Positions 1 through 64,000 of a stretch of DNA of 64,000 bases are shown here, piece after piece (position 1 is the stretch's first letter; each line of letters begins with the position of its first letter). Under the pieces are notes generated by a model that was not told the DNA's origin, made no database searches, and was given only the letters and a program-made list of their open reading frames with translations. The translations under genes and the position numbers were made by a program. The stretch is from NCBI GenBank assembly GCA_031180825.1, contig JAPSLM010000003.1, forward strand, positions 62,001 through 126,000. Reading direction: 5' to 3'. Source of the stretch: Paenibacillus sp. GTDB lineage: Bacteria; Bacillota; Bacilli; Paenibacillales; NBRC-103111.

Positions 1-1229
1 GAACCGGTATGTCCGACGAGCGCGATCGATTGCCCCGCCTTCACGCTCAAATCGATCCGCTGCAGCGCGTGCCGTCCGGGCTCGTATTCGAACTCCACCT
101 GCTTGAAATCGATGTCTCCGCGAATCGTCGGCAGCGGCCGGGCTGTTTCCTTCTCCGCCACGTTCGGCTGCTCATCGATAAATTCGAAGATCCGCTCCGA
201 CGAAGCCATCGCAATAAGCATCTGCGAATACATTTGGCCGAGCCGGTTGATCGGCTCCCAGAAGCTGCCGATGTAAGAGGCGAAGGCGACGAACAAGCCT
301 ACCGTCATTTCCCCGCTTTGAATGAAGGAGGCGCCGAGCAGGAACAAAATAAAGTAGCCGACCGCCCCGGTGACCTCGATGATCGGGTTAAACGACTGGT
401 TCAAGGTCGATGCGCGGTTCCACGATTTATGGTTGTCCTGATTCATTTGCTCGAAATAAGCGATGTTCTGCTTTTCCTGCGTGAACGCCTGCGTCACCTT
501 GATCCCTTGGATGCATTCGTTCAGATGGGCGTTAATGCGCGACGTCTTCGTCTGGACGACCTGCCAGGCCCGGCGAATTTTCACGCGCAGCCTTGTCGAA
601 ATCAGGAACATGATCGGCACCGTAACAATAATCGCTGCACCCAGCTTAACGTTGTAAAATAATAGGATGAAGATGATGCCGATCAGCTGCACACAGTCGA
701 TCATCAGGTTGACCGCGCCGTTTGTCAGCAAGTCTTGAAGCGAGTTCACATAGTTCGTCACGCGAACGAGAATCGAGCCTGCCGGACGCTTGTCGAAAAA
801 CCGGAACGACAGCCGTTGAATATGGCTGAACAGATCGTGGCGCAAATCATAGATGATCCGCTGGCCGATCTCGTTCGTATACCGGATACGATAGTTGTTC
901 GCGAGCCACTGAATGACATACAGCACGAGCATGGCGCCCACGCAAAGCGCGAGCAGCTTGCCGTCCTTCTGCTTCAGCGCGTTGTCGATCGCAAAGGCGA
1001 TCAGAAGCGGATTCAGCAGCTTCGTCAGAGCCCCGACGGCCATCATCATCAGGATGACCGGCGCCATCTGCTTTGCATACGGCTTCATATATTTGCCGAC
1101 TCGCTTCACTTGAACCCAGTCGAACCCTTTGTCAAGTTCCTCGTCGTCTTGGTAGACGAAGCGGGATTTCAGCAGTTCCTCGCCTTCCGGCTTGGAGCCG
1201 CCGGATGAATTGTTCCGTTGTCCGCTCAA
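1..1229 (-). CDS. Heterodimeric ABC multidrug exporter subunit (BmrD/YheH-like), 3' part outside window
   Basis: This is the N-terminal ~409 residues of an ABC exporter half-transporter. A hydrophilic N-terminus is followed by a six-helix-type membrane domain with the usual RFFDKRPAG...RVTNYV coupling-loop pattern. The ATPase domain then begins, and the window edge cuts it inside Walker A (VGHTGS). The start is a TTG at 1229 overlapping the TGA of the upstream exporter gene, with an AGGGGG ribosome binding site inside that gene, so the two are translationally coupled. Adjacent coupled exporter genes of unequal type are typical of BmrCD/YheIH-like heterodimers at the cell membrane, where this partner usually holds the catalytic Walker B glutamate; that part is not visible here. 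Confidence 0.9.
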   Translation of the reverse strand, partial: MSGQRNNSSGGSKPEGEELLKSRFVYQDDEELDKGFDWVQVKRVGKYMKPYAKQMAPVILMMMAVGALTKLLNPLLIAFAIDNALKQKDGKLLALCVGAMLVLYVIQWLANNYRIRYTNEIGQRIIYDLRHDLFSHIQRLSFRFFDKRPAGSILVRVTNYVNSLQDLLTNGAVNLMIDCVQLIGIIFILLFYNVKLGAAIIVTVPIMFLISTRLRVKIRRAWQVVQTKTSRINAHLNECIQGIKVTQAFTQEKQNIAYFEQMNQDNHKSWNRASTLNQSFNPIIEVTGAVGYFILFLLGASFIQSGEMTVGLFVAFASYIGSFWEPINRLGQMYSQMLIAMASSERIFEFIDEQPNVAEKETARPLPTIRGDIDFKQVEFEYEPGRHALQRIDLSVKAGQSIALVGHTG

Positions 1230-3094
1230 TGTGCGAGCCCCCTTACGTTAGCTTGAGAGGCAACGGCCGCTTCCGCCGCCGCCCCGGTATGCTCCGGTTG
1301 TTCTTCGGAACCGGCAAACCTGGACGCTTCATGGACCGATTCCGTACTTGCCTCGATTTCCTCCGGCTGATCGGCAAATTGAATTTTGTACGTTTCGAGG
1401 TACGGCCCCTCCTGCTTCATGAGCTCGGCGTGGGTGCCTCGCTGCACGATGCGGCCCTCATCCAGCACTAAAATCTCATCCGCATGCTTCAGCGAAGAGA
1501 TGCGGTGCGCGATAATAAATGTCGTACGGCCCTTCATCACCTCTTCAAAGCCTCGTTGAATCTCGTGCTCGGTTTCCATGTCTACGGCGCTTGTGGCATC
1601 GTCGAGAATTAAAATTTTCGGATTTTTCAACAGCGCCCGCGCAATCGCAATCCGCTGTTTTTGTCCGCCGGACAACCCGAGGCCCCGTTCGCCGACGATC
1701 GTATCGTAGCCCATCGGCAGCTCCATGATGAAATCGTGCGCTTTGGCCAGCTTCGCCGCCTGAATGACCTCTTCCATCGTCACGTCGCTGACACCGTAAC
1801 CGATGTTGCCTTTAATGCTCGAGGAAAACAAAAACGTCTCCTGGAATACGATTGCCATTTGACTGCGCAGACTTTCCAGCGAAATGTCGCGGATGTCCGT
1901 TCCATCGAGCGTGATCCGGCCGTCCTTCACATTGTAGGCCCGCAGAAGGAGCTGAATGACGGTCGATTTCCCGGAGCCTGTGCCGCCGAGCAGACCGATC
2001 ACCGAGCCGGCGGGCGCATCGAGATTGAAGCCGGCGAGCGCCGGCTGCTTATCCGTATACGCAAACGTCACGTTGTCGAACCGGACGTGGCCCTGTACCT
2101 GATCCGGCTGCAAAACAAGCGCATGTTCTTTATTTTTCACGTGTTCGTATTGATGCAGCACTTCGAGCAGCCGTTCACCGGCCGCTTTCGATTGCGTAAA
2201 GTTGTTGATATGAAAGCCGATCCCCCACATCGGACCGATGATGTACCAGATCAAGCTGAAAAAGGCGACAAGCTCCCCGAGCGAAATGCTTTCGTTGATG
2301 ACCATCCAGCCGCCGACTCCGAGCAGGATGACTACGCTCAGGTTGGCGAACAGCTCCATCAGAGGAAAATATTTGGCCCAAATGCCCGCGGTCAACACGT
2401 TGTTTTCCTTGTAATTTCCGTTTCGTTCGGCAAATTTGTCAATTTCATGCGATTCTCTCGCGAACGATTTGACCGTGCGCACCCCGGTGATGTTTTCCTG
2501 CACGGAGGTCGTCATGCTGCTCATCGATTGCCGGATCGACCGGAACGCCGGATGAATTTTTCCCTCGAACCGGATTGCCGTGTAGACGAGGAACGGCATG
2601 AAAATCATGGTGAGGAGCGTAAGCTGCCAATTGATGGACACCATCATGACGATGCCGAAAGCAAACATCATGACCACGTTCAAAATCTGGACGAAGCCGA
2701 AGCCGATAAAATCCCGTACGGCCTGCAGATCGGCTGTAAGGCGCGACATCAGATCGCCTGTGCGCGCTTTGTCGTAATACTGAAACGACAAATACTGCAG
2801 CTTCCGGTAAAGTGCGGCCCGCAGGTTGAATGCGGTTTGGTTGCCGAGCCGCGCACTGGTCGCGCCGTGCAGAAACTGAAACGTTGCTTTGACGATCATC
2901 ACGCCGGCCACGAGAAGCGCCAAGTACGGGACGGCCGAGAACTGTCCTTTCGAAATCACTTCGTCGATCAAGTACCGAAGCAGATTCGGGTACACGAGCC
3001 CCAGCGCCGTCGCCGTCATCAAACAAACGATCGAGGCATACAGAAACCTTCGTTCCGACCAGTAAAACTCCTTCAGCTGCTTAAATACTTCCAT
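1226..3094 (-). CDS. Heterodimeric ABC exporter subunit with degenerate Walker B (BmrC/YheI-like)
   Basis: A 622-residue half-transporter with an N-terminal exporter membrane domain (about residues 10-310) and a C-terminal ATPase domain. It has Walker A GGTGSGKS (near 370), Q-loop FQETF, signature LSGGQKQR (near 473), Walker B LILDD (near 496) and H-loop AHR. The residue after the Walker B aspartate is Asp instead of the catalytic Glu, the hallmark of the degenerate-site partner in BmrCD-type heterodimers. The frame is open to a GTG at 3160, but the ATG at 3094 has an ideal AGGAGG site six bases upstream and was chosen. It overlaps the downstream exporter gene by 4 bases. The substrate is probably a drug or lipid-like amphiphile; the sequence does not show which. 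Confidence 0.9.
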   Translation of the reverse strand: MEVFKQLKEFYWSERRFLYASIVCLMTATALGLVYPNLLRYLIDEVISKGQFSAVPYLALLVAGVMIVKATFQFLHGATSARLGNQTAFNLRAALYRKLQYLSFQYYDKARTGDLMSRLTADLQAVRDFIGFGFVQILNVVMMFAFGIVMMVSINWQLTLLTMIFMPFLVYTAIRFEGKIHPAFRSIRQSMSSMTTSVQENITGVRTVKSFARESHEIDKFAERNGNYKENNVLTAGIWAKYFPLMELFANLSVVILLGVGGWMVINESISLGELVAFFSLIWYIIGPMWGIGFHINNFTQSKAAGERLLEVLHQYEHVKNKEHALVLQPDQVQGHVRFDNVTFAYTDKQPALAGFNLDAPAGSVIGLLGGTGSGKSTVIQLLLRAYNVKDGRITLDGTDIRDISLESLRSQMAIVFQETFLFSSSIKGNIGYGVSDVTMEEVIQAAKLAKAHDFIMELPMGYDTIVGERGLGLSGGQKQRIAIARALLKNPKILILDDATSAVDMETEHEIQRGFEEVMKGRTTFIIAHRISSLKHADEILVLDEGRIVQRGTHAELMKQEGPYLETYKIQFADQPEEIEASTESVHEASRFAGSEEQPEHTGAAAEAAVASQANVRGLAH

Positions 3095-3200
3095 GGAGCT
3101 CCTCCTTCTCCGGCTTTGCTGCGAGAGCGCTTCCTTTTCATGCAAAGCCTTTGCCGACACATTTTTTTCTCACGGAATACGGCGGTAGAGCCGCAAAAGC

Positions 3201-3238
3201 AAAAATGGCTTTCGAAGCAGGTCTGTTGCTCCGAAAGC
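3201..3238 (-). terminator. Terminator-like hairpin in the exporter leader (possible attenuator)
   Basis: Read on the minus strand, GCTTTCGGAGC pairs with GCTTCGAAAGC across a 9-base loop and is followed by CATTTTTGC. It sits only a few bases after the predicted transcription start and well ahead of the first exporter gene. An intrinsic hairpin in this position suggests attenuation of the drug exporter, as known in principle for bmrCD, but I see no convincing leader peptide. Confidence 0.45.
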
Positions 3239-3256
3239 GTTTCAGCTATGAGAAGA

Positions 3257-3285
3257 AGTGTAGCATCATCCCCAAGGGGCGGCAA
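3257..3285 (-). promoter_or_regulatory. Candidate sigma-A promoter of the exporter operon
   Basis: On the minus strand TTGCCG (3285-3280) and TACACT (3262-3257) are separated by 17 bases. Transcription from here would begin near 3250 and give a leader of about 155 nt before the exporter start codon. The match to consensus is moderate (4/6 in each box). Confidence 0.5.
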
Positions 3286-3408
3286 ATACGGGTTGCCCCA
3301 TAATCTTGATTTTCCCACAGTATTCCTTCAAATCGTCACAATATGGAAGCGCAGCGCCACTATTTCTCCCGAATAATACGAAATCGTCAAAATGTAAGCC
3401 CTTTCACA

Positions 3409-3448
3409 AAAACAAAAAAGCGAGGCCGCCCGTTATCGGACAACCTCG
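3409..3448 (-). terminator. Intrinsic terminator after dynA
   Basis: Minus-strand stem CGAGG-TT-GTCCG / CGGGC-GG-CCTCG with an ATAA loop is followed by CTTTTTTG. It lies 60 bases after the dynamin stop codon. Confidence 0.8.
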
Positions 3449-3507
3449 GATGCAGCGCGTTTGTACTCCGCTAAAAGGAAAGGCGTTCATCGAAAAATAT
3501 CGTTATT

Positions 3508-6500
3508 TCATCCAATAAAATTCAACAATTTGCCGTGCTTCGCCTGAAGCTCATTCAAGTCGACCTTCATTTCAAGCGCTTCGAGCAGCCCTTCGCCGTG
3601 CTCCTCCAACGCCTGCCGGAGCCGGGCCGCCAGCTCCCGCATGACGCTTCGCAGCTGCTCTGCATAGGCTTCCTCCAGGAAGGCCGCTTGCGTATCGGCA
3701 AAGCGTGTCATCGGCGCGTTCAACCGGGCCTCCAGCTCCCGGCGCAGCTCCGTTTTCCCCTCGCCTTCGAAGAAGTGCTTCGCATTTTTGAAGAAGCCTG
3801 CCAGCCATTTGGGCTGAACGTCTGCTGCCTCCAGCATCGCGTTCAGCTCCGGCGTCTTCAGCTTGAACGGCTCGAACCCCGGAGCTTCGAAGGACGGGAT
3901 TCCCGCGCTCCGGATGGCCTCGGACCAATTCTCCGACGCGGCAGCCGCGATGCGGTTGATTTTGTTCTCGATCCGCAGCGTGGTTGCCAGCACCTCCTGG
4001 TTCAAATCGAAGGAAAGCATCCGTCTCAGATCCTCCCATGCAGACAGCATGACCGTTTTCGGATCGCGGCGGTCGTCGCGGAATACGGCCGGGTTGAAGG
4101 CCGTATTGAACAGATCGCCGAAGCGGTAGGACGTGCGCTGCTTGACATAGTACAGCAGCTCTTGAATTTCCTTGGACAGCTCGCGGGCTTCCGCGTCCGT
4201 ATCAGGGGCGGCCAGCCTCTTCTGGGCTTCGGCAAGCGCCGTACGCAGCGCTTCGGCTTGGCGGCGGCGCTCCGACGCATCCGCCCGGGAGCTGTCCATC
4301 CAGCGCTGAAGCACGTCGGCCGCGCGGCGGATATCCGCATCGCCCGCCCGGACCGCCATCTCGGTCAGCTCCGCGAACGTAAAGCGGACGAATTCCCGCT
4401 CGAAGCGCAAAATGCCCGATTGCTCGACCGTCTCCCGGTCCTGCTGGATTTTCCCTTCGAGCGCATAGTAGCTCGACAACGGATAAATCCGCGGGTGCCG
4501 GATCCCGTGCTGGAGCAGGTTCGTTTCGACGTGCTTGACGACCCCGTCCAGCTCTTCGGCGGAGGAAGCCAAGTCTGCGGCGTTAACGATGAAAAACATT
4601 TTATCCAGCTCGAAGCTGTCTTTCACGCGTCCGAGCTGCAGCAAAAACTCTTTATCCGCATGGGAAAACGCATGGTTATAATACGTAACGAACAAAATCG
4701 CGTCGGCATTCTTGATATAATCGAACGCTACGCCGGTATGACGGGCGTTAATGGAATCCGCTCCCGGCGTATCGACCAGAACGACGCCCTGCTCGGTGAG
4801 CGGGTTCGCATAGTACAGCTCGATCAGCTCGACGAAGCACGACTTGGCCTCGTCGGCGGCATACCGGCCGAACTCGTCGGCCGTAACGCGCAGCTCCTGA
4901 CCGAGGTGCGGGCTCATCTCCGCCCAGCCTTTCTCGACCGCTTTAAGAAACGCATAATGCGGCTTGCCCTTGCCCGGAATTTGATCGGCCGCCAGCCTAT
5001 GAATGGCCGTCAGCGCCTTCTCCATCGAATCGACGGAAACGCCCAGAACTTCCAGCGAGTAGAACACGTCGGAGGCCAGCCGTTCCGGCGCTTTCATCCG
5101 TACTTTGGCCGTGCCGTGCGGCCAGCCCTCTTCCGGGTCCGGCGGCATGATTTTGTTGATCGCCGCGGTCGTCGGATTCGGCGAGACCGGCAGCACCCGT
5201 TCGCCGATCAGCGCATTGGCGAACGATGATTTGCCCGCGCTGAACGCGCCGAAGAGCGCGATCGTGAAGCGGTTGTTCGCCAGCCGCTCCGCCTTCTCTT
5301 CGAGCGAGCGGCGGATGCTTTGCAGCGCCGGGGCGCCGGCAAGCTCCTCCGCGGCGCCGCCTAAGCGTGCGGCGGCTTCGTGCAGCCGCCGCCGGTGTCC
5401 GCCTGCGGCGAGCGCGTCCGCGACGCCGTCGGCGTCGCCGCGGCCCGCCCGCTGCGCGAGCCACGCGAGGGACTCGCGTGACTCGCGCCCGGCGGGCGCC
5501 GCGGCCTGCGGCGCAGCCGCCGCTGCCGCAGGCGAGCCGGGCGCAGCCGCGGGCGCGGGCAGCGCCGGCGCGGCCGCGGCCGGCAGCTGCGCCAGCAGCG
5601 CGGCGCCGTAGGCGGCCTCGGCCTGCGCGAGGCGCTCCAGCTCGCGCAGGCCCGCGAGCCGCGCGTCGAGCTCGGCGAGCCGCGCGCGCAGCGCCGCGAG
5701 GCGCGGCTGCAGGGCGGCCGCCAGCGCCGCGATCAGCTCGTCGGCGGCCGCATACGCCTCCTTGCGGTACAAGCTTTTCGCTTCCGCGGCAATCTGCTTC
5801 GAGTAGGTCAGCGTATACTCGTTTCCGAACACCGCGGCCTCGTTCACCTGTCCGGCCAGCCATTCCGGCGTGAGCTCCACGCTGATCCGGTCGGCTGCCT
5901 CGTTTATAGCGCCCGCGGGCAGGCCGTGGCCTTCCAGCTTCGCTTTGACCGTCTGCTGTACGTGTCGCGCCACCTGCGTCTCCACTTGCGACGCAAAATC
6001 CTTATGCAGCGCAGCAAGCCGCTGCTCCCGCTCCGCCGTCGTCTTCGCGGCGGAGCCAAACCAGCCGACCTTGAAGCCGGGTCGCCGGCTTTCCAAATAC
6101 GCGTGCGCGAGGTCCCGCGTCACGGCCGGAATGACGTTGGCGTTGTCCAAGACCGCCGCCACGTCTTTGCGCACCGCGGCCTGCAGCTCCGCCGGCAGCG
6201 ATTCGATCCGCGCCAGCTCGGCGCCCGCCTCCGCGTACTCCGCCTGGACGGCGTCCAGATCTTCGCCGGAGGCAGCCAGCCGCTCGCGGATCGCTTCCTT
6301 CGCCGGCTCGTTGCGCTCGGCCATCTTCTCGGCGTGCGCCGCGGCAAGCGCGCGCGCCGACTTCTCGAGGCTGAGCCGCACGAGCGGCTGCCGCAGCCCG
6401 ATCAATTGTCCGAGCAGCCCTTCCAGCTCGTTCCATTCGCTGGACGGATGATCCGGCACTTTGACCGAGGTGTAAACGATTCCGTCCGGGCGCACGCCCC

Positions 6501-7260
6501 AGCTGGCGAACGCTTCGCGCACGCCTTCCCGATAGGTGGTGAACGACAGCTCCTGCTCCCGGTGCTTATCGATCATATTCACGATCAAATAGAGCGGCTT
6601 GCCCCACTCCGTCATTTTTTTCGCAAACGCCAAATTAATTTCCGACTGCACATGGTTGTAGTCCATCACATAAAACACAACATCGGCCAAATGCAGCGCC
6701 GACTCTGTCGCCAATTGGTGCGCGTCGTCCGTCGAGTCGATTCCGGGCGTATCCAGCAGCGCCGCATGCTCTCCCAGGAACGGGATGGGGTAGCGAATTT
6801 CCACCGTTTCGATGGCCTCGCCGTTACGGCAGTGCTCCGCAAGCTCGTCCAACGGCACCGTTTCGGACCGTTGTTCTCCAACGCCTTGAGCCCGATCTTC
6901 TGTCTCGTTGCTGCGGTAAATAACCCGTGCCCCGGCTTCCCCGTTCACGATACTCACAATGTTCGCGCTCGTCGGAATCGGACTCGACGGCAGCAGCTGA
7001 TGCCCGCACAGCCGGTTGATGAGACTCGACTTACCGGCGGAGAAGTGTCCGCAAAACGCCAAATAAAGCCGCTCGCTTTGCGCTTTCGCCAACAGCTGCC
7101 GCAGTTTCTTTCCGTTTTCTCCGTCCCCCGTTTGCTCTACCTGCGCAAGCAGCCCGCGAACGGCCGCTAGCATTTTATCCTGCGAGGTCCCGCTTCGCAT
7201 CCCCTCTTCGTTCCCCGTGTCGACAAACGTCGTTTCCGCTATAGTCAATTCGCTTTTCAT
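3508..7260 (-). CDS. dynA: Double-headed bacterial dynamin-like GTPase (DynA/YpbR)
   Basis: A 1250-residue protein with two complete dynamin-type GTPase heads in one chain, close to the ~1190 residues of B. subtilis DynA. Head 1 has P-loop GHFSAGKSS (near 70), LLDTPGIDS (near 170) and NMIDKH. Head 2 has GAFSAGKSS (near 670) and LVDTPGADS (near 828). Long helical segments follow each head. Family members bind and tether membranes and aid repair after phage or antibiotic damage. The ATG at 7260 has AGGAGA four bases upstream and is preferred over an open extension to 7431. The segment joining the heads (5360-5720) is extremely GC-rich, coding Ala/Pro/Gly and Ala/Arg-rich sequence, and may be lineage-specific. 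Confidence 0.93.
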   Translation of the reverse strand: MKSELTIAETTFVDTGNEEGMRSGTSQDKMLAAVRGLLAQVEQTGDGENGKKLRQLLAKAQSERLYLAFCGHFSAGKSSLINRLCGHQLLPSSPIPTSANIVSIVNGEAGARVIYRSNETEDRAQGVGEQRSETVPLDELAEHCRNGEAIETVEIRYPIPFLGEHAALLDTPGIDSTDDAHQLATESALHLADVVFYVMDYNHVQSEINLAFAKKMTEWGKPLYLIVNMIDKHREQELSFTTYREGVREAFASWGVRPDGIVYTSVKVPDHPSSEWNELEGLLGQLIGLRQPLVRLSLEKSARALAAAHAEKMAERNEPAKEAIRERLAASGEDLDAVQAEYAEAGAELARIESLPAELQAAVRKDVAAVLDNANVIPAVTRDLAHAYLESRRPGFKVGWFGSAAKTTAEREQRLAALHKDFASQVETQVARHVQQTVKAKLEGHGLPAGAINEAADRISVELTPEWLAGQVNEAAVFGNEYTLTYSKQIAAEAKSLYRKEAYAAADELIAALAAALQPRLAALRARLAELDARLAGLRELERLAQAEAAYGAALLAQLPAAAAPALPAPAAAPGSPAAAAAAPQAAAPAGRESRESLAWLAQRAGRGDADGVADALAAGGHRRRLHEAAARLGGAAEELAGAPALQSIRRSLEEKAERLANNRFTIALFGAFSAGKSSFANALIGERVLPVSPNPTTAAINKIMPPDPEEGWPHGTAKVRMKAPERLASDVFYSLEVLGVSVDSMEKALTAIHRLAADQIPGKGKPHYAFLKAVEKGWAEMSPHLGQELRVTADEFGRYAADEAKSCFVELIELYYANPLTEQGVVLVDTPGADSINARHTGVAFDYIKNADAILFVTYYNHAFSHADKEFLLQLGRVKDSFELDKMFFIVNAADLASSAEELDGVVKHVETNLLQHGIRHPRIYPLSSYYALEGKIQQDRETVEQSGILRFEREFVRFTFAELTEMAVRAGDADIRRAADVLQRWMDSSRADASERRRQAEALRTALAEAQKRLAAPDTDAEARELSKEIQELLYYVKQRTSYRFGDLFNTAFNPAVFRDDRRDPKTVMLSAWEDLRRMLSFDLNQEVLATTLRIENKINRIAAAASENWSEAIRSAGIPSFEAPGFEPFKLKTPELNAMLEAADVQPKWLAGFFKNAKHFFEGEGKTELRRELEARLNAPMTRFADTQAAFLEEAYAEQLRSVMRELAARLRQALEEHGEGLLEALEMKVDLNELQAKHGKLLNFIG

Positions 7261-7361
7261 CGTTTCTCCTGCCCCTGTTCTTCCTCTGTCTAATACGAAT
7301 GATATCGGCTTTTTCGTTTTCGGTCCACAGCCGTCTCCGCTGAAACGCGCCGGACAAAAAG

Positions 7362-7386
7362 AAAAAACCGAATCGCTTCGGTTTTT
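7362..7386. terminator. Bidirectional intrinsic terminator
   Basis: AAAAACCGAA and TTCGGTTTTT form a ten-base stem with a tight TCGC loop, with A and T runs on both sides. It overlaps the TAA stop of the small gene that follows nth and separates that unit from dynA. Confidence 0.85.
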
Positions 7387-7657
7387 AGTGTACCATATTT
7401 TCGGTCTCCGGAATAAATATTTCGAAAACATCGCGATGCTGCAAAATCGTAATGTCCTTATCCTTCACTTTCATGACCACGACTTCCGGGCGCTGCTTCA
7501 TACGGTTCAAATAATTTTCCGGTACGCTGCCCGACTCCGTTACGATGACGCCTTCCACCTGCTTCTCTTCGTTTTCCTCTAAAGGAGTCTCAAGCACTTT
7601 CTCGTAAATATCCGAAAACAGTTCAAAATCGCTGGTGTAGACCGATATGCATTTCAT
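7385..7657 (-). CDS. Small conserved protein of unknown function downstream of nth
   Basis: A 90-residue soluble, acidic protein with no signal peptide or membrane segment. It alternates short beta-like stretches with charged loops and has no motif that I recognise. It starts 21 bases after the nth stop codon with a purine-rich ribosome site, so it is cotranscribed with nth. The stop codon is embedded in an intrinsic terminator, making this the last gene of the unit. Codon use matches its neighbours and it looks like a genuine gene, but I assign no function. Confidence 0.7.
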   Translation of the reverse strand: MKCISVYTSDFELFSDIYEKVLETPLEENEEKQVEGVIVTESGSVPENYLNRMKQRPEVVVMKVKDKDITILQHRDVFEIFIPETENMVH

Positions 7658-7678
7658 CTCTAATCCTATCCTTTCGTA

Positions 7679-8386
7679 TTACGCTTCTTTAGTTTTTGCA
7701 GCCTTGACTGCTGCTTTCGCTTTTGGTATAGGCTTCCTATTCGAGTTCGATTTCATTCGTTTTTTACCTTCTCGGCAAAGATCGATCAAAGGGCAAACCT
7801 CGCATTTCGGGTTTTGCGCTTTACAGTGATAACGTCCGAAAAAAATGAGCCGATGATGCGTCTGCGTCCATTCTTCGCGCGGCACCCGTTTCATCAGCTT
7901 TTTTTCCACCTCGAGCACCGAATCGTTAACCCCGGCAAGCCCGAGCCGTTTCGACACCCGTTCCACATGCGTATCGACGGCGATCGCAGGCACGTCGAAG
8001 GCGTTGGAAACGACGACGTTCGCCGTTTTTCGTCCGACGCCCGGCAATTCCACCAGCTTCTCGTGTTCACGGGGCACTTCCCCGTTATACTTGTCCAAAA
8101 GCATTGCGCACAAAGCCTGAATATTTTTGGCTTTGTTCCGGAACAAACCGATCCGCCGAATGTCCTGCTCCAGTTCTTCGAGCGGTACGGCCAAATAGTC
8201 TTCCGGCCTCTTGTACTTTTGAAACAACGTGGCGGTTACTTTGTTGACCGTCTCGTCCGTACATTGGGCCGACAACAGGACGGCGATCGTCAGCTCGAAC
8301 GCATTCGAGTGGTTAAGCTCGCAATGGGCATCCGGGAACATTTCGGCAATCGTATCCAATATGGTTCTCGCTTGCGTCTGGTTCAT
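7679..8386 (-). CDS. nth: Endonuclease III, DNA glycosylase/AP lyase
   Basis: A 235-residue base-excision repair enzyme that removes oxidised pyrimidines and cleaves abasic sites. The helix-hairpin-helix is LPGVGRKTANVV, carrying the catalytic lysine in GRK, and the catalytic aspartate is in AVDTHVERV. The C-terminal [4Fe-4S] ligands are present as Cys-x6-Cys-x2-Cys-x5-Cys. A Lys/Ala-rich tail of about 25 residues follows the cluster. The start codon has a good GGGAG site. In B. subtilis nth follows dnaD and asnS; here those genes are absent and nth heads its own short unit. Confidence 0.96.
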   Translation of the reverse strand: MNQTQARTILDTIAEMFPDAHCELNHSNAFELTIAVLLSAQCTDETVNKVTATLFQKYKRPEDYLAVPLEELEQDIRRIGLFRNKAKNIQALCAMLLDKYNGEVPREHEKLVELPGVGRKTANVVVSNAFDVPAIAVDTHVERVSKRLGLAGVNDSVLEVEKKLMKRVPREEWTQTHHRLIFFGRYHCKAQNPKCEVCPLIDLCREGKKRMKSNSNRKPIPKAKAAVKAAKTKEA

Positions 8387-8418
8387 GCTCCCTATCCTTT
8401 CTTTCGCCTGTTTCTTAC

Positions 8419-8447
8419 AGTTTACCGAAACGCTGCAGTCGAATCAA
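8419..8447 (-). promoter_or_regulatory. Candidate sigma-A promoter of nth
   Basis: Minus-strand TTGATT (8447-8442) and TAAACT (8424-8419) are spaced by 17 bases, about 35 bases upstream of the nth start codon. Confidence 0.5.
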
Positions 8448-8480
8448 TGACTAATGCCGACAAAATGCGAACTTTTTACG

Positions 8481-8525
8481 AAAAAACCGCCTATGCAGCA
8501 AGAAAAGTTCTCACTACACAGACGG
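8481..8525 (-). terminator. Intrinsic terminator after the SLH gene
   Basis: A twelve-base stem (CCGTCTGTGTAG with CTGCATAGGCGG, including G-U pairs) is followed by six T on the minus strand. It ends the amidase-lipoprotein-SLH unit. Confidence 0.8.
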
Positions 8526-8557
8526 CTCAAACCGGTTAAAAGTTTCAAATACACCGA

Positions 8558-11311
8558 TCAGGGCTTTTCAATTTCGAAAATTTTATCGTCAATCACGTAA
8601 ACCATCACTTCTTCGTTCTCCATAAACGTGCTTGGCGCTACCGTTTGGGTGCCTTTATGCAAATACGCTTTGGCGAATAAATTATAAGATGTCTTATCGT
8701 TATTTGCCGTCGGCTTCAGAAGCAATTGATTCAGCACCGTATCGTAAGAAGATATCGTACGCTTCGTTGCGGTCGCCACTTGAATGATCGCCTTATCGTT
8801 AGCGTCCCGGATAATCTCTACCCGGTCATTCGGCTTGATCGTGTTCAATGCGGCTGACGTATTGGCATTTTGTCTGATTGTGAACTGCTGGCCGACCGTA
8901 ATCACCTGGATGTTGCCTTGGAAATCCTGAATGGTCAGCGTGCCTGCCGTTACGTCCACATTCGTTACTTTGCCGCGCACCGAATTGAGCAATTGAAGAC
9001 TGTCGAGCTTGCTGCCGTTAAAGCTGGCTTTGATGTATTCGTCGATCAAAATATCGGAGAAAGCATGGGATTGCTTGCCCGGGTTAATAATTTGATCGTT
9101 GTTCTCCACCTTGAACGTAAGCTGCGTGCCCGTCTCGTCCTTCGCGGTAACTTGGCTCGTGCTAGAATTGGTGACCAGCACCTTGTACACGCCCGTTTTC
9201 TTGGCCATCAGGCTCACAACGAAATCCTGCGTGCTCGCCAGCGTTAGACGGACCGCATCGCCGACTTTCAGGTCCGAAATGGTGCTGTTCGTTTTATTAA
9301 ACATTTCGACGGACGCTCCATAATTGACTTTGAACGTCAGGTTCTGCCCTCCGGCGGTACGAATGGTCAGATCATTCGTAAGATTACTCGTATTGATTTG
9401 GGCGATTGTACCCTCCACATTCTGCGTCGTCTCGATCTGCACGACTCTGTCTTTGGATACCTTAAGATCCACTTTTCTCTTATCGTTGCCGTTGCCTATA
9501 AATGTGTTCTGGAAGTTTGCCAGCTGAACCGGACCGCCCATAAAGCGGATATTCGTATTATCCGTTAACCGGTAAGCGCCTACTCCGTCGCTCTCGGTGC
9601 TGATCATCACAGCTTTGGAATTGGCGTCATAGCTAAGTATCGTAGCGTAAACGAACTGCTTGACCGAGCGGCTGGTAACGGAAATTTTGACGATTTTATC
9701 ATTGATCATATCCAATTTCAACTGGTCGCCCGATTCGATGTCGAACAAGCTTGGATTGGTCAAGCCGTCGATTGTAATAATCGCATTATCGGCGATGTGA
9801 TAGGCGCCAAGCGAGCCGCCAGCTTTATTAATCGTCAAGATCCGCTTGTCGCTGCTTAAGCTTGCCATCGTCCCTTCAATCGAATCGCTGGAATCGGCAG
9901 GCTTTTTCACCGAAACGGTTTGAAGCTCGTTGTCCTTCACCTCGTAGCTTACCGCATCGCCGACACGCAGCTTCGAGAGATCGGCCGTCGAGCCGTCTTG
10001 CAGCTTCACGACCGTACGCGTAGTGAGCGTGAACGATTCGTTCTGCCCGGTCCCCTGCTCCAGGAACGTCACTTGGTTTTGTTCTTTATTCAGACTGAGC
10101 ACCGTACCTTCAGACGTTTTGCTGACCGGCGTTTGCTTAAGTACGATTTGCGAGATTTTCGATTCTTTCAGCAGCGTGTTCCGCTTCAATTCGACGATGC
10201 TTCCCGGCGACAAAGAGCTTAGGCTCAAGCCGCGGCCTTCTTTATCCGTCACCGTCACGGTCGGGTATAAATCATAAAGCTCATTTTTTCCGTTACGCTG
10301 AATCGAGGCCATCATCCGGTCGGTGAATACTTCCGTCAGCGTTCCTTCATAGGTTTCCATTTTCTGTTGATCGTTGGTGAGTTCTATGTACAGCGCCTCG
10401 CCTTGTTTTTGTACCAAATACACTTCGTTCGTCAGCTTGATATTCGACGGCGAAATCCGGCTGTCGTCTTTGCCGCTATAAAAGGCCGTATCGGAAGACA
10501 GCGTATATTCCGTCGTTTGTCCATTGGCATTCAGCACGCTGATTTTGCGGTCTGTCAGCTCCATCACATATCCGGTCACGACCCGGGAAGAGCGGGAGGT
10601 CGTTTCTTTATCCGCGCGGCTTAAGAATGTCGCCATTTGAGCGCGGGTCACCTTATCCTTCGGCTTGAAGCTGTTATCATCAAAGCCTTGTACGAGCTTG
10701 AGCGATACCGCCGCATTGATATAACCGGATGCCCACGAGGAGAAATCTTTGCTGTCCGAAAATCCCGAAGAGGATTGCGCCTGCTGATTGGCCAGATCCT
10801 GCTTGCCGATCGCGCGAATAACCAGCTTGGCCACCCATTCGCGGGACGCTTCCTTCGCTCCCCAAGCCGTTTTGGCGTTGGTGCCGTCCGCCGTTTCTTC
10901 TTGAATATTAATTAAGCCGCGGTCGATCGCATAAGCGACATACGGTTTGAAGAAATCGTCCACACCGAAGGGCAGCGCCGTTTCCGCCTTGCTCTTCGTT
11001 ACTTCCGATTCCAGACCCATAAACCGCAGCGCCATCACGATGACTTCCTGCTGCGATACGGAGTTTTCCGGTCGGTACGCCCCTTTTTCATATCCTTCAA
11101 TCACCCCGAGAGAAGCCAGCTTGGTGACATGCTTGACGGCCCAATGCTGGTCCCCTACGTCGGTAAAGCGCTGCGAATTTACGGAGCTCCCCGTCGAGAT
11201 ATTGCTCTTGGTTTCGGCCGCGGCGGCAAAAACCGGGCTGCCGAATGCCAGCGACAGCGCCAAAACGGCCGCCGCCAGTCTGCGTGCTTGTCTGGAATTG
11301 ATGCTTTTCAT
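8558..11311 (-). CDS. S-layer homology domain protein with tandem beta-rich repeats
   Basis: A 917-residue exported protein. A signal peptide (about 1-30, ending AAAAETKS) is followed by three SLH domains (about 49-95, 110-170 and 182-233) that anchor to pyruvylated secondary cell-wall polymer. The remaining ~680 residues carry roughly eight divergent repeats of 70-85 residues with the pattern GTV...VTF/LTI...F(T)...DLKVGDAV...V..I, resembling DUF5666-type beta repeats. I see no catalytic motif, so it is probably structural or adhesive. It lies 51 bases behind a GerMN lipoprotein and follows a cell-wall amidase, and the good GAGGAG site and single downstream terminator suggest one envelope operon. 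Confidence 0.85.
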   Translation of the reverse strand: MKSINSRQARRLAAAVLALSLAFGSPVFAAAAETKSNISTGSSVNSQRFTDVGDQHWAVKHVTKLASLGVIEGYEKGAYRPENSVSQQEVIVMALRFMGLESEVTKSKAETALPFGVDDFFKPYVAYAIDRGLINIQEETADGTNAKTAWGAKEASREWVAKLVIRAIGKQDLANQQAQSSSGFSDSKDFSSWASGYINAAVSLKLVQGFDDNSFKPKDKVTRAQMATFLSRADKETTSRSSRVVTGYVMELTDRKISVLNANGQTTEYTLSSDTAFYSGKDDSRISPSNIKLTNEVYLVQKQGEALYIELTNDQQKMETYEGTLTEVFTDRMMASIQRNGKNELYDLYPTVTVTDKEGRGLSLSSLSPGSIVELKRNTLLKESKISQIVLKQTPVSKTSEGTVLSLNKEQNQVTFLEQGTGQNESFTLTTRTVVKLQDGSTADLSKLRVGDAVSYEVKDNELQTVSVKKPADSSDSIEGTMASLSSDKRILTINKAGGSLGAYHIADNAIITIDGLTNPSLFDIESGDQLKLDMINDKIVKISVTSRSVKQFVYATILSYDANSKAVMISTESDGVGAYRLTDNTNIRFMGGPVQLANFQNTFIGNGNDKRKVDLKVSKDRVVQIETTQNVEGTIAQINTSNLTNDLTIRTAGGQNLTFKVNYGASVEMFNKTNSTISDLKVGDAVRLTLASTQDFVVSLMAKKTGVYKVLVTNSSTSQVTAKDETGTQLTFKVENNDQIINPGKQSHAFSDILIDEYIKASFNGSKLDSLQLLNSVRGKVTNVDVTAGTLTIQDFQGNIQVITVGQQFTIRQNANTSAALNTIKPNDRVEIIRDANDKAIIQVATATKRTISSYDTVLNQLLLKPTANNDKTSYNLFAKAYLHKGTQTVAPSTFMENEEVMVYVIDDKIFEIEKP

Positions 11312-11362
11312 GAAATAGCTCCTCTCGATCGACTTATGTTAGTTCATGATGTACATTTGACT

Positions 11363-11956
11363 TTAGCTGCGTTTGATCGGATGCGGCAAATCCATATGTC
11401 CCATCAGGCTTTCGACCTGCTTTCCGTCAACCAGCACTTCGATGGACTTGACTTCGGAAAACTGGAACATCGTTTTTTGCAGGGCGTCCAGCAGCATTTC
11501 TTCCCCGCCGGAGCCCAGTTTTCCGTCATCCGCAATCGATACGTCAAGATTCAGTTGGCCGTCTTTCAACGCGACGCTGTTGTACGTAAATCCCTTAAAT
11601 AGCGAAATGGTACTGTCATCAGAGCTTGCTTTCAACTGGTTAAGCGCGGCCAAATATTTGTCCTGATCCTGCTTGAAGCTGATCGTCACATCTTTCTGAA
11701 CGAGTTTCTCAAGCTGGGCATCGCTGTAATACGCTTTGATCTTAAGCTCCTTCTTATCCGGGTCCGGCTTCGGGGCGGACGTCTCCGGCGGAGTCGCCGT
11801 CTTCTCTTCCCCCGTCCCGGGCTGCGCAGCTTGTCCGCTTTTGTTGGGCGGCGTTTCCGCGGTGCCTTGCAACGGCGCTTTGCTCGTTCCGCAGCCTGCC
11901 AGCAGCAGGGCCGCGATGACTGCAGCGGCCATTCCTTTTTGCCATGTTTTGTGCAT
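11363..11956 (-). CDS. GerMN-domain lipoprotein
   Basis: A 197-residue lipoprotein. Lipobox LLLAGC places the lipidated cysteine near residue 22. A Pro/Ser/Thr-rich spacer of about 50 residues follows, then one GerMN-type domain (about 75-185) with the ITISF / SFKGFTYNSVALKDGQLNLD pattern seen in GerM and related spore or envelope proteins. The ATG at 11956 is chosen for its AAGGAG site nine bases upstream; an in-frame GTG two codons earlier is less likely. The gene starts 13 bases after the amidase stop codon. GerMN domains are thought to act in peptidoglycan-associated assembly outside the membrane, which fits the amidase neighbour. Confidence 0.8.
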   Translation of the reverse strand: MHKTWQKGMAAAVIAALLLAGCGTSKAPLQGTAETPPNKSGQAAQPGTGEEKTATPPETSAPKPDPDKKELKIKAYYSDAQLEKLVQKDVTISFKQDQDKYLAALNQLKASSDDSTISLFKGFTYNSVALKDGQLNLDVSIADDGKLGSGGEEMLLDALQKTMFQFSEVKSIEVLVDGKQVESLMGHMDLPHPIKRS

Positions 11957-11969
11957 CGTCACCCACTCC

Positions 11970-13916
11970 TTACTCGAGATTCAACTGCTTCTTGATGGCA
12001 GTCACGATGGATGCGGCGACCTTGTTTTGAAAAGCATCCTGATACAACAGTTCCTCTTCCGTTCGATTACTCAAGAAGCCGATTTCCAGCAGTACGGCCG
12101 GCATAGTCGAGTTTTTAATGACGACGAAACGCTCCTGCTTCACTTTGCGGTCCGGAAAACCGGTAGCCTCGATAAGATGCTCGTGCATCAGCTTGGCAAA
12201 ATCGAGACTTTGCTCCGTCCAATAATACGTTTCTGTCCCGCCGACCGTTTCTTTTCCGGCGGAATTGGCATGAATCGAGATAAACAAATCGGCATCGGCG
12301 TTGTTTGCCATGGTCGGGCGGTCTTCCAATTCGATGAACGTATCGTCCGAGCGAGTCATCGTCACTTCGATCTTCGGCTCTTTCTCCAGCAGAGCCGCCA
12401 CCTTCCGGCCGAGCGATAGTACGGCGTCTTTCTCATGCCGATTATGCAGCGAGCTGGCTCCGTTATCCTTGCCGCCATGTCCGGGATCGATGAAGACCCG
12501 GTAGCGGGTTTTACCGAAAGATACTTTCCCGGTAATTTCCCCGTTTTGCTGAACGGAGGCCAAGCGAAGCTCCCCCTTCTGCGGCAAATCTAATACTATT
12601 CTAACGATAGATGCTTCTTTTGAAAATAGCGAATAACGAATTTGTGTGACAAATTCGCTCTTATCCGGCAAAGTTCCTTCGCCTTGCGGATTGAGCTTGG
12701 CCATAAGCGCCGGGTCCAGCTGCGCGTTCGGCAGATCAAGAACGATCCGGTCCGGATTGGCCAAACGGAATATACTCGGCTTTCTGGCGCAATCCGACGC
12801 TTTGATCGTCAGCGTATCGCCTTGCAGCGAAATCGATTGTACGGTAACCAAGCCGTTTGCGGCGCTTTTGTCGCCGGACGCTTCCTGCTTGCCCGCTGCC
12901 GGCGGCTGCGTTCCGCCCGCCGCTTGCTGCGTTCCGCTTCCCGATTGTGCCGTTCCGTTCGACGCCGTTTCGTTCGAAGCTTGACTTCCTCCGGCCACCG
13001 GGGACGTGCTGCCGTTCGCCGGCTGCGCAGCGCCGTTTGCCGACGGCGAAGCGCCATTCGCCGGCTGCTGGCTCCCTGCGGCCGCTGTCGTCCCGCCGCC
13101 GGTTGACTGCATGCCCCCGGGCGCGGGGACGCAAGCCAATAGCTGCCCGGAACCGCTTTTCCCCGGCGATGTCCCTCCCGCGGGGGAATTGGTTCCTCCG
13201 GGTAACGGCGAAGTGCCGGTTTCCTTTCCGGCGTTCTTTCCGCTGTCGGGCTTATCGCCCGCTTTCACTGTGCCGTCGGGCTTATCGCCAGCTTTCACTG
13301 TATTGTCCGGTTCGAACGAGGAGGCGGGCTTGCCGTCGGCCGGCACGGTGCCTGGCTCTTTATCGCCGGGCTTGCCGACGACGATGCCGGGTTCTTTATC
13401 GCCGGGCTTCTCCGTTTTCGAAGGCGTCTTATCGTCTTTGCCCTTTTCCGGCGTGGACAAATTAACCGCCTGGTTGCGTTCGTCCCATGATACCTTTACC
13501 CCTAACTGCTCGCTTACGAACCGTACGGGCAGCATCGTATTGCCCTCAATGATTGTGGGCGCCGCCTCCAGCTGAAACGATTTCCCTCCTGCCGTTGCAT
13601 TCTTCTTGTCAATAAATAGCTGTATATTGGTTTCGTCTTTCACTACCGTAACTTTTCGCTGTTTCTCATCCCAGGTAACCTTGGAGCCGAGCTCTTCCGC
13701 AATGATTCGAACGGGCACGATGACGCTCCCGTCCACGTTGCGCGGAGCGACTTCCGGCGCAAGCTTTTTTCCGTTTAATACCAACTGAATTGGCGGCGCG
13801 GGCGGCTTAGACGACTTCGGCGTGGGTGATTTGGACGGAGCGGCTGCCGAGCCTACGGCCGGCAGCAACAGGAGCGACGCGATCGACAGGGTGAACCAAG
13901 CCGTTAAAAATTTCAT
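11970..13916 (-). CDS. N-acetylmuramoyl-L-alanine amidase (Amidase_3) with two stalk domains and AMIN domain
   Basis: A 648-residue secreted cell-wall hydrolase. After the signal peptide come two copper-amine-oxidase-N-like stalk domains, recognised by VIVPVRIIAEELG and MLPVRFVSEQLG (about 45-155). A low-complexity Gly/Pro/Thr/Ser linker of ~190 residues follows, then an AMIN domain (about 355-450) and a zinc amidase domain (about 460-648). The zinc and catalytic residues are visible: His in DPGHGG, Glu in RHEKD, His in SIHAN and Glu in LLEIGFLSN. The ATG at 13916 has a GAGGTG site and is preferred over a TTG at 13928. The linker is coded by short direct repeats near 13244-13301. Confidence 0.92.
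   Translation of the reverse strand: MKFLTAWFTLSIASLLLLPAVGSAAAPSKSPTPKSSKPPAPPIQLVLNGKKLAPEVAPRNVDGSVIVPVRIIAEELGSKVTWDEKQRKVTVVKDETNIQLFIDKKNATAGGKSFQLEAAPTIIEGNTMLPVRFVSEQLGVKVSWDERNQAVNLSTPEKGKDDKTPSKTEKPGDKEPGIVVGKPGDKEPGTVPADGKPASSFEPDNTVKAGDKPDGTVKAGDKPDSGKNAGKETGTSPLPGGTNSPAGGTSPGKSGSGQLLACVPAPGGMQSTGGGTTAAAGSQQPANGASPSANGAAQPANGSTSPVAGGSQASNETASNGTAQSGSGTQQAAGGTQPPAAGKQEASGDKSAANGLVTVQSISLQGDTLTIKASDCARKPSIFRLANPDRIVLDLPNAQLDPALMAKLNPQGEGTLPDKSEFVTQIRYSLFSKEASIVRIVLDLPQKGELRLASVQQNGEITGKVSFGKTRYRVFIDPGHGGKDNGASSLHNRHEKDAVLSLGRKVAALLEKEPKIEVTMTRSDDTFIELEDRPTMANNADADLFISIHANSAGKETVGGTETYYWTEQSLDFAKLMHEHLIEATGFPDRKVKQERFVVIKNSTMPAVLLEIGFLSNRTEEELLYQDAFQNKVAASIVTAIKKQLNLE
13244..13301. 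repeat. Tandem 30-bp coding repeat in the amidase linker
   Basis: Two near-identical ~28-base copies (core TCGGGCTTATCGCC plus GCTTTCACTGT) lie 30 bases apart and encode a KAGDKPDG-type motif. A related unit, CTTTATCGCCGGGCTT, recurs twice just downstream on the plus strand. Such repeats favour length variation of the linker. Confidence 0.7.
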
Positions 13917-14030
13917 TTTACACCTCAAAATCTTGTAATTTTTTTGCTTTATGTAGAAAGCTGGAAGTGAGTGCTACTTCCGGCCGACAAAAAGAATACT
14001 GTGGTGAAAACTACCAATATATTAGACTAA

Positions 14031-14060
14031 ATTCTATCAAAAAAGTTGCACGTTCGGCAA
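14031..14060 (-). promoter_or_regulatory. Candidate sigma-A promoter of the amidase operon
   Basis: Minus-strand TTGCCG (14060-14055) and TAGAAT (14036-14031) are separated by 18 bases. The transcribed leader would be about 110 nt. Confidence 0.5.
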
Positions 14061-14086
14061 ATTTCGTAGAATTCGCGAGGAAATGC

Positions 14087-14122
14087 AAAAAAACCGAAGG
14101 CTCGGCGCCTTCGGCTTCGGTT
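14087..14122 (-). terminator. Intrinsic terminator after the FtsH-like protease gene
   Basis: Minus-strand AACCGAAG pairs with CTTCGGTT around a GC-rich loop and is followed by a T tract. It begins 12 bases after the protease stop codon. Confidence 0.85.
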
Positions 14123-14133
14123 ATCGTCTATTT

Positions 14134-15633
14134 TCAGGCAATTTGGGCTTGCGACGATTGCTTGAGGAGCTCACGGAACTGGTCTCCGGAAAGCACTTCC
14201 TCGGCAATCAAAATGTCAAGCGATTGTTCGAATACAGATCTATGGCTCTCCAGCATACGCCGCGTCGCCTCCGTCAGCTCTTCCAAAATCGCGGCATTTT
14301 CCTTCATAAGCTCCTGCTTCGTCACCATCTCGCGGTCGATGATGCCGAGCCTTGTAAGCCCCGAATCCATCATCGTGCGCACCATATTCAGCGCCTGCTC
14401 GAAATCGTTGCGCGAGCCGGTGCTTCGTCCGCCGTAGAACATTTCCTCCGCCACGGCACCGCCAAGCGCGACCATAATTTGCTGCTCGATCTCCGCTTTC
14501 GTATACAAATACTGATCCTGCTGCGGATTATGGCGTACAAAACCGAGCGCTTTTCCCCGAGGGCTAAGCGAAACCTGGGAAACGGAGCCCGGCCGCACCA
14601 GCTCGGCGGCGATAGCGTGTCCAAGCTCATGCAGCGCAACGCGTTCCCGCTCTTCCTTATTCGATTCGCGGTCCGTCTTCTCGCCGAGCATGACCTTATC
14701 GACCGCGAGCGACAAGTGATGCTGTTCGATCAAGTCGGCTCCGTCACGCATGGCATAAATCGCCGCTTCGTTCATGACGCTTTCCAGCTGCGCGCCGGAG
14801 AAATGGAATGTTTCCCGCGCGATCGCCTCCAGGTCGACCCCTTCGGCCAGCGGCTTGTTTTTGGCGTGGATGTTCAGAATGTGCAGCCGGCCTTTTTTGT
14901 CCGGCAAATCGACTTCGATATGACGGTCGAACCGTCCGGGACGCAGCAGCGCTCCGTCCAGCATTTCCTTGCGGTTCGTGGCCGCAATGATCAGAACGCG
15001 GGGCGTTTCGCTTGTATGAATCCCGTCCATCTCGGTGAGCAATTGGTTCAGCGTCTGATCGTATTCCCGATGCTGACCGCCGTCCCGTTTGCCGCCGATG
15101 ACATCGATCTCGTCGATAAACACAATGGCGCTCTCTTTATTCTCCTTCGCGGCGCGGGAACGGGCTTCCTTGAACAAGTCGCGGATGCGGCTCGCCCCGA
15201 CACCGACATACATTTCGACAAACTCACTGCCGGAGGCAGCCAAAAATACGGAGTTCGTATAGTGCGCAGCGGCTTTCGCCATCAGCGTTTTCCCGGTTCC
15301 CGGGGGACCCGTGAGCAGAATGCCCTTGAGCGGACGAATGCCGAGCTTTTTAATATCGTCGTAACGGATCAGAAAATCAAGCGCTTCTTTCAGCTCGCCC
15401 TTTGCCCGATCCTGTCCGCCGATATCGTCGAACGTCAGAAAGCCGGGCGTTTTGCCGCGCGATTTGCGCTCCGAGCCTACGTTCAGCCCTCCGCGGGCGC
15501 GGGCCATATACAAGAAGGTACCCAAGATCGCGGCCATAAATACGATAGGAAACAGATTCACTCCGATATAAAGCAGAAAAATAACAAGGACCGGTATAAA
15601 GCCGAACAAAATCTCTTTTCCGTACTTACTCAT
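14134..15633 (-). CDS. FtsH-like membrane AAA+ zinc metalloprotease lacking the extracytoplasmic domain
   Basis: A 499-residue protein. Two hydrophobic segments at about 10-40 are nearly contiguous, so the ~70-residue extracytoplasmic domain of FtsH is missing. The AAA+ domain has Walker A GPPGTGKT (near 108), pore loop EMYVGVGAS, Walker B FIDEID and second region of homology ATNRKEMLDGALLRPGRFDR. The protease domain has the zinc motif HELGH and a third-ligand Asp in RNDFEQA, so it should be catalytically active. It is shorter than housekeeping FtsH (~640 residues) and lacks the acidic C-terminal tail. The ATG at 15633 overlaps the upstream gene by 8 bases, preferred over an open extension to 15678. 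Likely role: specialised membrane protein quality control. Confidence 0.88.
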   Translation of the reverse strand: MSKYGKEILFGFIPVLVIFLLYIGVNLFPIVFMAAILGTFLYMARARGGLNVGSERKSRGKTPGFLTFDDIGGQDRAKGELKEALDFLIRYDDIKKLGIRPLKGILLTGPPGTGKTLMAKAAAHYTNSVFLAASGSEFVEMYVGVGASRIRDLFKEARSRAAKENKESAIVFIDEIDVIGGKRDGGQHREYDQTLNQLLTEMDGIHTSETPRVLIIAATNRKEMLDGALLRPGRFDRHIEVDLPDKKGRLHILNIHAKNKPLAEGVDLEAIARETFHFSGAQLESVMNEAAIYAMRDGADLIEQHHLSLAVDKVMLGEKTDRESNKEERERVALHELGHAIAAELVRPGSVSQVSLSPRGKALGFVRHNPQQDQYLYTKAEIEQQIMVALGGAVAEEMFYGGRSTGSRNDFEQALNMVRTMMDSGLTRLGIIDREMVTKQELMKENAAILEELTEATRRMLESHRSVFEQSLDILIAEEVLSGDQFRELLKQSSQAQIA

Positions 15634-16159
15634 TCGGCCACACCCCCAGCTTGGCAGGCGTTCTCGGCAGCATGACATATTTGCTGGCGGTGCCGTCCGA
15701 CAGCGTTACATACACATATTTATCATCCATCTCGGTGGACGCTTTAATTCCGTCGCCGCCCTGAGCCTGCAGCGTCTTCGGAATTTGCGCATACTGCTTC
15801 GTTTCCATGGCCTGAGCCACCTCGAACAAAGCGGAAGACCACCATTGCTCCAGCTTCGGCGAAGGATCGTTCACGACTTTGAGCTTCAATTCCTTGATAC
15901 CCAGGGTCGTACGGCCTTCGGTTTGGATCTTGCTATATACTTCACGCAGGTTTGTACCCGGTGCGAGTTTCAATTCCATTCGGGCGTCCGGCCCGTTTAA
16001 ATCCATAGAAACCAACTCCACTCCGGAGATGCCGGAGACAATTTTTTGCAGCGGACTTTCCATCGCCAATGTCCGGTAAGCGAAATAACCGCCGAACAGC
16101 AGCGTTGCCGACACAAGAACACTCAATACGACAGGCAAGAGACGTAACTTCATATTCAT
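15626..16159 (-). CDS. Membrane-anchored extracytoplasmic protein of unknown function, coupled to the FtsH-like gene
   Basis: A 177-residue protein with one N-terminal membrane helix (about 6-28) and a predicted extracytoplasmic alpha/beta domain of ~145 residues. I recognise no named family. It overlaps the FtsH-like protease gene by 8 bases and is the first gene of that unit, with its own promoter upstream. Since the protease lacks an extracytoplasmic domain, this protein could supply substrate or partner recognition on the outside; that is inference from gene order only. The start at 16159 follows an AAAGGGGG site at 11 bases; an ATG two codons later is possible. Confidence 0.75.
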   Translation of the reverse strand: MNMKLRLLPVVLSVLVSATLLFGGYFAYRTLAMESPLQKIVSGISGVELVSMDLNGPDARMELKLAPGTNLREVYSKIQTEGRTTLGIKELKLKVVNDPSPKLEQWWSSALFEVAQAMETKQYAQIPKTLQAQGGDGIKASTEMDDKYVYVTLSDGTASKYVMLPRTPAKLGVWPNE

Positions 16160-16247
16160 CAGCTAGACGTCCCCCTTTCTATAAATTCATGTGAAAAACC
16201 TTCCGACGAAGTTTCCCATCTATACATTTTAGCCATACCGATAGTAT

Positions 16248-16277
16248 ATCATATCGTATATACGAATGTTGATGCAA
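16248..16277 (-). promoter_or_regulatory. Candidate sigma-A promoter for the membrane protein/FtsH-like unit
   Basis: Minus-strand TTGCAT (16277-16272) and TATGAT (16253-16248) are spaced by 18 bases, about 90 bases before the first start codon. Confidence 0.55.
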
Positions 16278-16349
16278 TGTGTGGCAATTGATTGAATGGC
16301 GGCATGCGCCCCCTCTGATCTTGGAACTCCGATACATGCTAACTAACCC

Positions 16350-16400
16350 AAAATAGAACAGCCGCGGAAGATGCCGCTTCGTTCGGCGTTTCCCGCGGCG
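16350..16400 (-). terminator. Possible terminator after the TseB-like gene
   Basis: Minus-strand GCCGCGGGAA pairs with TTCCGCGGC across a ~23-base loop that can itself fold, followed by a weak TGTTCTATTTT tract. Confidence 0.45.
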
Positions 16401-16427
16401 GGTTTCTACGTTGATCGCCGGTTTGCG

Positions 16428-16922
16428 CTATTGGATGGTCAGGCTCAGCGTATCGATTGCTTGGCCGTCCTTAAACGCGTAATAATCGTAAAAATGCTGT
16501 TCCAGCTTGCCTTCCGGCTTCAGCTTATAAAATACTTCCCAGACCAGTTGGCCGCTGAGGATTCCCGGCGTCGTCCGAAGCACTATCGCTTCCGGATGCG
16601 CCGCCTTCACTTTCGCTTGGGCCTGTGCCGCATCGATTCCCGCGCTTCCCATTTCCGTATGAATCTCATCCTGGCCTACCCACACGTATACCGGCTGGCC
16701 GATTTTGTCTTCTCCGGTAATGACCGTATAAGGCTTCTCCGCAACGAACCGTTCGACCTTGACCGCTTTGGCCAAAACCGTTTTCTCGTAAGCGGTTAGG
16801 ACCGCAGCACGCTGCTCGGTCCATTCTTTATCCATAATGAAATTAAAAGCCAGGCTCATCCCGGTCACCATTACAACCGCCGCGGCCCCGGCAATGATCG
16901 TGATCTTCCATGCTTTACGCAC
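16428..16922 (-). CDS. tseB: DUF5590/TseB-like membrane-anchored protein (YpmB family)
   Basis: A 164-residue protein with one N-terminal membrane helix (about 7-29) and an extracytoplasmic PepSY-like/DUF5590 region. Length and arrangement match B. subtilis YpmB/TseB (161 residues), which modulates the elongation transpeptidase PBP2A. Conserved features are the post-helix KEWTEQRAAVLTAYEKT segment and a central G-QPVYVWVG strand pair. It starts 36 bases after the MTA/SAH deaminase gene, apparently in the same unit. In Bacillus ypmB precedes aspB-asnS; those are absent here. Assignment is by sequence feel and size, so the exact cell-wall role is inferred. Confidence 0.72.
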   Translation of the reverse strand: MRKAWKITIIAGAAAVVMVTGMSLAFNFIMDKEWTEQRAAVLTAYEKTVLAKAVKVERFVAEKPYTVITGEDKIGQPVYVWVGQDEIHTEMGSAGIDAAQAQAKVKAAHPEAIVLRTTPGILSGQLVWEVFYKLKPEGKLEQHFYDYYAFKDGQAIDTLSLTIQ

Positions 16923-16958
16923 CGGCGGCCTCCTTTCTGCCCGATCGTGCTATATCGC

Positions 16959-18257
16959 TTATAGAGCCGTCAGACGCTCGAAGCTTTGCTGCGCCTCGAA
17001 TTTGACCTTCTCTTCGTCCATCGTCAGGCATTCGCCTTTGCGGACGACCCAGCGTCCATCGATGCAGACGTCCGTGACATCCTTGGAAACCGCGGAATAT
17101 ACGACATGCGAGATGAAATTCGTCCGCGGGTAGAAATGCGGCTGATCGATATCAAGCGCGATAAAATCGGCCTTCATGCCTTGCTGAAGCGCCCCGACGT
17201 CATTCAGCCAGATCGAACGGGCCCCGTCGAGCGTACCAAGCTTCAAAGCCTCCCAAGCGGATACCGCTACCGGATCGCCGGATACGCCTTTATGGATCAG
17301 GGCAGCCAGCCGAACCTCTTCAAGCATATCCAGGTTATTATTGCTGGCCGCTCCGTCCGTTCCCAAGGATACGAGCACGCCTGCTTTCAGCAGCTCCGGC
17401 ACTCTCGCCACGCCGCTAGCCAGCTTCAGGTTGCTGCCGGGGTTGTGCGAAATGCGCACGTCGTACCGCTTCAGCACTTCGATCTCTTCGTCGGTCAAAT
17501 GCACGCCGTGGGCTACGAGAGTCGGACGGGAAAATACGCCAAGCTTCTCCAGATGCGCTACCGGACGCAAACCGTATTGCTCGACGTTTTCCTGCACTTC
17601 TCTCGCCGTTTCCGACATGTGGGTGTGGATCGGCAAATTCAAGTCGTGAGCCGCCTGCACAATACGTTCAATATAATCCGGAGGGCAGGTGTAAGGGGAA
17701 TGCGGCGACATCATGGTCGTGATGCGGCCGTCCGCCTGGCCGTGCCAATCTTTTGCAAAAGCGGTCGCCTCGGCCAGCTTGGCGTCCTGTACCTCCCGCG
17801 AGCACAGCCCGATCACACCGCGCGTAAGGCAGGCGCGAATACCGCTCTCCACCGCCGCATTCGCCACTTCATTCATATGGTCGTACATATCGACGAAGGT
17901 CGTCGTTCCGCTTTTCAGCATTTCCAGCACAGACAAACGGGTCCCTGCACGCACGTCCTGGGCCGTGAACTTGCCTTCCATCGGCCACATTTTTTCCTGA
18001 AGCCAGACTTGAAGCGCCATATCGTCCCCGTAACCGCGAAGCAGCGACATCGCGGCATGCCCGTGCGTATTGACGAGCCCCGGCATGAACAGCTTGCCCG
18101 AGCCGTCGATGCGCTCGTCGTATGAGCCCGCAGGAAGCGGCGCCTGTTCTCCGATATATGTAATGCGGTTTCCTTCAATGACCATGCACCCCTGGATGAT
18201 CGGCGCCTCTTCATTCATCGTTAGAAACGTTCCGTTTTCAATTATTGTTTTCTTCAC
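16959..18257 (-). CDS. mtaD: 5-methylthioadenosine/S-adenosylhomocysteine deaminase (amidohydrolase)
   Basis: A 432-residue amidohydrolase-superfamily zinc enzyme that deaminates MTA or SAH to the inosyl forms, part of purine and methyl-cycle salvage. Metal-site motifs are HGHAAMSLLRG, HTHMSETAREV, VAHGVHL and SLGTDGAASNNNLDM. N- and C-terminal beta-sandwich segments flank the barrel (TIIENGTFLTM at the start). The GTG at 18257 follows a GGGAGGGG site and fits the family length; an open extension to 18320 lacks a site. The TseB-like gene follows closely. Confidence 0.88.
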   Translation of the reverse strand: MKKTIIENGTFLTMNEEAPIIQGCMVIEGNRITYIGEQAPLPAGSYDERIDGSGKLFMPGLVNTHGHAAMSLLRGYGDDMALQVWLQEKMWPMEGKFTAQDVRAGTRLSVLEMLKSGTTTFVDMYDHMNEVANAAVESGIRACLTRGVIGLCSREVQDAKLAEATAFAKDWHGQADGRITTMMSPHSPYTCPPDYIERIVQAAHDLNLPIHTHMSETAREVQENVEQYGLRPVAHLEKLGVFSRPTLVAHGVHLTDEEIEVLKRYDVRISHNPGSNLKLASGVARVPELLKAGVLVSLGTDGAASNNNLDMLEEVRLAALIHKGVSGDPVAVSAWEALKLGTLDGARSIWLNDVGALQQGMKADFIALDIDQPHFYPRTNFISHVVYSAVSKDVTDVCIDGRWVVRKGECLTMDEEKVKFEAQQSFERLTAL

Positions 18258-18297
18258 CGGACACAATCCCCTCCCAATACAATACGGTCTCGTTTTC

Positions 18298-18327
18298 AAT
18301 GTACACCCTGCGGAGGACAAAAATCAA
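18298..18327 (-). promoter_or_regulatory. Candidate sigma-A promoter of mtaD
   Basis: Minus-strand TTGATT (18327-18322) and TACATT (18303-18298) are separated by 18 bases. Confidence 0.5.
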
Positions 18328-18530
18328 GCTGACTATACCCCATAGGGTAATTCGCTCACATAGCAAAAGATTCATGAACATATGGTAAAATGGATAAACT
18401 AAGAATTGCATTCCGTTGTTTGATTATGTTATTTTTAATTTTGTGTGAATTGGCGCGTTTTTTCTACATATTTCTTGCTGTTTAGTTTAATTTTTTGTAA
18501 ATCTTCAATTACTTGGGAGGCCAAAACCGT

Positions 18531-19151
18531 ATGTTGTTTACCAAAAAGAATGACACCGATTTTCTGCTGCTGCTCATTAAAGCGTCGGAAAATACGCTTA
18601 ACGCCGCACAGATGTTTCGGAACGCCGTCATGGGTAACGAGCCGCCGGCTACGTTTTATCCGCAGCTAAAAGAACTCGAGAACACAGGAGACCAAATCAC
18701 ACACCAAATCTTTAAAGGCTTGAACAAAGTGTTCATCACGCCGCTGGACCGCGAGGATATTATGGAGCTGGCCTCTAAAGTGGATGACGTGCTTGACGGG
18801 ATCGAAGCCACAATCGCCCGTTTCGATTACTTGAACATCACCGTATCCGATAAATATATGAAGGAATTTTCCGCCGTGCTCGTTGCAAGCTGTCAGCATA
18901 TTCTGGACGCCTTCAAGCTGCTGTCCAAGAAAAAATATATGCAAATTACCGAGCATACCGTGCAGATCAACAGCTTGGAAAATGAAGCCGACCGGCTCAT
19001 GAGAGAAGGCATTCGCGAAATTTTCACTCACCCTAAAGATCCGTATCACGATTTTAAATTAAAAGAGCTCTACGAGCGCCTTGAGCAAACGACCGACGCA
19101 TGCGAAGACGTAGCCAATATTTTGGATAGCGTAGTCCTGCGGTATTCTTGA
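18531..19151 (+). CDS. DUF47 family (PhoU-like) phosphate transport accessory protein
   Basis: A 206-residue all-helical DUF47 protein, the size of B. subtilis YkaA (205). Conserved patterns include LEN-GD-ITHQIFKGLN, PLDREDIMELASKVDDVLDGIEA and LENEADRLMREGI, arranged like the three-helix repeats of PhoU. It precedes pit by 57 bases, the usual pairing in Firmicutes, and is thought to tune Pit activity at the membrane. The ATG at 18531 follows GGGAGG by ten bases. The upstream gap (18258-18530) holds the mtaD promoter and a weak plus-strand candidate (TTGCAT near 18406 with TATTTT); I saw no clear PHO box. Confidence 0.88.
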   Translation: MLFTKKNDTDFLLLLIKASENTLNAAQMFRNAVMGNEPPATFYPQLKELENTGDQITHQIFKGLNKVFITPLDREDIMELASKVDDVLDGIEATIARFDYLNITVSDKYMKEFSAVLVASCQHILDAFKLLSKKKYMQITEHTVQINSLENEADRLMREGIREIFTHPKDPYHDFKLKELYERLEQTTDACEDVANILDSVVLRYS

Positions 19152-19208
19152 CAGGACCGTTTTGCAATGCTGAAGATGGGTACGACTCAGCCTGCTTAGG
19201 AGGAAACT

Positions 19209-20210
19209 ATGTTAACCACTATCATTATCATCGTAGCTCTGGCGCTCCTCTTCGATTTTATTAACGGTTTCCACGATACGGCCAACGCGATCGCTACATC
19301 GATTTCAACCCGGGCGTTATCTCCCCGTTTTGCCGTATTTTACGCGGCGATATTGAACTTCATCGGTGCGATTTTTTCCTCGGAGGTTGCCAAAACGGTC
19401 GGAGGCAAGGTCGCCAATCCCGCTACGATCGACAACGGCGTATATATCGTTATTGCAGCGCTGCTGTCCGCCATTATCTGGAATCTGTTGACCTGGTATT
19501 ACGGCATTCCTTCGTCTTCCTCCCATACGCTTATCGGTTCTCTCGCCGGAGCCGTTATTGCGGGGGCCGGAGTCGGGGCGCTCAATTGGTCCGGGTTTAA
19601 GGAAATCGTATTGATCCTTGTCCTCTCGCCTATTATCGCCTTTGCGACAGGATTCGTGATCATGTGGATTATCCGCAAGCTTATTCTGGTTGGCGGGAAT
19701 GAATCCCGTTCGAAAATGAATCGTATGTTCAAGAGCTTCCAAGTGCTCTCTGCAGGTTTGCTTTCTTTTTCCCACGGAGGGAACGACGCGCAAAAAGCGA
19801 TGGGAATTATCGTTTTCGGTCTCGTCGCATTAGGATACCAAACCAATCTGGATGTGCCGTTATGGGTTAAAATCTCGGCTGCAACGGCCATGGGCCTTGG
19901 TACTTCGATCGGCGGCTGGAGAATTATTAAGACGATGAGTAAAAAGCTGCTAAAAATCGAACCGATTAACGGCTTCGCTTCGGATTTGAACTCGTCCATC
20001 GTTATTCAGACCTCTACGCATCTCGGCATGCCGCTGTCAACCACACATGTCATCTCGTCTTCCATTATCGGAACGGGCGCTGTGATGCGGTTTCACGATG
20101 TAAAATGGGGAACGGTCACCCGCATGGTCATGACATGGGTGATTACCATTCCGATCAGTATGGTTCTTGCTTTCGTCATTTACAAAATTATGTTCGCGCT
20201 TGTTGCATGA
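19209..20210 (+). CDS. pit: Low-affinity inorganic phosphate transporter, Pit family
   Basis: A 333-residue polytopic membrane protein with the two Pit signatures: FDFINGFHDTANAIATS near the N-terminus and FSHGGNDAQKAMGI in the second half, reflecting the inverted duplication of the family. About ten hydrophobic segments are visible. It imports phosphate, or metal-phosphate complexes, using the proton gradient. A strong AGGAGG site precedes the ATG by five bases. It forms a unit with the upstream DUF47 gene and ends at a long hairpin shared with the convergent rex gene. Confidence 0.93.
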   Translation: MLTTIIIIVALALLFDFINGFHDTANAIATSISTRALSPRFAVFYAAILNFIGAIFSSEVAKTVGGKVANPATIDNGVYIVIAALLSAIIWNLLTWYYGIPSSSSHTLIGSLAGAVIAGAGVGALNWSGFKEIVLILVLSPIIAFATGFVIMWIIRKLILVGGNESRSKMNRMFKSFQVLSAGLLSFSHGGNDAQKAMGIIVFGLVALGYQTNLDVPLWVKISAATAMGLGTSIGGWRIIKTMSKKLLKIEPINGFASDLNSSIVIQTSTHLGMPLSTTHVISSSIIGTGAVMRFHDVKWGTVTRMVMTWVITIPISMVLAFVIYKIMFALVA

Positions 20211-20242
20211 GAATGGACAGGCCCCGGGAAATACGGCAAATT

Positions 20243-20293
20243 AAAAAGGATAGAGCTTCAGAACAAATGTTCTGTGAAGCTCTATCCTTTTTC
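20243..20293. terminator. Long bidirectional terminator between pit and rex
   Basis: An inverted repeat of about 22 bases per arm (AAAAAGGATAGAGCTTCA and its complement, extended by GAACA) ends in A/T runs on both sides. It directly follows the rex stop codon and lies 33 bases after pit, so it serves both convergent units. Confidence 0.92.
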
Positions 20294-20294
20294 G

Positions 20295-20915
20295 TTAATC
20301 CAGATAGTAAGCCAAGCTTTGTAATTCCGTTGTGAAATCGGCATGATGCACCCGGACTTCACCCGGCACTTTAATAATGACCGGAGCAAAATTCAAAATC
20401 GCCTCGACACCGGCCTCCACAAACCGATTGGCCACCTGCTGGGCTTCTGCCGCCGGAACGGTAATGATCCCGATGCGCACCTTCAGCTCTTGGATGGTTG
20501 CCTTCATTTCACCGGTCGGCTTGACCTTCAAATTGTTGATCGTATCCCCGATCTTCGATTCGTGCGAATCAAAAACGGCTACGATTTTCATATTATCCTT
20601 CAGATAGGCATTATAATTGCATAAAGCGCGGCCCAGGTTCCCCGCTCCTACCAATGCCACAGGAATAATTTTATCAAGTTTTAAAATTTGGCGGATTTTC
20701 TCGATCAAATAGTCGACGTCGTAGCCGATCCCCTTTTTGCCGAATTCGCCAAAATAAGCAAGGTCTTTACGGATTTGCGCCGGATTTAAGTCCAACTTTT
20801 GCCCCAGATCCTGCGAAGACACCGTCTGTACGTTCTTTTTGCTGAGTTCGTTCAAAAAACGGAGGTACACCGGAAGCCGGCGTACGACCGCCTCGGAAAT
20901 TTTCATCGTCTTCAT
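20295..20915 (-). CDS. rex: Redox-sensing transcriptional repressor Rex
   Basis: A 206-residue regulator. The N-terminal winged helix (about 1-80) contains the recognition segment LNPAQIRKDLAYFGEFGKKG. A Rossmann fold with GAGNLGRALCNY binds NADH/NAD+, and the C-terminal swap helix is present. Rex represses fermentation and respiration genes until NADH rises. The gene overlaps the end of dinG by 4 bases, so it is cotranscribed with it, and stops against a bidirectional terminator. A plausible target, the qcr operon, lies in this window, but I found only a half operator there. Confidence 0.95.
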   Translation of the reverse strand: MKTMKISEAVVRRLPVYLRFLNELSKKNVQTVSSQDLGQKLDLNPAQIRKDLAYFGEFGKKGIGYDVDYLIEKIRQILKLDKIIPVALVGAGNLGRALCNYNAYLKDNMKIVAVFDSHESKIGDTINNLKVKPTGEMKATIQELKVRIGIITVPAAEAQQVANRFVEAGVEAILNFAPVIIKVPGEVRVHHADFTTELQSLAYYLD

Positions 20916-23764
20916 GCTTGGTTCTCACCCATCCACTGCTTTATTCTTGGTACGAGCTGATTCGAATTCATGTGCTCGATTTTTGGGCCGGGCAGCGAAT
21001 ACAAGAAATATTTGCCGTAATTCGTATCGATCACCCGGGTATCGTATATGATGACGATGCCTTTATCCGTAGCGGTGCGCACGAGCCGGCCGAAGCCCTG
21101 CTTGAACCTGATTACCGCCTGCGGTACCGACAGCTTCATGAACGGATTCTGGTTTCGCTGCTTGATCATCTCGGTCTTTGCTTCGATCAACGGATGGTTC
21201 GGCGGTTGAAACGGCAGCCTGACGATCGCCAGACAGCTTAACGCATTTCCGGGGATATCGACCCCTTCCCAGAAACTGCTTGTACCCAGCAAAACGCAGT
21301 TCGGACTGTTCTGAAACAGTCTTGTCAGCTTGCTCCGGTTGCTGCTGTCGACGCCCTGGCCCAGCACGCCGATCCCGAACGGACTCAACATCTCTTTTAA
21401 GGCCCCGTGAACCAGCTTCAGCATCCGGTTGGACGTAAACAATACCAGCATCCGGCCCCGCGTTTCCAGCGCCACCTCGGCCAGCGACGGCACGAGCCGG
21501 TCGACGAACTCCTTCTCGCCGCTGGCTCCGCGCAGCGTAGGGAAATCCCGGGGAATAGCGACAAGCGCCTGCTCTCGGTAATTAAACGGCGAGGGAAGCT
21601 GAACGGTTTTCAGCTTGCCGTCCGCCCCGTCTTCCCGCAAGCCCAGTTGGTCGCATGTATAATCGAACGATTTGCCGACGGACAATGTCGCCGAAGTCAG
21701 AATGACGCTATCCTTCGGCCCGAAGAAATGCTGCTTCAGCATCTCGCTGACGTCAATCGGCACGCAGAACAGCTGGACCGACCGGTTTCTGCTGTAGGTC
21801 CCGGCTTCAAGCCAATACACATAATTCGCATCCGGCATCGTCATGAAGAAATGAAGCGAATCCCTGTGCCGGTACAGTTCCTTAACGGTGCCGGTAAGGT
21901 CCGTAATCAAGCTTTGGACATCGTATTCGTCCTGTACTTCCTTGATTTCCGAGATCAGCTTGTCGAGCGGCTTCAGAGCTTCCCCGAAGTTAAGCTGCAT
22001 GTTTTCTTCAAGAATTTGCAATTTATCCCATCCTGCGGGCAGCGAGTCTTTCTTGACCCGATAGACAAGCCCGTTCCCCTCCGATTGGGAAGTGTCGCTT
22101 CGCGAAGCCAGAAGCTGGTACAAAAGCTCCGTCAGCTGATCCCATTCCTCCTTCAATTGGAGAACCTTCTCGACAACCCGGTCAATCGTCGCGCACCAGC
22201 CTTGGGCACGCTCGTCCTCGAACCGCTGCAATCGAATCCGCAGGCTGGATAATTGTCCCGAGCGCGCATCTTTATAAAGCCAGAGAAGCGTGTTCGACAA
22301 CCCGTGATAGTGAAGCTCGATTCCTAAATGCTTGCCGGCCACTTCCTCGAAGTGATGCGCTTCGTCGATTACCAAATGCTTATAGCCCGGCAGCAGCCGG
22401 TTTTCCGCTTTCATATCGGTAAAGAGCAGCGAGTGGTTGGTAATGATGACATCTGCGGTGTTCGCCTCGTGCCGGGCGCGGTGATAGAAGCATTTTTTAA
22501 ACCACGGGCATGCGCGGTTCAAGCAAGAATCCGTATCGCTTTCCACCGATTGCCAGAATTGCTTTCCTTTATTGGCGAAATGAAGCTCCTCTTCATCTCC
22601 ATATTTCGTTTCTCCCAGCCAGACGAGCATCTGCCCGGCCGTAATCCGGTCTTCCTTGCCATGCTCGAAGTCAAGCGTATTCATTTTGTGCTCGAATTTA
22701 CGCAGGCACAAATAGTGGCTCCGTCCCTTCAGAACGGCCGCCCGAAAGCCTACAGGGAACAGCTCGTGCAGCAGCGGCACATCCCGCTCTCTGAGCTGCT
22801 CTTGCAGATTGATGGTATGCGTGCTGATCAGCACTTTTTTGTCCTGCTTGAGCCCGTAGTACAGCGACGGAATCAGGTACCCTAGCGACTTCCCCGTGCC
22901 TGTGCCGGCTTCGATCATCAGGTGCTTCCCGTCTTGGAATGCGGTCTCCACCTCGCTGAGCATCTGCACCTGCGATTCCCTATCCTCGTACGCGGCGAAC
23001 CGCTGCCGAAGCTCTTGCTTCAACTGATCGTAGAATGAAGGAAAATCGTCCGGCAGCCGCAGGATGTCTTCCTCCTCCCGTACCGGTTCTTCATCTCCCC
23101 ATTCTCCTACGTTCAAGGCAAATTGCCGGAAATAACGGTCCATATCCGGATCGAGCGGCTGGTGCAGCTCTTTATACTGCCGCATTTCGCTTACAAACCA
23201 GCCGAAATCTCCCGCCGAATCGGCAAAAACCATCTCCAGCCTTTGCAAAGTAAGCAGCGGAAGCGACTGAAACCGTTCCATGCACCGGAGCCAGATCCGC
23301 GCGGTAACCTCGGCATCGCTGTCCGCCTGATGCGGCCGCTCATGTTCGATGCCGAAGGCGTGGCATACCATCGAAAGCTGCAGGCTTGATAAGCCGGGAA
23401 ACAACACGCGCAGCGCGTCCATCGTATCCAGTACCCGTCCGTCGAACGGGAAGTACCCGTTATCGTCCAGCGCCCGCTGCAGAAATGACAAGTCAAAGGC
23501 AATATTATGTCCGACCAGAACCGCGTCTTGGAGGAGAGGAACCATCTCGGCAATAACCTCTTCCATGGCAGGAGAATCCTTTACCATCTCGTCGTCGATT
23601 CCGGTAAGCGTTGTAATTGAAGAAGGTATACTTATGCCCGGATTGACGAGTGAAGTATACCTGTCAGTTATTTCATGATCGTTTATAAGAAAGAGCCCGA
23701 CTTGGATAATGCGATCCGTCGCCGTGCTCCCCGTCGTTTCAAAATCCAAAACTGCAAATTTCAT
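20912..23764 (-). CDS. dinG: DinG-type helicase/exonuclease with N-terminal DnaQ-like domain
   Basis: A 950-residue fusion. The N-terminal DnaQ-like 3'-5' exonuclease (about 1-165) has FAVLDFETTG, VGHNIAFDLSFL and HQADSDAEVT with the acidic catalytic set. The C-terminal superfamily 2 helicase has Walker A GTGTGKS (near 290), DEAHH, and motif VI-like QGFGRLVRT. B. subtilis DinG (YpvA, ~930 residues) has this layout. Four cysteines near 352, 413, 418 and 424 (LCLRK, then C-x4-C-x5-C) sit where XPD/DinG enzymes bind an iron-sulfur cluster, so a cluster may be retained, unlike the S. aureus enzyme. The gene is coupled to rex. Role: DNA repair. Confidence 0.92.
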   Translation of the reverse strand: MKFAVLDFETTGSTATDRIIQVGLFLINDHEITDRYTSLVNPGISIPSSITTLTGIDDEMVKDSPAMEEVIAEMVPLLQDAVLVGHNIAFDLSFLQRALDDNGYFPFDGRVLDTMDALRVLFPGLSSLQLSMVCHAFGIEHERPHQADSDAEVTARIWLRCMERFQSLPLLTLQRLEMVFADSAGDFGWFVSEMRQYKELHQPLDPDMDRYFRQFALNVGEWGDEEPVREEEDILRLPDDFPSFYDQLKQELRQRFAAYEDRESQVQMLSEVETAFQDGKHLMIEAGTGTGKSLGYLIPSLYYGLKQDKKVLISTHTINLQEQLRERDVPLLHELFPVGFRAAVLKGRSHYLCLRKFEHKMNTLDFEHGKEDRITAGQMLVWLGETKYGDEEELHFANKGKQFWQSVESDTDSCLNRACPWFKKCFYHRARHEANTADVIITNHSLLFTDMKAENRLLPGYKHLVIDEAHHFEEVAGKHLGIELHYHGLSNTLLWLYKDARSGQLSSLRIRLQRFEDERAQGWCATIDRVVEKVLQLKEEWDQLTELLYQLLASRSDTSQSEGNGLVYRVKKDSLPAGWDKLQILEENMQLNFGEALKPLDKLISEIKEVQDEYDVQSLITDLTGTVKELYRHRDSLHFFMTMPDANYVYWLEAGTYSRNRSVQLFCVPIDVSEMLKQHFFGPKDSVILTSATLSVGKSFDYTCDQLGLREDGADGKLKTVQLPSPFNYREQALVAIPRDFPTLRGASGEKEFVDRLVPSLAEVALETRGRMLVLFTSNRMLKLVHGALKEMLSPFGIGVLGQGVDSSNRSKLTRLFQNSPNCVLLGTSSFWEGVDIPGNALSCLAIVRLPFQPPNHPLIEAKTEMIKQRNQNPFMKLSVPQAVIRFKQGFGRLVRTATDKGIVIIYDTRVIDTNYGKYFLYSLPGPKIEHMNSNQLVPRIKQWMGENQA

Positions 23765-23878
23765 CGGAGTCGTGTCAATCCCTTCATTCCACTCTTCTCA
23801 TAAGCATACCAATACTGAGGGAAAAAGGGAATAGAAAACTTACCCTTTTCGCAAAAAAACAGGAACGAATATTCGGGT

Positions 23879-24526
23879 TTACTCCGATGGCCGCGACATA
23901 TCGAACACAAACTGGAGTCCACCCTTTTTCTCGCAGCATACGCCTAAATCAAGCAAAGGCTGTACGCTGGACGGATCGGTCCGGTAAGCCATATTGAACA
24001 ATTCGCACGCCTTCTCCATATTATGCAGCTGCGCCTGGATGCAGCCCATAGCGTTAAAAGAAATCGCTTTGAGCTGCATGTTTTCGGTCAACCGGGATAA
24101 AAATTGAAAATGCAGGTAACTTTCCCCGGATTCCCCTTTGCGCAAGTAAGACATTGCCAAATAGATGCGCGCCAAATTGAAATCGGGCTGGAGCCGGATC
24201 AGCTCGTCGAATTCGGCGATCGCCCGGTCGAACATATGGAGCTTGTAATAGCCTTGTCCCCGGATAAACAAATCGGTTCGTTTGCCCGAAAATTCGGGAT
24301 CGAGCGGATCGGCTCCCGTACCGTTCAATGAAATGCCGGCAACGCTCGTCAGTTGGCTCCATTTCTCTTCGAACTGCAGCCATTCTTCAATGCAGGCGTC
24401 GCTCATCGCCTTGAGGGCCCTCAGCTTTTCCTGCAATTCCCTGCGAGCGGCGCCTTGGGAGGACGGGTATTGCGATATGACTTCATCCAGCATTTCGTTC
24501 ATGGAAGCAAAAAGATGTTTAAACAT
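23879..24526 (-). CDS. Tetratricopeptide-repeat protein
   Basis: A 215-residue soluble protein. An N-terminal helical region (about 1-70) with EKLRALKAMSDACIEEWLQFEEKW is followed by about three TPR units, clearest at FIRGQGYYKLHMFDRAIAEF, LARIYLAMSYLRKGE and AFNAMGCIQAQLHNMEKAC. There is no signal peptide. It lies between panD and dinG, a position not occupied by a TPR gene in B. subtilis. The AAAGGTGGG site supports the ATG at 24526. It is probably a protein-protein adaptor; partner unknown. Confidence 0.78.
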   Translation of the reverse strand: MFKHLFASMNEMLDEVISQYPSSQGAARRELQEKLRALKAMSDACIEEWLQFEEKWSQLTSVAGISLNGTGADPLDPEFSGKRTDLFIRGQGYYKLHMFDRAIAEFDELIRLQPDFNLARIYLAMSYLRKGESGESYLHFQFLSRLTENMQLKAISFNAMGCIQAQLHNMEKACELFNMAYRTDPSSVQPLLDLGVCCEKKGGLQFVFDMSRPSE

Positions 24527-24645
24527 CGACGTATCCCACCTTTGCTTCTATTCCCACAGCAGCTTTTGGGCTTCTTCGCCGCGGCTGTGGCGCCCGCTGT
24601 GATCGTATCTACATTGTGCGTCTACCCGTCCCGTTTCATTCTCCT

Positions 24646-25029
24646 TTAAAGGACCGTGGAATGAATTTCTTCCTTCAACACGCCCACGACTTGATTGTTC
24701 TCGCCCATGATGGCAATGCTCGGGGTGTGTTTGCGGGCTTCTTCGTCCGATAACATGACATACGATAAAATAATGACAATATCCCCGGGATGAACCATTC
24801 TGGCCGCGGCGCCGTTCAGGCAGACGACGCCCGAGCCCCGCGGCCCGGGAATAATATACGTCTCGAATCTGGCGCCGTTGTTATTATTGACGATTTGAAC
24901 TTTTTCGTTAGGGAGCATATCGACCAGGTCCAGCAAGTCCTGATCGATCGTAATGCTGCCGACATAGTTTAAATTTGCTTCCGTCACGGTTGCGCGGTGA
25001 ATTTTTGACTTTAACATGGTACGATACAT
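24646..25029 (-). CDS. panD: Aspartate 1-decarboxylase proenzyme
   Basis: A 127-residue pyruvoyl enzyme making beta-alanine for pantothenate. The self-cleavage site is the Gly-Ser in YVGSITID (Ser25), and the active-site segment with Arg54 (ARFETYI) and NGAAARMV is intact. It is the last gene of panB-panC-panD, 54 bases after panC. The downstream 119 bases to the TPR gene hold no clear terminator. Confidence 0.96.
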
Positions 25030-25083
25030 GGCTGACGCCTCCTACGTTTTTGCGCTCTCGGGACTATTTACTTCACTGTCGGG

Positions 25084-25971
25084 TTACGAATGACTCAATG
25101 ATGCGGCGGGAGCGCGAAGTATCCGATTATCGATCAAGCGCGTCGCCCCGAATCGGACGGCGACGGCGATAATTATTCTCTCGTCCCTGCTCCAAACTTC
25201 CATCGGAGCCAGATCGGGATAAGACAGCAATTCCACGTAATCGATATCGGCCAACGGAGCCGATTGAATGCGCTGAACGACCGTTTGCCGAAGCTCTTCC
25301 GGGGAGATCGCTTCTCTGCGGGCCGCGAGCAGCGATTCCGCTTCTTCCAGGGCCGCGGAAAGGACAAGCGCCTGATTTCTCTCTTCCGCGCTCAAATATA
25401 CGTTACGCGAGCTCATCGCAAGACCGTCGGCTTCCCGGACGATCGGACATGGAACGATGGTGACAGGGATGTTCAGATCGTACACCATCTGCTCGATGAC
25501 CGCTACCTGCTGGGCGTCCTTCAATCCAAAATAGGCCTTGTCAGGCTGAACGATATTCAGCAGCTTGGTCACGACCGTAGCTACGCCGTCAAAATGCCCC
25601 GGCCGGGAAGCCCCGCACAGCCGCTCGGTTACACCGGAGACAGAAACGATCGTTCTGGTCGGCTTCGGGTACATTTCGCTCACCTGCGGAAAAAATACGA
25701 TATCCGTTCCGGCTTCGCGCGCGACGGCCATATCCCGCTCCTCGTCCCGCGGATACCGGTCCAAATCCTCGTTCGGACCAAACTGCAGCGGATTGACGAA
25801 AATGCTCAGGATCACCACATCGCACTCTTTGCGCGCGGCTTCAAGCAGCGAAGCATGGCCTCGGTGCAGGAAGCCCATCGTCGGCACGAAGCCGATGCGC
25901 ACGGCCGGATTCGCCGCGCGTTTTGCTTTAATCAACTGGCGTAACGATTCAATCTGATGAACAATTTGCAT
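25084..25971 (-). CDS. panC: Pantothenate synthetase
   Basis: A 295-residue ATP-dependent ligase joining pantoate and beta-alanine. Class-I-synthetase-like motifs are visible: VPTMGFLHRGHASLL with the HxGH element, FVNPLQFGPNEDLDRYPR, GLKDAQQVAVI and MSSRNVYLS, the KMSKS equivalent. The length is slightly above the usual ~283 because of the C-terminal tail. It begins 21 bases after panB. Confidence 0.96.
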   Translation of the reverse strand: MQIVHQIESLRQLIKAKRAANPAVRIGFVPTMGFLHRGHASLLEAARKECDVVILSIFVNPLQFGPNEDLDRYPRDEERDMAVAREAGTDIVFFPQVSEMYPKPTRTIVSVSGVTERLCGASRPGHFDGVATVVTKLLNIVQPDKAYFGLKDAQQVAVIEQMVYDLNIPVTIVPCPIVREADGLAMSSRNVYLSAEERNQALVLSAALEEAESLLAARREAISPEELRQTVVQRIQSAPLADIDYVELLSYPDLAPMEVWSRDERIIIAVAVRFGATRLIDNRILRAPAASLSHS

Positions 25972-25992
25972 CGGTTTTCGAAGCCCCGTTTC

Positions 25993-26868
25993 TTATTCTC
26001 TATGTGCCGCTACCGGTTTTCCGCCGCCGTACAACGATTCCGCCACTTCTTCGTCCATGCGGAACGAATGCTCCGGCCCCGGGAAGCTGCGCTGCTTGAC
26101 GTCATCCACGTACTGGCGAAGTCCGCTGCGGATCATGTCGCCGACGTTCCCGTAGGTCTTCACAAAACGCTTCGGATGAATGTCCGATCCGTAGCCGAGC
26201 GCATCGTGAAAGACGAGCACCTGACCGTCGCAGTCCATGCCCGCGCCAATACCAATGGTCGGGATGGACAGCTTGCTCGTCAAATGCGCCGCAACCTGGT
26301 CCGTTACCAGCTCCAGCACGATGGAGAAAGCCCCCGCCTGCTCCAGAGCTTTGGCGTCATCAAGCAATTTTTGTGCCTGGGCGGCCGTCTTGCCCTGGAT
26401 TTTATAGCCGCCGATTTGATGGATCGACTGGGGGGTCAGACCGAGATGCGCCATTACCGGAATGCCCGCCTGCACCAGCGCTTCGACCGTCGGTGCAATT
26501 TCGGCCCCGCCCTCCATCTTAACCGCTTTGGCCAATCCTTCCTGCATGATTCGTCCCGCATTCCGCAGCGACGCATTAATGCTGCCGTGATACGTATTGA
26601 ACGGCATATCCGTCACCACAAAGCTGCTCCGAACGGCACGAGTAACCGCTCGCGAATGATAGATCATATCGTCTAGCGTGACGGGAACCGTCGAATCGTA
26701 GCCAAGCACGACATTGCCTAGCGAATCTCCCACAAGGATGACATCGATGCCGGCTTCCTCCGCCAGCATGGCCGTCGGGTAATCGTAGGCTGTCATCACG
26801 CTGATCGGGGTCCCGTCTTCTTTCATCTTTCTCAGTTTGGCCGTCGTTACCGGTTTACGTAAGTCCAT
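25993..26868 (-). CDS. panB: 3-methyl-2-oxobutanoate hydroxymethyltransferase
   Basis: A 291-residue (beta/alpha)8 enzyme that makes ketopantoate from ketoisovalerate. Signature segments are VMTAYDYPTAMLAEEAG, VGDSLGNVVLGYDSTVPV, MAHLGLTPQ and KIQGKTAA. Two adjacent ATG codons (26871 and 26868) follow AAGGTG; the second has the better spacing and gives normal family length, although the frame is open to 26991. It heads panBCD and is preceded by a structured leader with a terminator. Confidence 0.96.
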   Translation of the reverse strand: MDLRKPVTTAKLRKMKEDGTPISVMTAYDYPTAMLAEEAGIDVILVGDSLGNVVLGYDSTVPVTLDDMIYHSRAVTRAVRSSFVVTDMPFNTYHGSINASLRNAGRIMQEGLAKAVKMEGGAEIAPTVEALVQAGIPVMAHLGLTPQSIHQIGGYKIQGKTAAQAQKLLDDAKALEQAGAFSIVLELVTDQVAAHLTSKLSIPTIGIGAGMDCDGQVLVFHDALGYGSDIHPKRFVKTYGNVGDMIRSGLRQYVDDVKQRSFPGPEHSFRMDEEVAESLYGGGKPVAAHRE

Positions 26869-26989
26869 CATTAACACCTTGCCTTTCGGGGGTTGGAATG
26901 GTTCAGGGTTCCGTACGCTCGGGGAGCTTCCCCGCTGCCGTCCTTCTCCTGATAGTATTGCGATAATCGGCCGGATTGTTGCAAAGAGC

Positions 26990-27026
26990 AAAAAAACCTT
27001 TCAGCCCATACGGAGGCTAAAAGGTT
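26990..27026 (-). terminator. Intrinsic terminator inside the panB leader
   Basis: Minus-strand AACCTTT-TAGCC pairs with GGCT-GAAAGGTT and is followed by seven T. It lies ~120 bases before the panB start and ~140 bases after the promoter. An upstream AGAAGG could pair with the CCTTTT of the 5' arm, giving a mutually exclusive antiterminator. Confidence 0.8.
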
Positions 27027-27165
27027 CACATGTCCTTCTCATATGATCCTTCTGTCTCGGTCCGGTGAGGCTCAGAGCAGAATCCGACATATTGCTTGGG
27101 TAAAGCTATTGAGTTGTTCCAAACATACGATTGAAGTACAGCTCCATACGGATACCGTCTTCGTA
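27027..27165 (-). ncRNA. Candidate structured 5' leader of panBCD, or free-standing RNA
   Basis: The ~140 bases between a strong promoter and the terminator contain no plausible ORF but can fold. One hairpin, near 27044-27085, pairs TCTG-CTC with GAG-A-CAGA, leaving a bulged A. A pan RNA motif with conserved bulged adenosines is known upstream of panB genes in several bacteria; I cannot confirm membership by eye. Alternatively this is an independent RNA of about 175 nt ending at the terminator. Confidence 0.5.
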
Positions 27166-27171
27166 CCGTAC

Positions 27172-27200
27172 ATTATACCAAAGATTTCATTTGGTGTCAC
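27172..27200 (-). promoter_or_regulatory. Strong sigma-A promoter upstream of panB
   Basis: Minus-strand GTGACA (27200-27195) and a perfect TATAAT (27177-27172) are separated by 17 bases. The -35 box overlaps the birA stop codon, so panBCD can be transcribed independently of the birA unit. Confidence 0.8.
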
Positions 27201-28168
27201 TCAAAACTGATATCGGCGGAGTACAGCTTTCTTACCGATCCGTCCGCTGTGCGAAGCAGTAGAGCGCCGTGCTCGTCGATCCCCTCGGCGAACCCTTCAA
27301 ACTCCCCTTGAGGCGTCCGGCAGCGGATATTCCGGTGAAGCGAAACGTTCAACGCTTCCCACAGCAGCTTAATAGGGGCAAAGCCCTCCCGCCGGTACAG
27401 CTCATACAACTGCTCCCATTCCAGCAAAAATCGGCTGAGCACCTCGATCCGGTCCACCGGACGGCCTGCTTCGACGGCAAGCGAGGTGGCTACATCCCGC
27501 AGCTCGGGCGGAAAATCGTCGGATTCCAGATTTACGCTGATGCCGACCCCGGCAATAACGTGCTGCAGCCTCTCGTCCTCGGCGCTCGATTCAAGCAGGA
27601 TGCCGGCGACCTTTTTGCCGCCGACAAGCAGATCGTTAGGCCATTTGATCCCTGCCTCCACACCTGTCGCGGTGCGAATGGCCCGGCATAATGCGACGGC
27701 TACGAGCAGCGTCAATTGAGGGGTGAATAACAAAGGAATCCAAACCGGCTTCAGAATCAGGCTCATCCAGATGCCTTTTCCGACCGGGGAATGCCATTTG
27801 CGTCCCATTCGGCCTTTCCCTGCCATCTGCTCCTCCGCAAGGATAAGCGTGCCTTCCTCCGCTCCCTCCGCGACGCAGCGCGCCGCGACGAGTTGCGTCG
27901 ACTCCACTTGGTCGTAATACTTCACGAAACGGCCAAACCGTTCCGTCTCCAGCTTCAATTGCAGACGGCTCATATCCAGCCTGTCCGGCTTCGACAGCAG
28001 CCGGTACCCTTTGCGCGATACCGCTTCAAAGCGGTATCCTTGCTGCCGCAAACGCTCGATCTGCTTCCAGACGGCCGTCCGGCTGACGCCAAGCTCCTCG
28101 CTCAGCTGTTCGCCGGACAAAAATTTACCGTCCGATTGCTCGAACAGTCCGATCAGTCGTTCCGTCAT
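27197..28168 (-). CDS. birA: Bifunctional biotin ligase / biotin operon repressor
   Basis: A 323-residue protein. The N-terminal winged helix (about 1-65, GEQLSEELGVSRTAVWKQIERL) binds DNA, the central catalytic domain has GKGRMGRKWHSP (biotinyl-AMP loop) and KWPNDLLV with the catalytic lysine, and the C-terminal SH3-like domain is complete. It biotinylates acetyl-CoA and pyruvate carboxylases and, with biotinyl-AMP, represses biotin genes. It overlaps cca by 4 bases, as in the Bacillus cca-birA-panB order. Confidence 0.95.
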   Translation of the reverse strand: MTERLIGLFEQSDGKFLSGEQLSEELGVSRTAVWKQIERLRQQGYRFEAVSRKGYRLLSKPDRLDMSRLQLKLETERFGRFVKYYDQVESTQLVAARCVAEGAEEGTLILAEEQMAGKGRMGRKWHSPVGKGIWMSLILKPVWIPLLFTPQLTLLVAVALCRAIRTATGVEAGIKWPNDLLVGGKKVAGILLESSAEDERLQHVIAGVGISVNLESDDFPPELRDVATSLAVEAGRPVDRIEVLSRFLLEWEQLYELYRREGFAPIKLLWEALNVSLHRNIRCRTPQGEFEGFAEGIDEHGALLLRTADGSVRKLYSADISFE

Positions 28169-29463
28169 CTTTCATCGTTCTCCTGCATGTTTTCATAATG
28201 CTTCTTCGCTTCCGCGAGCAGCGTTTCCTTGTCGTTGCGGAGTTCGCCGAGCGCGGCGCTTTCAAGCAACCGGTGCAGCAGCCTGCCGGTCCAAGGACCG
28301 CCCTTAAGCTCCAAATGACCCATAAGCTCCTTCCCTCCGATAGCGAGCTCGGCCAGAGACGAAACCGGCATCTGCTCCAGCCACTCGCAGCCTAATCTTC
28401 TCCATACAGCCGCTGCGCTGCCAAATTTGAGATGTTCCGTACGAATCGGGGCGGCCTCCAGCAGGTAAATCTCTCTTAACGTTCGAAGCGAGGGAACGCC
28501 GTAGGCAAGCGCGGCCGCAATCCACATTTTTCTCAACTCTTGTTCTCCGTCCCATTCCGTCGATCCGTCTAATCCGGATACAAGAATGTTGTGCGCGGCA
28601 ACGATTCGCTTGACCGTCTCCATCTGCTGTCTGGAAAAGGTTAACTTGGTCATATCCTCCTCAACGCCCGCCGGGTCGGCTCCCAGACGAAGGTAGACGA
28701 AAGCGAGCCGATGCTCCGTTTCCGCTAACCGGGAGAGGGGCGGCCAGTCCGTTTCCTTGTCCAATCCAGACAGCAGCAGCTCCTGCTTCACGTGGCGCAG
28801 CGCCCGGCTTCCCGCGAGCAAGTCCAGCGCCCGATTGGGGTCGCTGCCGCCAAGCATTCGCTCCAGTTCCGCCCGGATACGTTCCATGGCAATATGCCGC
28901 AGCAGCGAAATACCGGAGCTCATAGCGTCCCAGGTCGCCTGCTCCACCGTCAAGCCGTATTCCGACGCAAAACGGAGGCAGCGCATCATCCGCAGCGCAT
29001 CTTCGCCGAACCGTTCTTCCGCTTGGCCGACGCAGCGAAGAACGCCGCGCGCCAAATCCTTCATGCCATCGAACGGATCGATCAGATGGCCGTGTTGGTC
29101 GACAGCCATGGCATTCATCGTAAAATCGCGCCGCTGCAAATCCTCGGTCAAGCTGTCGATATATTCCACCTCGGTCGGGCGGCGAAACGCTTCGTACCCG
29201 CCTTCCCGGCGAAACGTCGTCACTTCGTATGGCTTCTTGCCGATAACGACCGTGACCGTCCCGTGCTGAAGCCCGGTAGGCACCGTTCGCTCGAAGAGCT
29301 CCTGCACGTGTTCAGGATGAGCGGAGGTGGCAATATCGTAATCTTTTACAGGGCGTCCGAGCTGTTCGTCCCGAACGCATCCCCCGACCAAATAAGCCTC
29401 GAAGCCCGCCTCGCACAAGCGCCGGACAATCTGCATGGCTCCCTGCTTTAAAGCATCGCTCAT
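28165..29463 (-). CDS. cca: CCA-adding tRNA nucleotidyltransferase
   Basis: A 432-residue class II nucleotidyltransferase that completes the 3' CCA of tRNA. The head domain has YLVGGCVRDEQLG and the metal-binding DYD in VKDYDIATSA; RRDFTMNAMA and the RRxxR-type base-selection region follow. The neck, body and tail domains are helical. The ATG at 29463 lies 19 bases after the bshA stop codon; the longer open frame runs back into bshA. It overlaps birA by 4 bases. Confidence 0.94.
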   Translation of the reverse strand: MSDALKQGAMQIVRRLCEAGFEAYLVGGCVRDEQLGRPVKDYDIATSAHPEHVQELFERTVPTGLQHGTVTVVIGKKPYEVTTFRREGGYEAFRRPTEVEYIDSLTEDLQRRDFTMNAMAVDQHGHLIDPFDGMKDLARGVLRCVGQAEERFGEDALRMMRCLRFASEYGLTVEQATWDAMSSGISLLRHIAMERIRAELERMLGGSDPNRALDLLAGSRALRHVKQELLLSGLDKETDWPPLSRLAETEHRLAFVYLRLGADPAGVEEDMTKLTFSRQQMETVKRIVAAHNILVSGLDGSTEWDGEQELRKMWIAAALAYGVPSLRTLREIYLLEAAPIRTEHLKFGSAAAVWRRLGCEWLEQMPVSSLAELAIGGKELMGHLELKGGPWTGRLLHRLLESAALGELRNDKETLLAEAKKHYENMQENDER

Positions 29464-29482
29464 GTATGCAATCCCGCTTCCT

Positions 29483-30652
29483 TTATCGGCAATTGAGCGG
29501 ATTCTCCCGAACCGACTCCGGAACCGGCCGCCCAAGCACCCGATAATATAATTCCTCATACTGCCGCGTAATCAAGTCGTTGCAGAACGTATAGCGCGCC
29601 CGGTACAAACAGGCGTCCACCGTCTTTTTGTACAAGCTTTCATCCTTGAGCAGCGCGATCGCATACGCCGCCATTTGCTCGACATCGCCGATGTCCGCCA
29701 AGTAACCGGTTTCCCCATGAGTAATCAACTCGGGGATGCCGCCGGCGTTCGAAGCGATCGTCGGCACGCCGCAAGCCATCGCTTCCAGCGCGACCAAGCC
29801 GAAGCTTTCCTTCTCGGACGGAAGCAGCATAAGGTCGGCTAACGACAGCAGCTGGGCGACGTCGTCCTGCTTGCCGCAGAACGTCACCCGATTCAATAAC
29901 CCGAGCTCCTTCACCTTGCAGAGCACCTTGGACAGCTCCGGGCCTTCCCCTACGAACAGCAGGCGGGAAGGCACTTCTTTACAGACCCGGTCAAAAATAT
30001 CCACGACATCCGTTACCCGTTTAACCGGACGGAAGTTGGAAATGTGAATCAAAATCTTCTCGTCGGGATGCGCAAACTCCTTGCGGAGCGACGCCACTTC
30101 ACGCGGATAATACACCCGCTTGTCCACGAAATTGTATGCAAGCTCGATCGGCTTCTCGATGCCAAGCAGCTGCCGCGTTTCCTGTATCAGGTCCTGCGAT
30201 ACGGCGGTTACCGCATCGCTTTGGTTGATCGCATACCGGATCAGGTCGCTAAGCGACTCGTCCTGCGCCAGGACCGTAATATCCGTGCCGTGCAAGGTCG
30301 TTACGACCTTCAGCTCCGGCCCGACCATCTGCTTGGCAAGCAGCGCGCAGACGGCGTGCGGAATGGCATAATGGACATGCAGCAGATCCAGCCCTTCGAG
30401 CTTGACCACTTGCGCAAGCTTACTGGCGAGAGATAAATCGTATGGCGGATATTTAAACACGTAGTAGTCGTTAACTTCCACTTCGTGGTAGAAGATGTTG
30501 CGATCGAACTTTCCAAGCCGAAACGGCATGCTGTGCGTTATAAAATGAACCTCGTGGCCTTTTTCCGCAAGCAGCTTGCCGAGCTCGGTGGCGACGACGC
30601 CCGAACCCCCTAACGTGGGATAGCACGTAATTCCGATTTTCAACCGGTTCAT
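29483..30652 (-). CDS. bshA: N-acetyl-alpha-D-glucosaminyl L-malate synthase (bacillithiol synthesis)
   Basis: A 389-residue GT4 glycosyltransferase for the first step of bacillithiol synthesis, joining UDP-GlcNAc and malate. Characteristic segments are GITCYPTLGGSGVVATELG near the start, HVHYAIPHA, and the C-terminal donor site LLPSEKESFGLVALEAMACG. It lies 42 bases after bshB1 and ahead of cca, exactly as in B. subtilis, which supports bacillithiol as this organism's low-molecular-weight thiol. Confidence 0.95.
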   Translation of the reverse strand: MNRLKIGITCYPTLGGSGVVATELGKLLAEKGHEVHFITHSMPFRLGKFDRNIFYHEVEVNDYYVFKYPPYDLSLASKLAQVVKLEGLDLLHVHYAIPHAVCALLAKQMVGPELKVVTTLHGTDITVLAQDESLSDLIRYAINQSDAVTAVSQDLIQETRQLLGIEKPIELAYNFVDKRVYYPREVASLRKEFAHPDEKILIHISNFRPVKRVTDVVDIFDRVCKEVPSRLLFVGEGPELSKVLCKVKELGLLNRVTFCGKQDDVAQLLSLADLMLLPSEKESFGLVALEAMACGVPTIASNAGGIPELITHGETGYLADIGDVEQMAAYAIALLKDESLYKKTVDACLYRARYTFCNDLITRQYEELYYRVLGRPVPESVRENPLNCR

Positions 30653-30694
30653 TGTCTTCGAGCCGCCTCCTTTGCTCCTGAATTGGTCATGCTT

Positions 30695-31399
30695 TTAGAA
30701 CAGCTCTGTCAAGTAAGGCAGCTTGCTGATAAAGCCTTCCGCATATCGGACCGCCCGTTTTTGCCCAAGCAGAGCATCCCGGGCTTCCACCCGCTCCAGA
30801 TACCCTTGGTTCAACGGAGTGCGCACAATGTCGTTGCCGGTATCCAAGCCCGAGGATTCGAACTGGCTCCGGTACGCCCGCAGCGACGAGCGCTTGCTCT
30901 CATAATGGCCGGTCACGTCAACCATCAGGTCGGGCTCTGTCACATCGTTAATGAAATAAAAATAGCTTTCCTCAACCGTATGCGCCGGGTGATCGGGCAA
31001 GTACCGTCTCAGCTTGGCGTTGAACAGCGCTTCCTGCACCAGCTTGCTGCAGGCGATATGGTCGGGATGACGGTCCTCCCAATAGGGAGCGAATACGACG
31101 CGCGGCTTCCACATCCGGATCTCCAGGGCAATGCGCTCCACATATTCCGGCAGCAGATAAAGTCCGCGGTCCGGGAACTGCAGATTGGTGCGTACGGTCA
31201 GGCCGAGCGCCGCCGATGCGGCCTTGGCTTCCTGCTGACGCGTTTCGACCGTGCCGTTCGAGGACATTTCCGCCAAGGTCAAATCGCAAATGCCGACCTT
31301 AAGTCCGGCTGCCGTATGCTTCGCAATGGCACCGCCCATCCCGATTTCCGCATCGTCCGGATGAGCGCCGAAAACAAGCAGATCAAGCGCCTCGTTCAT
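30695..31399 (-). CDS. bshB1: GlcNAc-malate deacetylase (bacillithiol synthesis)
   Basis: A 234-residue LmbE/PIG-L zinc deacetylase acting after BshA. The zinc motif is [13 protein letters not shown], with later ligand His in [27 protein letters not shown] is also typical of BshB1. It overlaps mgsA by 4 bases and precedes bshA. Confidence 0.94.
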
Positions 31400-31821
31400 T
31401 TGTCGATCCCCGGCTTGTATTTATGTACCAGCTCCCGCCACGCGAAGTCCCCCCGGTCAAGCGCTTTGACCAAAATTTCCGCGGTCGCGATATTGGTGGC
31501 GCAAGGAATCCCTTGAACGTCGCACAGACGAAGCAGAGCAATAATATCGGGCTCGTGCGGCTGCGCCATCAGCGGATCGCGCAAAAAAATAATCAAGTCG
31601 ATTTCGTTGGTCGCCACCAATGCTCCGATCTGCTGATCGCCTCCGAGCGGACCGGACATAAAGCGATTCACCTGCAGGTTCGTATTTTCCATTATGCGCG
31701 TGCCTGTCGTTCCGGTCGCATACAACGTATGATCTTGAAACACATTTTCGTAGGCCGTAACGAAATTTACCATTTCTTCTTTCTTGCGGTCGTGTGCGAT
31801 AAGCGCGATTTTCATTGCCAT
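31396..31821 (-). CDS. mgsA: Methylglyoxal synthase
   Basis: A 141-residue enzyme that converts dihydroxyacetone phosphate to methylglyoxal, a bypass relieving phosphate stress in glycolysis. Motifs are [36 protein letters not shown] and the catalytic aspartate in FLRDPLM. The ATG at 31821 has AGGAG ten bases upstream; the open extension to 31863 is unlikely. A possible hairpin (GAGGACA with TGTCCTC, 31856-31898, then GTTTT) lies between dapB and this gene and could reduce read-through. Confidence 0.94.
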
Positions 31822-31906
31822 AGGATGGCAGCTCCTCTCTAAACTCCTATAAAACGAGGACACTCGAGCGGTCCTCTACGGTCCGGCCCCATGTCCTCTC
31901 TCGCTT

Positions 31907-32710
31907 TTAATCGATAAAATGTTCAAAACCATAAACCATACCGGTATATTCCATTACTTTTTGCACGGCCACTTTAACGCCCGGCATATAGCCGGCCCGG
32001 TCGTACGAGTCGTGACGGATTTTCAAGGTTTGTCCGAAAGCGCCGAATACGACCTCCTGCTGGGCAAAGATACCTGGCAGCCGAACGCTATGGATCCGGA
32101 ATCCGTTATAATAGCCTCCGCGGGAGCCTTCGATCGTCTCCACTTCGCTCGGATTGCCTTGACGCAGCTCCTGCCGCGCTTCGGAGATCAGCTCCGCCGT
32201 CTTCACGGATGTGCCTGAAGGCGCGTCCAGCTTCTGGTCGCCATGATACTCGATGATTTCCAAATGAGGAAAATATTTGGCGGCTTGCGCGGCGAATTTC
32301 ATCATCAGAATGGCGCCGATCGAGAAGTTCGGAGCGATCAATCCGCCGATCCCCGCTTCCTTGCACTGCTTGTCCAGTTCGGCAATATCTTCCGGCGTAA
32401 AGCCGGTCGTCCCCATCACGGGGCGAACCTTATGTTGGATAGCCAACCGTGTATGGGCTACGGCCGAATGCGGTGCCGTAAAATCAACCAGCACGTCGGG
32501 CTTCGTTTCCGCGAGAGCCAACTCCAGATCGTCGGTCACCGTTATTCCGCAAGCATCCAACCCGACCAGTCTGCCCGCATCCGTTCTTACAGCGGAGCGG
32601 TTAACCGCAGCGGCCAGCTCCAGCTCCGGATCGCCCAAAACCAGCTTGACGACCTCGCGCCCCATACGGCCTCCCGCTCCGGCAACCGCTACTTTAATGA
32701 TTGGTTTCAT
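31907..32710 (-). CDS. dapB: 4-hydroxy-tetrahydrodipicolinate reductase
   Basis: A 267-residue NAD(P)H-dependent enzyme of lysine/diaminopimelate synthesis. The dinucleotide site is VAVAGAGGRMGREVVK, and the catalytic region is EIIEYHGDQKLDAPSGTSVKTAE. It follows the MazG-like and TPR genes in the ypjD-dapB-mgsA order known from Bacillus. Confidence 0.96.
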   Translation of the reverse strand: MKPIIKVAVAGAGGRMGREVVKLVLGDPELELAAAVNRSAVRTDAGRLVGLDACGITVTDDLELALAETKPDVLVDFTAPHSAVAHTRLAIQHKVRPVMGTTGFTPEDIAELDKQCKEAGIGGLIAPNFSIGAILMMKFAAQAAKYFPHLEIIEYHGDQKLDAPSGTSVKTAELISEARQELRQGNPSEVETIEGSRGGYYNGFRIHSVRLPGIFAQQEVVFGAFGQTLKIRHDSYDRAGYMPGVKVAVQKVMEYTGMVYGFEHFID

Positions 32711-32753
32711 ATGAATTCATGCTCCTTTCCGCTAAGGTATCAATGATTGGCAC

Positions 32754-33275
32754 TTATAGGGTGACGCTCATATATTCCTTCCATTTTTGCCGGTAGTCCG
32801 CGAGAAGCCGCAAGCCAATGGAATGCTGCGGATCCAGCTTGAGCAGCTCCTGAATCGCCTGCACGGCCGGTGCGAACTCCCGAAGCCGGGAATAAGCGAT
32901 ACCCAATAGTAGAAAAGCTTCCTGTGAAAGCGGATCGAGCTTCACCGCTTGCTGCAGCAGCGACACCGCCAGCCATAGCCGTTCGTCCGACTCCTCGAAC
33001 AGCTTCTCGGCTTGAAGCGTCAATTGCCGCGCCTGAAGGTGCTGCAGATGCAACGTGTAATGTTCATCCTCCGGCTCAAGCCGTACGGCTTGGCTTGCAT
33101 GTGCCGCCGCTTTATCCAGCTTGCCGCTGCGGGCGTACGTAATGGATAGCTTATAATGGTACGCCGCGCATTCGGGATTCGTCGCAATCGCATGCTCGAA
33201 CCAGGCGATGGCCTGTTCGAAGTCGTGATTCAATATCGATTCGTACGCTTTCTTGATCGCCTCTTCGCCCTTCAA
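32754..33275 (-). CDS. Tetratricopeptide-repeat protein upstream of dapB
   Basis: A 173-residue soluble protein with at least three TPR-like helical pairs: AYESILNHDFEQAIAWFEHA, AYHYKLSITYARSGKLDKAA and AFLLLGIAYSRLREFAPAV. The TTG at 33275 lies nine bases after AAGGAG; an ATG three codons earlier abuts that site and is less likely. It is inserted between the MazG-like gene and dapB, where B. subtilis has no such gene. It is probably an adaptor; partner unknown. Confidence 0.75.
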   Translation of the reverse strand: MKGEEAIKKAYESILNHDFEQAIAWFEHAIATNPECAAYHYKLSITYARSGKLDKAAAHASQAVRLEPEDEHYTLHLQHLQARQLTLQAEKLFEESDERLWLAVSLLQQAVKLDPLSQEAFLLLGIAYSRLREFAPAVQAIQELLKLDPQHSIGLRLLADYRQKWKEYMSVTL

Positions 33276-33365
33276 TCGGATCATCTCCTTCCTCAGTCAA
33301 GCCGAAAGCAAGAATTCCAAGCCGACGTGAGAAGTGCAAGGTGATGATACAGTATATGAATGGCA

Positions 33366-33701
33366 TCAGGCGTCGGTGTTTATTTTCGTCCAACGGTCCG
33401 CGTCGCGTGTCCGGAATTTATGCATGACCTTATCATGCGCTTCCGTCAAATCGATGCCTAGCGAATTGGCAAAACAGATGGTAATGAACAGGATGTCGCC
33501 AAGCTCAAGCTCGATGGAGTTTTCCTCTTCGGTCGCTTTTTTCGGCTTCTCGCCGTAACGATGATTTACTTCCCGAGCCAGCTCCCCTACCTCTTCCGAC
33601 ATCCGGGCCAGCATCGTCAGCGGTTTGAAGTACCCTTCCTTAAACTGCGATATGTATTCGTGCACCTCGCCTTGGAGGTCCTTTAACGTTTTCTCGGACA
33701 T
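33366..33701 (-). CDS. ypjD: MazG-like nucleotide pyrophosphohydrolase
   Basis: A 111-residue all-alpha NTP pyrophosphohydrolase like B. subtilis YpjD. The acidic metal-binding helices are MSEEVGELAREVNHRYG and ENSIELELGDILF, giving the EExxE...ExxxD pattern. It probably hydrolyses non-canonical or excess NTPs. It is the first gene of the unit leading into dapB-mgsA-bsh. Confidence 0.9.
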   Translation of the reverse strand: MSEKTLKDLQGEVHEYISQFKEGYFKPLTMLARMSEEVGELAREVNHRYGEKPKKATEEENSIELELGDILFITICFANSLGIDLTEAHDKVMHKFRTRDADRWTKINTDA

Positions 33702-33771
33702 ACCGGGAGATGTTCACCCACCTTATAATCAAGATGACTAACGATTGTGCGGACACAACCGTATCAGTACC

Positions 33772-33801
33772 ATGTTAACGCAAAATGAGGGGGAATGACA
33801 A
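33772..33801 (-). promoter_or_regulatory. Candidate sigma-A promoter of the ypjD-dapB-mgsA-bsh unit
   Basis: Minus-strand TTGTCA (33801-33796) and TAACAT (33777-33772) are separated by 18 bases, about 70 bases before the ypjD start codon. Confidence 0.6.
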
Positions 33802-33911
33802 ATATTTTTTGCTCCCTAAATCTTTTTCACTTCCTTTATCATGAAAAAAAGGGCAACGCGATAACCTAAGAGAATGTTAGTATATACATCTTTTCGAATC
33901 GAGGTGGATTT

Positions 33912-34778
33912 ATGACGGAACGCCTGAAAGCACATCTGAAAAGCATTGTTCCCATCATGCTCGGAACGGCGATTTACGCGTTCGGAATTCATTATTTTGT
34001 GATCTCCAACGAATTGATGGAAGGCGGAGTGACCGGAGTTGCTCTGCTGCTCTCTTATATTTTCGGGCTGCCGCCGTCTCTGACGACGTTGGGTCTGAAC
34101 ATCCCGCTTTTTTACTTGGGGTGGCGCATTTTAGGCAAGGCGTCTATGGGGTATACGGTATTTGGGACTTTGTCCGTATCGTTCTTCCTTTGGGTGATGG
34201 AGCGGCTCATTCAGGCAGGGTGGTTGGTTCCGTTCCGGACGGAGCATGATTTCTTTCTGGCAACCGCCTATGCCGGTTTTACGCTCGGTCTCGGGCTCGG
34301 TATCGTTTTCCGGTACGGCGGAACAACCGGCGGGTCGGACATTCTGGCAAGAATCGCCCACAAATTGAAGGGCTGGAGCATCGGGCAAGTAATATTGATC
34401 ATGGACGTCGTCGTGATCGGCGCCTCGCTCTTTTTTCTTCCCAAGGAGAAAATCTTGTATACCTTTGTCGCCGTTTTCATCGCTTCCAAGCTGATCGATA
34501 TTCTTATCGAAGGGGCGTACGCCGCCAAATCGTTTATGATTATTACCAATCACGCGGACGAGGTTTCCGCGGCGATTACGAAGGAATTGGACCGGGGAGC
34601 GACGCTGTTCCCCGCGATCGGAGCCTACTCCAAGCAGCCCAAAAACGTCGTCTACTGCGTCGTCGCCCGGAGCGAAATGAAAAGGCTTAAAGACCTCGTC
34701 CGCTCCATCGATCCCCTTGCATTTCTTATTATTACGGAGGTTCATGACGTTGTCGGAGAAGGCTTTAAGCCCAATTAA
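33912..34778 (+). CDS. ypjC: YitT family membrane protein (YpjC-like)
   Basis: A 288-residue membrane protein with about five to six hydrophobic segments in the first ~200 residues (FAIHYFVISNELMEGGVTG and RYGGTTGGSDILAR are YitT-family hallmarks) and a cytosolic DUF2179-type C-terminal domain (FMIITNHADEVSAAI). Function is not established. It is the only plus-strand gene in this part of the window and is divergent from ypjD. A GAGGTGG site supports the ATG. It corresponds in place and type to Bacillus ypjC, although in reversed orientation relative to ypjB. Confidence 0.85.
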   Translation: MTERLKAHLKSIVPIMLGTAIYAFGIHYFVISNELMEGGVTGVALLLSYIFGLPPSLTTLGLNIPLFYLGWRILGKASMGYTVFGTLSVSFFLWVMERLIQAGWLVPFRTEHDFFLATAYAGFTLGLGLGIVFRYGGTTGGSDILARIAHKLKGWSIGQVILIMDVVVIGASLFFLPKEKILYTFVAVFIASKLIDILIEGAYAAKSFMIITNHADEVSAAITKELDRGATLFPAIGAYSKQPKNVVYCVVARSEMKRLKDLVRSIDPLAFLIITEVHDVVGEGFKPN

Positions 34779-34781
34779 ACC

Positions 34782-35663
34782 TTATCTGGCTTCTTCTTGG
34801 TCAGGACGGCGGACCGGAACAAGGCCGCCGTTTTTCTTGGACAATCGCCAGCCGGCAAAGCCGAGCGATGCCAAGATGACGGAACCGAGCGTCACAATCC
34901 ACAAGATCGGGTTCTGCTGTTCGGGGTAAGGCAGATAGGCGGTCGTTTCCCGCTTCAGAAACAATGTATCCAGCAAGCCGCGGAGCGGAGGTACCGCATT
35001 GAGCACGTTGCGATACGGCTCGCCTTCTCCTTGAGCCTGAAGCTTAATGAACGTGACAAGCGAATCGAGCTTCTCGACGTCGGCCGGACTGCGGCTGATC
35101 AGCAGGCTCGGACGGATGATGCCGATATGCTGCTCCAGCAATGCCGCTCCCCTTCGAACCTCGGCTCGATTTTTATCGGCAGCGGCCTTCTCAAGCAGGT
35201 TTACATCGTCGGAAAGCAGCTTGTCATACTGCAGCCATAATGGCGTATGGGGGTGCGAAAGCGCATCTGCAGCAAGGCGAATTTTCGCAGCCGCAATCCA
35301 TCCTTCTTCCGACTTGAAGCTCGCCGCGTTGAACACCCGTTTCGCATCCGTAACGGCCCTCGTGAGCGCGTTCATTCCTTCGATGGACGTTAGGCCTTCA
35401 AAGCGTATCTTGGGTATTTGATCGCTTAGCTGCTGAAGCGCCATCAGGCTTCCCGGAACGTCTGCCTGCTTTGCTTTTTGGTACAGCTCCTCCGCCGTCC
35501 GGCCCAGCAGCTCCGTCTTCTGCACCTGCTCCGCCGATGGCTTGGACGCCGACGTTTCTTTCATGCTTTTCCCTTCCCCGCACCCTGCTGCCATCAGCAT
35601 AATGCCGACGGACAGAGCCAGCCAAATCCCGAACCTGCGCCAATTTCGAGCCTTTGCGGCCAT
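34782..35663 (-). CDS. ypjB: YpjB-like sporulation membrane protein
   Basis: A 293-residue protein with an N-terminal hydrophobic export segment ending MAAGC, possibly a lipobox. A helical extracytoplasmic domain follows, and a C-terminal membrane helix (about 255-275, ILWIVTLGSVILASLGFAGW) ends in a basic tail. Position and topology match B. subtilis YpjB, annotated as a sporulation protein of unknown activity. The ATG at 35663 has AGGAGG ten bases upstream, preferred over an ATG at 35687. It follows ypjA and converges on ypjC. Confidence 0.78.
   Translation of the reverse strand: MAAKARNWRRFGIWLALSVGIMLMAAGCGEGKSMKETSASKPSAEQVQKTELLGRTAEELYQKAKQADVPGSLMALQQLSDQIPKIRFEGLTSIEGMNALTRAVTDAKRVFNAASFKSEEGWIAAAKIRLAADALSHPHTPLWLQYDKLLSDDVNLLEKAAADKNRAEVRRGAALLEQHIGIIRPSLLISRSPADVEKLDSLVTFIKLQAQGEGEPYRNVLNAVPPLRGLLDTLFLKRETTAYLPYPEQQNPILWIVTLGSVILASLGFAGWRLSKKNGGLVPVRRPDQEEAR
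34806..34835 (+). terminator. Intrinsic terminator of ypjC
   Basis: CGGCGG and CCGCCG form a stem around a 12-base loop, followed by five T on the plus strand. It lies inside the 3' end of the convergent ypjB gene. Confidence 0.7.
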
Positions 35664-35717
35664 TGGGACATCCCCTCCTAAGTTCATCCTATGGAGAGAA
35701 AGTGCCGATTAGACCGA

Positions 35718-36398
35718 CTATTTGGATGAGGTGCTTGCCGGCCGAAGCTCTCTGATGAGCCACAACGCAAGAGCTACAGCTACGCTAAATACACTCAAAG
35801 CCAGCGTAAATGCTGCAATTTCGGATAAGTTGTCCTCCAGCACTTTCGGCAGCCATGGATAAACCCCTTGCCCGTAATCCATCGTATCGTTCAACAGCAC
35901 CCAGCAAGCGATAACAATGACCGACGGCCAGCGGTAACGATATAATCGAAAGTACAGTACCGCTTCCGCCGCCATGCCAAGATGGGAGAAGACCAGCATC
36001 CAATCCTGCCATACGAGCACATCTCCCTGATAAGCCCCGGCAAAAATCATCGCAACGGCCCAAATCCCATACTTAAACGAGGTTACGACAGCGAACGCTT
36101 CAACAAAACCTCTCCAGGCGCTTTGCTTTGTTGGATATAAAGCGTCGGCCGGCGACCGGTACTGGTCGAGAAGCCAATATCCTAACGCCCAAGTAAAAAA
36201 CAAGCTGGCGGTTGGGCTATCCGGCACAAAAGGCAAATAAAGCGGCGACATTTCAACGGCCGTATAGACCAGCTGATCGCCATACCATATATAGCCATAT
36301 ACCGTTCCAAGCAGATTAATCCAGAACAAACTCCACAGCATAAACCGGCTGCCCAAAAATTCGCGTGAAATCCAGTACGTCAAGCTCCTTCCCGACAA
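35718..36398 (-). CDS. ypjA: DUF1405 family membrane protein (YpjA)
   Basis: A 226-residue polytopic membrane protein with about six hydrophobic segments, matching YpjA/DUF1405 in size and position just downstream of qcrC. The start is a TTG at 36398 with GGAGGGAG five bases upstream. Function is unknown; linkage to the cytochrome bc genes suggests a membrane or respiration-related role, which is inference. A terminator separates it from qcrC. Confidence 0.82.
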   Translation of the reverse strand: MSGRSLTYWISREFLGSRFMLWSLFWINLLGTVYGYIWYGDQLVYTAVEMSPLYLPFVPDSPTASLFFTWALGYWLLDQYRSPADALYPTKQSAWRGFVEAFAVVTSFKYGIWAVAMIFAGAYQGDVLVWQDWMLVFSHLGMAAEAVLYFRLYRYRWPSVIVIACWVLLNDTMDYGQGVYPWLPKVLEDNLSEIAAFTLALSVFSVAVALALWLIRELRPASTSSK

Positions 36399-36460
36399 AA
36401 CGACTCCCTCCAGCCTTTATGTATTGAATCGCCGCCAATGCTAAATATCTTTTGATCTTA

Positions 36461-36491
36461 AAAAAACCTGACCGCGCTTAACGGTCAGGTT
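36461..36491 (-). terminator. Intrinsic terminator after qcrC
   Basis: Minus-strand AACCTGACCG pairs with CGGTCAGGTT around a 7-base loop and is followed by six or more T. It lies 10 bases after the qcrC stop codon. Confidence 0.88.
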
Positions 36492-36500
36492 CGGTTGATT

Positions 36501-37397
36501 TTATTTGCTTGCTTTTTGCTTGGCGAGCCAGTCGGCCAGCTTGTCGATGTCGGCTTCCGTCAAGCCTTTTTTGAGGTTCTCTTCGTACTGACCTGGCATG
36601 CTGCCCTGGCCATTCTTGATGATGCCGAGAATCTCGTCCTTCGAATGCTTGTCGCCGACTCCGCGAAGCGCCGGAATTTTGGCGGAAGGCATTCCTTTCA
36701 GTTCGCCGCCATGGCAGGAAAGACAAGTGGATTTTTGGTAGATCGCTGCCGCCGGGTCGTCCGGTGCGACGATCGCTGCAGCTTGCTGAGCCGGTTTTTT
36801 GGCTCCGCCGCCGCCTTCTCCGCCGGCTTTCCCCTTGTTGGCGTGCATTTCCTCTTCCCGCTTGATATGCTCGGGAATTACGTTTTTCTCTTTCAGTTCC
36901 AATTGATAGTGATGCCAGGATGTATAGGTCAGATAAGTGACGGCAATCAAGCTCAAGAACATCAGAGAGGATGCGATCGGACGCTTATAAAAGCGTCTTT
37001 CTTTCCCCGTATCCAGGAACGGCGCCAGCAACAATCCGCCGAAGAGGATACCCGGAACGCCGACCGTACCGAGCACTACAAATTGATTCGAAGTGTACGG
37101 GTATTTCAGCAGCTGGTACATAAACAAGAAATACCAGTCCGGCATCGGGATAAATTGCGTGTTCGTCGGATCGGCCGGATAACCGAGCGGGGCCGCTTCG
37201 GACATAACCAAAGTCAGAATCCCGACCAGTACGACAACGCCAACCATCCATTCTTTTAATAGAAAGTTCGGAATAAATACTTCCGATTTTCCGGGATATG
37301 CGGAATAATCTTGGGGAATCATCCGTGACGACTTGGCACGGACGCGCGAATCCCCGACGTAAACGATTTTTTCATCAGTTTTATGACCGTGAGCCAC
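36501..37397 (-). CDS. qcrC: Menaquinol:cytochrome c reductase cytochrome b/c subunit
   Basis: A 298-residue fusion. The N-terminal part resembles subunit IV of b6f complexes with about three membrane helices (around 50-75, 105-130 and 145-165, containing PDWYFLFMYQLLKYP). After a Gly/Lys/Ala-rich linker (about 185-215) comes a c-type cytochrome domain with haem motif CLSCH and a distal Met in GSMPGQY. It passes electrons from menaquinol to cytochrome c in the membrane. The GTG start has GGAGGG upstream. Last gene of qcrABC. Confidence 0.95.
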   Translation of the reverse strand: MAHGHKTDEKIVYVGDSRVRAKSSRMIPQDYSAYPGKSEVFIPNFLLKEWMVGVVVLVGILTLVMSEAAPLGYPADPTNTQFIPMPDWYFLFMYQLLKYPYTSNQFVVLGTVGVPGILFGGLLLAPFLDTGKERRFYKRPIASSLMFLSLIAVTYLTYTSWHHYQLELKEKNVIPEHIKREEEMHANKGKAGGEGGGGAKKPAQQAAAIVAPDDPAAAIYQKSTCLSCHGGELKGMPSAKIPALRGVGDKHSKDEILGIIKNGQGSMPGQYEENLKKGLTEADIDKLADWLAKQKASK

Positions 37398-37454
37398 GAT
37401 TCGCCCTCCTTCTCATTTTCTCATGAATACCGGCTCAGCAGGCCTCACCGGTTC

Positions 37455-38126
37455 TTACAGCGGACCGGAAATCCCTTGCTTGCGGATCATGAAGAAGTGT
37501 CCGGCGAGCAGGGCAAGCAAAGCTCCCGGCAGGAAGAACACGTGCAGAGCAAAGAATCTGGTCAGCGTCTGAGCGCCTACGATCTCGCCGCCCTGCAGAA
37601 GCGTCTTGGCATACGGACCGATCAACGGCGCCGACTCGACGATCTTCAGCGTAACGCTTGTTGCGAAATAGGCTTTGTTATCCCAAGGCAACAGATAACC
37701 CGTCAAACCGAGTCCCAACATGACGAAGAAGATGAGCATACCTACTACCCAGTTCATCTCGCGGGGCGCCTTGTAAGAACCCGTAAAGAAAACGCGGAGC
37801 GTATGTAAGAACATCATCACGATAACTAAGCTGGCTCCCCAGTGATGCATGCCGCGGACAATAACGCCGAAAGCCACTTTATGCTGCAGGTAATCGACGC
37901 TCGCATAGGCATTGATAATATCCGGCACGTAATACATGGTCAGGAACATACCGGACAAGATTTGTATAACTGTGATAAAGAATGTCAACCCGCCAAAGCA
38001 ATAGACGAATGCGGAGAAGTGGTGCGCCGGGTTTACGTGCTCCGGTACCTCGTGGTCCGCTACGTCCCTCCACATCGGCGTGATATCCAGACGTTCATCA
38101 ATCCAGTTATAGACACTTTTAAACAT
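37455..38126 (-). CDS. qcrB: Menaquinol:cytochrome c reductase cytochrome b subunit
   Basis: A 223-residue b6-type cytochrome with four membrane helices. The haem-ligand histidines are on helices B and D (MHHWGASLVIVMMFLHTLRVF and RFFALHVFFLPG), and the quinol-site loop GYLLPWDNKAYFA is present. It lies between qcrA and qcrC with short gaps. Confidence 0.96.
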   Translation of the reverse strand: MFKSVYNWIDERLDITPMWRDVADHEVPEHVNPAHHFSAFVYCFGGLTFFITVIQILSGMFLTMYYVPDIINAYASVDYLQHKVAFGVIVRGMHHWGASLVIVMMFLHTLRVFFTGSYKAPREMNWVVGMLIFFVMLGLGLTGYLLPWDNKAYFATSVTLKIVESAPLIGPYAKTLLQGGEIVGAQTLTRFFALHVFFLPGALLALLAGHFFMIRKQGISGPL

Positions 38127-38145
38127 CTGATGTTACGCCTCCTTA

Positions 38146-38691
38146 TTACACCCGTTTGTTCGGACCGAGCTGACCCAGGTACACAAAACCCTGTTCGATC
38201 TTCACTTCATATTCGTCGAGCGGCAGCGGTGCGACGGCCAAGTTTTTGCCGTCCGCCGTATAGTGGGCGCCGTGGCAAGGACAGTAATATTGGTCCTTAA
38301 ATTCCGGGCTGCCGTTCCAGTTGACGGTACAGCCAAGGTGCTTACACGTCGGATTGAGCGCGAAGACTTTGCCGTCCTTCCCTTTGGAAATCCACGCCTC
38401 AAGCTCCGGTTCGCTTTCGTACCAGCCGTCCACTTGATGAACTTTAAATTTGAAGGATTTCGGCTCGTTCGTTACCTTCGATTCTTCTACAACCTTAACC
38501 CATTGCGCCTGAGCTTTAGGCTGAAGAACCGGATCCACCGCAAACCGAATCATCGGAACCAGCATCCCGGCGCCCATGAAAGCTCCCGCTCCGCCAAGGG
38601 TGTAGTTAAGAAACTGGCGTCTGGACATTTCACGACGCGCCACCGGTTTCTCACCGTGATGCTGCGACTCTTGATTCGAGTGATCGTTCAT
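38146..38691 (-). CDS. qcrA: Menaquinol:cytochrome c reductase Rieske iron-sulfur subunit
   Basis: A 181-residue Rieske protein. A twin-arginine-like N-terminus (ARREMSRRQFLNYTLGG) leads into one membrane anchor. The [2Fe-2S] ligands are CKHLGC and CPCHGAH. First gene of qcrABC, with AAAGGGGG upstream of the ATG. Confidence 0.96.
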   Translation of the reverse strand: MNDHSNQESQHHGEKPVARREMSRRQFLNYTLGGAGAFMGAGMLVPMIRFAVDPVLQPKAQAQWVKVVEESKVTNEPKSFKFKVHQVDGWYESEPELEAWISKGKDGKVFALNPTCKHLGCTVNWNGSPEFKDQYYCPCHGAHYTADGKNLAVAPLPLDEYEVKIEQGFVYLGQLGPNKRV

Positions 38692-38765
38692 TCTCGTTCT
38701 ACCCCCTTTTGCAACATATATCAGTCGTTCGACATAACTTTACACCAGATACTAGGACATAACTA

Positions 38766-38794
38766 ATAATAGCTTACGTCTCTGGGTGCGTCAA
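38766..38794 (-). promoter_or_regulatory. Sigma-A promoter of qcrABC
   Basis: Minus-strand TTGACG (38794-38789) and TATTAT (38771-38766) are separated by 17 bases, about 75 bases before qcrA. The rest of the 38692-38931 gap holds no ORF. Confidence 0.7.
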
Positions 38795-38931
38795 GAATGC
38801 AGACAGGCCATTCCGGCGAGTAATTCTGGCCGCTGATGACAGTGTTAACGAAATTGTCACAACTGCCGGAACACCCTGAAAATGAGGGCTCTTGCATAGA
38901 ATTCGCATTGTTGCCACAGATCATACATGCC

Positions 38932-39384
38932 TCACAGCGATTGCCTGCCGTTCCATAAAGCCGTCACCTCTGCGGCTGCCCTGCTTTTCGCGTCCGAAGC
39001 CGAGCGGAGCAGCTCGTCCGGTGTAAATCGAAGCAAAAGATCCGCTTTTCCTTCCAGCCCGTCCGGATTTAAAACGAGCTCTTCCTCCGATTTGGCCGTC
39101 ACGATCACCACGTATCGGAAACCGGCTTCCTTGAGCCTGACGCAGGTTTCTCCAAGGAACGTCTCTGCCGAATCCGCCGGAACGAAGTGAACTGCCGGAT
39201 AGGTAACGGTCCGGCCTTTAAACGGGATTTCCAATAAATCGAGCGCGTCGCGCAGCCGCTCAAGCTCGCTTGCCGCCTGCCACGGCGCCTCCGTTCCCCG
39301 AAGTCCGGTTACCGGCAGCAGGCACGTGTCCAAGTAAGGACGGAGCTCCTCCCACTGCAATTCTTGAATTTCGCTGAATTTCAT
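38932..39384 (-). CDS. ypiF: DUF2487 family protein (YpiF)
   Basis: A 150-residue soluble protein matching YpiF, which sits between ypiB and qcrA in Bacillus. Visible features are an N-terminal WEELRPYLDTCLLPVTGL, a central TYPAVHFVP strand and FRYVVIVT. Function is unknown. The ATG at 39384 has AAGG eight bases upstream; an in-frame GTG at 39393 is part of that ribosome site. Confidence 0.82.
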   Translation of the reverse strand: MKFSEIQELQWEELRPYLDTCLLPVTGLRGTEAPWQAASELERLRDALDLLEIPFKGRTVTYPAVHFVPADSAETFLGETCVRLKEAGFRYVVIVTAKSEEELVLNPDGLEGKADLLLRFTPDELLRSASDAKSRAAAEVTALWNGRQSL

Positions 39385-39421
39385 AGGTATCACCTTCTTT
39401 CCGCTCTTTACTTTAACACAG

Positions 39422-39457
39422 AAAAAAAGACATATGAACGGGCTTCATATGCCTTTT
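39422..39457. terminator. Terminator after the IDEAL-domain gene
   Basis: GGCATATGAA and TTCATATGTC pair around GCCCG on the minus strand and are followed by seven T; the plus strand also has TTTT. It separates the IDEAL gene from ypiF. Confidence 0.8.
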
Positions 39458-39500
39458 CGCAAAAAATGACACGTTTGTGTTCCGGACTGTCTTGAAATCG

Positions 39501-39692
39501 TCATTTCCCCAGAGAGCGCAGCGCATTGAGTTCGGTCGTTAGGGCAATGAAGGATTGTTCGTCTCCCTTGGCCAGAGCTTGATCGATTTCTTTATATAGA
39601 ATCTGCTCTTTATAGTTACGCAGTGCTTCATCAAGCAACATTTCAGCAAACAAACTCAGCATCATTTCGTTCGTCACATTCATTTTGCCCAT
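39501..39692 (-). CDS. Small IDEAL-domain protein
   Basis: A 63-residue helical protein. The C-terminal half, with IDQALAKGDEQSFIALTTEL, matches the IDEAL domain, named for its conserved (I)D(E)AL stretch and found at the C-terminus of Bacillus YpiB and in ComK-competitor-type short proteins. The larger N-terminal part of YpiB is absent, so this is a minimal version in the ypiB position ahead of ypiF-qcrABC. GGAGGT lies eight bases upstream of the ATG. It probably acts as a protein-binding module; target unknown. Confidence 0.78.
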   Translation of the reverse strand: MGKMNVTNEMMLSLFAEMLLDEALRNYKEQILYKEIDQALAKGDEQSFIALTTELNALRSLGK

Positions 39693-39746
39693 GAGAACCT
39701 ACCTCCAAACCGGGTCATGATTATTTCGATTCATTCCAGCATTCCC

Positions 39747-40259
39747 TTACGTCCGTTCTTTTCGATATTCCTCGCCCTTCAAGCAGTAGCTTTCCATGGT
39801 CCGTTTCATTCGTGCAAGATCCGGCTCCTTCAGCTCGCGCACCACTTTCGCCGGGGATCCGAGCGACAGGGTATACGGGGGGATCGTTTTGTTTTCGGTC
39901 ACGAGAGAACCCGCTCCTATTAAAGCATATTCACCGATCACGGCGCCGTTAAGTACAATCGCCCCCATGCCGATTAATGTGCCTCTGCCTACGCGGCACC
40001 CGTGAATAATGGCGCCGTGTCCGACGGAAACCTCGTCTTCGACGATAAGCGGCTGGTCCGTATTGACATGACCGATGCAGCCGTCTTGGATGTTGCTCCT
40101 TCGTCCGATTCGGATCGGGGCCAGGTCGCCGCGCAGCACCGCATTGTACCAGACCGTTGCGCCCTCGCCGATTTCCACGTCGCCAATAAGCTGCACGCCC
40201 GATGCGAGAAAAGCGGTAGGATGAACCTTAGGGGTAATGCCGTTATAGCTGTGAAGCAT
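39747..40259 (-). CDS. Gamma-class carbonic anhydrase family protein (left-handed beta-helix)
   Basis: A 170-residue hexapeptide-repeat protein with the isoleucine-patch repeats of the gamma-carbonic anhydrase/YrdA family. Metal-ligand histidines are visible in IGHVNTDQP and VGHGAIIHGC, with the Arg/Asp/Gln set in LRGDLAPIRIG and SNIQDG. Family members are carbonic anhydrases or related trimers, and activity varies. The ATG at 40259 has AAAGGAG 11 bases upstream; the open frame extends to 40340 without a site. Confidence 0.85.
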   Translation of the reverse strand: MLHSYNGITPKVHPTAFLASGVQLIGDVEIGEGATVWYNAVLRGDLAPIRIGRRSNIQDGCIGHVNTDQPLIVEDEVSVGHGAIIHGCRVGRGTLIGMGAIVLNGAVIGEYALIGAGSLVTENKTIPPYTLSLGSPAKVVRELKEPDLARMKRTMESYCLKGEEYRKERT

Positions 40260-40346
40260 AGTTTTCGCCACTCCTTTGTCGGCCCGGGTGTCCGTTGTCG
40301 ACGGACGGACCAGCCGGATTAAATGGAGTGATTGTAGCAAGGGGAT

Positions 40347-41474
40347 TCACCGGTTGTCAAATGGCAGCACGATATTTTCTTCGTCAGGCAGATAAGTGCC
40401 TTCAATAATACTGCTGCCGAGCTTCGTCACCTGAATGACACGGCCGTGCCGCTCCTCTTCCCCGATCCTCAGCAGCCCCAGGTGCATCATCATTTGGACG
40501 ATACGCTGCTCCAGGATGGAATCGGGCGTATCATAGTAAAAGGGACGGATCAGAGGCTCGAGCACCCGCTTCACGGAATCGAACGTCACCCAGTCTTTGC
40601 ACAGACGGTTCAGCCATTGAGCGATCGATTGCAGATGAGGAATAGGGCTCTTATAAAGCCTTAACCAGAAACGGTACACCTGAACCGGATCTTCCTTCCC
40701 TCCTTCGCTGACCCGGGCCAGCCCTTGCTCCGTGAGCGCAAGCACCTGATGATGCTCGGTGACGAGATCGTTATAGTAGCAATAGTCGTAGATGAAGGAG
40801 AAACGGTTCGGATATTCGCGGAACATCCGTCCGTAACCGAAACGCCAAGCCGTCTTCCCAACCGGCTCCTCCCGAACGGCCATCCGGTCCAACACCTGTT
40901 GAAGGCTCCTTTTGTACATCGCGTTATCGCTCGTCAGCATCACTTCCTGATCGCGGAGAAACAGCAGGAAGCTTGCGATATCGTCCAGGATCAGCTTTTG
41001 CTCGTCCCGGTAGACAGGAGGCTCTTCTGCGGCAACCAGCTGCTGCCCGAATCGCTTGGTCAGGGCGGCGACAAACCGGCGCTTCAAATCCGCAGGCACT
41101 TGAAACAAATATTTGGTTTGCTGCGAATGGCCGTTAAACAGCCAACCCAGCTGCTTGAAGCGGGTGATCGTATCGCGCGGATTCCAAGCCTCGTCCGTTT
41201 CTTCTTTCTCGAACCGGCTTTGCTGTACCCGGGCGACCAGTTCCTCCAGACTGAACGATCCCCGCTGGTCGAATAGCAGCGAGTTAAGAAAGCGGATATC
41301 CCGTGTGGACAACTCTCCGATCTGGCGATCGAAAATGTCCCTTCGCCCCACCGTCGACAAAATCGATTGAATCAGCTCGTTCTTCGAATGACCGTTGCAC
41401 TCGCAGTTGTACGCGCCTGCGATGCGGCTCAGCTGGTGAATGTCGGCATAGCTTAACATGTCGGCTAAGTTCAT
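40347..41474 (-). CDS. Conserved protein of unknown function, possible nucleic-acid-binding N-terminus
   Basis: A 375-residue soluble protein. The first ~40 residues (ADIHQLSRIAGAYNCECNGH then SKNELIQSILSTV) look like a SAP or Rho-N-type helix-extended-helix module. Several winged-helix-like stretches follow (LEELVARVQQ, ILEQRIVQMMMHLGLLRIGE, VTKLGSSIIEGTYL), reminiscent of the accessory regions of XPB-like helicases. There is no ATPase motif or catalytic pattern. It stands between a phosphatase gene and the gamma-carbonic anhydrase gene. Nucleic-acid binding is a guess; function unknown. Confidence 0.7.
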   Translation of the reverse strand: MNLADMLSYADIHQLSRIAGAYNCECNGHSKNELIQSILSTVGRRDIFDRQIGELSTRDIRFLNSLLFDQRGSFSLEELVARVQQSRFEKEETDEAWNPRDTITRFKQLGWLFNGHSQQTKYLFQVPADLKRRFVAALTKRFGQQLVAAEEPPVYRDEQKLILDDIASFLLFLRDQEVMLTSDNAMYKRSLQQVLDRMAVREEPVGKTAWRFGYGRMFREYPNRFSFIYDYCYYNDLVTEHHQVLALTEQGLARVSEGGKEDPVQVYRFWLRLYKSPIPHLQSIAQWLNRLCKDWVTFDSVKRVLEPLIRPFYYDTPDSILEQRIVQMMMHLGLLRIGEEERHGRVIQVTKLGSSIIEGTYLPDEENIVLPFDNR

Positions 41475-41578
41475 CCGTTCGTCCCTCCAGAACTTCCCTC
41501 CAAACTTTCCTAGTACCCATTATGGGAAAATGTTCTAGATTTAAACGCGGTCATTGAAAGTTTATTTCCGTCCGGCGC

Positions 41579-41632
41579 AAAAAAAGCCGGGCCGCCCGCA
41601 TTTTCTAATCATAGAAATGCGTGCAGCCCCGC
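41579..41632 (-). terminator. Intrinsic terminator after the histidine phosphatase gene
   Basis: A long, slightly bulged minus-strand stem (GCATTTCTA with TAGAAAATGC, extended by GC-rich pairs to AGC/GCT) is followed by seven T. Confidence 0.75.
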
Positions 41633-41660
41633 TTCATCTTCAGCCCTATATATACTTCCG

Positions 41661-42251
41661 TTACGCCCCTTGTCCAAGCTCCGCGAGATGGACGGTGCAG
41701 TTCAGAAGACGGCATTGCCAGCCGTCCGATGTCCGCTCCATGACCGTGAGCGACGTATTGCTCAAATGCTCTTCGAGCTTTCTTCCGATAAACTGCGCCA
41801 GCACCGGTGCGATGTACCCGCCATGACTAACGAGCAGGATCCGCTTGCCCAAATGGTCGCGGTCCACATCCCACAGAAAGGACGCCCAGCGGGCAAGCAG
41901 CTTCTCATCGCTCTCGACGCCGAGATCCATCTCTCTCCACCCTTCGCCCCAGCGGTCGATACGCTCCTGCAAGGTTGTCCCTTCCAGCTCGCCGAACGCA
42001 CGTTCCCTAAGCCTGACATCCAAGCCAAGAAGCGGAGCTCCGGTAAGGCGGGATATGGTAAGAGCCGTTTCTTTGGCCCGCAGCAGGTCGCTGGCAATGA
42101 TGCCGTCCCATGCCTCTCCCGCAAGCCGCTTTGCCAGCAATTCGGCCTGTACCCGGCCCACGTCGGCCAAGGGCGTATCCATCTGCCCCTGCATGCGCCC
42201 CGCCAAATTCCACTCCGTTGTCCCGTGACGTATAAATCCAAGCGTTAACAT
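41661..42251 (-). CDS. Histidine phosphatase (phosphoglycerate mutase-like) family protein
   Basis: A 196-residue protein with the catalytic RHGTTEWN motif near residue 8, SDLLRAKETA, a second-histidine region in VSHGGYIAPV and the acid in RERAFGELEG. The family covers small-molecule phosphatases such as alpha-ribazole phosphatase, PhoE and mutases. Without other cobamide genes nearby the substrate cannot be named. It lies 70 bases after the anti-sigma gene, behind a weak hairpin. Confidence 0.85.
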   Translation of the reverse strand: MLTLGFIRHGTTEWNLAGRMQGQMDTPLADVGRVQAELLAKRLAGEAWDGIIASDLLRAKETALTISRLTGAPLLGLDVRLRERAFGELEGTTLQERIDRWGEGWREMDLGVESDEKLLARWASFLWDVDRDHLGKRILLVSHGGYIAPVLAQFIGRKLEEHLSNTSLTVMERTSDGWQCRLLNCTVHLAELGQGA

Positions 42252-42291
42252 TCGTTCGCCGACTCTCCTTTTTATGACTGCTGGAAAAGAT

Positions 42292-42312
42292 AAAAGCCCC
42301 GGAAGCAGGGCC
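42292..42312 (-). terminator. Weak terminator after the anti-sigma gene
   Basis: Minus-strand GCCC and GGGGC form a short hairpin around TGCTTCC, followed by TTTT. Confidence 0.45.
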
Positions 42313-42320
42313 TTGGTTCG

Positions 42321-42947
42321 TTACTGGCGCGTGCGCGAAAACCAGTTCATGATCAGGAGCGTGCCGGTCAATCCGAATAACGAAACGAAGAGCATATAAT
42401 CGTTGACCGTACGAATCGGTCCGACCTGATACATAAACGGATCGCTGAACCCGCGAAGGCTTGCTACGGCCGTAGGCATCGCATGCACGTTCATCGAATC
42501 CGCTTGTCCGGCAACGGCCACGACGGGATCGTTCATGCGTCCCAAAACGGCGGATTCGTGTGCGGAGCCTGCTTCGTAGCGACCGTCGTTCATAAACGAG
42601 AAATAAAAGGTGACCATAAATAAAGCGATAAAGCAGGCGATCACCGCAGTCAGGTTCCGCCGCAGCTTGTAGGAGAACCGATACAGACGGTCGCCGACAG
42701 GAACGCGCCACGACTCATTCTCGTAGATTCGCTTCATTACGCTGGAAGATACGGAAACCCCACCGGTATCGAATGGCGCTTCCACCCCGGCCGTGCGTAT
42801 TAATTCCGTGCTCTCCTGCCATATTTGAAATTCTTCAGCGCATGACGGGCAATTTTTGATATGCTCATCCACTGCCAGCCGTTTCGGATCATCTTCCGGC
42901 AGATCCCAGTATACGCCGAAAAAATCGTAAACGTCATCGCATTTCAT
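42321..42947 (-). CDS. Zinc-type anti-sigma factor, membrane protein
   Basis: A 208-residue protein. The N-terminal zinc-binding anti-sigma domain has the His-x3-Cys-x2-Cys motif in HIKNCPSCAEEF (near 29-36). There is one membrane helix at about 95-115 (TAVIACFIALFMVTFYFSFM) and a second hydrophobic segment near the C-terminus (about 185-203). It overlaps the ECF sigma gene by 4 bases. By analogy it would hold the sigma factor at the membrane until an envelope signal releases it; the signal is not known. Confidence 0.85.
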   Translation of the reverse strand: MKCDDVYDFFGVYWDLPEDDPKRLAVDEHIKNCPSCAEEFQIWQESTELIRTAGVEAPFDTGGVSVSSSVMKRIYENESWRVPVGDRLYRFSYKLRRNLTAVIACFIALFMVTFYFSFMNDGRYEAGSAHESAVLGRMNDPVVAVAGQADSMNVHAMPTAVASLRGFSDPFMYQVGPIRTVNDYMLFVSLFGLTGTLLIMNWFSRTRQ

Positions 42948-43537
42948 CGTCGATTCATCTCCTCATACTCCTCAAAGATCGGTTCAAGAAAGTATGGTTC
43001 CAGTTGAAGCTTTACACTGGCCCTTGCTCTGAACAACAAAGACTTGACCGAACTCACTGTTTGTCCGAGGATATTCGCTATCTCTTGATAATCAAGCTGG
43101 TCATACTCTCGCAATATAAGCGCGGAACGCTGCTTCTCGGGCAGATTGTTGATCGCATCGCGAACCATAGTCACCTTTTCGTTGCGAAGCGCCGTTTGTT
43201 CCGGCAATGTTTCCACCGCGGTTTGAGGCGTGTATCCGCTTTGCTCCAATGAAACCTGGGTGTTCTTATGTTTACGCAGCTCGCTAAGAACCGTATTGCG
43301 CGCAATGGTGTAGAGCCACGTGGAAAAGGTCGCCTCTACCTCGCGAAACGAATGCAGGCTGCGGTAGGCCTTGTAAAATGTCTCGTTGCACAAGTCCTCC
43401 GCCAGCGATTCCATTTGCGCGCTTTTCAGCATATGAAAGATGAATGCCAATATTTTACGTTCGTAGCGGCGCATTAATTCATCGTATAGTTGGACGTTGC
43501 CGTCCTTGATTTCTCTGATCAACTGGGAATCGGTCAT
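42944..43537 (-). CDS. ECF-type RNA polymerase sigma factor
   Basis: A 197-residue group IV sigma factor. Region 2 includes EDLCNETFYKAYRSLHSF and TFSTWLYTIARNTVLSELRK. Region 4 includes LPEKQRSALILREYDQLDYQ and the helix-turn-helix EIANILGQTVSSVKSLLFRAR. It is cotranscribed with the overlapping anti-sigma gene. The ATG has AAGGAGGG 12 bases upstream. The 400-base gap upstream holds a small-RNA candidate, the tyrA terminator and an imperfect ECF-like -35 motif near 43614. Confidence 0.9.
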   Translation of the reverse strand: MTDSQLIREIKDGNVQLYDELMRRYERKILAFIFHMLKSAQMESLAEDLCNETFYKAYRSLHSFREVEATFSTWLYTIARNTVLSELRKHKNTQVSLEQSGYTPQTAVETLPEQTALRNEKVTMVRDAINNLPEKQRSALILREYDQLDYQEIANILGQTVSSVKSLLFRARASVKLQLEPYFLEPIFEEYEEMNRR

Positions 43538-43779
43538 GCGAGTGCGACCCTCCTTGTGATTCCTGCTTACTCCCAGCGATGCTACTTTGTTGTACTGTCG
43601 GGGGAGTAAAAAAGTTGCGGTCTATTTTAAAATTTTTATTAGAAATTGGGGACGATCTTAATAACCTTCGAGGTAACAAGCCAAAAATCCTGCTTTTCCG
43701 ACAAGATTCATAACTTTTTCCAAAAACAGGTGTGCACTTTTACTCTTTATCAACCCATTTTCTGTATATGCGCATCGGC

Positions 43780-43857
43780 AAAAAAAAGACCGCCTGAATT
43801 TCAGGCGGTTGCACAGAGTGCCATTATTCGGATAGGAGTGGAGAGAAACCATACTGT
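43780..43857 (-). ncRNA. Candidate small regulatory RNA (~78 nt) with its own promoter and terminator
   Basis: Transcription from the consensus promoter at 43864-43892 would start near 43857 and meet a ten-base perfect terminator stem (ACCGCCTGAA/TTCAGGCGGT, 43789-43809) followed by eight T. The ~78-nt product has an unpaired pyrimidine-rich 5' half containing UUUCUCUCCACUCCUAUCC, then a small GCAC-UCU-GUGC hairpin and the terminator. An in-frame ATG lacks a ribosome site and has no stop before the terminator, so coding is unlikely. The C/U-rich part is complementary to Shine-Dalgarno sequences. No family that I know matches. Confidence 0.65.
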
Positions 43858-43863
43858 ACTTTT

Positions 43864-43892
43864 ATTATATGTATACGTTTACAAAATGTCAA
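43864..43892 (-). promoter_or_regulatory. Full-consensus sigma-A promoter of the small RNA
   Basis: Minus-strand TTGACA (43892-43887) and TATAAT (43869-43864) are separated by exactly 17 bases, 12/12 matches to consensus. This is the strongest promoter seen in the window, and no protein gene follows it before the terminator. Confidence 0.88.
43870..43883. promoter_or_regulatory. cre-like CcpA operator in the promoter spacer
   Basis: TGTATACGTTTACA matches 13 of 14 positions of the cre consensus TGWNANCGNTNNCA and is nearly palindromic. It fills the spacer between -35 and -10 of the small RNA promoter, so bound CcpA would block RNA polymerase. Confidence 0.65.
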
Positions 43893-43901
43893 TGGCTTTT
43901 T

Positions 43902-43915
43902 TGAAAACGTTTCCG
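43902..43915. promoter_or_regulatory. Second cre-like site upstream of the small RNA promoter
   Basis: TGAAAACGTTTCCG matches 13 of 14 positions of the cre consensus. Its centre lies 32 bp from the spacer site, about three helical turns, placing both on the same DNA face. Confidence 0.5.
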
Positions 43916-43926
43916 TTTTTTTTTAG

Positions 43927-43961
43927 AAAAAAAGACTACACGTGAACCGCGTAGTCTTTTT
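43927..43961. terminator. Terminator spanning the tyrA stop codon
   Basis: AAAAAAGACTAC and GTAGTCTTTTTT pair around a loop of about ten bases. The TAG stop of tyrA is part of the stem, and a T tract follows on both strands. Confidence 0.82.
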
Positions 43962-45024
43962 TAAGCAATTCCAGCGCTTTGTCCATCTGGCCTTCCTCGC
44001 GGAACGACAACCGCAAAACCCCGGGCACGTCTTCCCGGCTTTCGATGATCTGAATGTTGCTGAGGTTGATCCGGTGGCTGCCCAGCAGCGTCGTGATCTG
44101 TGCGATGATACCCGGATGGTCGGGCACGTCCACGTAAATATCGTAGAACGAATGAATGACGCCCTTACGCCGCTCCGGCAAGCCGTTGCGGAACTGGTTG
44201 GCCTTCTGAAACTCGCGCTCGATGCCAAGGCCGTCTTCCGCTTCCAGACGTCCGATAAACCCGGCAATTTCGTCATTCCAGTCCCGAAGCAGCTTCAAGA
44301 GCACTTCACGGTTGTTGATGAGAATATCCCGCCAGATGACCGGATCGCTGGAAGCGATGCGCGTAATGTCGCGGAAGCCGCCGGCAGCCAAGTTCTGATA
44401 AAGCTCGTTCGATTCGTTGTATCGGGCGATCTGGTTCACAAGCGCAACGGCAATAATATGCGGCAGATGGCTGATTGCGCCGACAATCTCGTCATGCAGC
44501 ACCGGGTCTACCTTCACCAGATGCGCCCGGGTATGCTCAAGCAGCTCCGCAAGCCGGTCGTAAGCGTCCTTCGGCGTCCCGGCATCCGGCGTGAGCACGT
44601 AAAAGGCGTTCTCGAACAGCCTGGAGCTGGCCGCTTCCACACCCGACTTCTCCTTGCCCGCCATTGGATGGCCCCCGATAAAATAGACGCCCGGCAGCTG
44701 CAGACGCGAAGCGCAGGCGGTCACGCTCGCTTTCGTACTGCCTACATCGGTGATGATACAGCCCGGCTTGAGCGGAAGAGCGGATAGTTTATGCAGATAC
44801 TCCTCAAGGTTGCCCACCGGGACGCACAAAAAAATAAAGTCCGCCTCCGCTGCTGCTTCCTCAATCGAAGTGGTCGCATGATCCACCACTTCGCGCTTCA
44901 AATATTTCTCTACGGACTTCGGGTTATTGGAATGGCCGACGACCGTCAGTCCCGGTTTGCCCTTGAAGCACAGGGCCAACGAGCCGCCGATTAATCCGAC
45001 TCCGAATATGGCAACCTTTGTCAT
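43936..45024 (-). CDS. tyrA: Prephenate dehydrogenase with C-terminal ACT domain
   Basis: A 362-residue NAD-dependent enzyme of tyrosine synthesis. Rossmann motif GVGLIGGSLAL, catalytic-region GGHPMAGKEKSGV and the helical dimer domain are followed by an ACT domain (about 290-360, VDVPDHPGIIAQITTLLG), likely for tyrosine feedback control. It overlaps hisC by 4 bases. Unlike B. subtilis, no EPSP synthase gene follows; the unit ends here in a terminator. Confidence 0.95.
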   Translation of the reverse strand: MTKVAIFGVGLIGGSLALCFKGKPGLTVVGHSNNPKSVEKYLKREVVDHATTSIEEAAAEADFIFLCVPVGNLEEYLHKLSALPLKPGCIITDVGSTKASVTACASRLQLPGVYFIGGHPMAGKEKSGVEAASSRLFENAFYVLTPDAGTPKDAYDRLAELLEHTRAHLVKVDPVLHDEIVGAISHLPHIIAVALVNQIARYNESNELYQNLAAGGFRDITRIASSDPVIWRDILINNREVLLKLLRDWNDEIAGFIGRLEAEDGLGIEREFQKANQFRNGLPERRKGVIHSFYDIYVDVPDHPGIIAQITTLLGSHRINLSNIQIIESREDVPGVLRLSFREEGQMDKALELLKKDYAVHV

Positions 45025-46121
45025 GAGACGGCCACTTCGCTCAGAACTTGCTCCAGCGCTCCGAGGAATTTGTTGTTCTGCTCTTCGCTGCCCACCGTTA
45101 CCCGGATCATCGTCGGGTAGCCCCAGCTCGGGTCATGGCGCACGATAATTCCTCTGCGCAGCAGCCCTTGGAATACGGCGCTTCCGTCCCGCTTTACGTC
45201 AACCATAATGAAGTTGCCGTGTGCGTCGAAGCAGGACAAGCCCATCTCGGCGAATTTCGCTGTCAGCTTCCGGATGCCTTGCGCGTTCGCCTCGCGGCAG
45301 GATGCGATGAACGCCTCGTCGTTTACCGCCGCCAGCGCCGCTTTTTGGGCAAAGCTCGTCGTATTGAACGGCTCGCGCACCTGATTGATCGAGCGAACGA
45401 CATCGGGATGGCCTACGCCGTAACCGATGCGCAAAGACGCCAAGCCGTAAATTTTGGAAAACGTGCGCAGTACGACGACATTCTTGTGCTTCTCCAGCAG
45501 CTTGACGCTGTCGGGATATTGCCCGCTCACATTGTACTCCGCGTAAGCTTCGTCCAGCACGACCATGACGTTCTTCGGCACGGCCTCCAGAAACGCCGTA
45601 ATTTCCGCTTCGTTCAGCATCGTCCCTGTCGGGTTGTTCGGGTTGCAGACCCAAACAATCTTCGTGCGGGAATTTATTTTGCCCAGCATCGCTTGCAGAT
45701 CGTGCTTTCCGTTCGCATCCACAGGCACCTCGATCACCTTGGCCCCTTCGACCTCGGCATTGTGCTTGTATTGCGGAAACGTCGGATAGGCGGTAATGGT
45801 CTCGTCTTCCGGAGTCAAGAAGGCTCGGGCGATCATCAAAATCACTTCGTCCGATCCTAATCCGAAAATAATTTGATTCGGCTGTACCCCCAGCTTACCG
45901 GCAACCGCATTCGTCAGTTCAACGGCGCCGCCGTCCGGGTAAATGCTGATCTGGTCCAGCATTCCGGAGATCGCTTCCTTCGCTTTGGACGAGCATCCGA
46001 AAGGATTTTCATTGGAAGCAAGCTTGATCACTTCCATCAGACCAAGCTCGCGTTTGACTTCGTCAATCGGTTTTCCCGGCTGGTAGACCGGGAGATGAAC
46101 GATATTTTGTTTAGGCTGCAC
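45021..46121 (-). CDS. hisC: Histidinol-phosphate aminotransferase (also aromatic transaminase)
   Basis: A 366-residue class I/II PLP aminotransferase. Motifs are YQPGKPIDEVKRELG, SNENPFG, WVCNPNNPTG and the PLP lysine in RTFSKIYGLASLRIGYG. In Bacillus the same enzyme serves histidine synthesis and tyrosine/phenylalanine transamination, which explains its place next to tyrA. The GTG at 46121 is nine bases after GAGGTG; another GTG at 46133 lies inside that site. Confidence 0.94.
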   Translation of the reverse strand: MQPKQNIVHLPVYQPGKPIDEVKRELGLMEVIKLASNENPFGCSSKAKEAISGMLDQISIYPDGGAVELTNAVAGKLGVQPNQIIFGLGSDEVILMIARAFLTPEDETITAYPTFPQYKHNAEVEGAKVIEVPVDANGKHDLQAMLGKINSRTKIVWVCNPNNPTGTMLNEAEITAFLEAVPKNVMVVLDEAYAEYNVSGQYPDSVKLLEKHKNVVVLRTFSKIYGLASLRIGYGVGHPDVVRSINQVREPFNTTSFAQKAALAAVNDEAFIASCREANAQGIRKLTAKFAEMGLSCFDAHGNFIMVDVKRDGSAVFQGLLRRGIIVRHDPSWGYPTMIRVTVGSEEQNNKFLGALEQVLSEVAVS

Positions 46122-46314
46122 GACAAAGGTCACCTCGTTACATGAATTAGTAGCTCCAATACCGGAATCATTTCCCCATTAATTTTCGCACAAGTCTAAG
46201 AAAATGTTAAGCTTTATATTTATCGCCATAACCCATCTTTTCATATAATAGGCTTAAATTTCTTGCCGCGTCCTTGCCTTTCAACTGCTCGTGAACGAAC
46301 AACGAGAAATTCTA

Positions 46315-46352
46315 AACAGCCTCGCTGGATTCATCCATTTAGCGAGGCTGTT
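46315..46352 (-). terminator. Hairpin after trpA, possible terminator
   Basis: AACAGCCTCGCT pairs perfectly with AGCGAGGCTGTT around a 14-base loop, starting five bases after the trpA stop codon. The T tract is poor (TTTAGAATTT), so termination may be partial. The remaining 46122-46314 gap upstream of hisC shows no clear promoter to me. Confidence 0.55.
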
Positions 46353-46356
46353 CCTT

Positions 46357-47166
46357 TTATCCAATCAGTTGTCGAACAAATTCATGAATTTTCGAGAGCC
46401 CTTGCGATTTTGTCGACTCATTCGTCAGGAGAGGCAGCGTTTCTTCCACCGTACGCACCAAAGCGCTGCCCACAACGATCCCGTCGCACGTCCCGGCGAA
46501 TCGCGCAAATTGATCCGGCGTAGAGATGCCGAAGCCGATGGCGATCGGCAGACCGGTCGACGATTTAACGGTGTTCAAAAATTCGTCAATGCCGCTGTGG
46601 AACTCGGCCCGCGTTCCCGTCACGCCGAGCGAAGATACACAGTAAACGAAGCCGCTGGCGCGCGACGCGATTTGCTGCACGCGTTCTTTGGAGGTCGGAG
46701 CGACGAGCGGAATGAGATGAAGGCCGTGCTGCTCCGCCAGCCCCCGTACCTCTTCATCCTCCTCCATGGGCAGATCTGGAATAATAAGTCCGTCGATTCC
46801 ATTTTCTTGCAAAAGCTTAAAAATACGGTCAAGCCCCGTCTGCAGCACAGGATTATAATAAGTAAATAAAACAAACGGGATTTCGCAGCCTTCGCTGCGC
46901 GCCTGACGGGCCGCCCCGATGCAATCGAGAATCGAGATGCGGTTCGCTTGGAGCGCGCGCATGGACGAGCGCTGGATCACCGGGCCGTCCGCCAGCGGGT
47001 CCGAATAGGGAACACCAAGCTCGACCATGGCGGCCCCTGCTTTCTCAAGCTCTTTAATAATGTCAACCGAGGTCCGCACGTCCGGGTCCCCGATCGTCAA
47101 AAACGGGATGAAAGCCGGCTGTTTTTGTTCACGCAGCTCGGCGAATTTCCGGTCAATGCGATTCAT
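46357..47166 (-). CDS. trpA: Tryptophan synthase alpha subunit
   Basis: A 269-residue (beta/alpha)8 enzyme cleaving indole-3-glycerol phosphate. Catalytic residues are the Glu in [18 protein letters not shown] and the Asp in [10 protein letters not shown]; the phosphate loop is GFGIST. It overlaps trpB by 14 bases and is the last gene of the trp operon. Confidence 0.96.
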
Positions 47167-48358
47167 CGGCAGTTCCTCCCAAATAATTCATGATCGCTTC
47201 CACATCTTTGTCGCCGCGTCCGGAGAGACTGACAACAAGGATTTCGTCTTTGCCCATGGCGGGCGCCCGCTTGATCGTCTCGGCGATCGCGTGCGCGCTT
47301 TCCAGCGCCGGGATAATCCCTTCCTTGCGGCTCAGCAGCTGCAGCGCGTCCAGCGCTTCTTTATCCGTGATCGGAACGTACTCCGCCCTTCCCGTATCCT
47401 TCAAATGAGCATGCTCCGGCCCGACGCCCGGATAATCGAGTCCGGCGGATATCGAGTGCGCTTCCAGGACTTGACCGAATTCGTCCTGCAGCAAATAGCT
47501 GTACGAGCCTTGGAACACCCCTTGGCTGCCTTTCGTCATCGTCGCGGCATGCTTATCCGTATCGACGCCGCGTCCGGCGGCCTCAACGCCGATCAAACGC
47601 ACGTTCTCGTCCTGTACGAACGGATAGAACATTCCGATCGCATTGCTTCCCCCGCCAACAGCCGCGATCACCGCATCCGGCAGCCGCCCTTCCAGCTCGA
47701 GAATTTGCTTGCGGGATTCGTCACCGATAATGCGTTGGAAGTCCCGTACCATCATCGGGTACGGATGCGGGCCGGTAGCCGAACCGAGGATGTAGAACGT
47801 ATCGTCCACGTGGCTCACCCAGTAACGCAGCGTCTCGTTGCAGGCATCCTTCAGCGTCCGGGTGCCGGAAAGCACCGGAACGACTTCCGTACCGAGCAGG
47901 TTCATCCGGAACACGTTGAGCTGCTGCCGCTTCATGTCCTCCTCGCCCATAAACACCTTACACTCAAAGCCGAGCAGCGCGGCAACCGTGGCTGTAGCAA
48001 CGCCATGCTGGCCGGCGCCGGTTTCGGCGATAATTTTCGTTTTGCCCATCCACTTCGCAAGCAGCCCTTGGCCGAGCGCGTTGTTAATTTTATGAGCTCC
48101 CGTATGGTTCAAATCCTCGCGTTTCAAGTAGATTTTGGCGCCGCCCAAATGCTCGGTCAACCGTCCTGCGTAATATAAAGAAGTCGGACGCCCCGAATAA
48201 CGGTGCAGCCAGTAGTTCAGCTCCTCCTGAAAACGAGCGTCTTTGGTGTATTTTTTAAACGATTCCTCCAGCTCGATCAAAGCGTTCATCAGCGTTTCCG
48301 GCACGTAACGCCCGCCGAACTTGCCGAATCGGCCGTGAATATCCGGTCCGTTATACAA
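47153..48358 (-). CDS. trpB: Tryptophan synthase beta subunit
   Basis: A 401-residue PLP enzyme that condenses indole with serine. The PLP lysine is in [13 protein letters not shown], the catalytic Glu in ETGAGQHG, and the phosphate-binding loop is GGGSNAIG. The start is a TTG at 48358 overlapping the trpF end, with GAGAGGGTG seven bases upstream. Confidence 0.97.
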
Positions 48359-49043
48359 TGGTCTGCACCCTCTCGACGAATTTTTTGATTTTCACGATAT
48401 CTTTGACGCCTTCGGTTTCCACGCCGCTGGACACGTCTACCCCGTCGGGCATATACGCGTCAAGCAGGTCCCGCACATTATCCGGCTGAAGCCCTCCGGC
48501 CACAAGCAGCGGAAGGCCGGCCTCCCGGCACCAGGCGAGATAAGGCGGTATCGTGTCCCACGCGAACGTTTTGCCAGAGCCCCCGCCGTAAACCGGATCG
48601 TATGTATCCAGCAGCATACCGTCTACGGCATGGCGGTACGGCTCCAACCTGACTGTGCTTTGGGACTCCTCCCCAACCATCGTTTCACCGGCTGTAACGG
48701 TAAATACTTTAAATACGCGCGTCCCTGGAAAAGCATGCTTCACCATTCGGCAAAACTCGGCGCTCTCCTCCCCGTGAAGCTGCAGTACGTCCAGTTCCGC
48801 CTCCTGCAGCACCGCCTTCAGCTCTTCCATCGTCGGATTCACGAAGACGCCGACGGCTGCGGGCGGCTTCGCCCCGGCAGCCGACTTCATGCTGCGGATC
48901 ATCCCGCCGGCCTGCTGCGGCGTCACCTGCCGCTTGCTCGGCGCGAAGACGAAGCCGACGTAGTCCACCGGAAGCGCGGCAACCTGCGCCGCCATGTCAG
49001 CCGTCCGCAAACCGCATATTTTTACGCTCGTCCGTGCTGTCAT
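48351..49043 (-). CDS. trpF: Phosphoribosylanthranilate isomerase
   Basis: A 230-residue barrel enzyme. The catalytic Cys is in KICGLR at the N-terminus and the general acid Asp in [30 protein letters not shown] forms the C-terminal phosphate site. It starts seven bases after trpC and overlaps trpB. Confidence 0.96.
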
Positions 49044-49050
49044 CGGCTGC

Positions 49051-49860
49051 TCACTCCTTACCGGCTCCCGCTTCGGAGTAAGAGCCCATCAAGACATGCA
49101 CGGCTTCGGCAACGTCCGGCTGGCGCATGAAATGCTCGCCGACGAGCACCGCATGTGCCCCGACCGAACGGAGCCATTCGATCTCCTCCGGCTTCGAGAT
49201 GCCGCTTTCGCTGACGACAGTCGTCCCTTTCGGGATAGAGCCCACAAGCTGTTCCGTCGTGCGCAGATCGGTCACGAACGTTTGAAGATTGCGGTTGTTG
49301 ATACCGACCATCGTCGGATGAAGCTCCAGCACACGGGCCAGCTCCTCCTGATCGTGCACTTCAATCAGCACATCGAGACCGATACTTTGGGCAATCGACT
49401 TCAACTCCCGCATCTGCTCGGTCGTCAGGATGGCGGCGATCAACAGAATCGCATCGGCTCCGATGCAGCGCGCTTCATAAATTTGATGCGGGTCGATCGT
49501 AAAATCTTTGCGCAGAATCGGCACGCCGACGGCCTGCCTTACCCGGCTCAAATAATCGTTGGAGCCTTGAAAATACGGAGCGTCGGTCAGCACCGAAAGG
49601 CAATCCGCACCGGCCTCCTCGTAAGCCTTCGCCAACCGGACCGGCTCGAAATCCTCCCGGATCAAGCCCTTGGAAGGCGAGGCCTTCTTTACCTCCGCGA
49701 TCAGTCCCATCGGACGCTTCCGCCCTGCCCCGAGCGCGCGCTCGAACCCGAGGCAAGGCGTCAATCCGGCAATCGTTTTTTCCATTTCGGCGATGGTAAT
49801 CCGCTCTTTAAGCGACGCTACTTCCTGCCGTTTGGTGGCAACAATGCGATCAAGAAACAT
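49051..49860 (-). CDS. trpC: Indole-3-glycerol phosphate synthase
   Basis: A 269-residue barrel enzyme. Catalytic motifs are EVKKASPSKG, LSVLTD, LRKDFTIDPHQI, INNRNLQTF and SESGI. It overlaps the end of trpD by 11 bases, giving translational coupling. Confidence 0.97.
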   Translation of the reverse strand: MFLDRIVATKRQEVASLKERITIAEMEKTIAGLTPCLGFERALGAGRKRPMGLIAEVKKASPSKGLIREDFEPVRLAKAYEEAGADCLSVLTDAPYFQGSNDYLSRVRQAVGVPILRKDFTIDPHQIYEARCIGADAILLIAAILTTEQMRELKSIAQSIGLDVLIEVHDQEELARVLELHPTMVGINNRNLQTFVTDLRTTEQLVGSIPKGTTVVSESGISKPEEIEWLRSVGAHAVLVGEHFMRQPDVAEAVHVLMGSYSEAGAGKE

Positions 49861-50893
49861 AGCTCTCTTCCCCCGTACATTGGACTAATTGCTCCAGCTT
49901 CGCTTGAGCCCGGCCCGAATCGATAACCGATGCGGCAAGCTTCACGCCTTCCTGCAGCGTTCCGGCCATACCGGTAACATAGAAGCACGCTCCGGCATTG
50001 GCCAAAACGATATCGCGGCAAGCGCCGGTCTCGCCGGCGAAGATCCGGCGAATAATGCCCGCGTTCACTTGGGCGTCTCCCCCGATGACATCCTTAATGC
50101 TGTAAGTGCGAAGCCCCAGCTCATCCGGCGTGATTTCAAAAGTACGAATTTGCCCGTCCTTCAGCTCCGTTACCTGCGTGCCGGCAGATATGCTGATTTC
50201 GTCCAGCCCGTCGAGGCTGGCGACCACGAGCGCGCGTTTGACGCCGAGCGCCTGCATCACATGGGCGATCGTTTCCGTTTTGCCGCGGTCGAAAATGCCG
50301 AGCACCTGCCGGTCGGCTCCGGCCGGGTTCGTGAGCGGGCCCAGCAAGTTAAACACGGTGCGGACACCGAGCTCCCTGCGCGGGGCGGCAACATGCCGCA
50401 TCGACTGATGATACAGCTGCGCAAACATGAAGCAGATTCCGACCTGCTCCAGACAGCGCGCCGCCTGCTGCTGATTGAATTGAATATTGACACCAAGCGC
50501 CTCCAGCACGTCGGCGCTGCCGCTTTTGCTGGACATGGCCCGGTTCCCGTGCTTTGCCACGCGGACACCGCCCGCCGCCGCTACGATGGCCGCCGTCGTC
50601 GAAATGTTGAACGTATCTGCGCCATCGCCGCCGGTGCCGCACGTGTCGAGCAGATTCGTCTGCCTTGTGCTGACCCGGCTCGCTTTCGCCCGCATCGTCT
50701 CGGCAAAGCCGGCAATTTCCTCGATCGTTTCCCCTTTCATGCGGAGTCCCGCAAGCAAAGCTCCGATCTGCGAAGGCGTCGCTCCGCCATCCATAATGTC
50801 GGACATCACTTCGCGCGCCTCGGCCCGCGTCAAATGCTGCATCCCGATAATTTTCCCGATCGCCTGTTGAACCGTCAACGTCGTTTGTTCCAT
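49850..50893 (-). CDS. trpD: Anthranilate phosphoribosyltransferase
   Basis: A 347-residue enzyme with the PRPP loop GTGGDGADTFNIST, KHGNRAMSSKSGSADVLEALG and VFNLLGPLTNPA. It starts 29 bases after trpE. There is no glutamine amidotransferase gene (trpG) beside it, as in B. subtilis, where that subunit is encoded in the folate operon. Confidence 0.97.
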   Translation of the reverse strand: MEQTTLTVQQAIGKIIGMQHLTRAEAREVMSDIMDGGATPSQIGALLAGLRMKGETIEEIAGFAETMRAKASRVSTRQTNLLDTCGTGGDGADTFNISTTAAIVAAAGGVRVAKHGNRAMSSKSGSADVLEALGVNIQFNQQQAARCLEQVGICFMFAQLYHQSMRHVAAPRRELGVRTVFNLLGPLTNPAGADRQVLGIFDRGKTETIAHVMQALGVKRALVVASLDGLDEISISAGTQVTELKDGQIRTFEITPDELGLRTYSIKDVIGGDAQVNAGIIRRIFAGETGACRDIVLANAGACFYVTGMAGTLQEGVKLAASVIDSGRAQAKLEQLVQCTGEESYVS

Positions 50894-50922
50894 GTTCCGC
50901 GCCTCCTCTTATCCCGATTGAA

Positions 50923-52464
50923 TTACTGATAATAATCGTGATTGATCAATGCATACTCCGGCGGTTTCGATGCAAAAACGGCTTCCGCCATGCGGATCGA
51001 TTTCAGCATGCCCTTGGCTTTGTTGATCGTCTCCTGGTACTCGTTCTCCGGAACGGAATCCCAGACGATCCCGGCGCCTGCCTGGACATAAGCTTTGCCG
51101 TTCTTGAATACGATGGTGCGGATCGTAATGCACGTATCGAGGTTGCCCGAGAAGCCGAAGTAACCGATGGCTCCGGCGTAAGGACCGCGCGCTTCGTTTT
51201 CCAGTTCGGCGATGATTTCCATCGCTCTGAGCTTCGGAGCGCCCGAGACGGTACCGGCGGGAAGGCATGAAATAAACGCGTCGAAGAAATCTTTGTCCTT
51301 CGCCAGCTTGCCGGAAACGTTGGACACGATATGCATGACATGGGAGTACCGTTCGATTTGCATGAACGTGTCGCACTTGACCGTGCCGAATTCGGAGACG
51401 CGCCCGAGATCGTTGCGGCCGAGATCGACCAGCATCAAATGCTCGGCACGCTCTTTCTCGTCTGCCAGCAGCTCCTGTTCGAGCGCGAGGTCTTCTTCGG
51501 TCGTCCGCCCGCGGGGACGGGTACCGGCGATCGGCCGGGTCTCCACCTTCTCGTCTTCGACACGGACGAGCAGCTCGGGGGATGTGCCGACGATAACTTC
51601 CTCATCCATTTTGAGGCAGTACATATAAGGCGACGGATTCATCGTTCTGAGGATACGGTACACATGCAGCGGCGAAATGTCCGTTTCGATCTCGAAGCGC
51701 TGGGACAGGACCACTTGAAAAATATCCCCCGCCCGGATATATTCCTTCGCTTGATCAACGTTTGCCAAAAACTGCTCCTTCGTCACGTTTGAGCGGACTT
51801 CCCCCAATTCGACGTCGTCAGGGATGGACTGGTGGTTCACCGTCAGCGCCGGAAGCGGGCGCTTGAGACGTTCGATCGTCGCATCGATTTTGGCGCATGT
51901 TTTTTCGTAAGCGGCGACGATGTCCGCTTCCGTTCCGTAGGGAGGCACATGCACGTTGGCGATAACTTTCAGCTGCTGCTTGAAATGGTCGAACACGATC
52001 ACTTGGTCGCAAAACATAAAGTCCAAATCGTTCATCTGCAGATCGTCCTGCCGGTGGGCCGGCAGCTTTTCGTAATACTGCAGCAGATCATAACCGAAAA
52101 ATCCGACGGCACCGCCCGTAAAGCGCGGCAAGTCCGGCAGCGAAGGGCTCGTATATGCGCTTAAATGCGCTTTGAGCACGTTCACCGGCTTTTCCTTCGA
52201 AGTCGTCGTTCCTTCCGGACCTTCGATGCGAGTCACACCGTTTTTAGCCTGAATAAACATAAACGGGTCGGTTCCGATAAAAGAATACCGGGCCCATTTG
52301 ATCCCGCCCTCGACGCTTTCCAGCAAGAAGGCCCGTTTCTCGTCGTAAAAATGTTGAAATACGCGGATCGGCGTTTCCGTATCGGCCATCAGATGGCGGA
52401 CGACGGGGATCAGGTTATACTGGCGGGCTAGCCGAACGACTTCCTTTGCATCCGGTGTGTGCAT
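50923..52464 (-). CDS. trpE: Anthranilate synthase component I
   Basis: A 513-residue chorismate-using enzyme. An N-terminal feedback region containing LLESVEGG-type residues is followed by the catalytic domain with RPIAGTRPRG, DLGRNDLGRV, AGTVSGAPKLRAME and AGAGIVWDS. The ATG at 52464 is eight bases after AGGAG; an ATG two codons earlier and a TTG at 52485 are less suitable. First gene of trpEDCFBA, behind a TRAP-type leader. Confidence 0.96.
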   Translation of the reverse strand: MHTPDAKEVVRLARQYNLIPVVRHLMADTETPIRVFQHFYDEKRAFLLESVEGGIKWARYSFIGTDPFMFIQAKNGVTRIEGPEGTTTSKEKPVNVLKAHLSAYTSPSLPDLPRFTGGAVGFFGYDLLQYYEKLPAHRQDDLQMNDLDFMFCDQVIVFDHFKQQLKVIANVHVPPYGTEADIVAAYEKTCAKIDATIERLKRPLPALTVNHQSIPDDVELGEVRSNVTKEQFLANVDQAKEYIRAGDIFQVVLSQRFEIETDISPLHVYRILRTMNPSPYMYCLKMDEEVIVGTSPELLVRVEDEKVETRPIAGTRPRGRTTEEDLALEQELLADEKERAEHLMLVDLGRNDLGRVSEFGTVKCDTFMQIERYSHVMHIVSNVSGKLAKDKDFFDAFISCLPAGTVSGAPKLRAMEIIAELENEARGPYAGAIGYFGFSGNLDTCITIRTIVFKNGKAYVQAGAGIVWDSVPENEYQETINKAKGMLKSIRMAEAVFASKPPEYALINHDYYQ

Positions 52465-52475
52465 CGTCATCTCTC

Positions 52476-52499
52476 CTCTTCTCAACTCAATAATAACTA
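52476..52499 (-). promoter_or_regulatory. NAG repeats over the trpE ribosome binding site
   Basis: GAG triplets recur at five-base spacing (TTGAG-TTGAG-AAGAG-GAGAG) and run directly into the trpE Shine-Dalgarno sequence. They could allow TRAP to block translation as well, although purine-rich ribosome sites can look like this by chance. Confidence 0.4.
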
Positions 52500-52513
52500 G
52501 GCTCTGAAAACGT

Positions 52514-52541
52514 AAAAACGCCTCTACGCATCGTAGAGGCG
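52514..52541 (-). terminator. trp leader attenuator terminator
   Basis: CGCCTCTACG and CGTAGAGGCG form a perfect ten-base stem with an ATG loop, followed by five T, 50 bases before trpE. The CTCTAC in its 5' arm is complementary to GTAGAG inside the NAG-repeat region, a possible antiterminator pairing. Confidence 0.88.
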
Positions 52542-52675
52542 GTATTCAGCGGATGAAGGATTCGCTCAAACGGAAAGTGCGTTCAAAAAACGTCTGCATT
52601 CCAAAGGATAGGTTAAATAAACCTGCCCTTAGTTCGCCGCGCGCATTCTGACGGTCCTTTCCCCGAACGGGTGAT

Positions 52676-52728
52676 CTTCTCTCTTCTCATCTCAAACTGA
52701 ACTAGGCTAAACTCTCTACTCTGCTCTA
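52676..52728 (-). promoter_or_regulatory. TRAP-binding site: eleven NAG repeats in the trp leader
   Basis: On the minus strand eleven NAG triplets (TAG, CAG, TAG, GAG, TAG, TAG, CAG, GAG, GAG, GAG, AAG) follow one another at 4-6 base spacing, mostly 5. That is the number and pitch needed to wrap an 11-subunit TRAP ring. Further GAG/CAG triplets lie just upstream (to 52759). mtrB, encoding TRAP, is at 63023-63244. Confidence 0.82.
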
Positions 52729-52769
52729 TTACTGCTGCTCACTCTTATCTGCTTAACTCGTTGTTATTT

Positions 52770-52799
52770 ACTATACTACCTCAATTATGCTTTTGTCAA
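52770..52799 (-). promoter_or_regulatory. Sigma-A promoter of the trp operon
   Basis: Minus-strand TTGACA (52799-52794) and TATAGT (52775-52770) are separated by 18 bases. The -35 box lies within the 3' end of aroH. The leader to trpE is about 300 nt and contains a possible five-codon ORF (ATG near 52646) behind AAAGGA, without Trp codons. Confidence 0.82.
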
Positions 52800-53162
52800 T
52801 TTGGACAAATCGGGACGAAGCCGCATCGCTTCTCTTTGATATACATGGATGATTTCATTTTGCTGTTTGTCCGTATTGACCATCACCATCAAACGAATAC
52901 AGCGGGGCAATCCGCCCTCCACCGGAATTTCGAGCGAGCACATCAGCGGGACCAGGTCCCAGCCCTGCATCTGGCGGATGGCCCGCGCAGGGAACGTTGC
53001 CGTCAAATCCGGCGTTACCGTAACGAAAACGCTGGCGATTTCCTCCGGAATGATCCCGTTTTCCGCGATAATTTGATTAAGCAGCGCTGTTGTCGCCGAC
53101 AAAATGTCATTCTCTTCGTTGCGCTCCACGGTCGTTGCTCCGCGGATTCCTCTTACAAACAT
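52785..53162 (-). CDS. aroH: Chorismate mutase (AroH class)
   Basis: A 125-residue trimeric chorismate mutase making prephenate. Arg7 in RGIRGATTVE, Glu78-type residue in CSLEIPV and Arg90 in RCIRLMV match the B. subtilis active site. It overlaps aroB by 10 bases and carries the trp promoter in its last codons. Confidence 0.95.
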   Translation of the reverse strand: MFVRGIRGATTVERNEENDILSATTALLNQIIAENGIIPEEIASVFVTVTPDLTATFPARAIRQMQGWDLVPLMCSLEIPVEGGLPRCIRLMVMVNTDKQQNEIIHVYQREAMRLRPDLSKLTKA

Positions 53163-54262
53163 CCGTCAGTCCCCCGTTTTAACCGATCCACGATCTCTCT
53201 GACCCATTCCGCGGACACGTTCTTATTAATTTCGACTTTCCCGATGGCCGTCGGGATGATATAAACCATGCGGCCTTCGCTGAATTTCTTGTCGTGCATC
53301 ATCGCACGCATGATCGCATCGGTATCGAAGTGCGCCGGAATGCGCGTAGGGAGGCCGAACTTCTTGAAAATGCGTTCGGTTACCGTAAGGATCTCTTCCG
53401 GATTACCCATACGTACCGACAGCATCGCCGCGCCGACCATGCCGATGGAGATCGCTTCGCCGTGCAGCAGCTCGTTGTAGCCGGCCACCGCTTCCAGCGC
53501 GTGACCGATCGTATGCCCCAGGTTCAAAATGGCGCGAAGATCGTTTTCCCGCTCATCCCGCGACACGACCGCCGCCTTGACGGCGCAGCCTTTGTATAAC
53601 CCGTACTGGAGCGCTTCCGGGTCCAGCCCGATAAGCTTATCCGCGTTCGCTTCGCACCATGCGGTAAATTCCGCATCCCAGATCAGTCCGTGCTTGATCA
53701 TTTCCGACAATCCCGCGCGCACGTCCCGATCCGGCAAGGTCAGCAGCGTAGACGTATCGTACAATACCAGCTCCGGCTGATGAAACGCGCCGATAATGTT
53801 CTTCGCCAGCGGATGATTGACGGCGACCTTGCCGCCTACGCTGCTGTCGTGAGCCAGAATCGTCGTCGGGATCTGTACAAATCGGATGCCGCGCATGTAG
53901 CTGGCCGCCACAAACCCGGCCAAATCGCCGACAACGCCTCCGCCGAGCGCAACGACCGTCGATTTGCGGTCCAGACCTGCCTGTAAGCAGGCGCCGACGA
54001 CGTCTTCCAGCACCGCGAGCGATTTGGACTTTTCGCCGGCCGTTACGGTGTAGGATGCCGCCGTAAAGCCGCCATCCGTCAGCCTGTCCAGGACCAGATT
54101 CAGGTGATGCTTCGCCACATGATCGTCGGTGACGACGAGCAGCGGCGAGGCTTTGCTAATCCCGTGCTTTTCGAAGTACGCGGCGATGTCCGCGAGCAGA
54201 CCCTCCCCGATATAAATCGGGTAGGACCTCGTACCAAGGTCTACCGTTAGCTCTCTGACCAT
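53153..54262 (-). CDS. aroB: 3-dehydroquinate synthase
   Basis: A 369-residue NAD- and zinc-dependent enzyme, the second step of the shikimate pathway. Motifs are LGGGVVGDLAGFVA, HDSSVGGKVAVNH and the metal ligand histidines in LNLGHTIGHALE and HGEAISIGM. It lies 17 bases after aroC. Confidence 0.96.
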   Translation of the reverse strand: MVRELTVDLGTRSYPIYIGEGLLADIAAYFEKHGISKASPLLVVTDDHVAKHHLNLVLDRLTDGGFTAASYTVTAGEKSKSLAVLEDVVGACLQAGLDRKSTVVALGGGVVGDLAGFVAASYMRGIRFVQIPTTILAHDSSVGGKVAVNHPLAKNIIGAFHQPELVLYDTSTLLTLPDRDVRAGLSEMIKHGLIWDAEFTAWCEANADKLIGLDPEALQYGLYKGCAVKAAVVSRDERENDLRAILNLGHTIGHALEAVAGYNELLHGEAISIGMVGAAMLSVRMGNPEEILTVTERIFKKFGLPTRIPAHFDTDAIMRAMMHDKKFSEGRMVYIIPTAIGKVEINKNVSAEWVREIVDRLKRGTDGCL

Positions 54263-54279
54263 AAATCCGGCTCTCCCGC

Positions 54280-55443
54280 TTAGTAAGATTTAATTTGCTC
54301 CAAATAGCTGTCGTAATTTCTGCGGATTTCCTCAAGCGAGTCGCCGCCGAATTTTTCCATAAACGCTCTCGCCACTTCCCAAGCAACGACGTTCTCCATG
54401 ATGACGCCGGCCGCCGGCACCGCGCACGTATCGGAGCGCTCCACCTGCGCGGTGAACGCTTCCTTCGTATCGATATCTACGCTTTGCAGCGCTTTATAGA
54501 GGGTCGAGATCGGCTTCATGACGCCGCGCACGACGATCGGCTCGCCGGTCGTCATTCCGCCTTCGAAACCGCCTGCGCGATTGGTCGCACGATAAAAGCC
54601 GCGCTCCTCGTCGTGCATGATTTCGTCATGGACGGACGAGCCCCGGCGCTTGGCTGCTTCGAACCCGATTCCGAATTCCACGCCCTTGAACGCTTGAATC
54701 GACAGCACCGCCTGCGCAATGCGTCCGTCAAGCTTGCGGTCCCACTGCACGTGGCTCCCGAGTCCCGCGGGCACGCCTTCGATAATACACTCCACCACGC
54801 CGCCAAGCGTATCGCCGTCTTCCTTGGCCGCATCGATCGCCGCAATCATCTTCGCTTCCGCTTCCTTATCCGTCACCCGCACCGGCGATTCCTCCGTGAT
54901 GCGGATCAGCTCGTCGATCGGCAGCTCCTGCCGCTGCACTTCCACTTCCCCGATGCGGATCACCTGACCGGCGACTTTGATGCCGAATTCCTTCAGCAGC
55001 TCGCGGGCCATGCCGCCCACAGCTACGCGCATCGTCGTTTCCCGCGCGCTGGAGCGCTCAAGAATGTTGCGCAGATCGCGCTGGTTGTATTTCAAACCGC
55101 CGTTCAAATCGGCATGACCCGGACGCGGCCGGTTCACCCGGCGCTTCGACTCGTCATTGCCTTCGATCGGCTCGATGTTCATGATGGAAGTCCAATGCTT
55201 CCAATCGTTGTTCTCCACCACAAGCGCAATCGGGGCGCCGGTCGTTTTGCCGTGGCGCACGCCGCCGACAATGTTCACGGTATCCTTCTCGATCTGCATG
55301 CGGCGTCCCCGTCCGTACCCTTTTTGCCGTCTGGCGAGCTGTTCGTTCACCGCTTCGAAATCGATCGTTACATTGCTTGGAAATCCCTCGATAATCGCTG
55401 TCAATTGTGGTCCGTGCGTTTCCCCTGCGGTTAAATATCTCAC
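54280..55443 (-). CDS. aroC: Chorismate synthase
   Basis: A 387-residue FMN-dependent enzyme making chorismate. Signature segments are [41 protein letters not shown] and the C-terminal [16 protein letters not shown]. The GTG start has AAAGGAG nine bases upstream. It is called aroF in Bacillus and heads the aroC-aroB-aroH-trp unit. Confidence 0.96.
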
Positions 55444-55536
55444 CTGATTTGTCTCCTTTCATCCTATCCCATGAAAAGCGTATGCTTTATTTCTTTCAAA
55501 ACGCTTTAGTGCTTTTATGTGCTGAGTCATGTGCTA

Positions 55537-55565
55537 ATTATAGTATAGGCCTGCGGCTTTGACAA
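55537..55565 (-). promoter_or_regulatory. Strong sigma-A promoter of aroC
   Basis: Minus-strand TTGTCA (55565-55560) and perfect TATAAT (55542-55537) are separated by 17 bases, about 95 bases before the aroC start codon. Confidence 0.8.
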
Positions 55566-55577
55566 GAATATGCAGAA

Positions 55578-55627
55578 CAAAAAGAAGCGCCGGCCAATGG
55601 CATGCTGCCGCTGGCTGCGCTTCTTTC
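55578..55627 (-). terminator. Intrinsic terminator between the 54-residue ORF and aroC
   Basis: AAGAAGCGC and GCGCTTCTT pair at the base of a stem-loop with a foldable GC-rich interior, followed by TTTTT on the minus strand. Confidence 0.78.
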
Positions 55628-55646
55628 CATTACGGACGAAGGTATG

Positions 55647-55811
55647 TCAGCCTCCGGCCGGGTGTTTTTTTAACACTTGAGGGCGGTCCTTAATCTGCGG
55701 ATCATGAACTAACCCCATAATTTGCAGTGAATCGATCCCGAGAATTTGGGCGCATTCCTGTACCGAGATGAAGCCCCGACGGTAAGCGTTGATGACTTTG
55801 CGTTTGTCCAT
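55647..55811 (-). CDS. Small 54-residue protein, HTH-like N-terminus
   Basis: An ORF of 54 codons between cheR and aroC. An almost perfect ribosome site (AGGAGGAATCGT, then ATG) precedes it and a terminator follows its TGA. The sequence begins MDKRKVINAYRRGFISVQEC and continues AQILGIDSLQIMGLV, a pattern like a minimal helix-turn-helix (helices about 3-10, 16-24 and 27-34), then a Pro/Lys-rich tail KDRPQVLKKHPAGG. No family recognised. The good start site, coding-like composition and tight terminator make it a credible gene. Confidence 0.65.
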   Translation of the reverse strand: MDKRKVINAYRRGFISVQECAQILGIDSLQIMGLVHDPQIKDRPQVLKKHPAGG

Positions 55812-55895
55812 ACGATTCCTCCTGCAGCTATTCGGGCATCAAGGATCTGTCTACATTTTATTCATAGTATGGGATCGTATGGAAACGATTATTCA

Positions 55896-56675
55896 TTATA
55901 CTTCCGTTTTACGGTAAAAAAACGTTTCGGCGGCTTCCAGTCCATACTGGGCCGGACTGAAAATCTGCTCGGTGCTGCCGACGAACAAGATGCCCCCCGG
56001 CTTCAAGGCATTGGCAAATTTATGATACAATAAGTGCTTGGCTTCTTCCGTAAAATAGATCATCACATTGCGGCACACGATTAAATCAAATCCCGTATCG
56101 AACGTATCGACCAGCAGGTTTTGCTTTTGAAAACGGATCGACTTTTTAAGCGAATCCGCAATGTGGTAAGTCAAATTTTCCTGACGGTAATATTTGTGCA
56201 AATATTTGGCCGGCACGTCCCGCACCGAACGGTCCGAATAAACCGCCTTCTTTGCTTTTTCCAAAGCGCCTTCATCGATGTCGGTCGCCAGCACCACGCT
56301 GTCCTGCGCGTTCAATTCCGCCAAAATCATCGCCAGCGTATAAGGCTCTTCCCCTGTGGAGCATGCGGCGCTCCAGCATTTGACCTTGCGCGATTTGCGG
56401 AGCATGTCCGGCAAAAACTTTTGCTCGAGCACTTCCCAGCGGTTCGGATTGCGCCAGAACTCGGAAACGTTGATCGTCATCCGATCCAAAAACTCGTAAA
56501 ACAGCTCTTTGTCCTTCGTCATCGCCTCGAAAAACGAAGCGAACGTCGTATACCCTTTTTTCATCCGCAGCGTAGTCAGACGGCGTTTCATCTGCGCTTC
56601 CTTATACTGGGACAAGTCGATGGACGTGTAGTCCTTGACTTTCTTGATGAATAACAGGAAATCTTTATCCTCCAT
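55896..56675 (-). CDS. cheR: Chemotaxis protein methyltransferase
   Basis: A 259-residue SAM-dependent enzyme that methylates glutamates of chemoreceptors. The N-terminal helical domain (DYTSIDLSQYKEAQMKRRL) is followed by the catalytic domain with WSAACSTGEEPYTLAM and CRNVMIYF. It sits between ndk and aroC, as in B. subtilis. Its presence implies a chemotactic, motile organism. Confidence 0.95.
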   Translation of the reverse strand: MEDKDFLLFIKKVKDYTSIDLSQYKEAQMKRRLTTLRMKKGYTTFASFFEAMTKDKELFYEFLDRMTINVSEFWRNPNRWEVLEQKFLPDMLRKSRKVKCWSAACSTGEEPYTLAMILAELNAQDSVVLATDIDEGALEKAKKAVYSDRSVRDVPAKYLHKYYRQENLTYHIADSLKKSIRFQKQNLLVDTFDTGFDLIVCRNVMIYFTEEAKHLLYHKFANALKPGGILFVGSTEQIFSPAQYGLEAAETFFYRKTEV

Positions 56676-56693
56676 GCCGTCATCCCCGCCTTA

Positions 56694-57137
56694 TCAAATC
56701 CAAGTTTGTATCGCTTTGCTGTAATCGAGCAGTTCTTCGGGACGGAAAAAGTTTGCAATTTCCCGTTCAGCGCTTTCCGGAGAATCGGATCCGTGAATCA
56801 AGTTCAAATTCGTGTGTACCGCATAATCGCCGCGAATCGTACCGGGCAGCGCTTCCAAAGAATTCGTCTTGCCGATCATCGTCCGCGATAGCGCGATCAC
56901 CTGATCCCCCTGCCAAACCATCGCAAAGACGGGTCCGGAGGTGATGAACTTGATCAAGTTATCGAAAAACGGTTTGCCCACATGCTCCGCATAATGCCTT
57001 TCCGCTTGCTCGCGGCTGACCTGCACCAGCTTGGCTGCAACCAGCTGCAGCCCTTTTTGCTCAAAGCGGCGCACGATCTCCCCGATAAGCCCTCTCTGTA
57101 CTCCGTCAGGCTTGACCATCAAAAACGTTTTTTCCAT
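56694..57137 (-). CDS. ndk: Nucleoside diphosphate kinase
   Basis: A 147-residue enzyme equilibrating NDPs and NTPs. [14 protein letters not shown] is at the N-terminus and the phosphorylated histidine is in [17 protein letters not shown] clear AGGAGG site precedes the ATG. The 242-base gap upstream (57138-57379) contains no ORF or convincing promoter. Confidence 0.96.
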
Positions 57138-57379
57138 ATTTTTTTCCTCCTACCACTATAATAAAGTTTATTAGGAGTTTGGTTTTGGGATTAGTTTTTA
57201 GGCATTCATCCTCTGCATAGGGTAAAGATTGTCACGGAAAGTTTACGGCCGCCTTTGAAATCAAGTTGTTACTGCAAGCTAAATTGATGACAACCTGAAT
57301 TTCAAGAGCGGTGGAGTGACAATGTTTACCCGACTAACTTCCAGATGAATGCAGTTCTTCACGGTGTCAAACCAAGCTC

Positions 57380-58354
57380 CTAATAAGAACGGTTCCCCAC
57401 AAAATGAGCAATGCTGATCAAATCTTTTTTCGCCTGGATATCGGGCAAGCCGTCCAGCGAACGAATCGCTTTATCTATGTATGCCGACGCCATCGCTTCG
57501 GCGCGTGAGATTCCCTCGCTGCGCCGGATCATGTTCAAAAACGCGGTGATGTCGGTTTGCCCGTCACAGGCCTCGATACGCGAGATTTCATCCAGAAGAG
57601 CCGGACGAAGCTGCGGATTCTGAAGCGCAAAGATGACGGGAATCGTAATATTTCCCTGCTTGATGTCGCTGCCCGGCGGCTTGCCGATCTCCTTCTCCGT
57701 ACCGCACAAGTCGAGAAGATCGTCCCGGATCTGGAACGCCATGCCGGTATAATACCCGAAATCGTACAGCCGCTTGGCCGTCTGTTCGGGAGCTCCTGCC
57801 GCAATCGCTCCCAATTGGCAGCTGATTGCAAGCAGCAGCGCCGTCTTGCGCTTAATGCGCAGCATGTAATCGCGTACCGTCTGCCCCGTATGGAAAAAGA
57901 AGCGGATTTGCTCCATTTCTCCAATCGACATTTCGACCAGAGCGTTGGACATAATCCGATGAATGGACGGGTCCGGCAGTTGGGTGACGATGCTGAGCGC
58001 CTTGGCAAAAATATAATCCCCGGCGTACATGGCTACCCGGTTGTCCCATTTGGAGCGAACCGTCAATTGACCGCGCCGCGTGTTCGCATCGTCGATGACG
58101 TCGTCGTGCACAAGCGAAGCCATGTGAATCAGCTCCAAAGGAACGGCTACGAACTTGATCCGCCCCAGATCGTAGCGGCCGAATTTGGCGCCAAGCAGCA
58201 CGAATACCGGACGAATCCGCTTACCGCCTGCTTTCAGCAAGTGCAGGGAAGCTTCGCGAAGCACCGGATGATCGACATCGATGCTCCGCTCCAGCTCTTT
58301 TTCAATCACATTGATATCTTTTTTTAGTTTAGCATATAAATCCAACAGTTTCAT
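57380..58354 (-). CDS. hepT: Heptaprenyl diphosphate synthase component II
   Basis: A 324-residue trans-prenyltransferase that makes the menaquinone side chain together with HepS. The two Asp-rich motifs are HDDVIDDANTRRG (first DDxxD) and FQIRDDLLD (second). The ATG overlaps the mqnA stop codon by 4 bases; an open extension to 58387 is disregarded. Confidence 0.94.
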   Translation of the reverse strand: MKLLDLYAKLKKDINVIEKELERSIDVDHPVLREASLHLLKAGGKRIRPVFVLLGAKFGRYDLGRIKFVAVPLELIHMASLVHDDVIDDANTRRGQLTVRSKWDNRVAMYAGDYIFAKALSIVTQLPDPSIHRIMSNALVEMSIGEMEQIRFFFHTGQTVRDYMLRIKRKTALLLAISCQLGAIAAGAPEQTAKRLYDFGYYTGMAFQIRDDLLDLCGTEKEIGKPPGSDIKQGNITIPVIFALQNPQLRPALLDEISRIEACDGQTDITAFLNMIRRSEGISRAEAMASAYIDKAIRSLDGLPDIQAKKDLISIAHFVGNRSY

Positions 58355-59214
58355 TCCGTCACCCGTACTACAGAATTGTCTTTCCATATTTGCAGAGGAA
58401 CGTTCCGCTCAAGAAAACCGAGCTCTGCGGCATACTGATAATATAACGAGAGCCCGGCCCATTGCTTCGGACCGAATTCGTAGCACAGTTCGGAGAAATA
58501 ACGCTGCCAATAGGCCTCCGTCCCGCCGATCAGCTTCTGCGCGTCACGAACCAACGCCGCCGGATCGGCAAGCGATTTGTTCTTGCTCTCGAGAAAGGCC
58601 TCGTAGATGCGGCTGACAAGCTTCGGGTACTGCTCCACGGTTTGCTTCCGGATGGTGCAGACGGCAAATGTCATCCATTGGCCGGTCAAGCGCGTCCATT
58701 CCGTCGCAAGATCGGTAACGAGATATCCGTCATTTTCCCAGCTTGCCCGAATCGCATGATCGCCAATCAGCAGCGCGGCATCTGCGCTCTTCATCATCGG
58801 TTCAAGCTCGGGAGCCGCGTATTCGTACTTCGGCTGAAGCCCGTAAAACTTGGTTAAAATAATTTTCAGCAAATTGATCGAGGTGGCGGAAGTCGTCGGC
58901 AGCGCAATTTTGGCGTCTCCCAGCTCCTCGAGCGGCTTCCGGTGAAACAGAAGAATCGAATTGACCTGTCCGAAAGCGCTGACCGACATGTCGGGAAAAA
59001 CTAAATATTCGTCAAAGTTTTCTCCGTACGCAAATGACGAAATGGCTCCGATATCGATTCGGCCTTCGGCCATGGCGCGATTCAATCCCGACGGCACCTG
59101 TTGAGTAACCTCCAGATCGCTGCCGAAGGAAGAAAAAGGAAAGTAATAGAAGAGCGGCCATACATTGGTGAAATCGATACGGCCGATGCGCACGGCCGCC
59201 TGGTTGTTAGTCAT
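58351..59214 (-). CDS. mqnA: Chorismate dehydratase (futalosine-pathway menaquinone synthesis)
   Basis: A 287-residue periplasmic-binding-protein-like enzyme converting chorismate to 3-enolpyruvylbenzoate, the first step of the futalosine route. Family marks are RIGRIDFTNVWPLFYYF at the start, ALPTTSATSINLLK and ALLIGDHAIRA. It overlaps the end of ubiX by 8 bases and hepT by 4. The upstream chorismate branch (aroB, aroC) lies nearby. Confidence 0.88.
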   Translation of the reverse strand: MTNNQAAVRIGRIDFTNVWPLFYYFPFSSFGSDLEVTQQVPSGLNRAMAEGRIDIGAISSFAYGENFDEYLVFPDMSVSAFGQVNSILLFHRKPLEELGDAKIALPTTSATSINLLKIILTKFYGLQPKYEYAAPELEPMMKSADAALLIGDHAIRASWENDGYLVTDLATEWTRLTGQWMTFAVCTIRKQTVEQYPKLVSRIYEAFLESKNKSLADPAALVRDAQKLIGGTEAYWQRYFSELCYEFGPKQWAGLSLYYQYAAELGFLERNVPLQIWKDNSVVRVTE

Positions 59215-59812
59215 TTGGCATACCCCATCTTTTGTACAGTTGATGTTCGATCTCCATGCAGTCCAATATTTTTCCGACCACAAAATCGATCATATCGTCT
59301 AAGGTCTGCGGACCCTGATAAAACGCCGGCATCGCCGGAAGGATACGTACGCCAAGTCTCGCCAGCTTCAGCATGTTCTCGAGATGAATCGCATGCAGCG
59401 GCGTTTCCCGCGGCACGACAATCAGCTTGCGCCCCTCCTTCAGCATCACGTCGGCGGTTCGCTCAAGCAGATTGTCCGATGCGCCGTTTGCGATGCCGGA
59501 TAGGGTGCCCATCGAGCACGGTACGACCACCATGCCCTGGGTCCTAAACGAGCCGCTCGCCGTCTTGGCTCCGATATCCTGGACAGGCACGTATTCCAGC
59601 TTCCCCGGCCAGTTGTCCGTCTCCAGATGCCGGCGAACGCTTTCCTGCCGCTTGGAGGCGTCCCAGCCTAGCTCTTCCTTAAGCACGCGCCAGCCCGCAT
59701 CCGTGATTATCAGATGAACGTCTTCCCCCGCCGACAGCAAAAAGCGGCAGAGCCGCACGCCGTACGCTGCGCCGCTCGCACCGGTAATGCCGACTACCCA
59801 CGGTCTTTTCAC
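59207..59812 (-). CDS. ubiX: Flavin prenyltransferase UbiX
   Basis: A 201-residue flavoprotein that prenylates FMN to produce the cofactor of UbiD-type decarboxylases. Motifs are VGITGASGAAYGVRL, VPCSMGTLSGIANG, DNLLERTADVMLKEGR and VVPRETPLHAIHLENM. It overlaps the UbiA-like gene by 4 bases. In the futalosine pathway it would support decarboxylation of the naphthoate intermediate; the UbiD partner is not in this window. Confidence 0.92.
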   Translation of the reverse strand: MKRPWVVGITGASGAAYGVRLCRFLLSAGEDVHLIITDAGWRVLKEELGWDASKRQESVRRHLETDNWPGKLEYVPVQDIGAKTASGSFRTQGMVVVPCSMGTLSGIANGASDNLLERTADVMLKEGRKLIVVPRETPLHAIHLENMLKLARLGVRILPAMPAFYQGPQTLDDMIDFVVGKILDCMEIEHQLYKRWGMPND

Positions 59813-60684
59813 CCGGTAAACACCACCAAATCGATCAAGGTGAACACAAACAGCGAGATGCTAAGCGCACTGTTCATCGTAAAGAAAGCGGTATTCAATT
59901 TGGTCAGGTCCGTCGGCTTGACAATCAGATGCTCATACATCAGCAGAGCGTAGGAGACAAGCACACCGATCAAGTAGACCCAGCTTAAATCCGTTAAAAA
60001 AAACAGGCTGATCAAACCTGCCGCAGTGACGATATGAAACCAGCGAGCGATAAGCAGCGCCTTAGGAATGCCGAAGCGGGCCGGAATCGAATGCAGCCCT
60101 TCTTCCCTGTCAAATTCGACGTCCTGCGTCGCGTAGATGGTATCGAAACCGGCCAGCCAAAAGACGATGGCGACATAAAATACAAGCGCCGCCAGCGAAA
60201 ATTCCCCTGTTACGGCGATCCAGCCGCCCAGCGGCGCCAGCGCAACCGTCATCCCCAGAATCAAGTGACATGCCCACGTGAAGCGTTTCGTGTAAGAATA
60301 GAACACCAGAAAAAATACGGCAACCGGCAGCAGCTTCATCGCGAGCGGACTTAAATGATAAGCCGCCCAGAACAAGCATACGAACGAAATAATAATAAAA
60401 ATAATAGCTTCTTTCGAAGAAATCAAGCCGGCCGGTATCGCCCGCATCGCGGTCCTCGGGTTTTTGGCGTCGAACACTTTGTCGATAACCCGATTCAGTC
60501 CCATGGCCGCGCTCCGCGCCCCGATCATCGCCAGCAGGATCCAGCCGATCTGCCCCCATGACGGAAGATGGTTAAAGCTCACCACCGAACCGAGGAGCGC
60601 TCCCATGAAAGCAAACGGAAGCGCGAAAAGCGTATGCTCGATTTTGATCATTTCCAAAAAGATTTTGGTCTTTCTCCATACCAT
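59809..60684 (-). CDS. UbiA-family polyprenyltransferase (probable menaquinone step, MqnP-like)
   Basis: A 291-residue membrane protein with about eight helices and the two Asp-rich motifs of the family: NRVIDKVFDAKNPRT and DVEFDREEGLHSIP. It attaches a polyprenyl chain to an aromatic acid. In this cluster it is most likely the MqnP-type enzyme of the futalosine pathway, not a ubiquinone enzyme, since Firmicutes use menaquinone. Of several in-frame ATGs, the one at 60684 starts four bases after the menG stop and has AAGGGAG upstream. Confidence 0.85.
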   Translation of the reverse strand: MVWRKTKIFLEMIKIEHTLFALPFAFMGALLGSVVSFNHLPSWGQIGWILLAMIGARSAAMGLNRVIDKVFDAKNPRTAMRAIPAGLISSKEAIIFIIISFVCLFWAAYHLSPLAMKLLPVAVFFLVFYSYTKRFTWACHLILGMTVALAPLGGWIAVTGEFSLAALVFYVAIVFWLAGFDTIYATQDVEFDREEGLHSIPARFGIPKALLIARWFHIVTAAGLISLFFLTDLSWVYLIGVLVSYALLMYEHLIVKPTDLTKLNTAFFTMNSALSISLFVFTLIDLVVFTG

Positions 60685-60688
60685 GTTG

Positions 60689-61429
60689 TCAGACATCTCC
60701 CTTAGATCCATTTGCCGCTTGCGGCTTAATGCCGATATGAAGCGCCGCAATCCCGCCGGTTAACGGGTAAGCCTCGACGCGGGTCAAACCGGTCTTTCGG
60801 AAAATGTCGGCGAGCTCCTTATGGTCCGGAAAGTTTTTAAGCGATTCCGGCAGCCATTTGTACTGCTCGTACCGTTTGACGATCAGCTTGCCGAGCAGCG
60901 GCAGAACCTTTTGAAAATAAAAAAAGTAAATCGCCTTAAACGGCTTCCAGGTCGGCTTGGACAACTCCAGCGAGACGACCATGCCCCCGGGCTTGACTAC
61001 CCGCTGCATTTCCTCGATGACCTTGACCAAATCAGGCACATTGCGGAGCGCAAAGCCGATCGTCGCATAATCGAACGAATGATCCTCGAACGGAAGCGCC
61101 ATGGCATTGCCTTGCACAAGCTTGATCTGCTCGTCCATTCCGAGCCGCTTGACTTTTTCGCCGCCCACATCCAGCATGTTCTGGCTAAAGTCAAGGCCTA
61201 CGATCTTGCCGGTGCCGCTCGCTTTCGCGAGACTGATCGTCCAATCGCCCGTGCCGCAGCACAGATCGATTGCCGTTGATCCCGGCTTCAGGTTCATTTT
61301 CTTCATCGTAAAGCTTCTCCAGGCTTTATGCCGGCGGAAGCTCAAAATGTCGTTCATCAAATCGTACTTCGGCGCAATGCTTTCAAAGACGGAATGAACG
61401 AACTGTTCCTTGGTGGTCTTCATTTCCAT
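60689..61429 (-). CDS. menG: Demethylmenaquinone methyltransferase
   Basis: A 246-residue UbiE/MenG-family SAM methyltransferase for the last menaquinone step. Signature parts are YDLMNDILSFRRHKAWR, DLCCGTGDWTISLAK, VGLDFSQNML and PGGMVVSLELSKP. The ATG at 61429 has GAGGTG six bases upstream. It lies 10 bases after hepS, as in the Bacillus hepS-menG-hepT order. Confidence 0.95.
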   Translation of the reverse strand: MEMKTTKEQFVHSVFESIAPKYDLMNDILSFRRHKAWRSFTMKKMNLKPGSTAIDLCCGTGDWTISLAKASGTGKIVGLDFSQNMLDVGGEKVKRLGMDEQIKLVQGNAMALPFEDHSFDYATIGFALRNVPDLVKVIEEMQRVVKPGGMVVSLELSKPTWKPFKAIYFFYFQKVLPLLGKLIVKRYEQYKWLPESLKNFPDHKELADIFRKTGLTRVEAYPLTGGIAALHIGIKPQAANGSKGDV

Positions 61430-61439
61430 ACGTATCACC

Positions 61440-62303
61440 TCAAACTTCTTGAGTCGCCCGCGGGGCCGATAGGTATCGCCGGAACGGTTCGCCGATAGAC
61501 AGAAGCTCCTTGCCTAACTTCTCCGGTTCAAGCGACTGCAGCTTGTCCTGCAGCTCCTTCATGCAGGCGTCGAGCATTTGGTGCAGCTGCGGCGTAACCT
61601 TGTACTTCAACCATAGCGAGCGCCATTTTGCCGGGTCCGGCTCCTCGCTTTGCAGCAGCTTCTTTTCTTCCCGTGTCGCCTGCTGCAGAACATGCCAAAA
61701 GCCCCAGCTTTCCCGATACGGCTGAGACGATTCGGACCGGACAATTTCCTGATGCAGCACCTCGCAGCGGGTAAACAGACGAAGCACCTCGGGCCAGACG
61801 GCGTAAAAACGCTCCTCCAGCAGATTGGCGAAGGATAGAAACAATTGCGTCTTGACTTCTACCGACTGCCGAATGTATTCATCCGCCGTAAGCTTCAACT
61901 GCTTCATCTTGAGGTACAGGTTCATTTTGAGGCGGTTGGCTTCGCATATCGCTGCGGACAGGATTCCGATCAAATCGATCTGTCCGGAATGAGACAGTAA
62001 GTAGTAAAAGCGGCTGCTGAAGTAGTCTCCCGCAAGCACCTTGAGCTGCCGGGAGCGGGCAGACTTCTGCTCCTTGGCGTCGTTGGTTACGCTGACCATA
62101 TCATGCGTATCCAGGCCAAGCTGTACAAGGGACGTTACAAGCGCATAAAGCTCGCTGTATCCGGCTAATGTGCTGTGTTTATTTAAAAAAGCATACAGAA
62201 GCCGGGTGCGGAATTCGGGAAAGAGCGGCAGATCCGTATGCTTTTGAATCATGTCATGCTCCGTGTATTTCTTGGCCATCTCCGGAATCCGATAAGTGTT
62301 CAT
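61440..62303 (-). CDS. hepS: Heptaprenyl diphosphate synthase component I
   Basis: A 287-residue all-helical protein of the HEPPP_synt_1 family, somewhat longer than B. subtilis HepS (~250). It carries no catalytic Asp motifs and acts with HepT to set chain length. Recognisable parts are AGYSELYALVTSLVQLGLDTHD and VLAGDYFSSRFYYLLSHSGQIDLIG. It is followed by menG, and the mtrB-hepS-menG-hepT arrangement is shared with Bacillus apart from inserted genes. Confidence 0.88.
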   Translation of the reverse strand: MNTYRIPEMAKKYTEHDMIQKHTDLPLFPEFRTRLLYAFLNKHSTLAGYSELYALVTSLVQLGLDTHDMVSVTNDAKEQKSARSRQLKVLAGDYFSSRFYYLLSHSGQIDLIGILSAAICEANRLKMNLYLKMKQLKLTADEYIRQSVEVKTQLFLSFANLLEERFYAVWPEVLRLFTRCEVLHQEIVRSESSQPYRESWGFWHVLQQATREEKKLLQSEEPDPAKWRSLWLKYKVTPQLHQMLDACMKELQDKLQSLEPEKLGKELLSIGEPFRRYLSAPRATQEV

Positions 62304-62392
62304 ATGTAAGCCTCCGAACCGATAAGAAAAATCTCTTCACACGCAATCTAAACTATTATAGCATAATCGAATTATTTTCGCATGTACCCCGA

Positions 62393-62914
62393 TCAGCTTT
62401 TCGGAGCAAAACGCTCCTGCCATTTGAAGGTATAGGTCATCCGAAAGCGGTTATCCAGATACTGCTGCAGTTCCTCCGCAGTCCCGGAGCGCAGTCCCGC
62501 TTCCTTTGGAAGCCATTTCTCCCGTCTGGCGTCTACCGCTACCAATGGCTGGGGATTCCCTTCCCGATCCCCGGAAGCATCCAGCACGCGCACCAGCACC
62601 TGATTAATATTCGTGGACGAAGCGAACATCATCGTAGGCACTTCGTACAAATCGCGGAGCATTTCGGATTTGGCGCTCGTTTTTACGGCCAGCAGATCGA
62701 TCGAGACGACGGCATGATTGACCTCCACCCGGCGAACCCTTAGGTGAAGCTGCATTTTTGAGACGACGTCGACGATATTGTTTTCGGACACGGGATGCGC
62801 TTTAACGCTTCGAAACACGCTAAGGCTCTCATCCAGCTGTGACAAATAGGACAAAGCCGACGCTACCGCAATCGATAAAGCTGTAACAATCAACAAACGG
62901 GGAACCCATTTCAT
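62393..62914 (-). CDS. Membrane-anchored protein of unknown function between mtrB and hepS
   Basis: A 173-residue protein with an N-terminal membrane helix (about 5-24) and an extracytoplasmic domain of ~145 residues. No family recognised. The GGAGGAAGAAGG purine stretch upstream supports the start. It lies between mtrB and hepS, where B. subtilis has no gene, and a terminator separates it from mtrB. Function unknown. Confidence 0.75.
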   Translation of the reverse strand: MKWVPRLLIVTALSIAVASALSYLSQLDESLSVFRSVKAHPVSENNIVDVVSKMQLHLRVRRVEVNHAVVSIDLLAVKTSAKSEMLRDLYEVPTMMFASSTNINQVLVRVLDASGDREGNPQPLVAVDARREKWLPKEAGLRSGTAEELQQYLDNRFRMTYTFKWQERFAPKS

Positions 62915-62986
62915 CCCGAACCTTCTTCCTCCTTTTGACGGGGTCCGAATGCTTGGCTGATGCCCTGTCTGTTACATTGTACAACG

Positions 62987-63008
62987 AAAAAAAGCAGGCT
63001 ATGCCTGC
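62987..63008 (-). terminator. Intrinsic terminator after mtrB
   Basis: GCAGGC and GCCTGC form a compact stem with an ATA loop, followed by seven T on the minus strand, 15 bases after mtrB. Confidence 0.85.
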
Positions 63009-63022
63009 CGCTATCCAAAAAA

Positions 63023-63244
63023 TTATTCCTCCGTATCGATCAGGCCGAATTTGGTGACCACAACCGCTTTCCCACGGATTTTGATAGCTGATGTATGTTC
63101 GGTAAATTGAGCGATCATAATTTCGCCCTTATCCAACTTCTCCGTATGATGAAACCGGGTATCCTGACCTCTGGTCAATCCGATGACCTGTACTCCGTTT
63201 TCCTTCGCTTTGACTACAAAATATTCGTTCTGACTCGCGTCCAT
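63023..63244 (-). CDS. mtrB: trp RNA-binding attenuation protein TRAP
   Basis: A 73-residue protein that assembles into an 11-subunit ring, binds tryptophan and then wraps NAG-repeat RNA. It is clearly homologous to B. subtilis Mtr[21 protein letters not shown] and [19 protein letters not shown] contain the tryptophan-binding loop and the RNA-contacting Lys/Arg residues. The ATG at 63244 has GGGGGG seven bases upstream; the open frame runs to 63274. Its probable target, the trpE leader, is in this window. mtrA (folE), which precedes mtrB in B. subtilis, is absent. Confidence 0.95.
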
Positions 63245-63282
63245 CCTTAATCCCCCCGGGGCTAATCTATCCAATTACCTTT

Positions 63283-63311
63283 ATCATGCAGAAAAATGGC
63301 CGTGCTGTCAA
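63283..63311 (-). promoter_or_regulatory. Candidate sigma-A promoter of mtrB
   Basis: Minus-strand perfect TTGACA (63311-63306) and CATGAT (63288-63283) are separated by 17 bases, just upstream of mtrB and after the PAP2 terminator. Confidence 0.6.
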
Positions 63312-63319
63312 CTCAAGAG

Positions 63320-63341
63320 AAAAGCCGCCCTCTCAGGCGGC
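63320..63341 (-). terminator. Terminator at the end of the PAP2 gene
   Basis: GCCGCC and GGGCGGC form a hairpin around TGAGA, followed by TTTT. The TGA stop codon of the PAP2 gene lies in the loop. Confidence 0.7.
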
Positions 63342-64000
63342 TACCGTTTTCTCGGTCGCGTAGGCTTGGTCTTTTTTGTTGTAGAAGCCTTTGAACCAGC
63401 TTGGGACAAGCTTGGAAGCCAAATGGATGATCAAATCGGCAAGCTTGACGACACCGTAAGCAAACAGCATCCCCGCGAAAACGTCGAGCACCCAATGAAT
63501 CTGCAAATACATCGTCGAAAAGATGATCGCGGAGCAATAAGTAACCATCATGTATTTGAAAATACGGTCTTTCTCCCGAAGCGCCAGCAGCAGCATAGCA
63601 AACGAAATCGACGTATGCATGCTTGGAAAGCAGTTCATGACATTGACCAGCATCTCGTTCTCCGAGGCGAAATTCCGCCCGAGCAAGTCAGGCTGTCCCT
63701 TAACCCACCATACCTCGCGAAGCAAAATCAGGTTATAAAACGGCAGGATGAGCGGAAATTGCATCAAATGGCCGGATAAGGCGTAAGACATCATCTTTTT
63801 TACGCTCTTGGTCCAGTAGCTGCGGACAATGCATATCCAGAGCGAAAGCACGAAGCCGTAATTGTAAATCCAAACCATGATCTGATCGAAAACCGGGTGG
63901 TTGATCGCCCGGGCCCACGCCGCATCGTTGAGGGGGATGCTATTCATCATATCATCCCATTTCCATGGGTGACGATTGTTTTCGAACATCCAATTGGCGA
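63333..64000 (-). CDS. PAP2-superfamily membrane phosphatase, 5' part outside window
   Basis: At least 222 residues; the frame stays open through the window edge, so the N-terminus may be missing, although an ATG at 63989 could be the start. There are about five hydrophobic segments. Phosphatase-type motifs are present: GQPDLLGRN, the catalytic CFPSMHTSIS, and a final IHWVLDVFAG with His and Asp. The SMHTS plus HxxxD arrangement is that of the PAP2/inositolphosphorylceramide-synthase-like group acting on lipid phosphates at the membrane. The C-terminus is basic. Confidence 0.82.
   Translation of the reverse strand, partial: ANWMFENNRHPWKWDDMMNSIPLNDAAWARAINHPVFDQIMVWIYNYGFVLSLWICIVRSYWTKSVKKMMSYALSGHLMQFPLILPFYNLILLREVWWVKGQPDLLGRNFASENEMLVNVMNCFPSMHTSISFAMLLLALREKDRIFKYMMVTYCSAIIFSTMYLQIHWVLDVFAGMLFAYGVVKLADLIIHLASKLVPSWFKGFYNKKDQAYATEKTVAA

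Follow-up and report, generated by a model that had tools for sequence, protein, structure and literature searches.

A probable C/U-rich small RNA with cre-like operators, conserved among Bacilli and absent from Rfam 15

Known C-rich small RNAs and the unit downstream of tyrA

Apart from 6S RNA, RsaE is described as the only known trans-acting small RNA (sRNA) common to S. aureus and B. subtilis, and its C-rich regions are able to pair with Shine-Dalgarno sequences (PMC4409812). The unit studied here resembles RsaE/RoxS (RF01820) in being a stand-alone sRNA of Bacilli with C-rich regions and deep conservation (PMC4409812). It differs in its control signals; RsaE/RoxS is reported to be controlled by ResD and Rex (PMC4409812, PMC8216469), whereas the new sRNA has cre-like operators. 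RosA of Bacillus subtilis has a promoter that is repressed by CcpA in glucose, measures about 225 nt, carries three G-rich regions and no C-rich region, and serves as a sponge of RoxS and FsrA (PMC8216469). The likeness of our unit to RosA lies in CcpA, by repression there and by cre-like sequence only here; unlike RosA, the new sRNA is ~78 nt long and C/U-rich. RsaI (RsaOG) is CcpA-regulated, with a C-rich region for mRNAs and two G-rich regions, and is conserved in Staphylococcus and not in Bacilli (PMC8216469). The original prediction had compared the unit to RsaI, and the C/U-rich region agrees with this, whereas no G-rich tract was seen by eye outside the terminator in the window RNA, nor in the aligned core and linker, and the unit had no Rfam match. 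FsrA and CsfG of B. subtilis are also sRNAs with C-rich regions, and differ from the new sRNA in their Fur and sporulation-sigma control (PMC8216469). The sequence of CsfG was compared through Rfam only, if it is in Rfam.

The window is the whole stretch of 64,000 nucleotides of Paenibacillus sp. DNA that was analysed. The unit sits on its minus strand between tyrA, whose stop lies at 43936, and an ECF sigma-factor gene (Table 1). Most of the architecture claimed for it in the original prediction was borne out. The sigma-A promoter is the sole 12/12 site within 40000-48000, a region in which 8 sites reach at least 9/12, where shuffled sequence gave 4.9 (sd 2.2). The fold likewise upholds the upstream tyrA terminator, and a stretch similar to it occurs in the nearest relatives only (alignment, by eye). 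No convincing gene was found between promoter and terminator, where two mechanical open reading frames (ORFs) cross the stretch. The terminator was correctly recognized as a stem with eight T, but the stem has 9 counted pairs rather than ten, and a C precedes the T run. Folding of the window RNA gave z = −2.89, and its 5' end is predicted near 43857.

Table 1. Features of the sRNA unit and its neighbours in the window.
Feature	Position	Strand	Basis or remark
Upstream neighbour tyrA, prephenate dehydrogenase	43936..45024	minus	NF005107.0 above cut-off
tyrA terminator, insulating the sRNA unit	43918..43966	minus	Fold −19.9 kcal/mol, z −6.9
Upstream cre-like site CGGAAACGTTTTCA	43915-43902	minus	8/10 fixed positions (own count)
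Sigma-A promoter TTGACA-17-TATAAT	43892-43864	minus	12/12 consensus match
cre-like site TGTAAACGTATACA in promoter spacer	43883-43870	minus	9/10 fixed positions = 13/14
Predicted sRNA, ~78 nt	43857-43780	minus	Promoter and terminator geometry; 59/60 relatives with homologues
Near-invariant core GTATGGTTTCTCTCCACTCCTATCC	43854-43830	minus	Conservation and folding across homologues
Small hairpin GCAC-TCT-GTGC	43811-43821	minus	Fold
Intrinsic terminator stem, then T run	43809-43789	minus	Stem kept, sequence varying between lineages
Downstream neighbour, ECF sigma factor	42944..43537	minus	TIGR02937.1 above cut-off

At gathering score, Rfam 15 gave no match to the unit in the window or in eight homologue-bearing loci, and a permissive scan of the unit returned sub-threshold matches only. 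Strings of the core were not found in the open-access papers searched; a transcriptome table may nevertheless list the sRNA. Literature on Paenibacillus together with sRNA, CcpA or RoxS contained no evident match in titles and the beginnings of abstracts. The minus-strand stretch very probably encodes a ~78-nt RNA without an Rfam 15 family. The unit is real and strongly conserved; its kind, the C-rich stand-alone sRNA, is known, and its family is absent from Rfam 15. Elsewhere in the window, RF01749, the pan motif RNA, reached its gathering score at 27048-27161 on the minus strand.

Conservation within the order and distribution beyond it

The 201-nt unit was used as a BLASTN query against 60 relatives, all of the same order as the window, and matched 58 of them (27 of 29 genera). 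One of the misses, G046, holds a diverged copy that was found by a core-pattern search, which brings the relatives with a homologue to 59 of 60; the remaining miss, G059, is a 1.4 Mb genome. The alignment comprised 57 loci, leaving aside L058 and L059 of genome G007, whose sRNA gene is divided between the ends of two contigs. These loci were retrieved by the whole unit including the core, with the core itself not demanded. The 25-mer core was identical in 56 of the 57 (the exception is L044), and TTGAC followed by a TATAAT-like −10 box preceded it in all 57 under a tolerant pattern. The alignment was variable farther upstream, past the 3' end of the core and in the terminator stem. Averaged over 187 distinct loci (duplicate regions removed, as in the cre count below), information content was 1.91 bits per position for the core, 0.87 for the promoter stretch and 0.25 for the sequence immediately downstream of the core; part of this set was retrieved via the core itself, and the 57 BLAST-found loci agree. 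The C/U-rich segment is thus conserved beyond promoter and terminator, the point on which a test had been set in advance.

Allowing up to 3 mismatches, the core was found in 161 of 398 genomes drawn evenly from Bacilli, covering 69 of the 146 genera sampled. One genome matching a reversed-control pattern was noted in the same scan, and one of the 161 core matches (G364) lies inside a reading frame and was judged to be due to chance. A second draw of 398 genomes across the phylum gave seven core matches, all in the window's own order, with none in the nine other Bacilli of that draw and none in the 382 genomes outside Bacilli. In the genomes sampled, the sRNA is restricted to Bacilli, and by no means all members of the class have it. 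Scanning for the exact 25-mer gave at least 118 matching stretches, at least 80 of them with titles. Genera among the matches listed were Paenibacillus, Cohnella, Thermobacillus, Brevibacillus, Aneurinibacillus, Thermoactinomyces, Melghirimyces, Shouchella, Halalkalibacter, Alkalihalobacterium, Alteribacillus, Marinococcus, Geomicrobium, Caldalkalibacillus and Pseudalkalibacillus. Phage and plasmid collections (blastn) and viral contigs (exact 21-mer) had no match to the sRNA.

Several loci showed further features. Two sRNA copies occur in some genomes (L240-L243 with L454-L457; L458-L460); within one family, TATGG is replaced by TCAGG in the second of them, which has its cre-like site at −44. 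Directly after the sRNA terminator in L069, L133 and L164 come a large serine recombinase (PF00239, PF07508) and a repressor of the S24 type (PF00717; domains assigned on the L133 copies), as though an integrative element attached itself at the 3' end of the sRNA gene; the split gene of G007 was noted beside this idea. In Alteribacillus (L076), two Bacillaceae-1 RNAs (RF01690; 5601-5668 and 6171-6238) flank the sRNA.

cre-like sites around the core

Sites were scored against TGWNANCGNTNWCA, which we take to be the cre consensus with its 10 fixed positions, and a site was called cre-like when at least 9 of the 10 were matched within about 110 bp of the core. Two 13/14 matches had been claimed for the window, 32 bp apart from centre to centre. 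The spacing is correct and the spacer site stands as described; the upstream site falls short in our own count (Table 1). Across homologues, a cre-like site was present in 158 of 186 distinct loci; among control windows cut from the same records the count was 70 of 3184 (2.2%). The commonest place was −27/−26, within the promoter spacer (115 sites among the 186 loci), and 31 sites of at least 9/10 lay at −58/−57, about 32 bp farther up. Most copies of one family have the site at −48 or −44, and 30 sites, from Brevibacillus and alkaliphilic Bacillus relatives, fall at +59 to +65, inside the terminator hairpin. In L084, L085, L092, L107, L130 and others the operator-like site and the terminator hairpin are the same bases.

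No site of at least 9/10 was found in 28 of the 186 loci, including those of Aneurinibacillus, Melghirimyces, Thermoactinomyces and Pseudalkalibacillus and a number from Paenibacillus. A further 20 copies, most of them picked because they were mismatched or duplicated, included ten without such a site. The CcpA control originally proposed is therefore backed by cre-like sites in most lineages, but not in those 28 loci. The shifting positions suggest selection for a CcpA input that would have been kept while its putative site moved, and the sRNA is probably CcpA-repressed.

Pairing potential, targets and alternative readings

To describe accessibility of the core, 151 homologues were folded (153 distinct RNAs, of which 2 under 66 nt were dropped; L154, with its core at the end of the stretch, was dropped from the terminator comparison). 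The mean unpaired probability of the core was 0.70. UUUCUCU and ACUCCUAU were mostly predicted to be unpaired, UGG was predicted to be paired in nearly all folds, and the CCA between UUUCUCU and ACUCCUAU in about half. At least two hairpins followed 3' of the core in 148 of the 151. Because hairpin lengths differ, neither RNAalifold nor model R1 gave a useful consensus.

On this evidence we think it likely that the unit is a stand-alone, CcpA-repressed, trans-acting sRNA of Bacilli that pairs with Shine-Dalgarno regions. In the presence of preferred sugars, CcpA would hold off the sigma-A promoter, as the operator-like sites suggest; on its release, an RNA of about 70-105 nt would be made. The mostly single-stranded C/U-rich core would then pair with the purine-rich Shine-Dalgarno regions of several mRNAs, a step suggested by base composition, accessibility and the RoxS/RsaE precedent, and pairing would block translation or alter mRNA stability. 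The two hairpins, the second being the terminator, would close and protect the RNA. Several findings speak against this explanation: an invariant stretch of 25 nt exceeds the typical need of seed pairing, the core is not fully open (UGG paired in nearly all folds, CCA in about half), 28 of 186 loci have no cre-like site, no mRNA recurs convincingly as a target, and near full-length complementary sites are barely above the reversed control.

The latter sites were sought with GATAGGAGTGGAGAGAAACC at up to 3 mismatches in 60 genomes, giving 20 sites besides the known sRNA genes vs. 13 for the reversed control; one of the 20 is the diverged sRNA copy of G046, leaving 19 non-sRNA sites. Two lay just before the ATG of a longer ORF (L179, transporter-like, and L190), in one genome each, and many others lay inside longer ORFs. 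The transporter-like gene of L179 (G047:C13:79728-79747) has a ribosome site that agrees with the core complement at 17/20 positions directly before its ATG, in one genome only. When wobble was tolerated, the complement pattern matched at 158 places, of which about 57 were sRNA genes, and the reversed pattern at 71. With the start-codon pattern GGAGAGAAACCATG and one mismatch, the matches listed covered at least 30 loci, 6 of them sRNA genes, and no gene recurred in 24 loci among them; any pattern resembling a ribosome site would show such an excess over the reversed control. In 16 genomes, AGGAGTGGA placed before an ATG gave 169 matches vs. 38 for reversed controls. From this set 130 loci were read, 92 with a usable ORF, and weak recurrences were seen for nucleotidyl-transferases, HisIE-like proteins and HAD hydrolases (3 genomes each, one member of each named by Pfam) and for pairs of other families. 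By rough estimate, about three such pairs would arise by chance, and we claim no target from them. Neither the 60 relatives nor the 16 genomes searched with AGGAGTGGA before ATG yielded a convincing recurrent mRNA target.

Two targets had been named in the original prediction, the gamma-carbonic anhydrase and GerMN genes. The 8-mer AGGAGTGG is indeed present at 40268-40275 and 11963-11970; counting the sRNA's own antisense, this makes 3 matches vs. 1.02 expected, a number reached in 9 of 100 shuffles and therefore near chance, and the two genes lack support as general targets. Carbonic-anhydrase leaders were compared within the order, where GGAGTG occurs in 23 of 27 readable leaders, about ten from very near relatives (3 of 30 were dropped with an unreadable start), and accounts for 32 of 457 GGAG-type ribosome sites of other genes. 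In 19 of the 27, the reverse complement of the leader's own ribosome-site hexamer lies upstream. In 18 of them this upstream element is CACTCC, which usually has the form TACAATCACTCC and lies where the mRNA probably begins. Since this upstream CACTCC is complementary to GGAGTG, a cis hairpin explains the conservation as well. Nor is the match kept outside the order: GGAGTG was found in 0 of 10 sRNA-bearing genomes with a carbonic-anhydrase gene, compared with 2 of 20 genomes that bear RsaE; at the E-value used, no carbonic-anhydrase match was obtained in 10 of 20 sRNA-bearing genomes. In the window (40323-40260, minus strand) and in L394-L422, the leader has CACTCC just after TACAAT and a GGAGTG ribosome site, and it looks like a conserved cis-pairing leader.

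The sRNA might instead act mainly through another partner, such as a protein, the ribosome or one dedicated RNA that it sponges, which we regard as rather unlikely. About 20-25 nearly invariant bases would fit one conserved partner, the lack of a convincing recurrent mRNA target points the same way, and the core resembles what we take to be the 16S anti-Shine-Dalgarno tail. However, a partner RNA was sought as near-complementary patterns only, and the C/U-rich unpaired core with its cre-like operators resembles the base-pairing C-rich sRNAs of Firmicutes (PMC4409812, PMC8216469).

That the unit is a member or distant orthologue of RsaE/RoxS is very improbable. A UUUCUC..CC..UCC stretch is present in both and there was no credible co-occurrence in 398 genomes, but RF01820 scored the window unit at 17.9 bits, on the opposite strand, against a gathering score of 79, which does not make it a member. 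RF01820 also matched 0 of 60 relatives under stricter filters that lose some weak matches, with the B. subtilis control detected. The three RsaE loci that were read have a neighbourhood unlike the usual tyrA/hisC/aroA setting of the sRNA, comprising what we take to be a pepF-like gene and others. In the Bacilli sample, RF01820 was found in 112 of 398 genomes (E ≤ 0.001; 82 above the gathering score), and its overlap with the 161 core-bearing genomes was one, the chance match in G364, where 45 were expected. At the family level, a hand count without G364 placed the sRNA in 30 and RsaE in 17 of 59 families, with none shared. This corresponds to P of about 2e-7 if families were independent; families are related, so this P overstates the exclusivity, which adds no independent evidence and could come from a single replacement passed on through shared ancestry.

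Placement of the sRNA bears on whether it could act in cis, as a leader or attenuator for the gene that follows, or be a 3' end processed from the tyrA/aroA operon; either is extremely improbable. Neighbours were identified by clustering translated ORFs, with tyrA, hisC and the sigma factor named via the window's own genes, and aroA and the TPR protein being names that we presume. Among the matches listed, at least 80 loci had titles; 59 followed a tyrA/hisC/aroA-like gene in the same direction, 12 were inverted (5 Paenibacillus, 3 Shouchella, 3 Halalkalibacter and 1 Bacillus solitudinis), and 9 were elsewhere or without clear placement. Often the sRNA is flanked by tyrA or an aroA-like gene on one side and by the gene for a sigma factor or TPR protein on the other, all reading the same way, as expected of such a leader or 3' end. 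Yet the 12 inverted copies stand beside the same neighbours, and a leader of the next gene or an operon 3' end therefore cannot explain them. Downstream genes also vary and can be convergent, second copies exist, and the inspected copies have their own promoter; in 20 of 20 further copies, mostly divergent or duplicated, the promoter-like stretch and terminator were kept (by eye). The unit carries its own promoter and terminator, independent of its neighbours, as expected of a stand-alone sRNA, and this independence together with the inverted copies supports the trans action originally proposed.

A leaderless or short peptide, MVSLHSYP..., could be read from the ATG in GTATGG, which is situated a few bases downstream of the predicted start and is retained in most copies. 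We give this reading almost no credence: several copies have TCAGG, TGAGG, TGTGA, TGTGG or TGTAG instead of TATGG yet retain the promoter, the core and the terminator, third codon positions vary as little as the other two, the reading frame beyond the core varies and no Shine-Dalgarno sequence precedes the ATG.

Returning to the stand-alone sRNA, it is probably an old, overlooked metabolic regulator. More tentatively, and with considerable doubt, it may be an ancient carbon-status sRNA that acts as the counterpart of RsaE/RoxS where RsaE is absent, one lineage having replaced it by RsaE and others having kept it. The CcpA operator would then have shifted among three places, namely the promoter spacer, the sequence upstream and the terminator hairpin; in the last of these, CcpA might block elongation or couple termination to sugar status. 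The unit represents a second sRNA family of very wide conservation, from Bacilli where RsaE was not found. Its core is invariant across so many genera that cross-species mapping of targets is directly testable, and the moving CcpA-like operator, sometimes within the terminator, would offer a natural experiment in how a regulatory input can persist when its DNA site does not.
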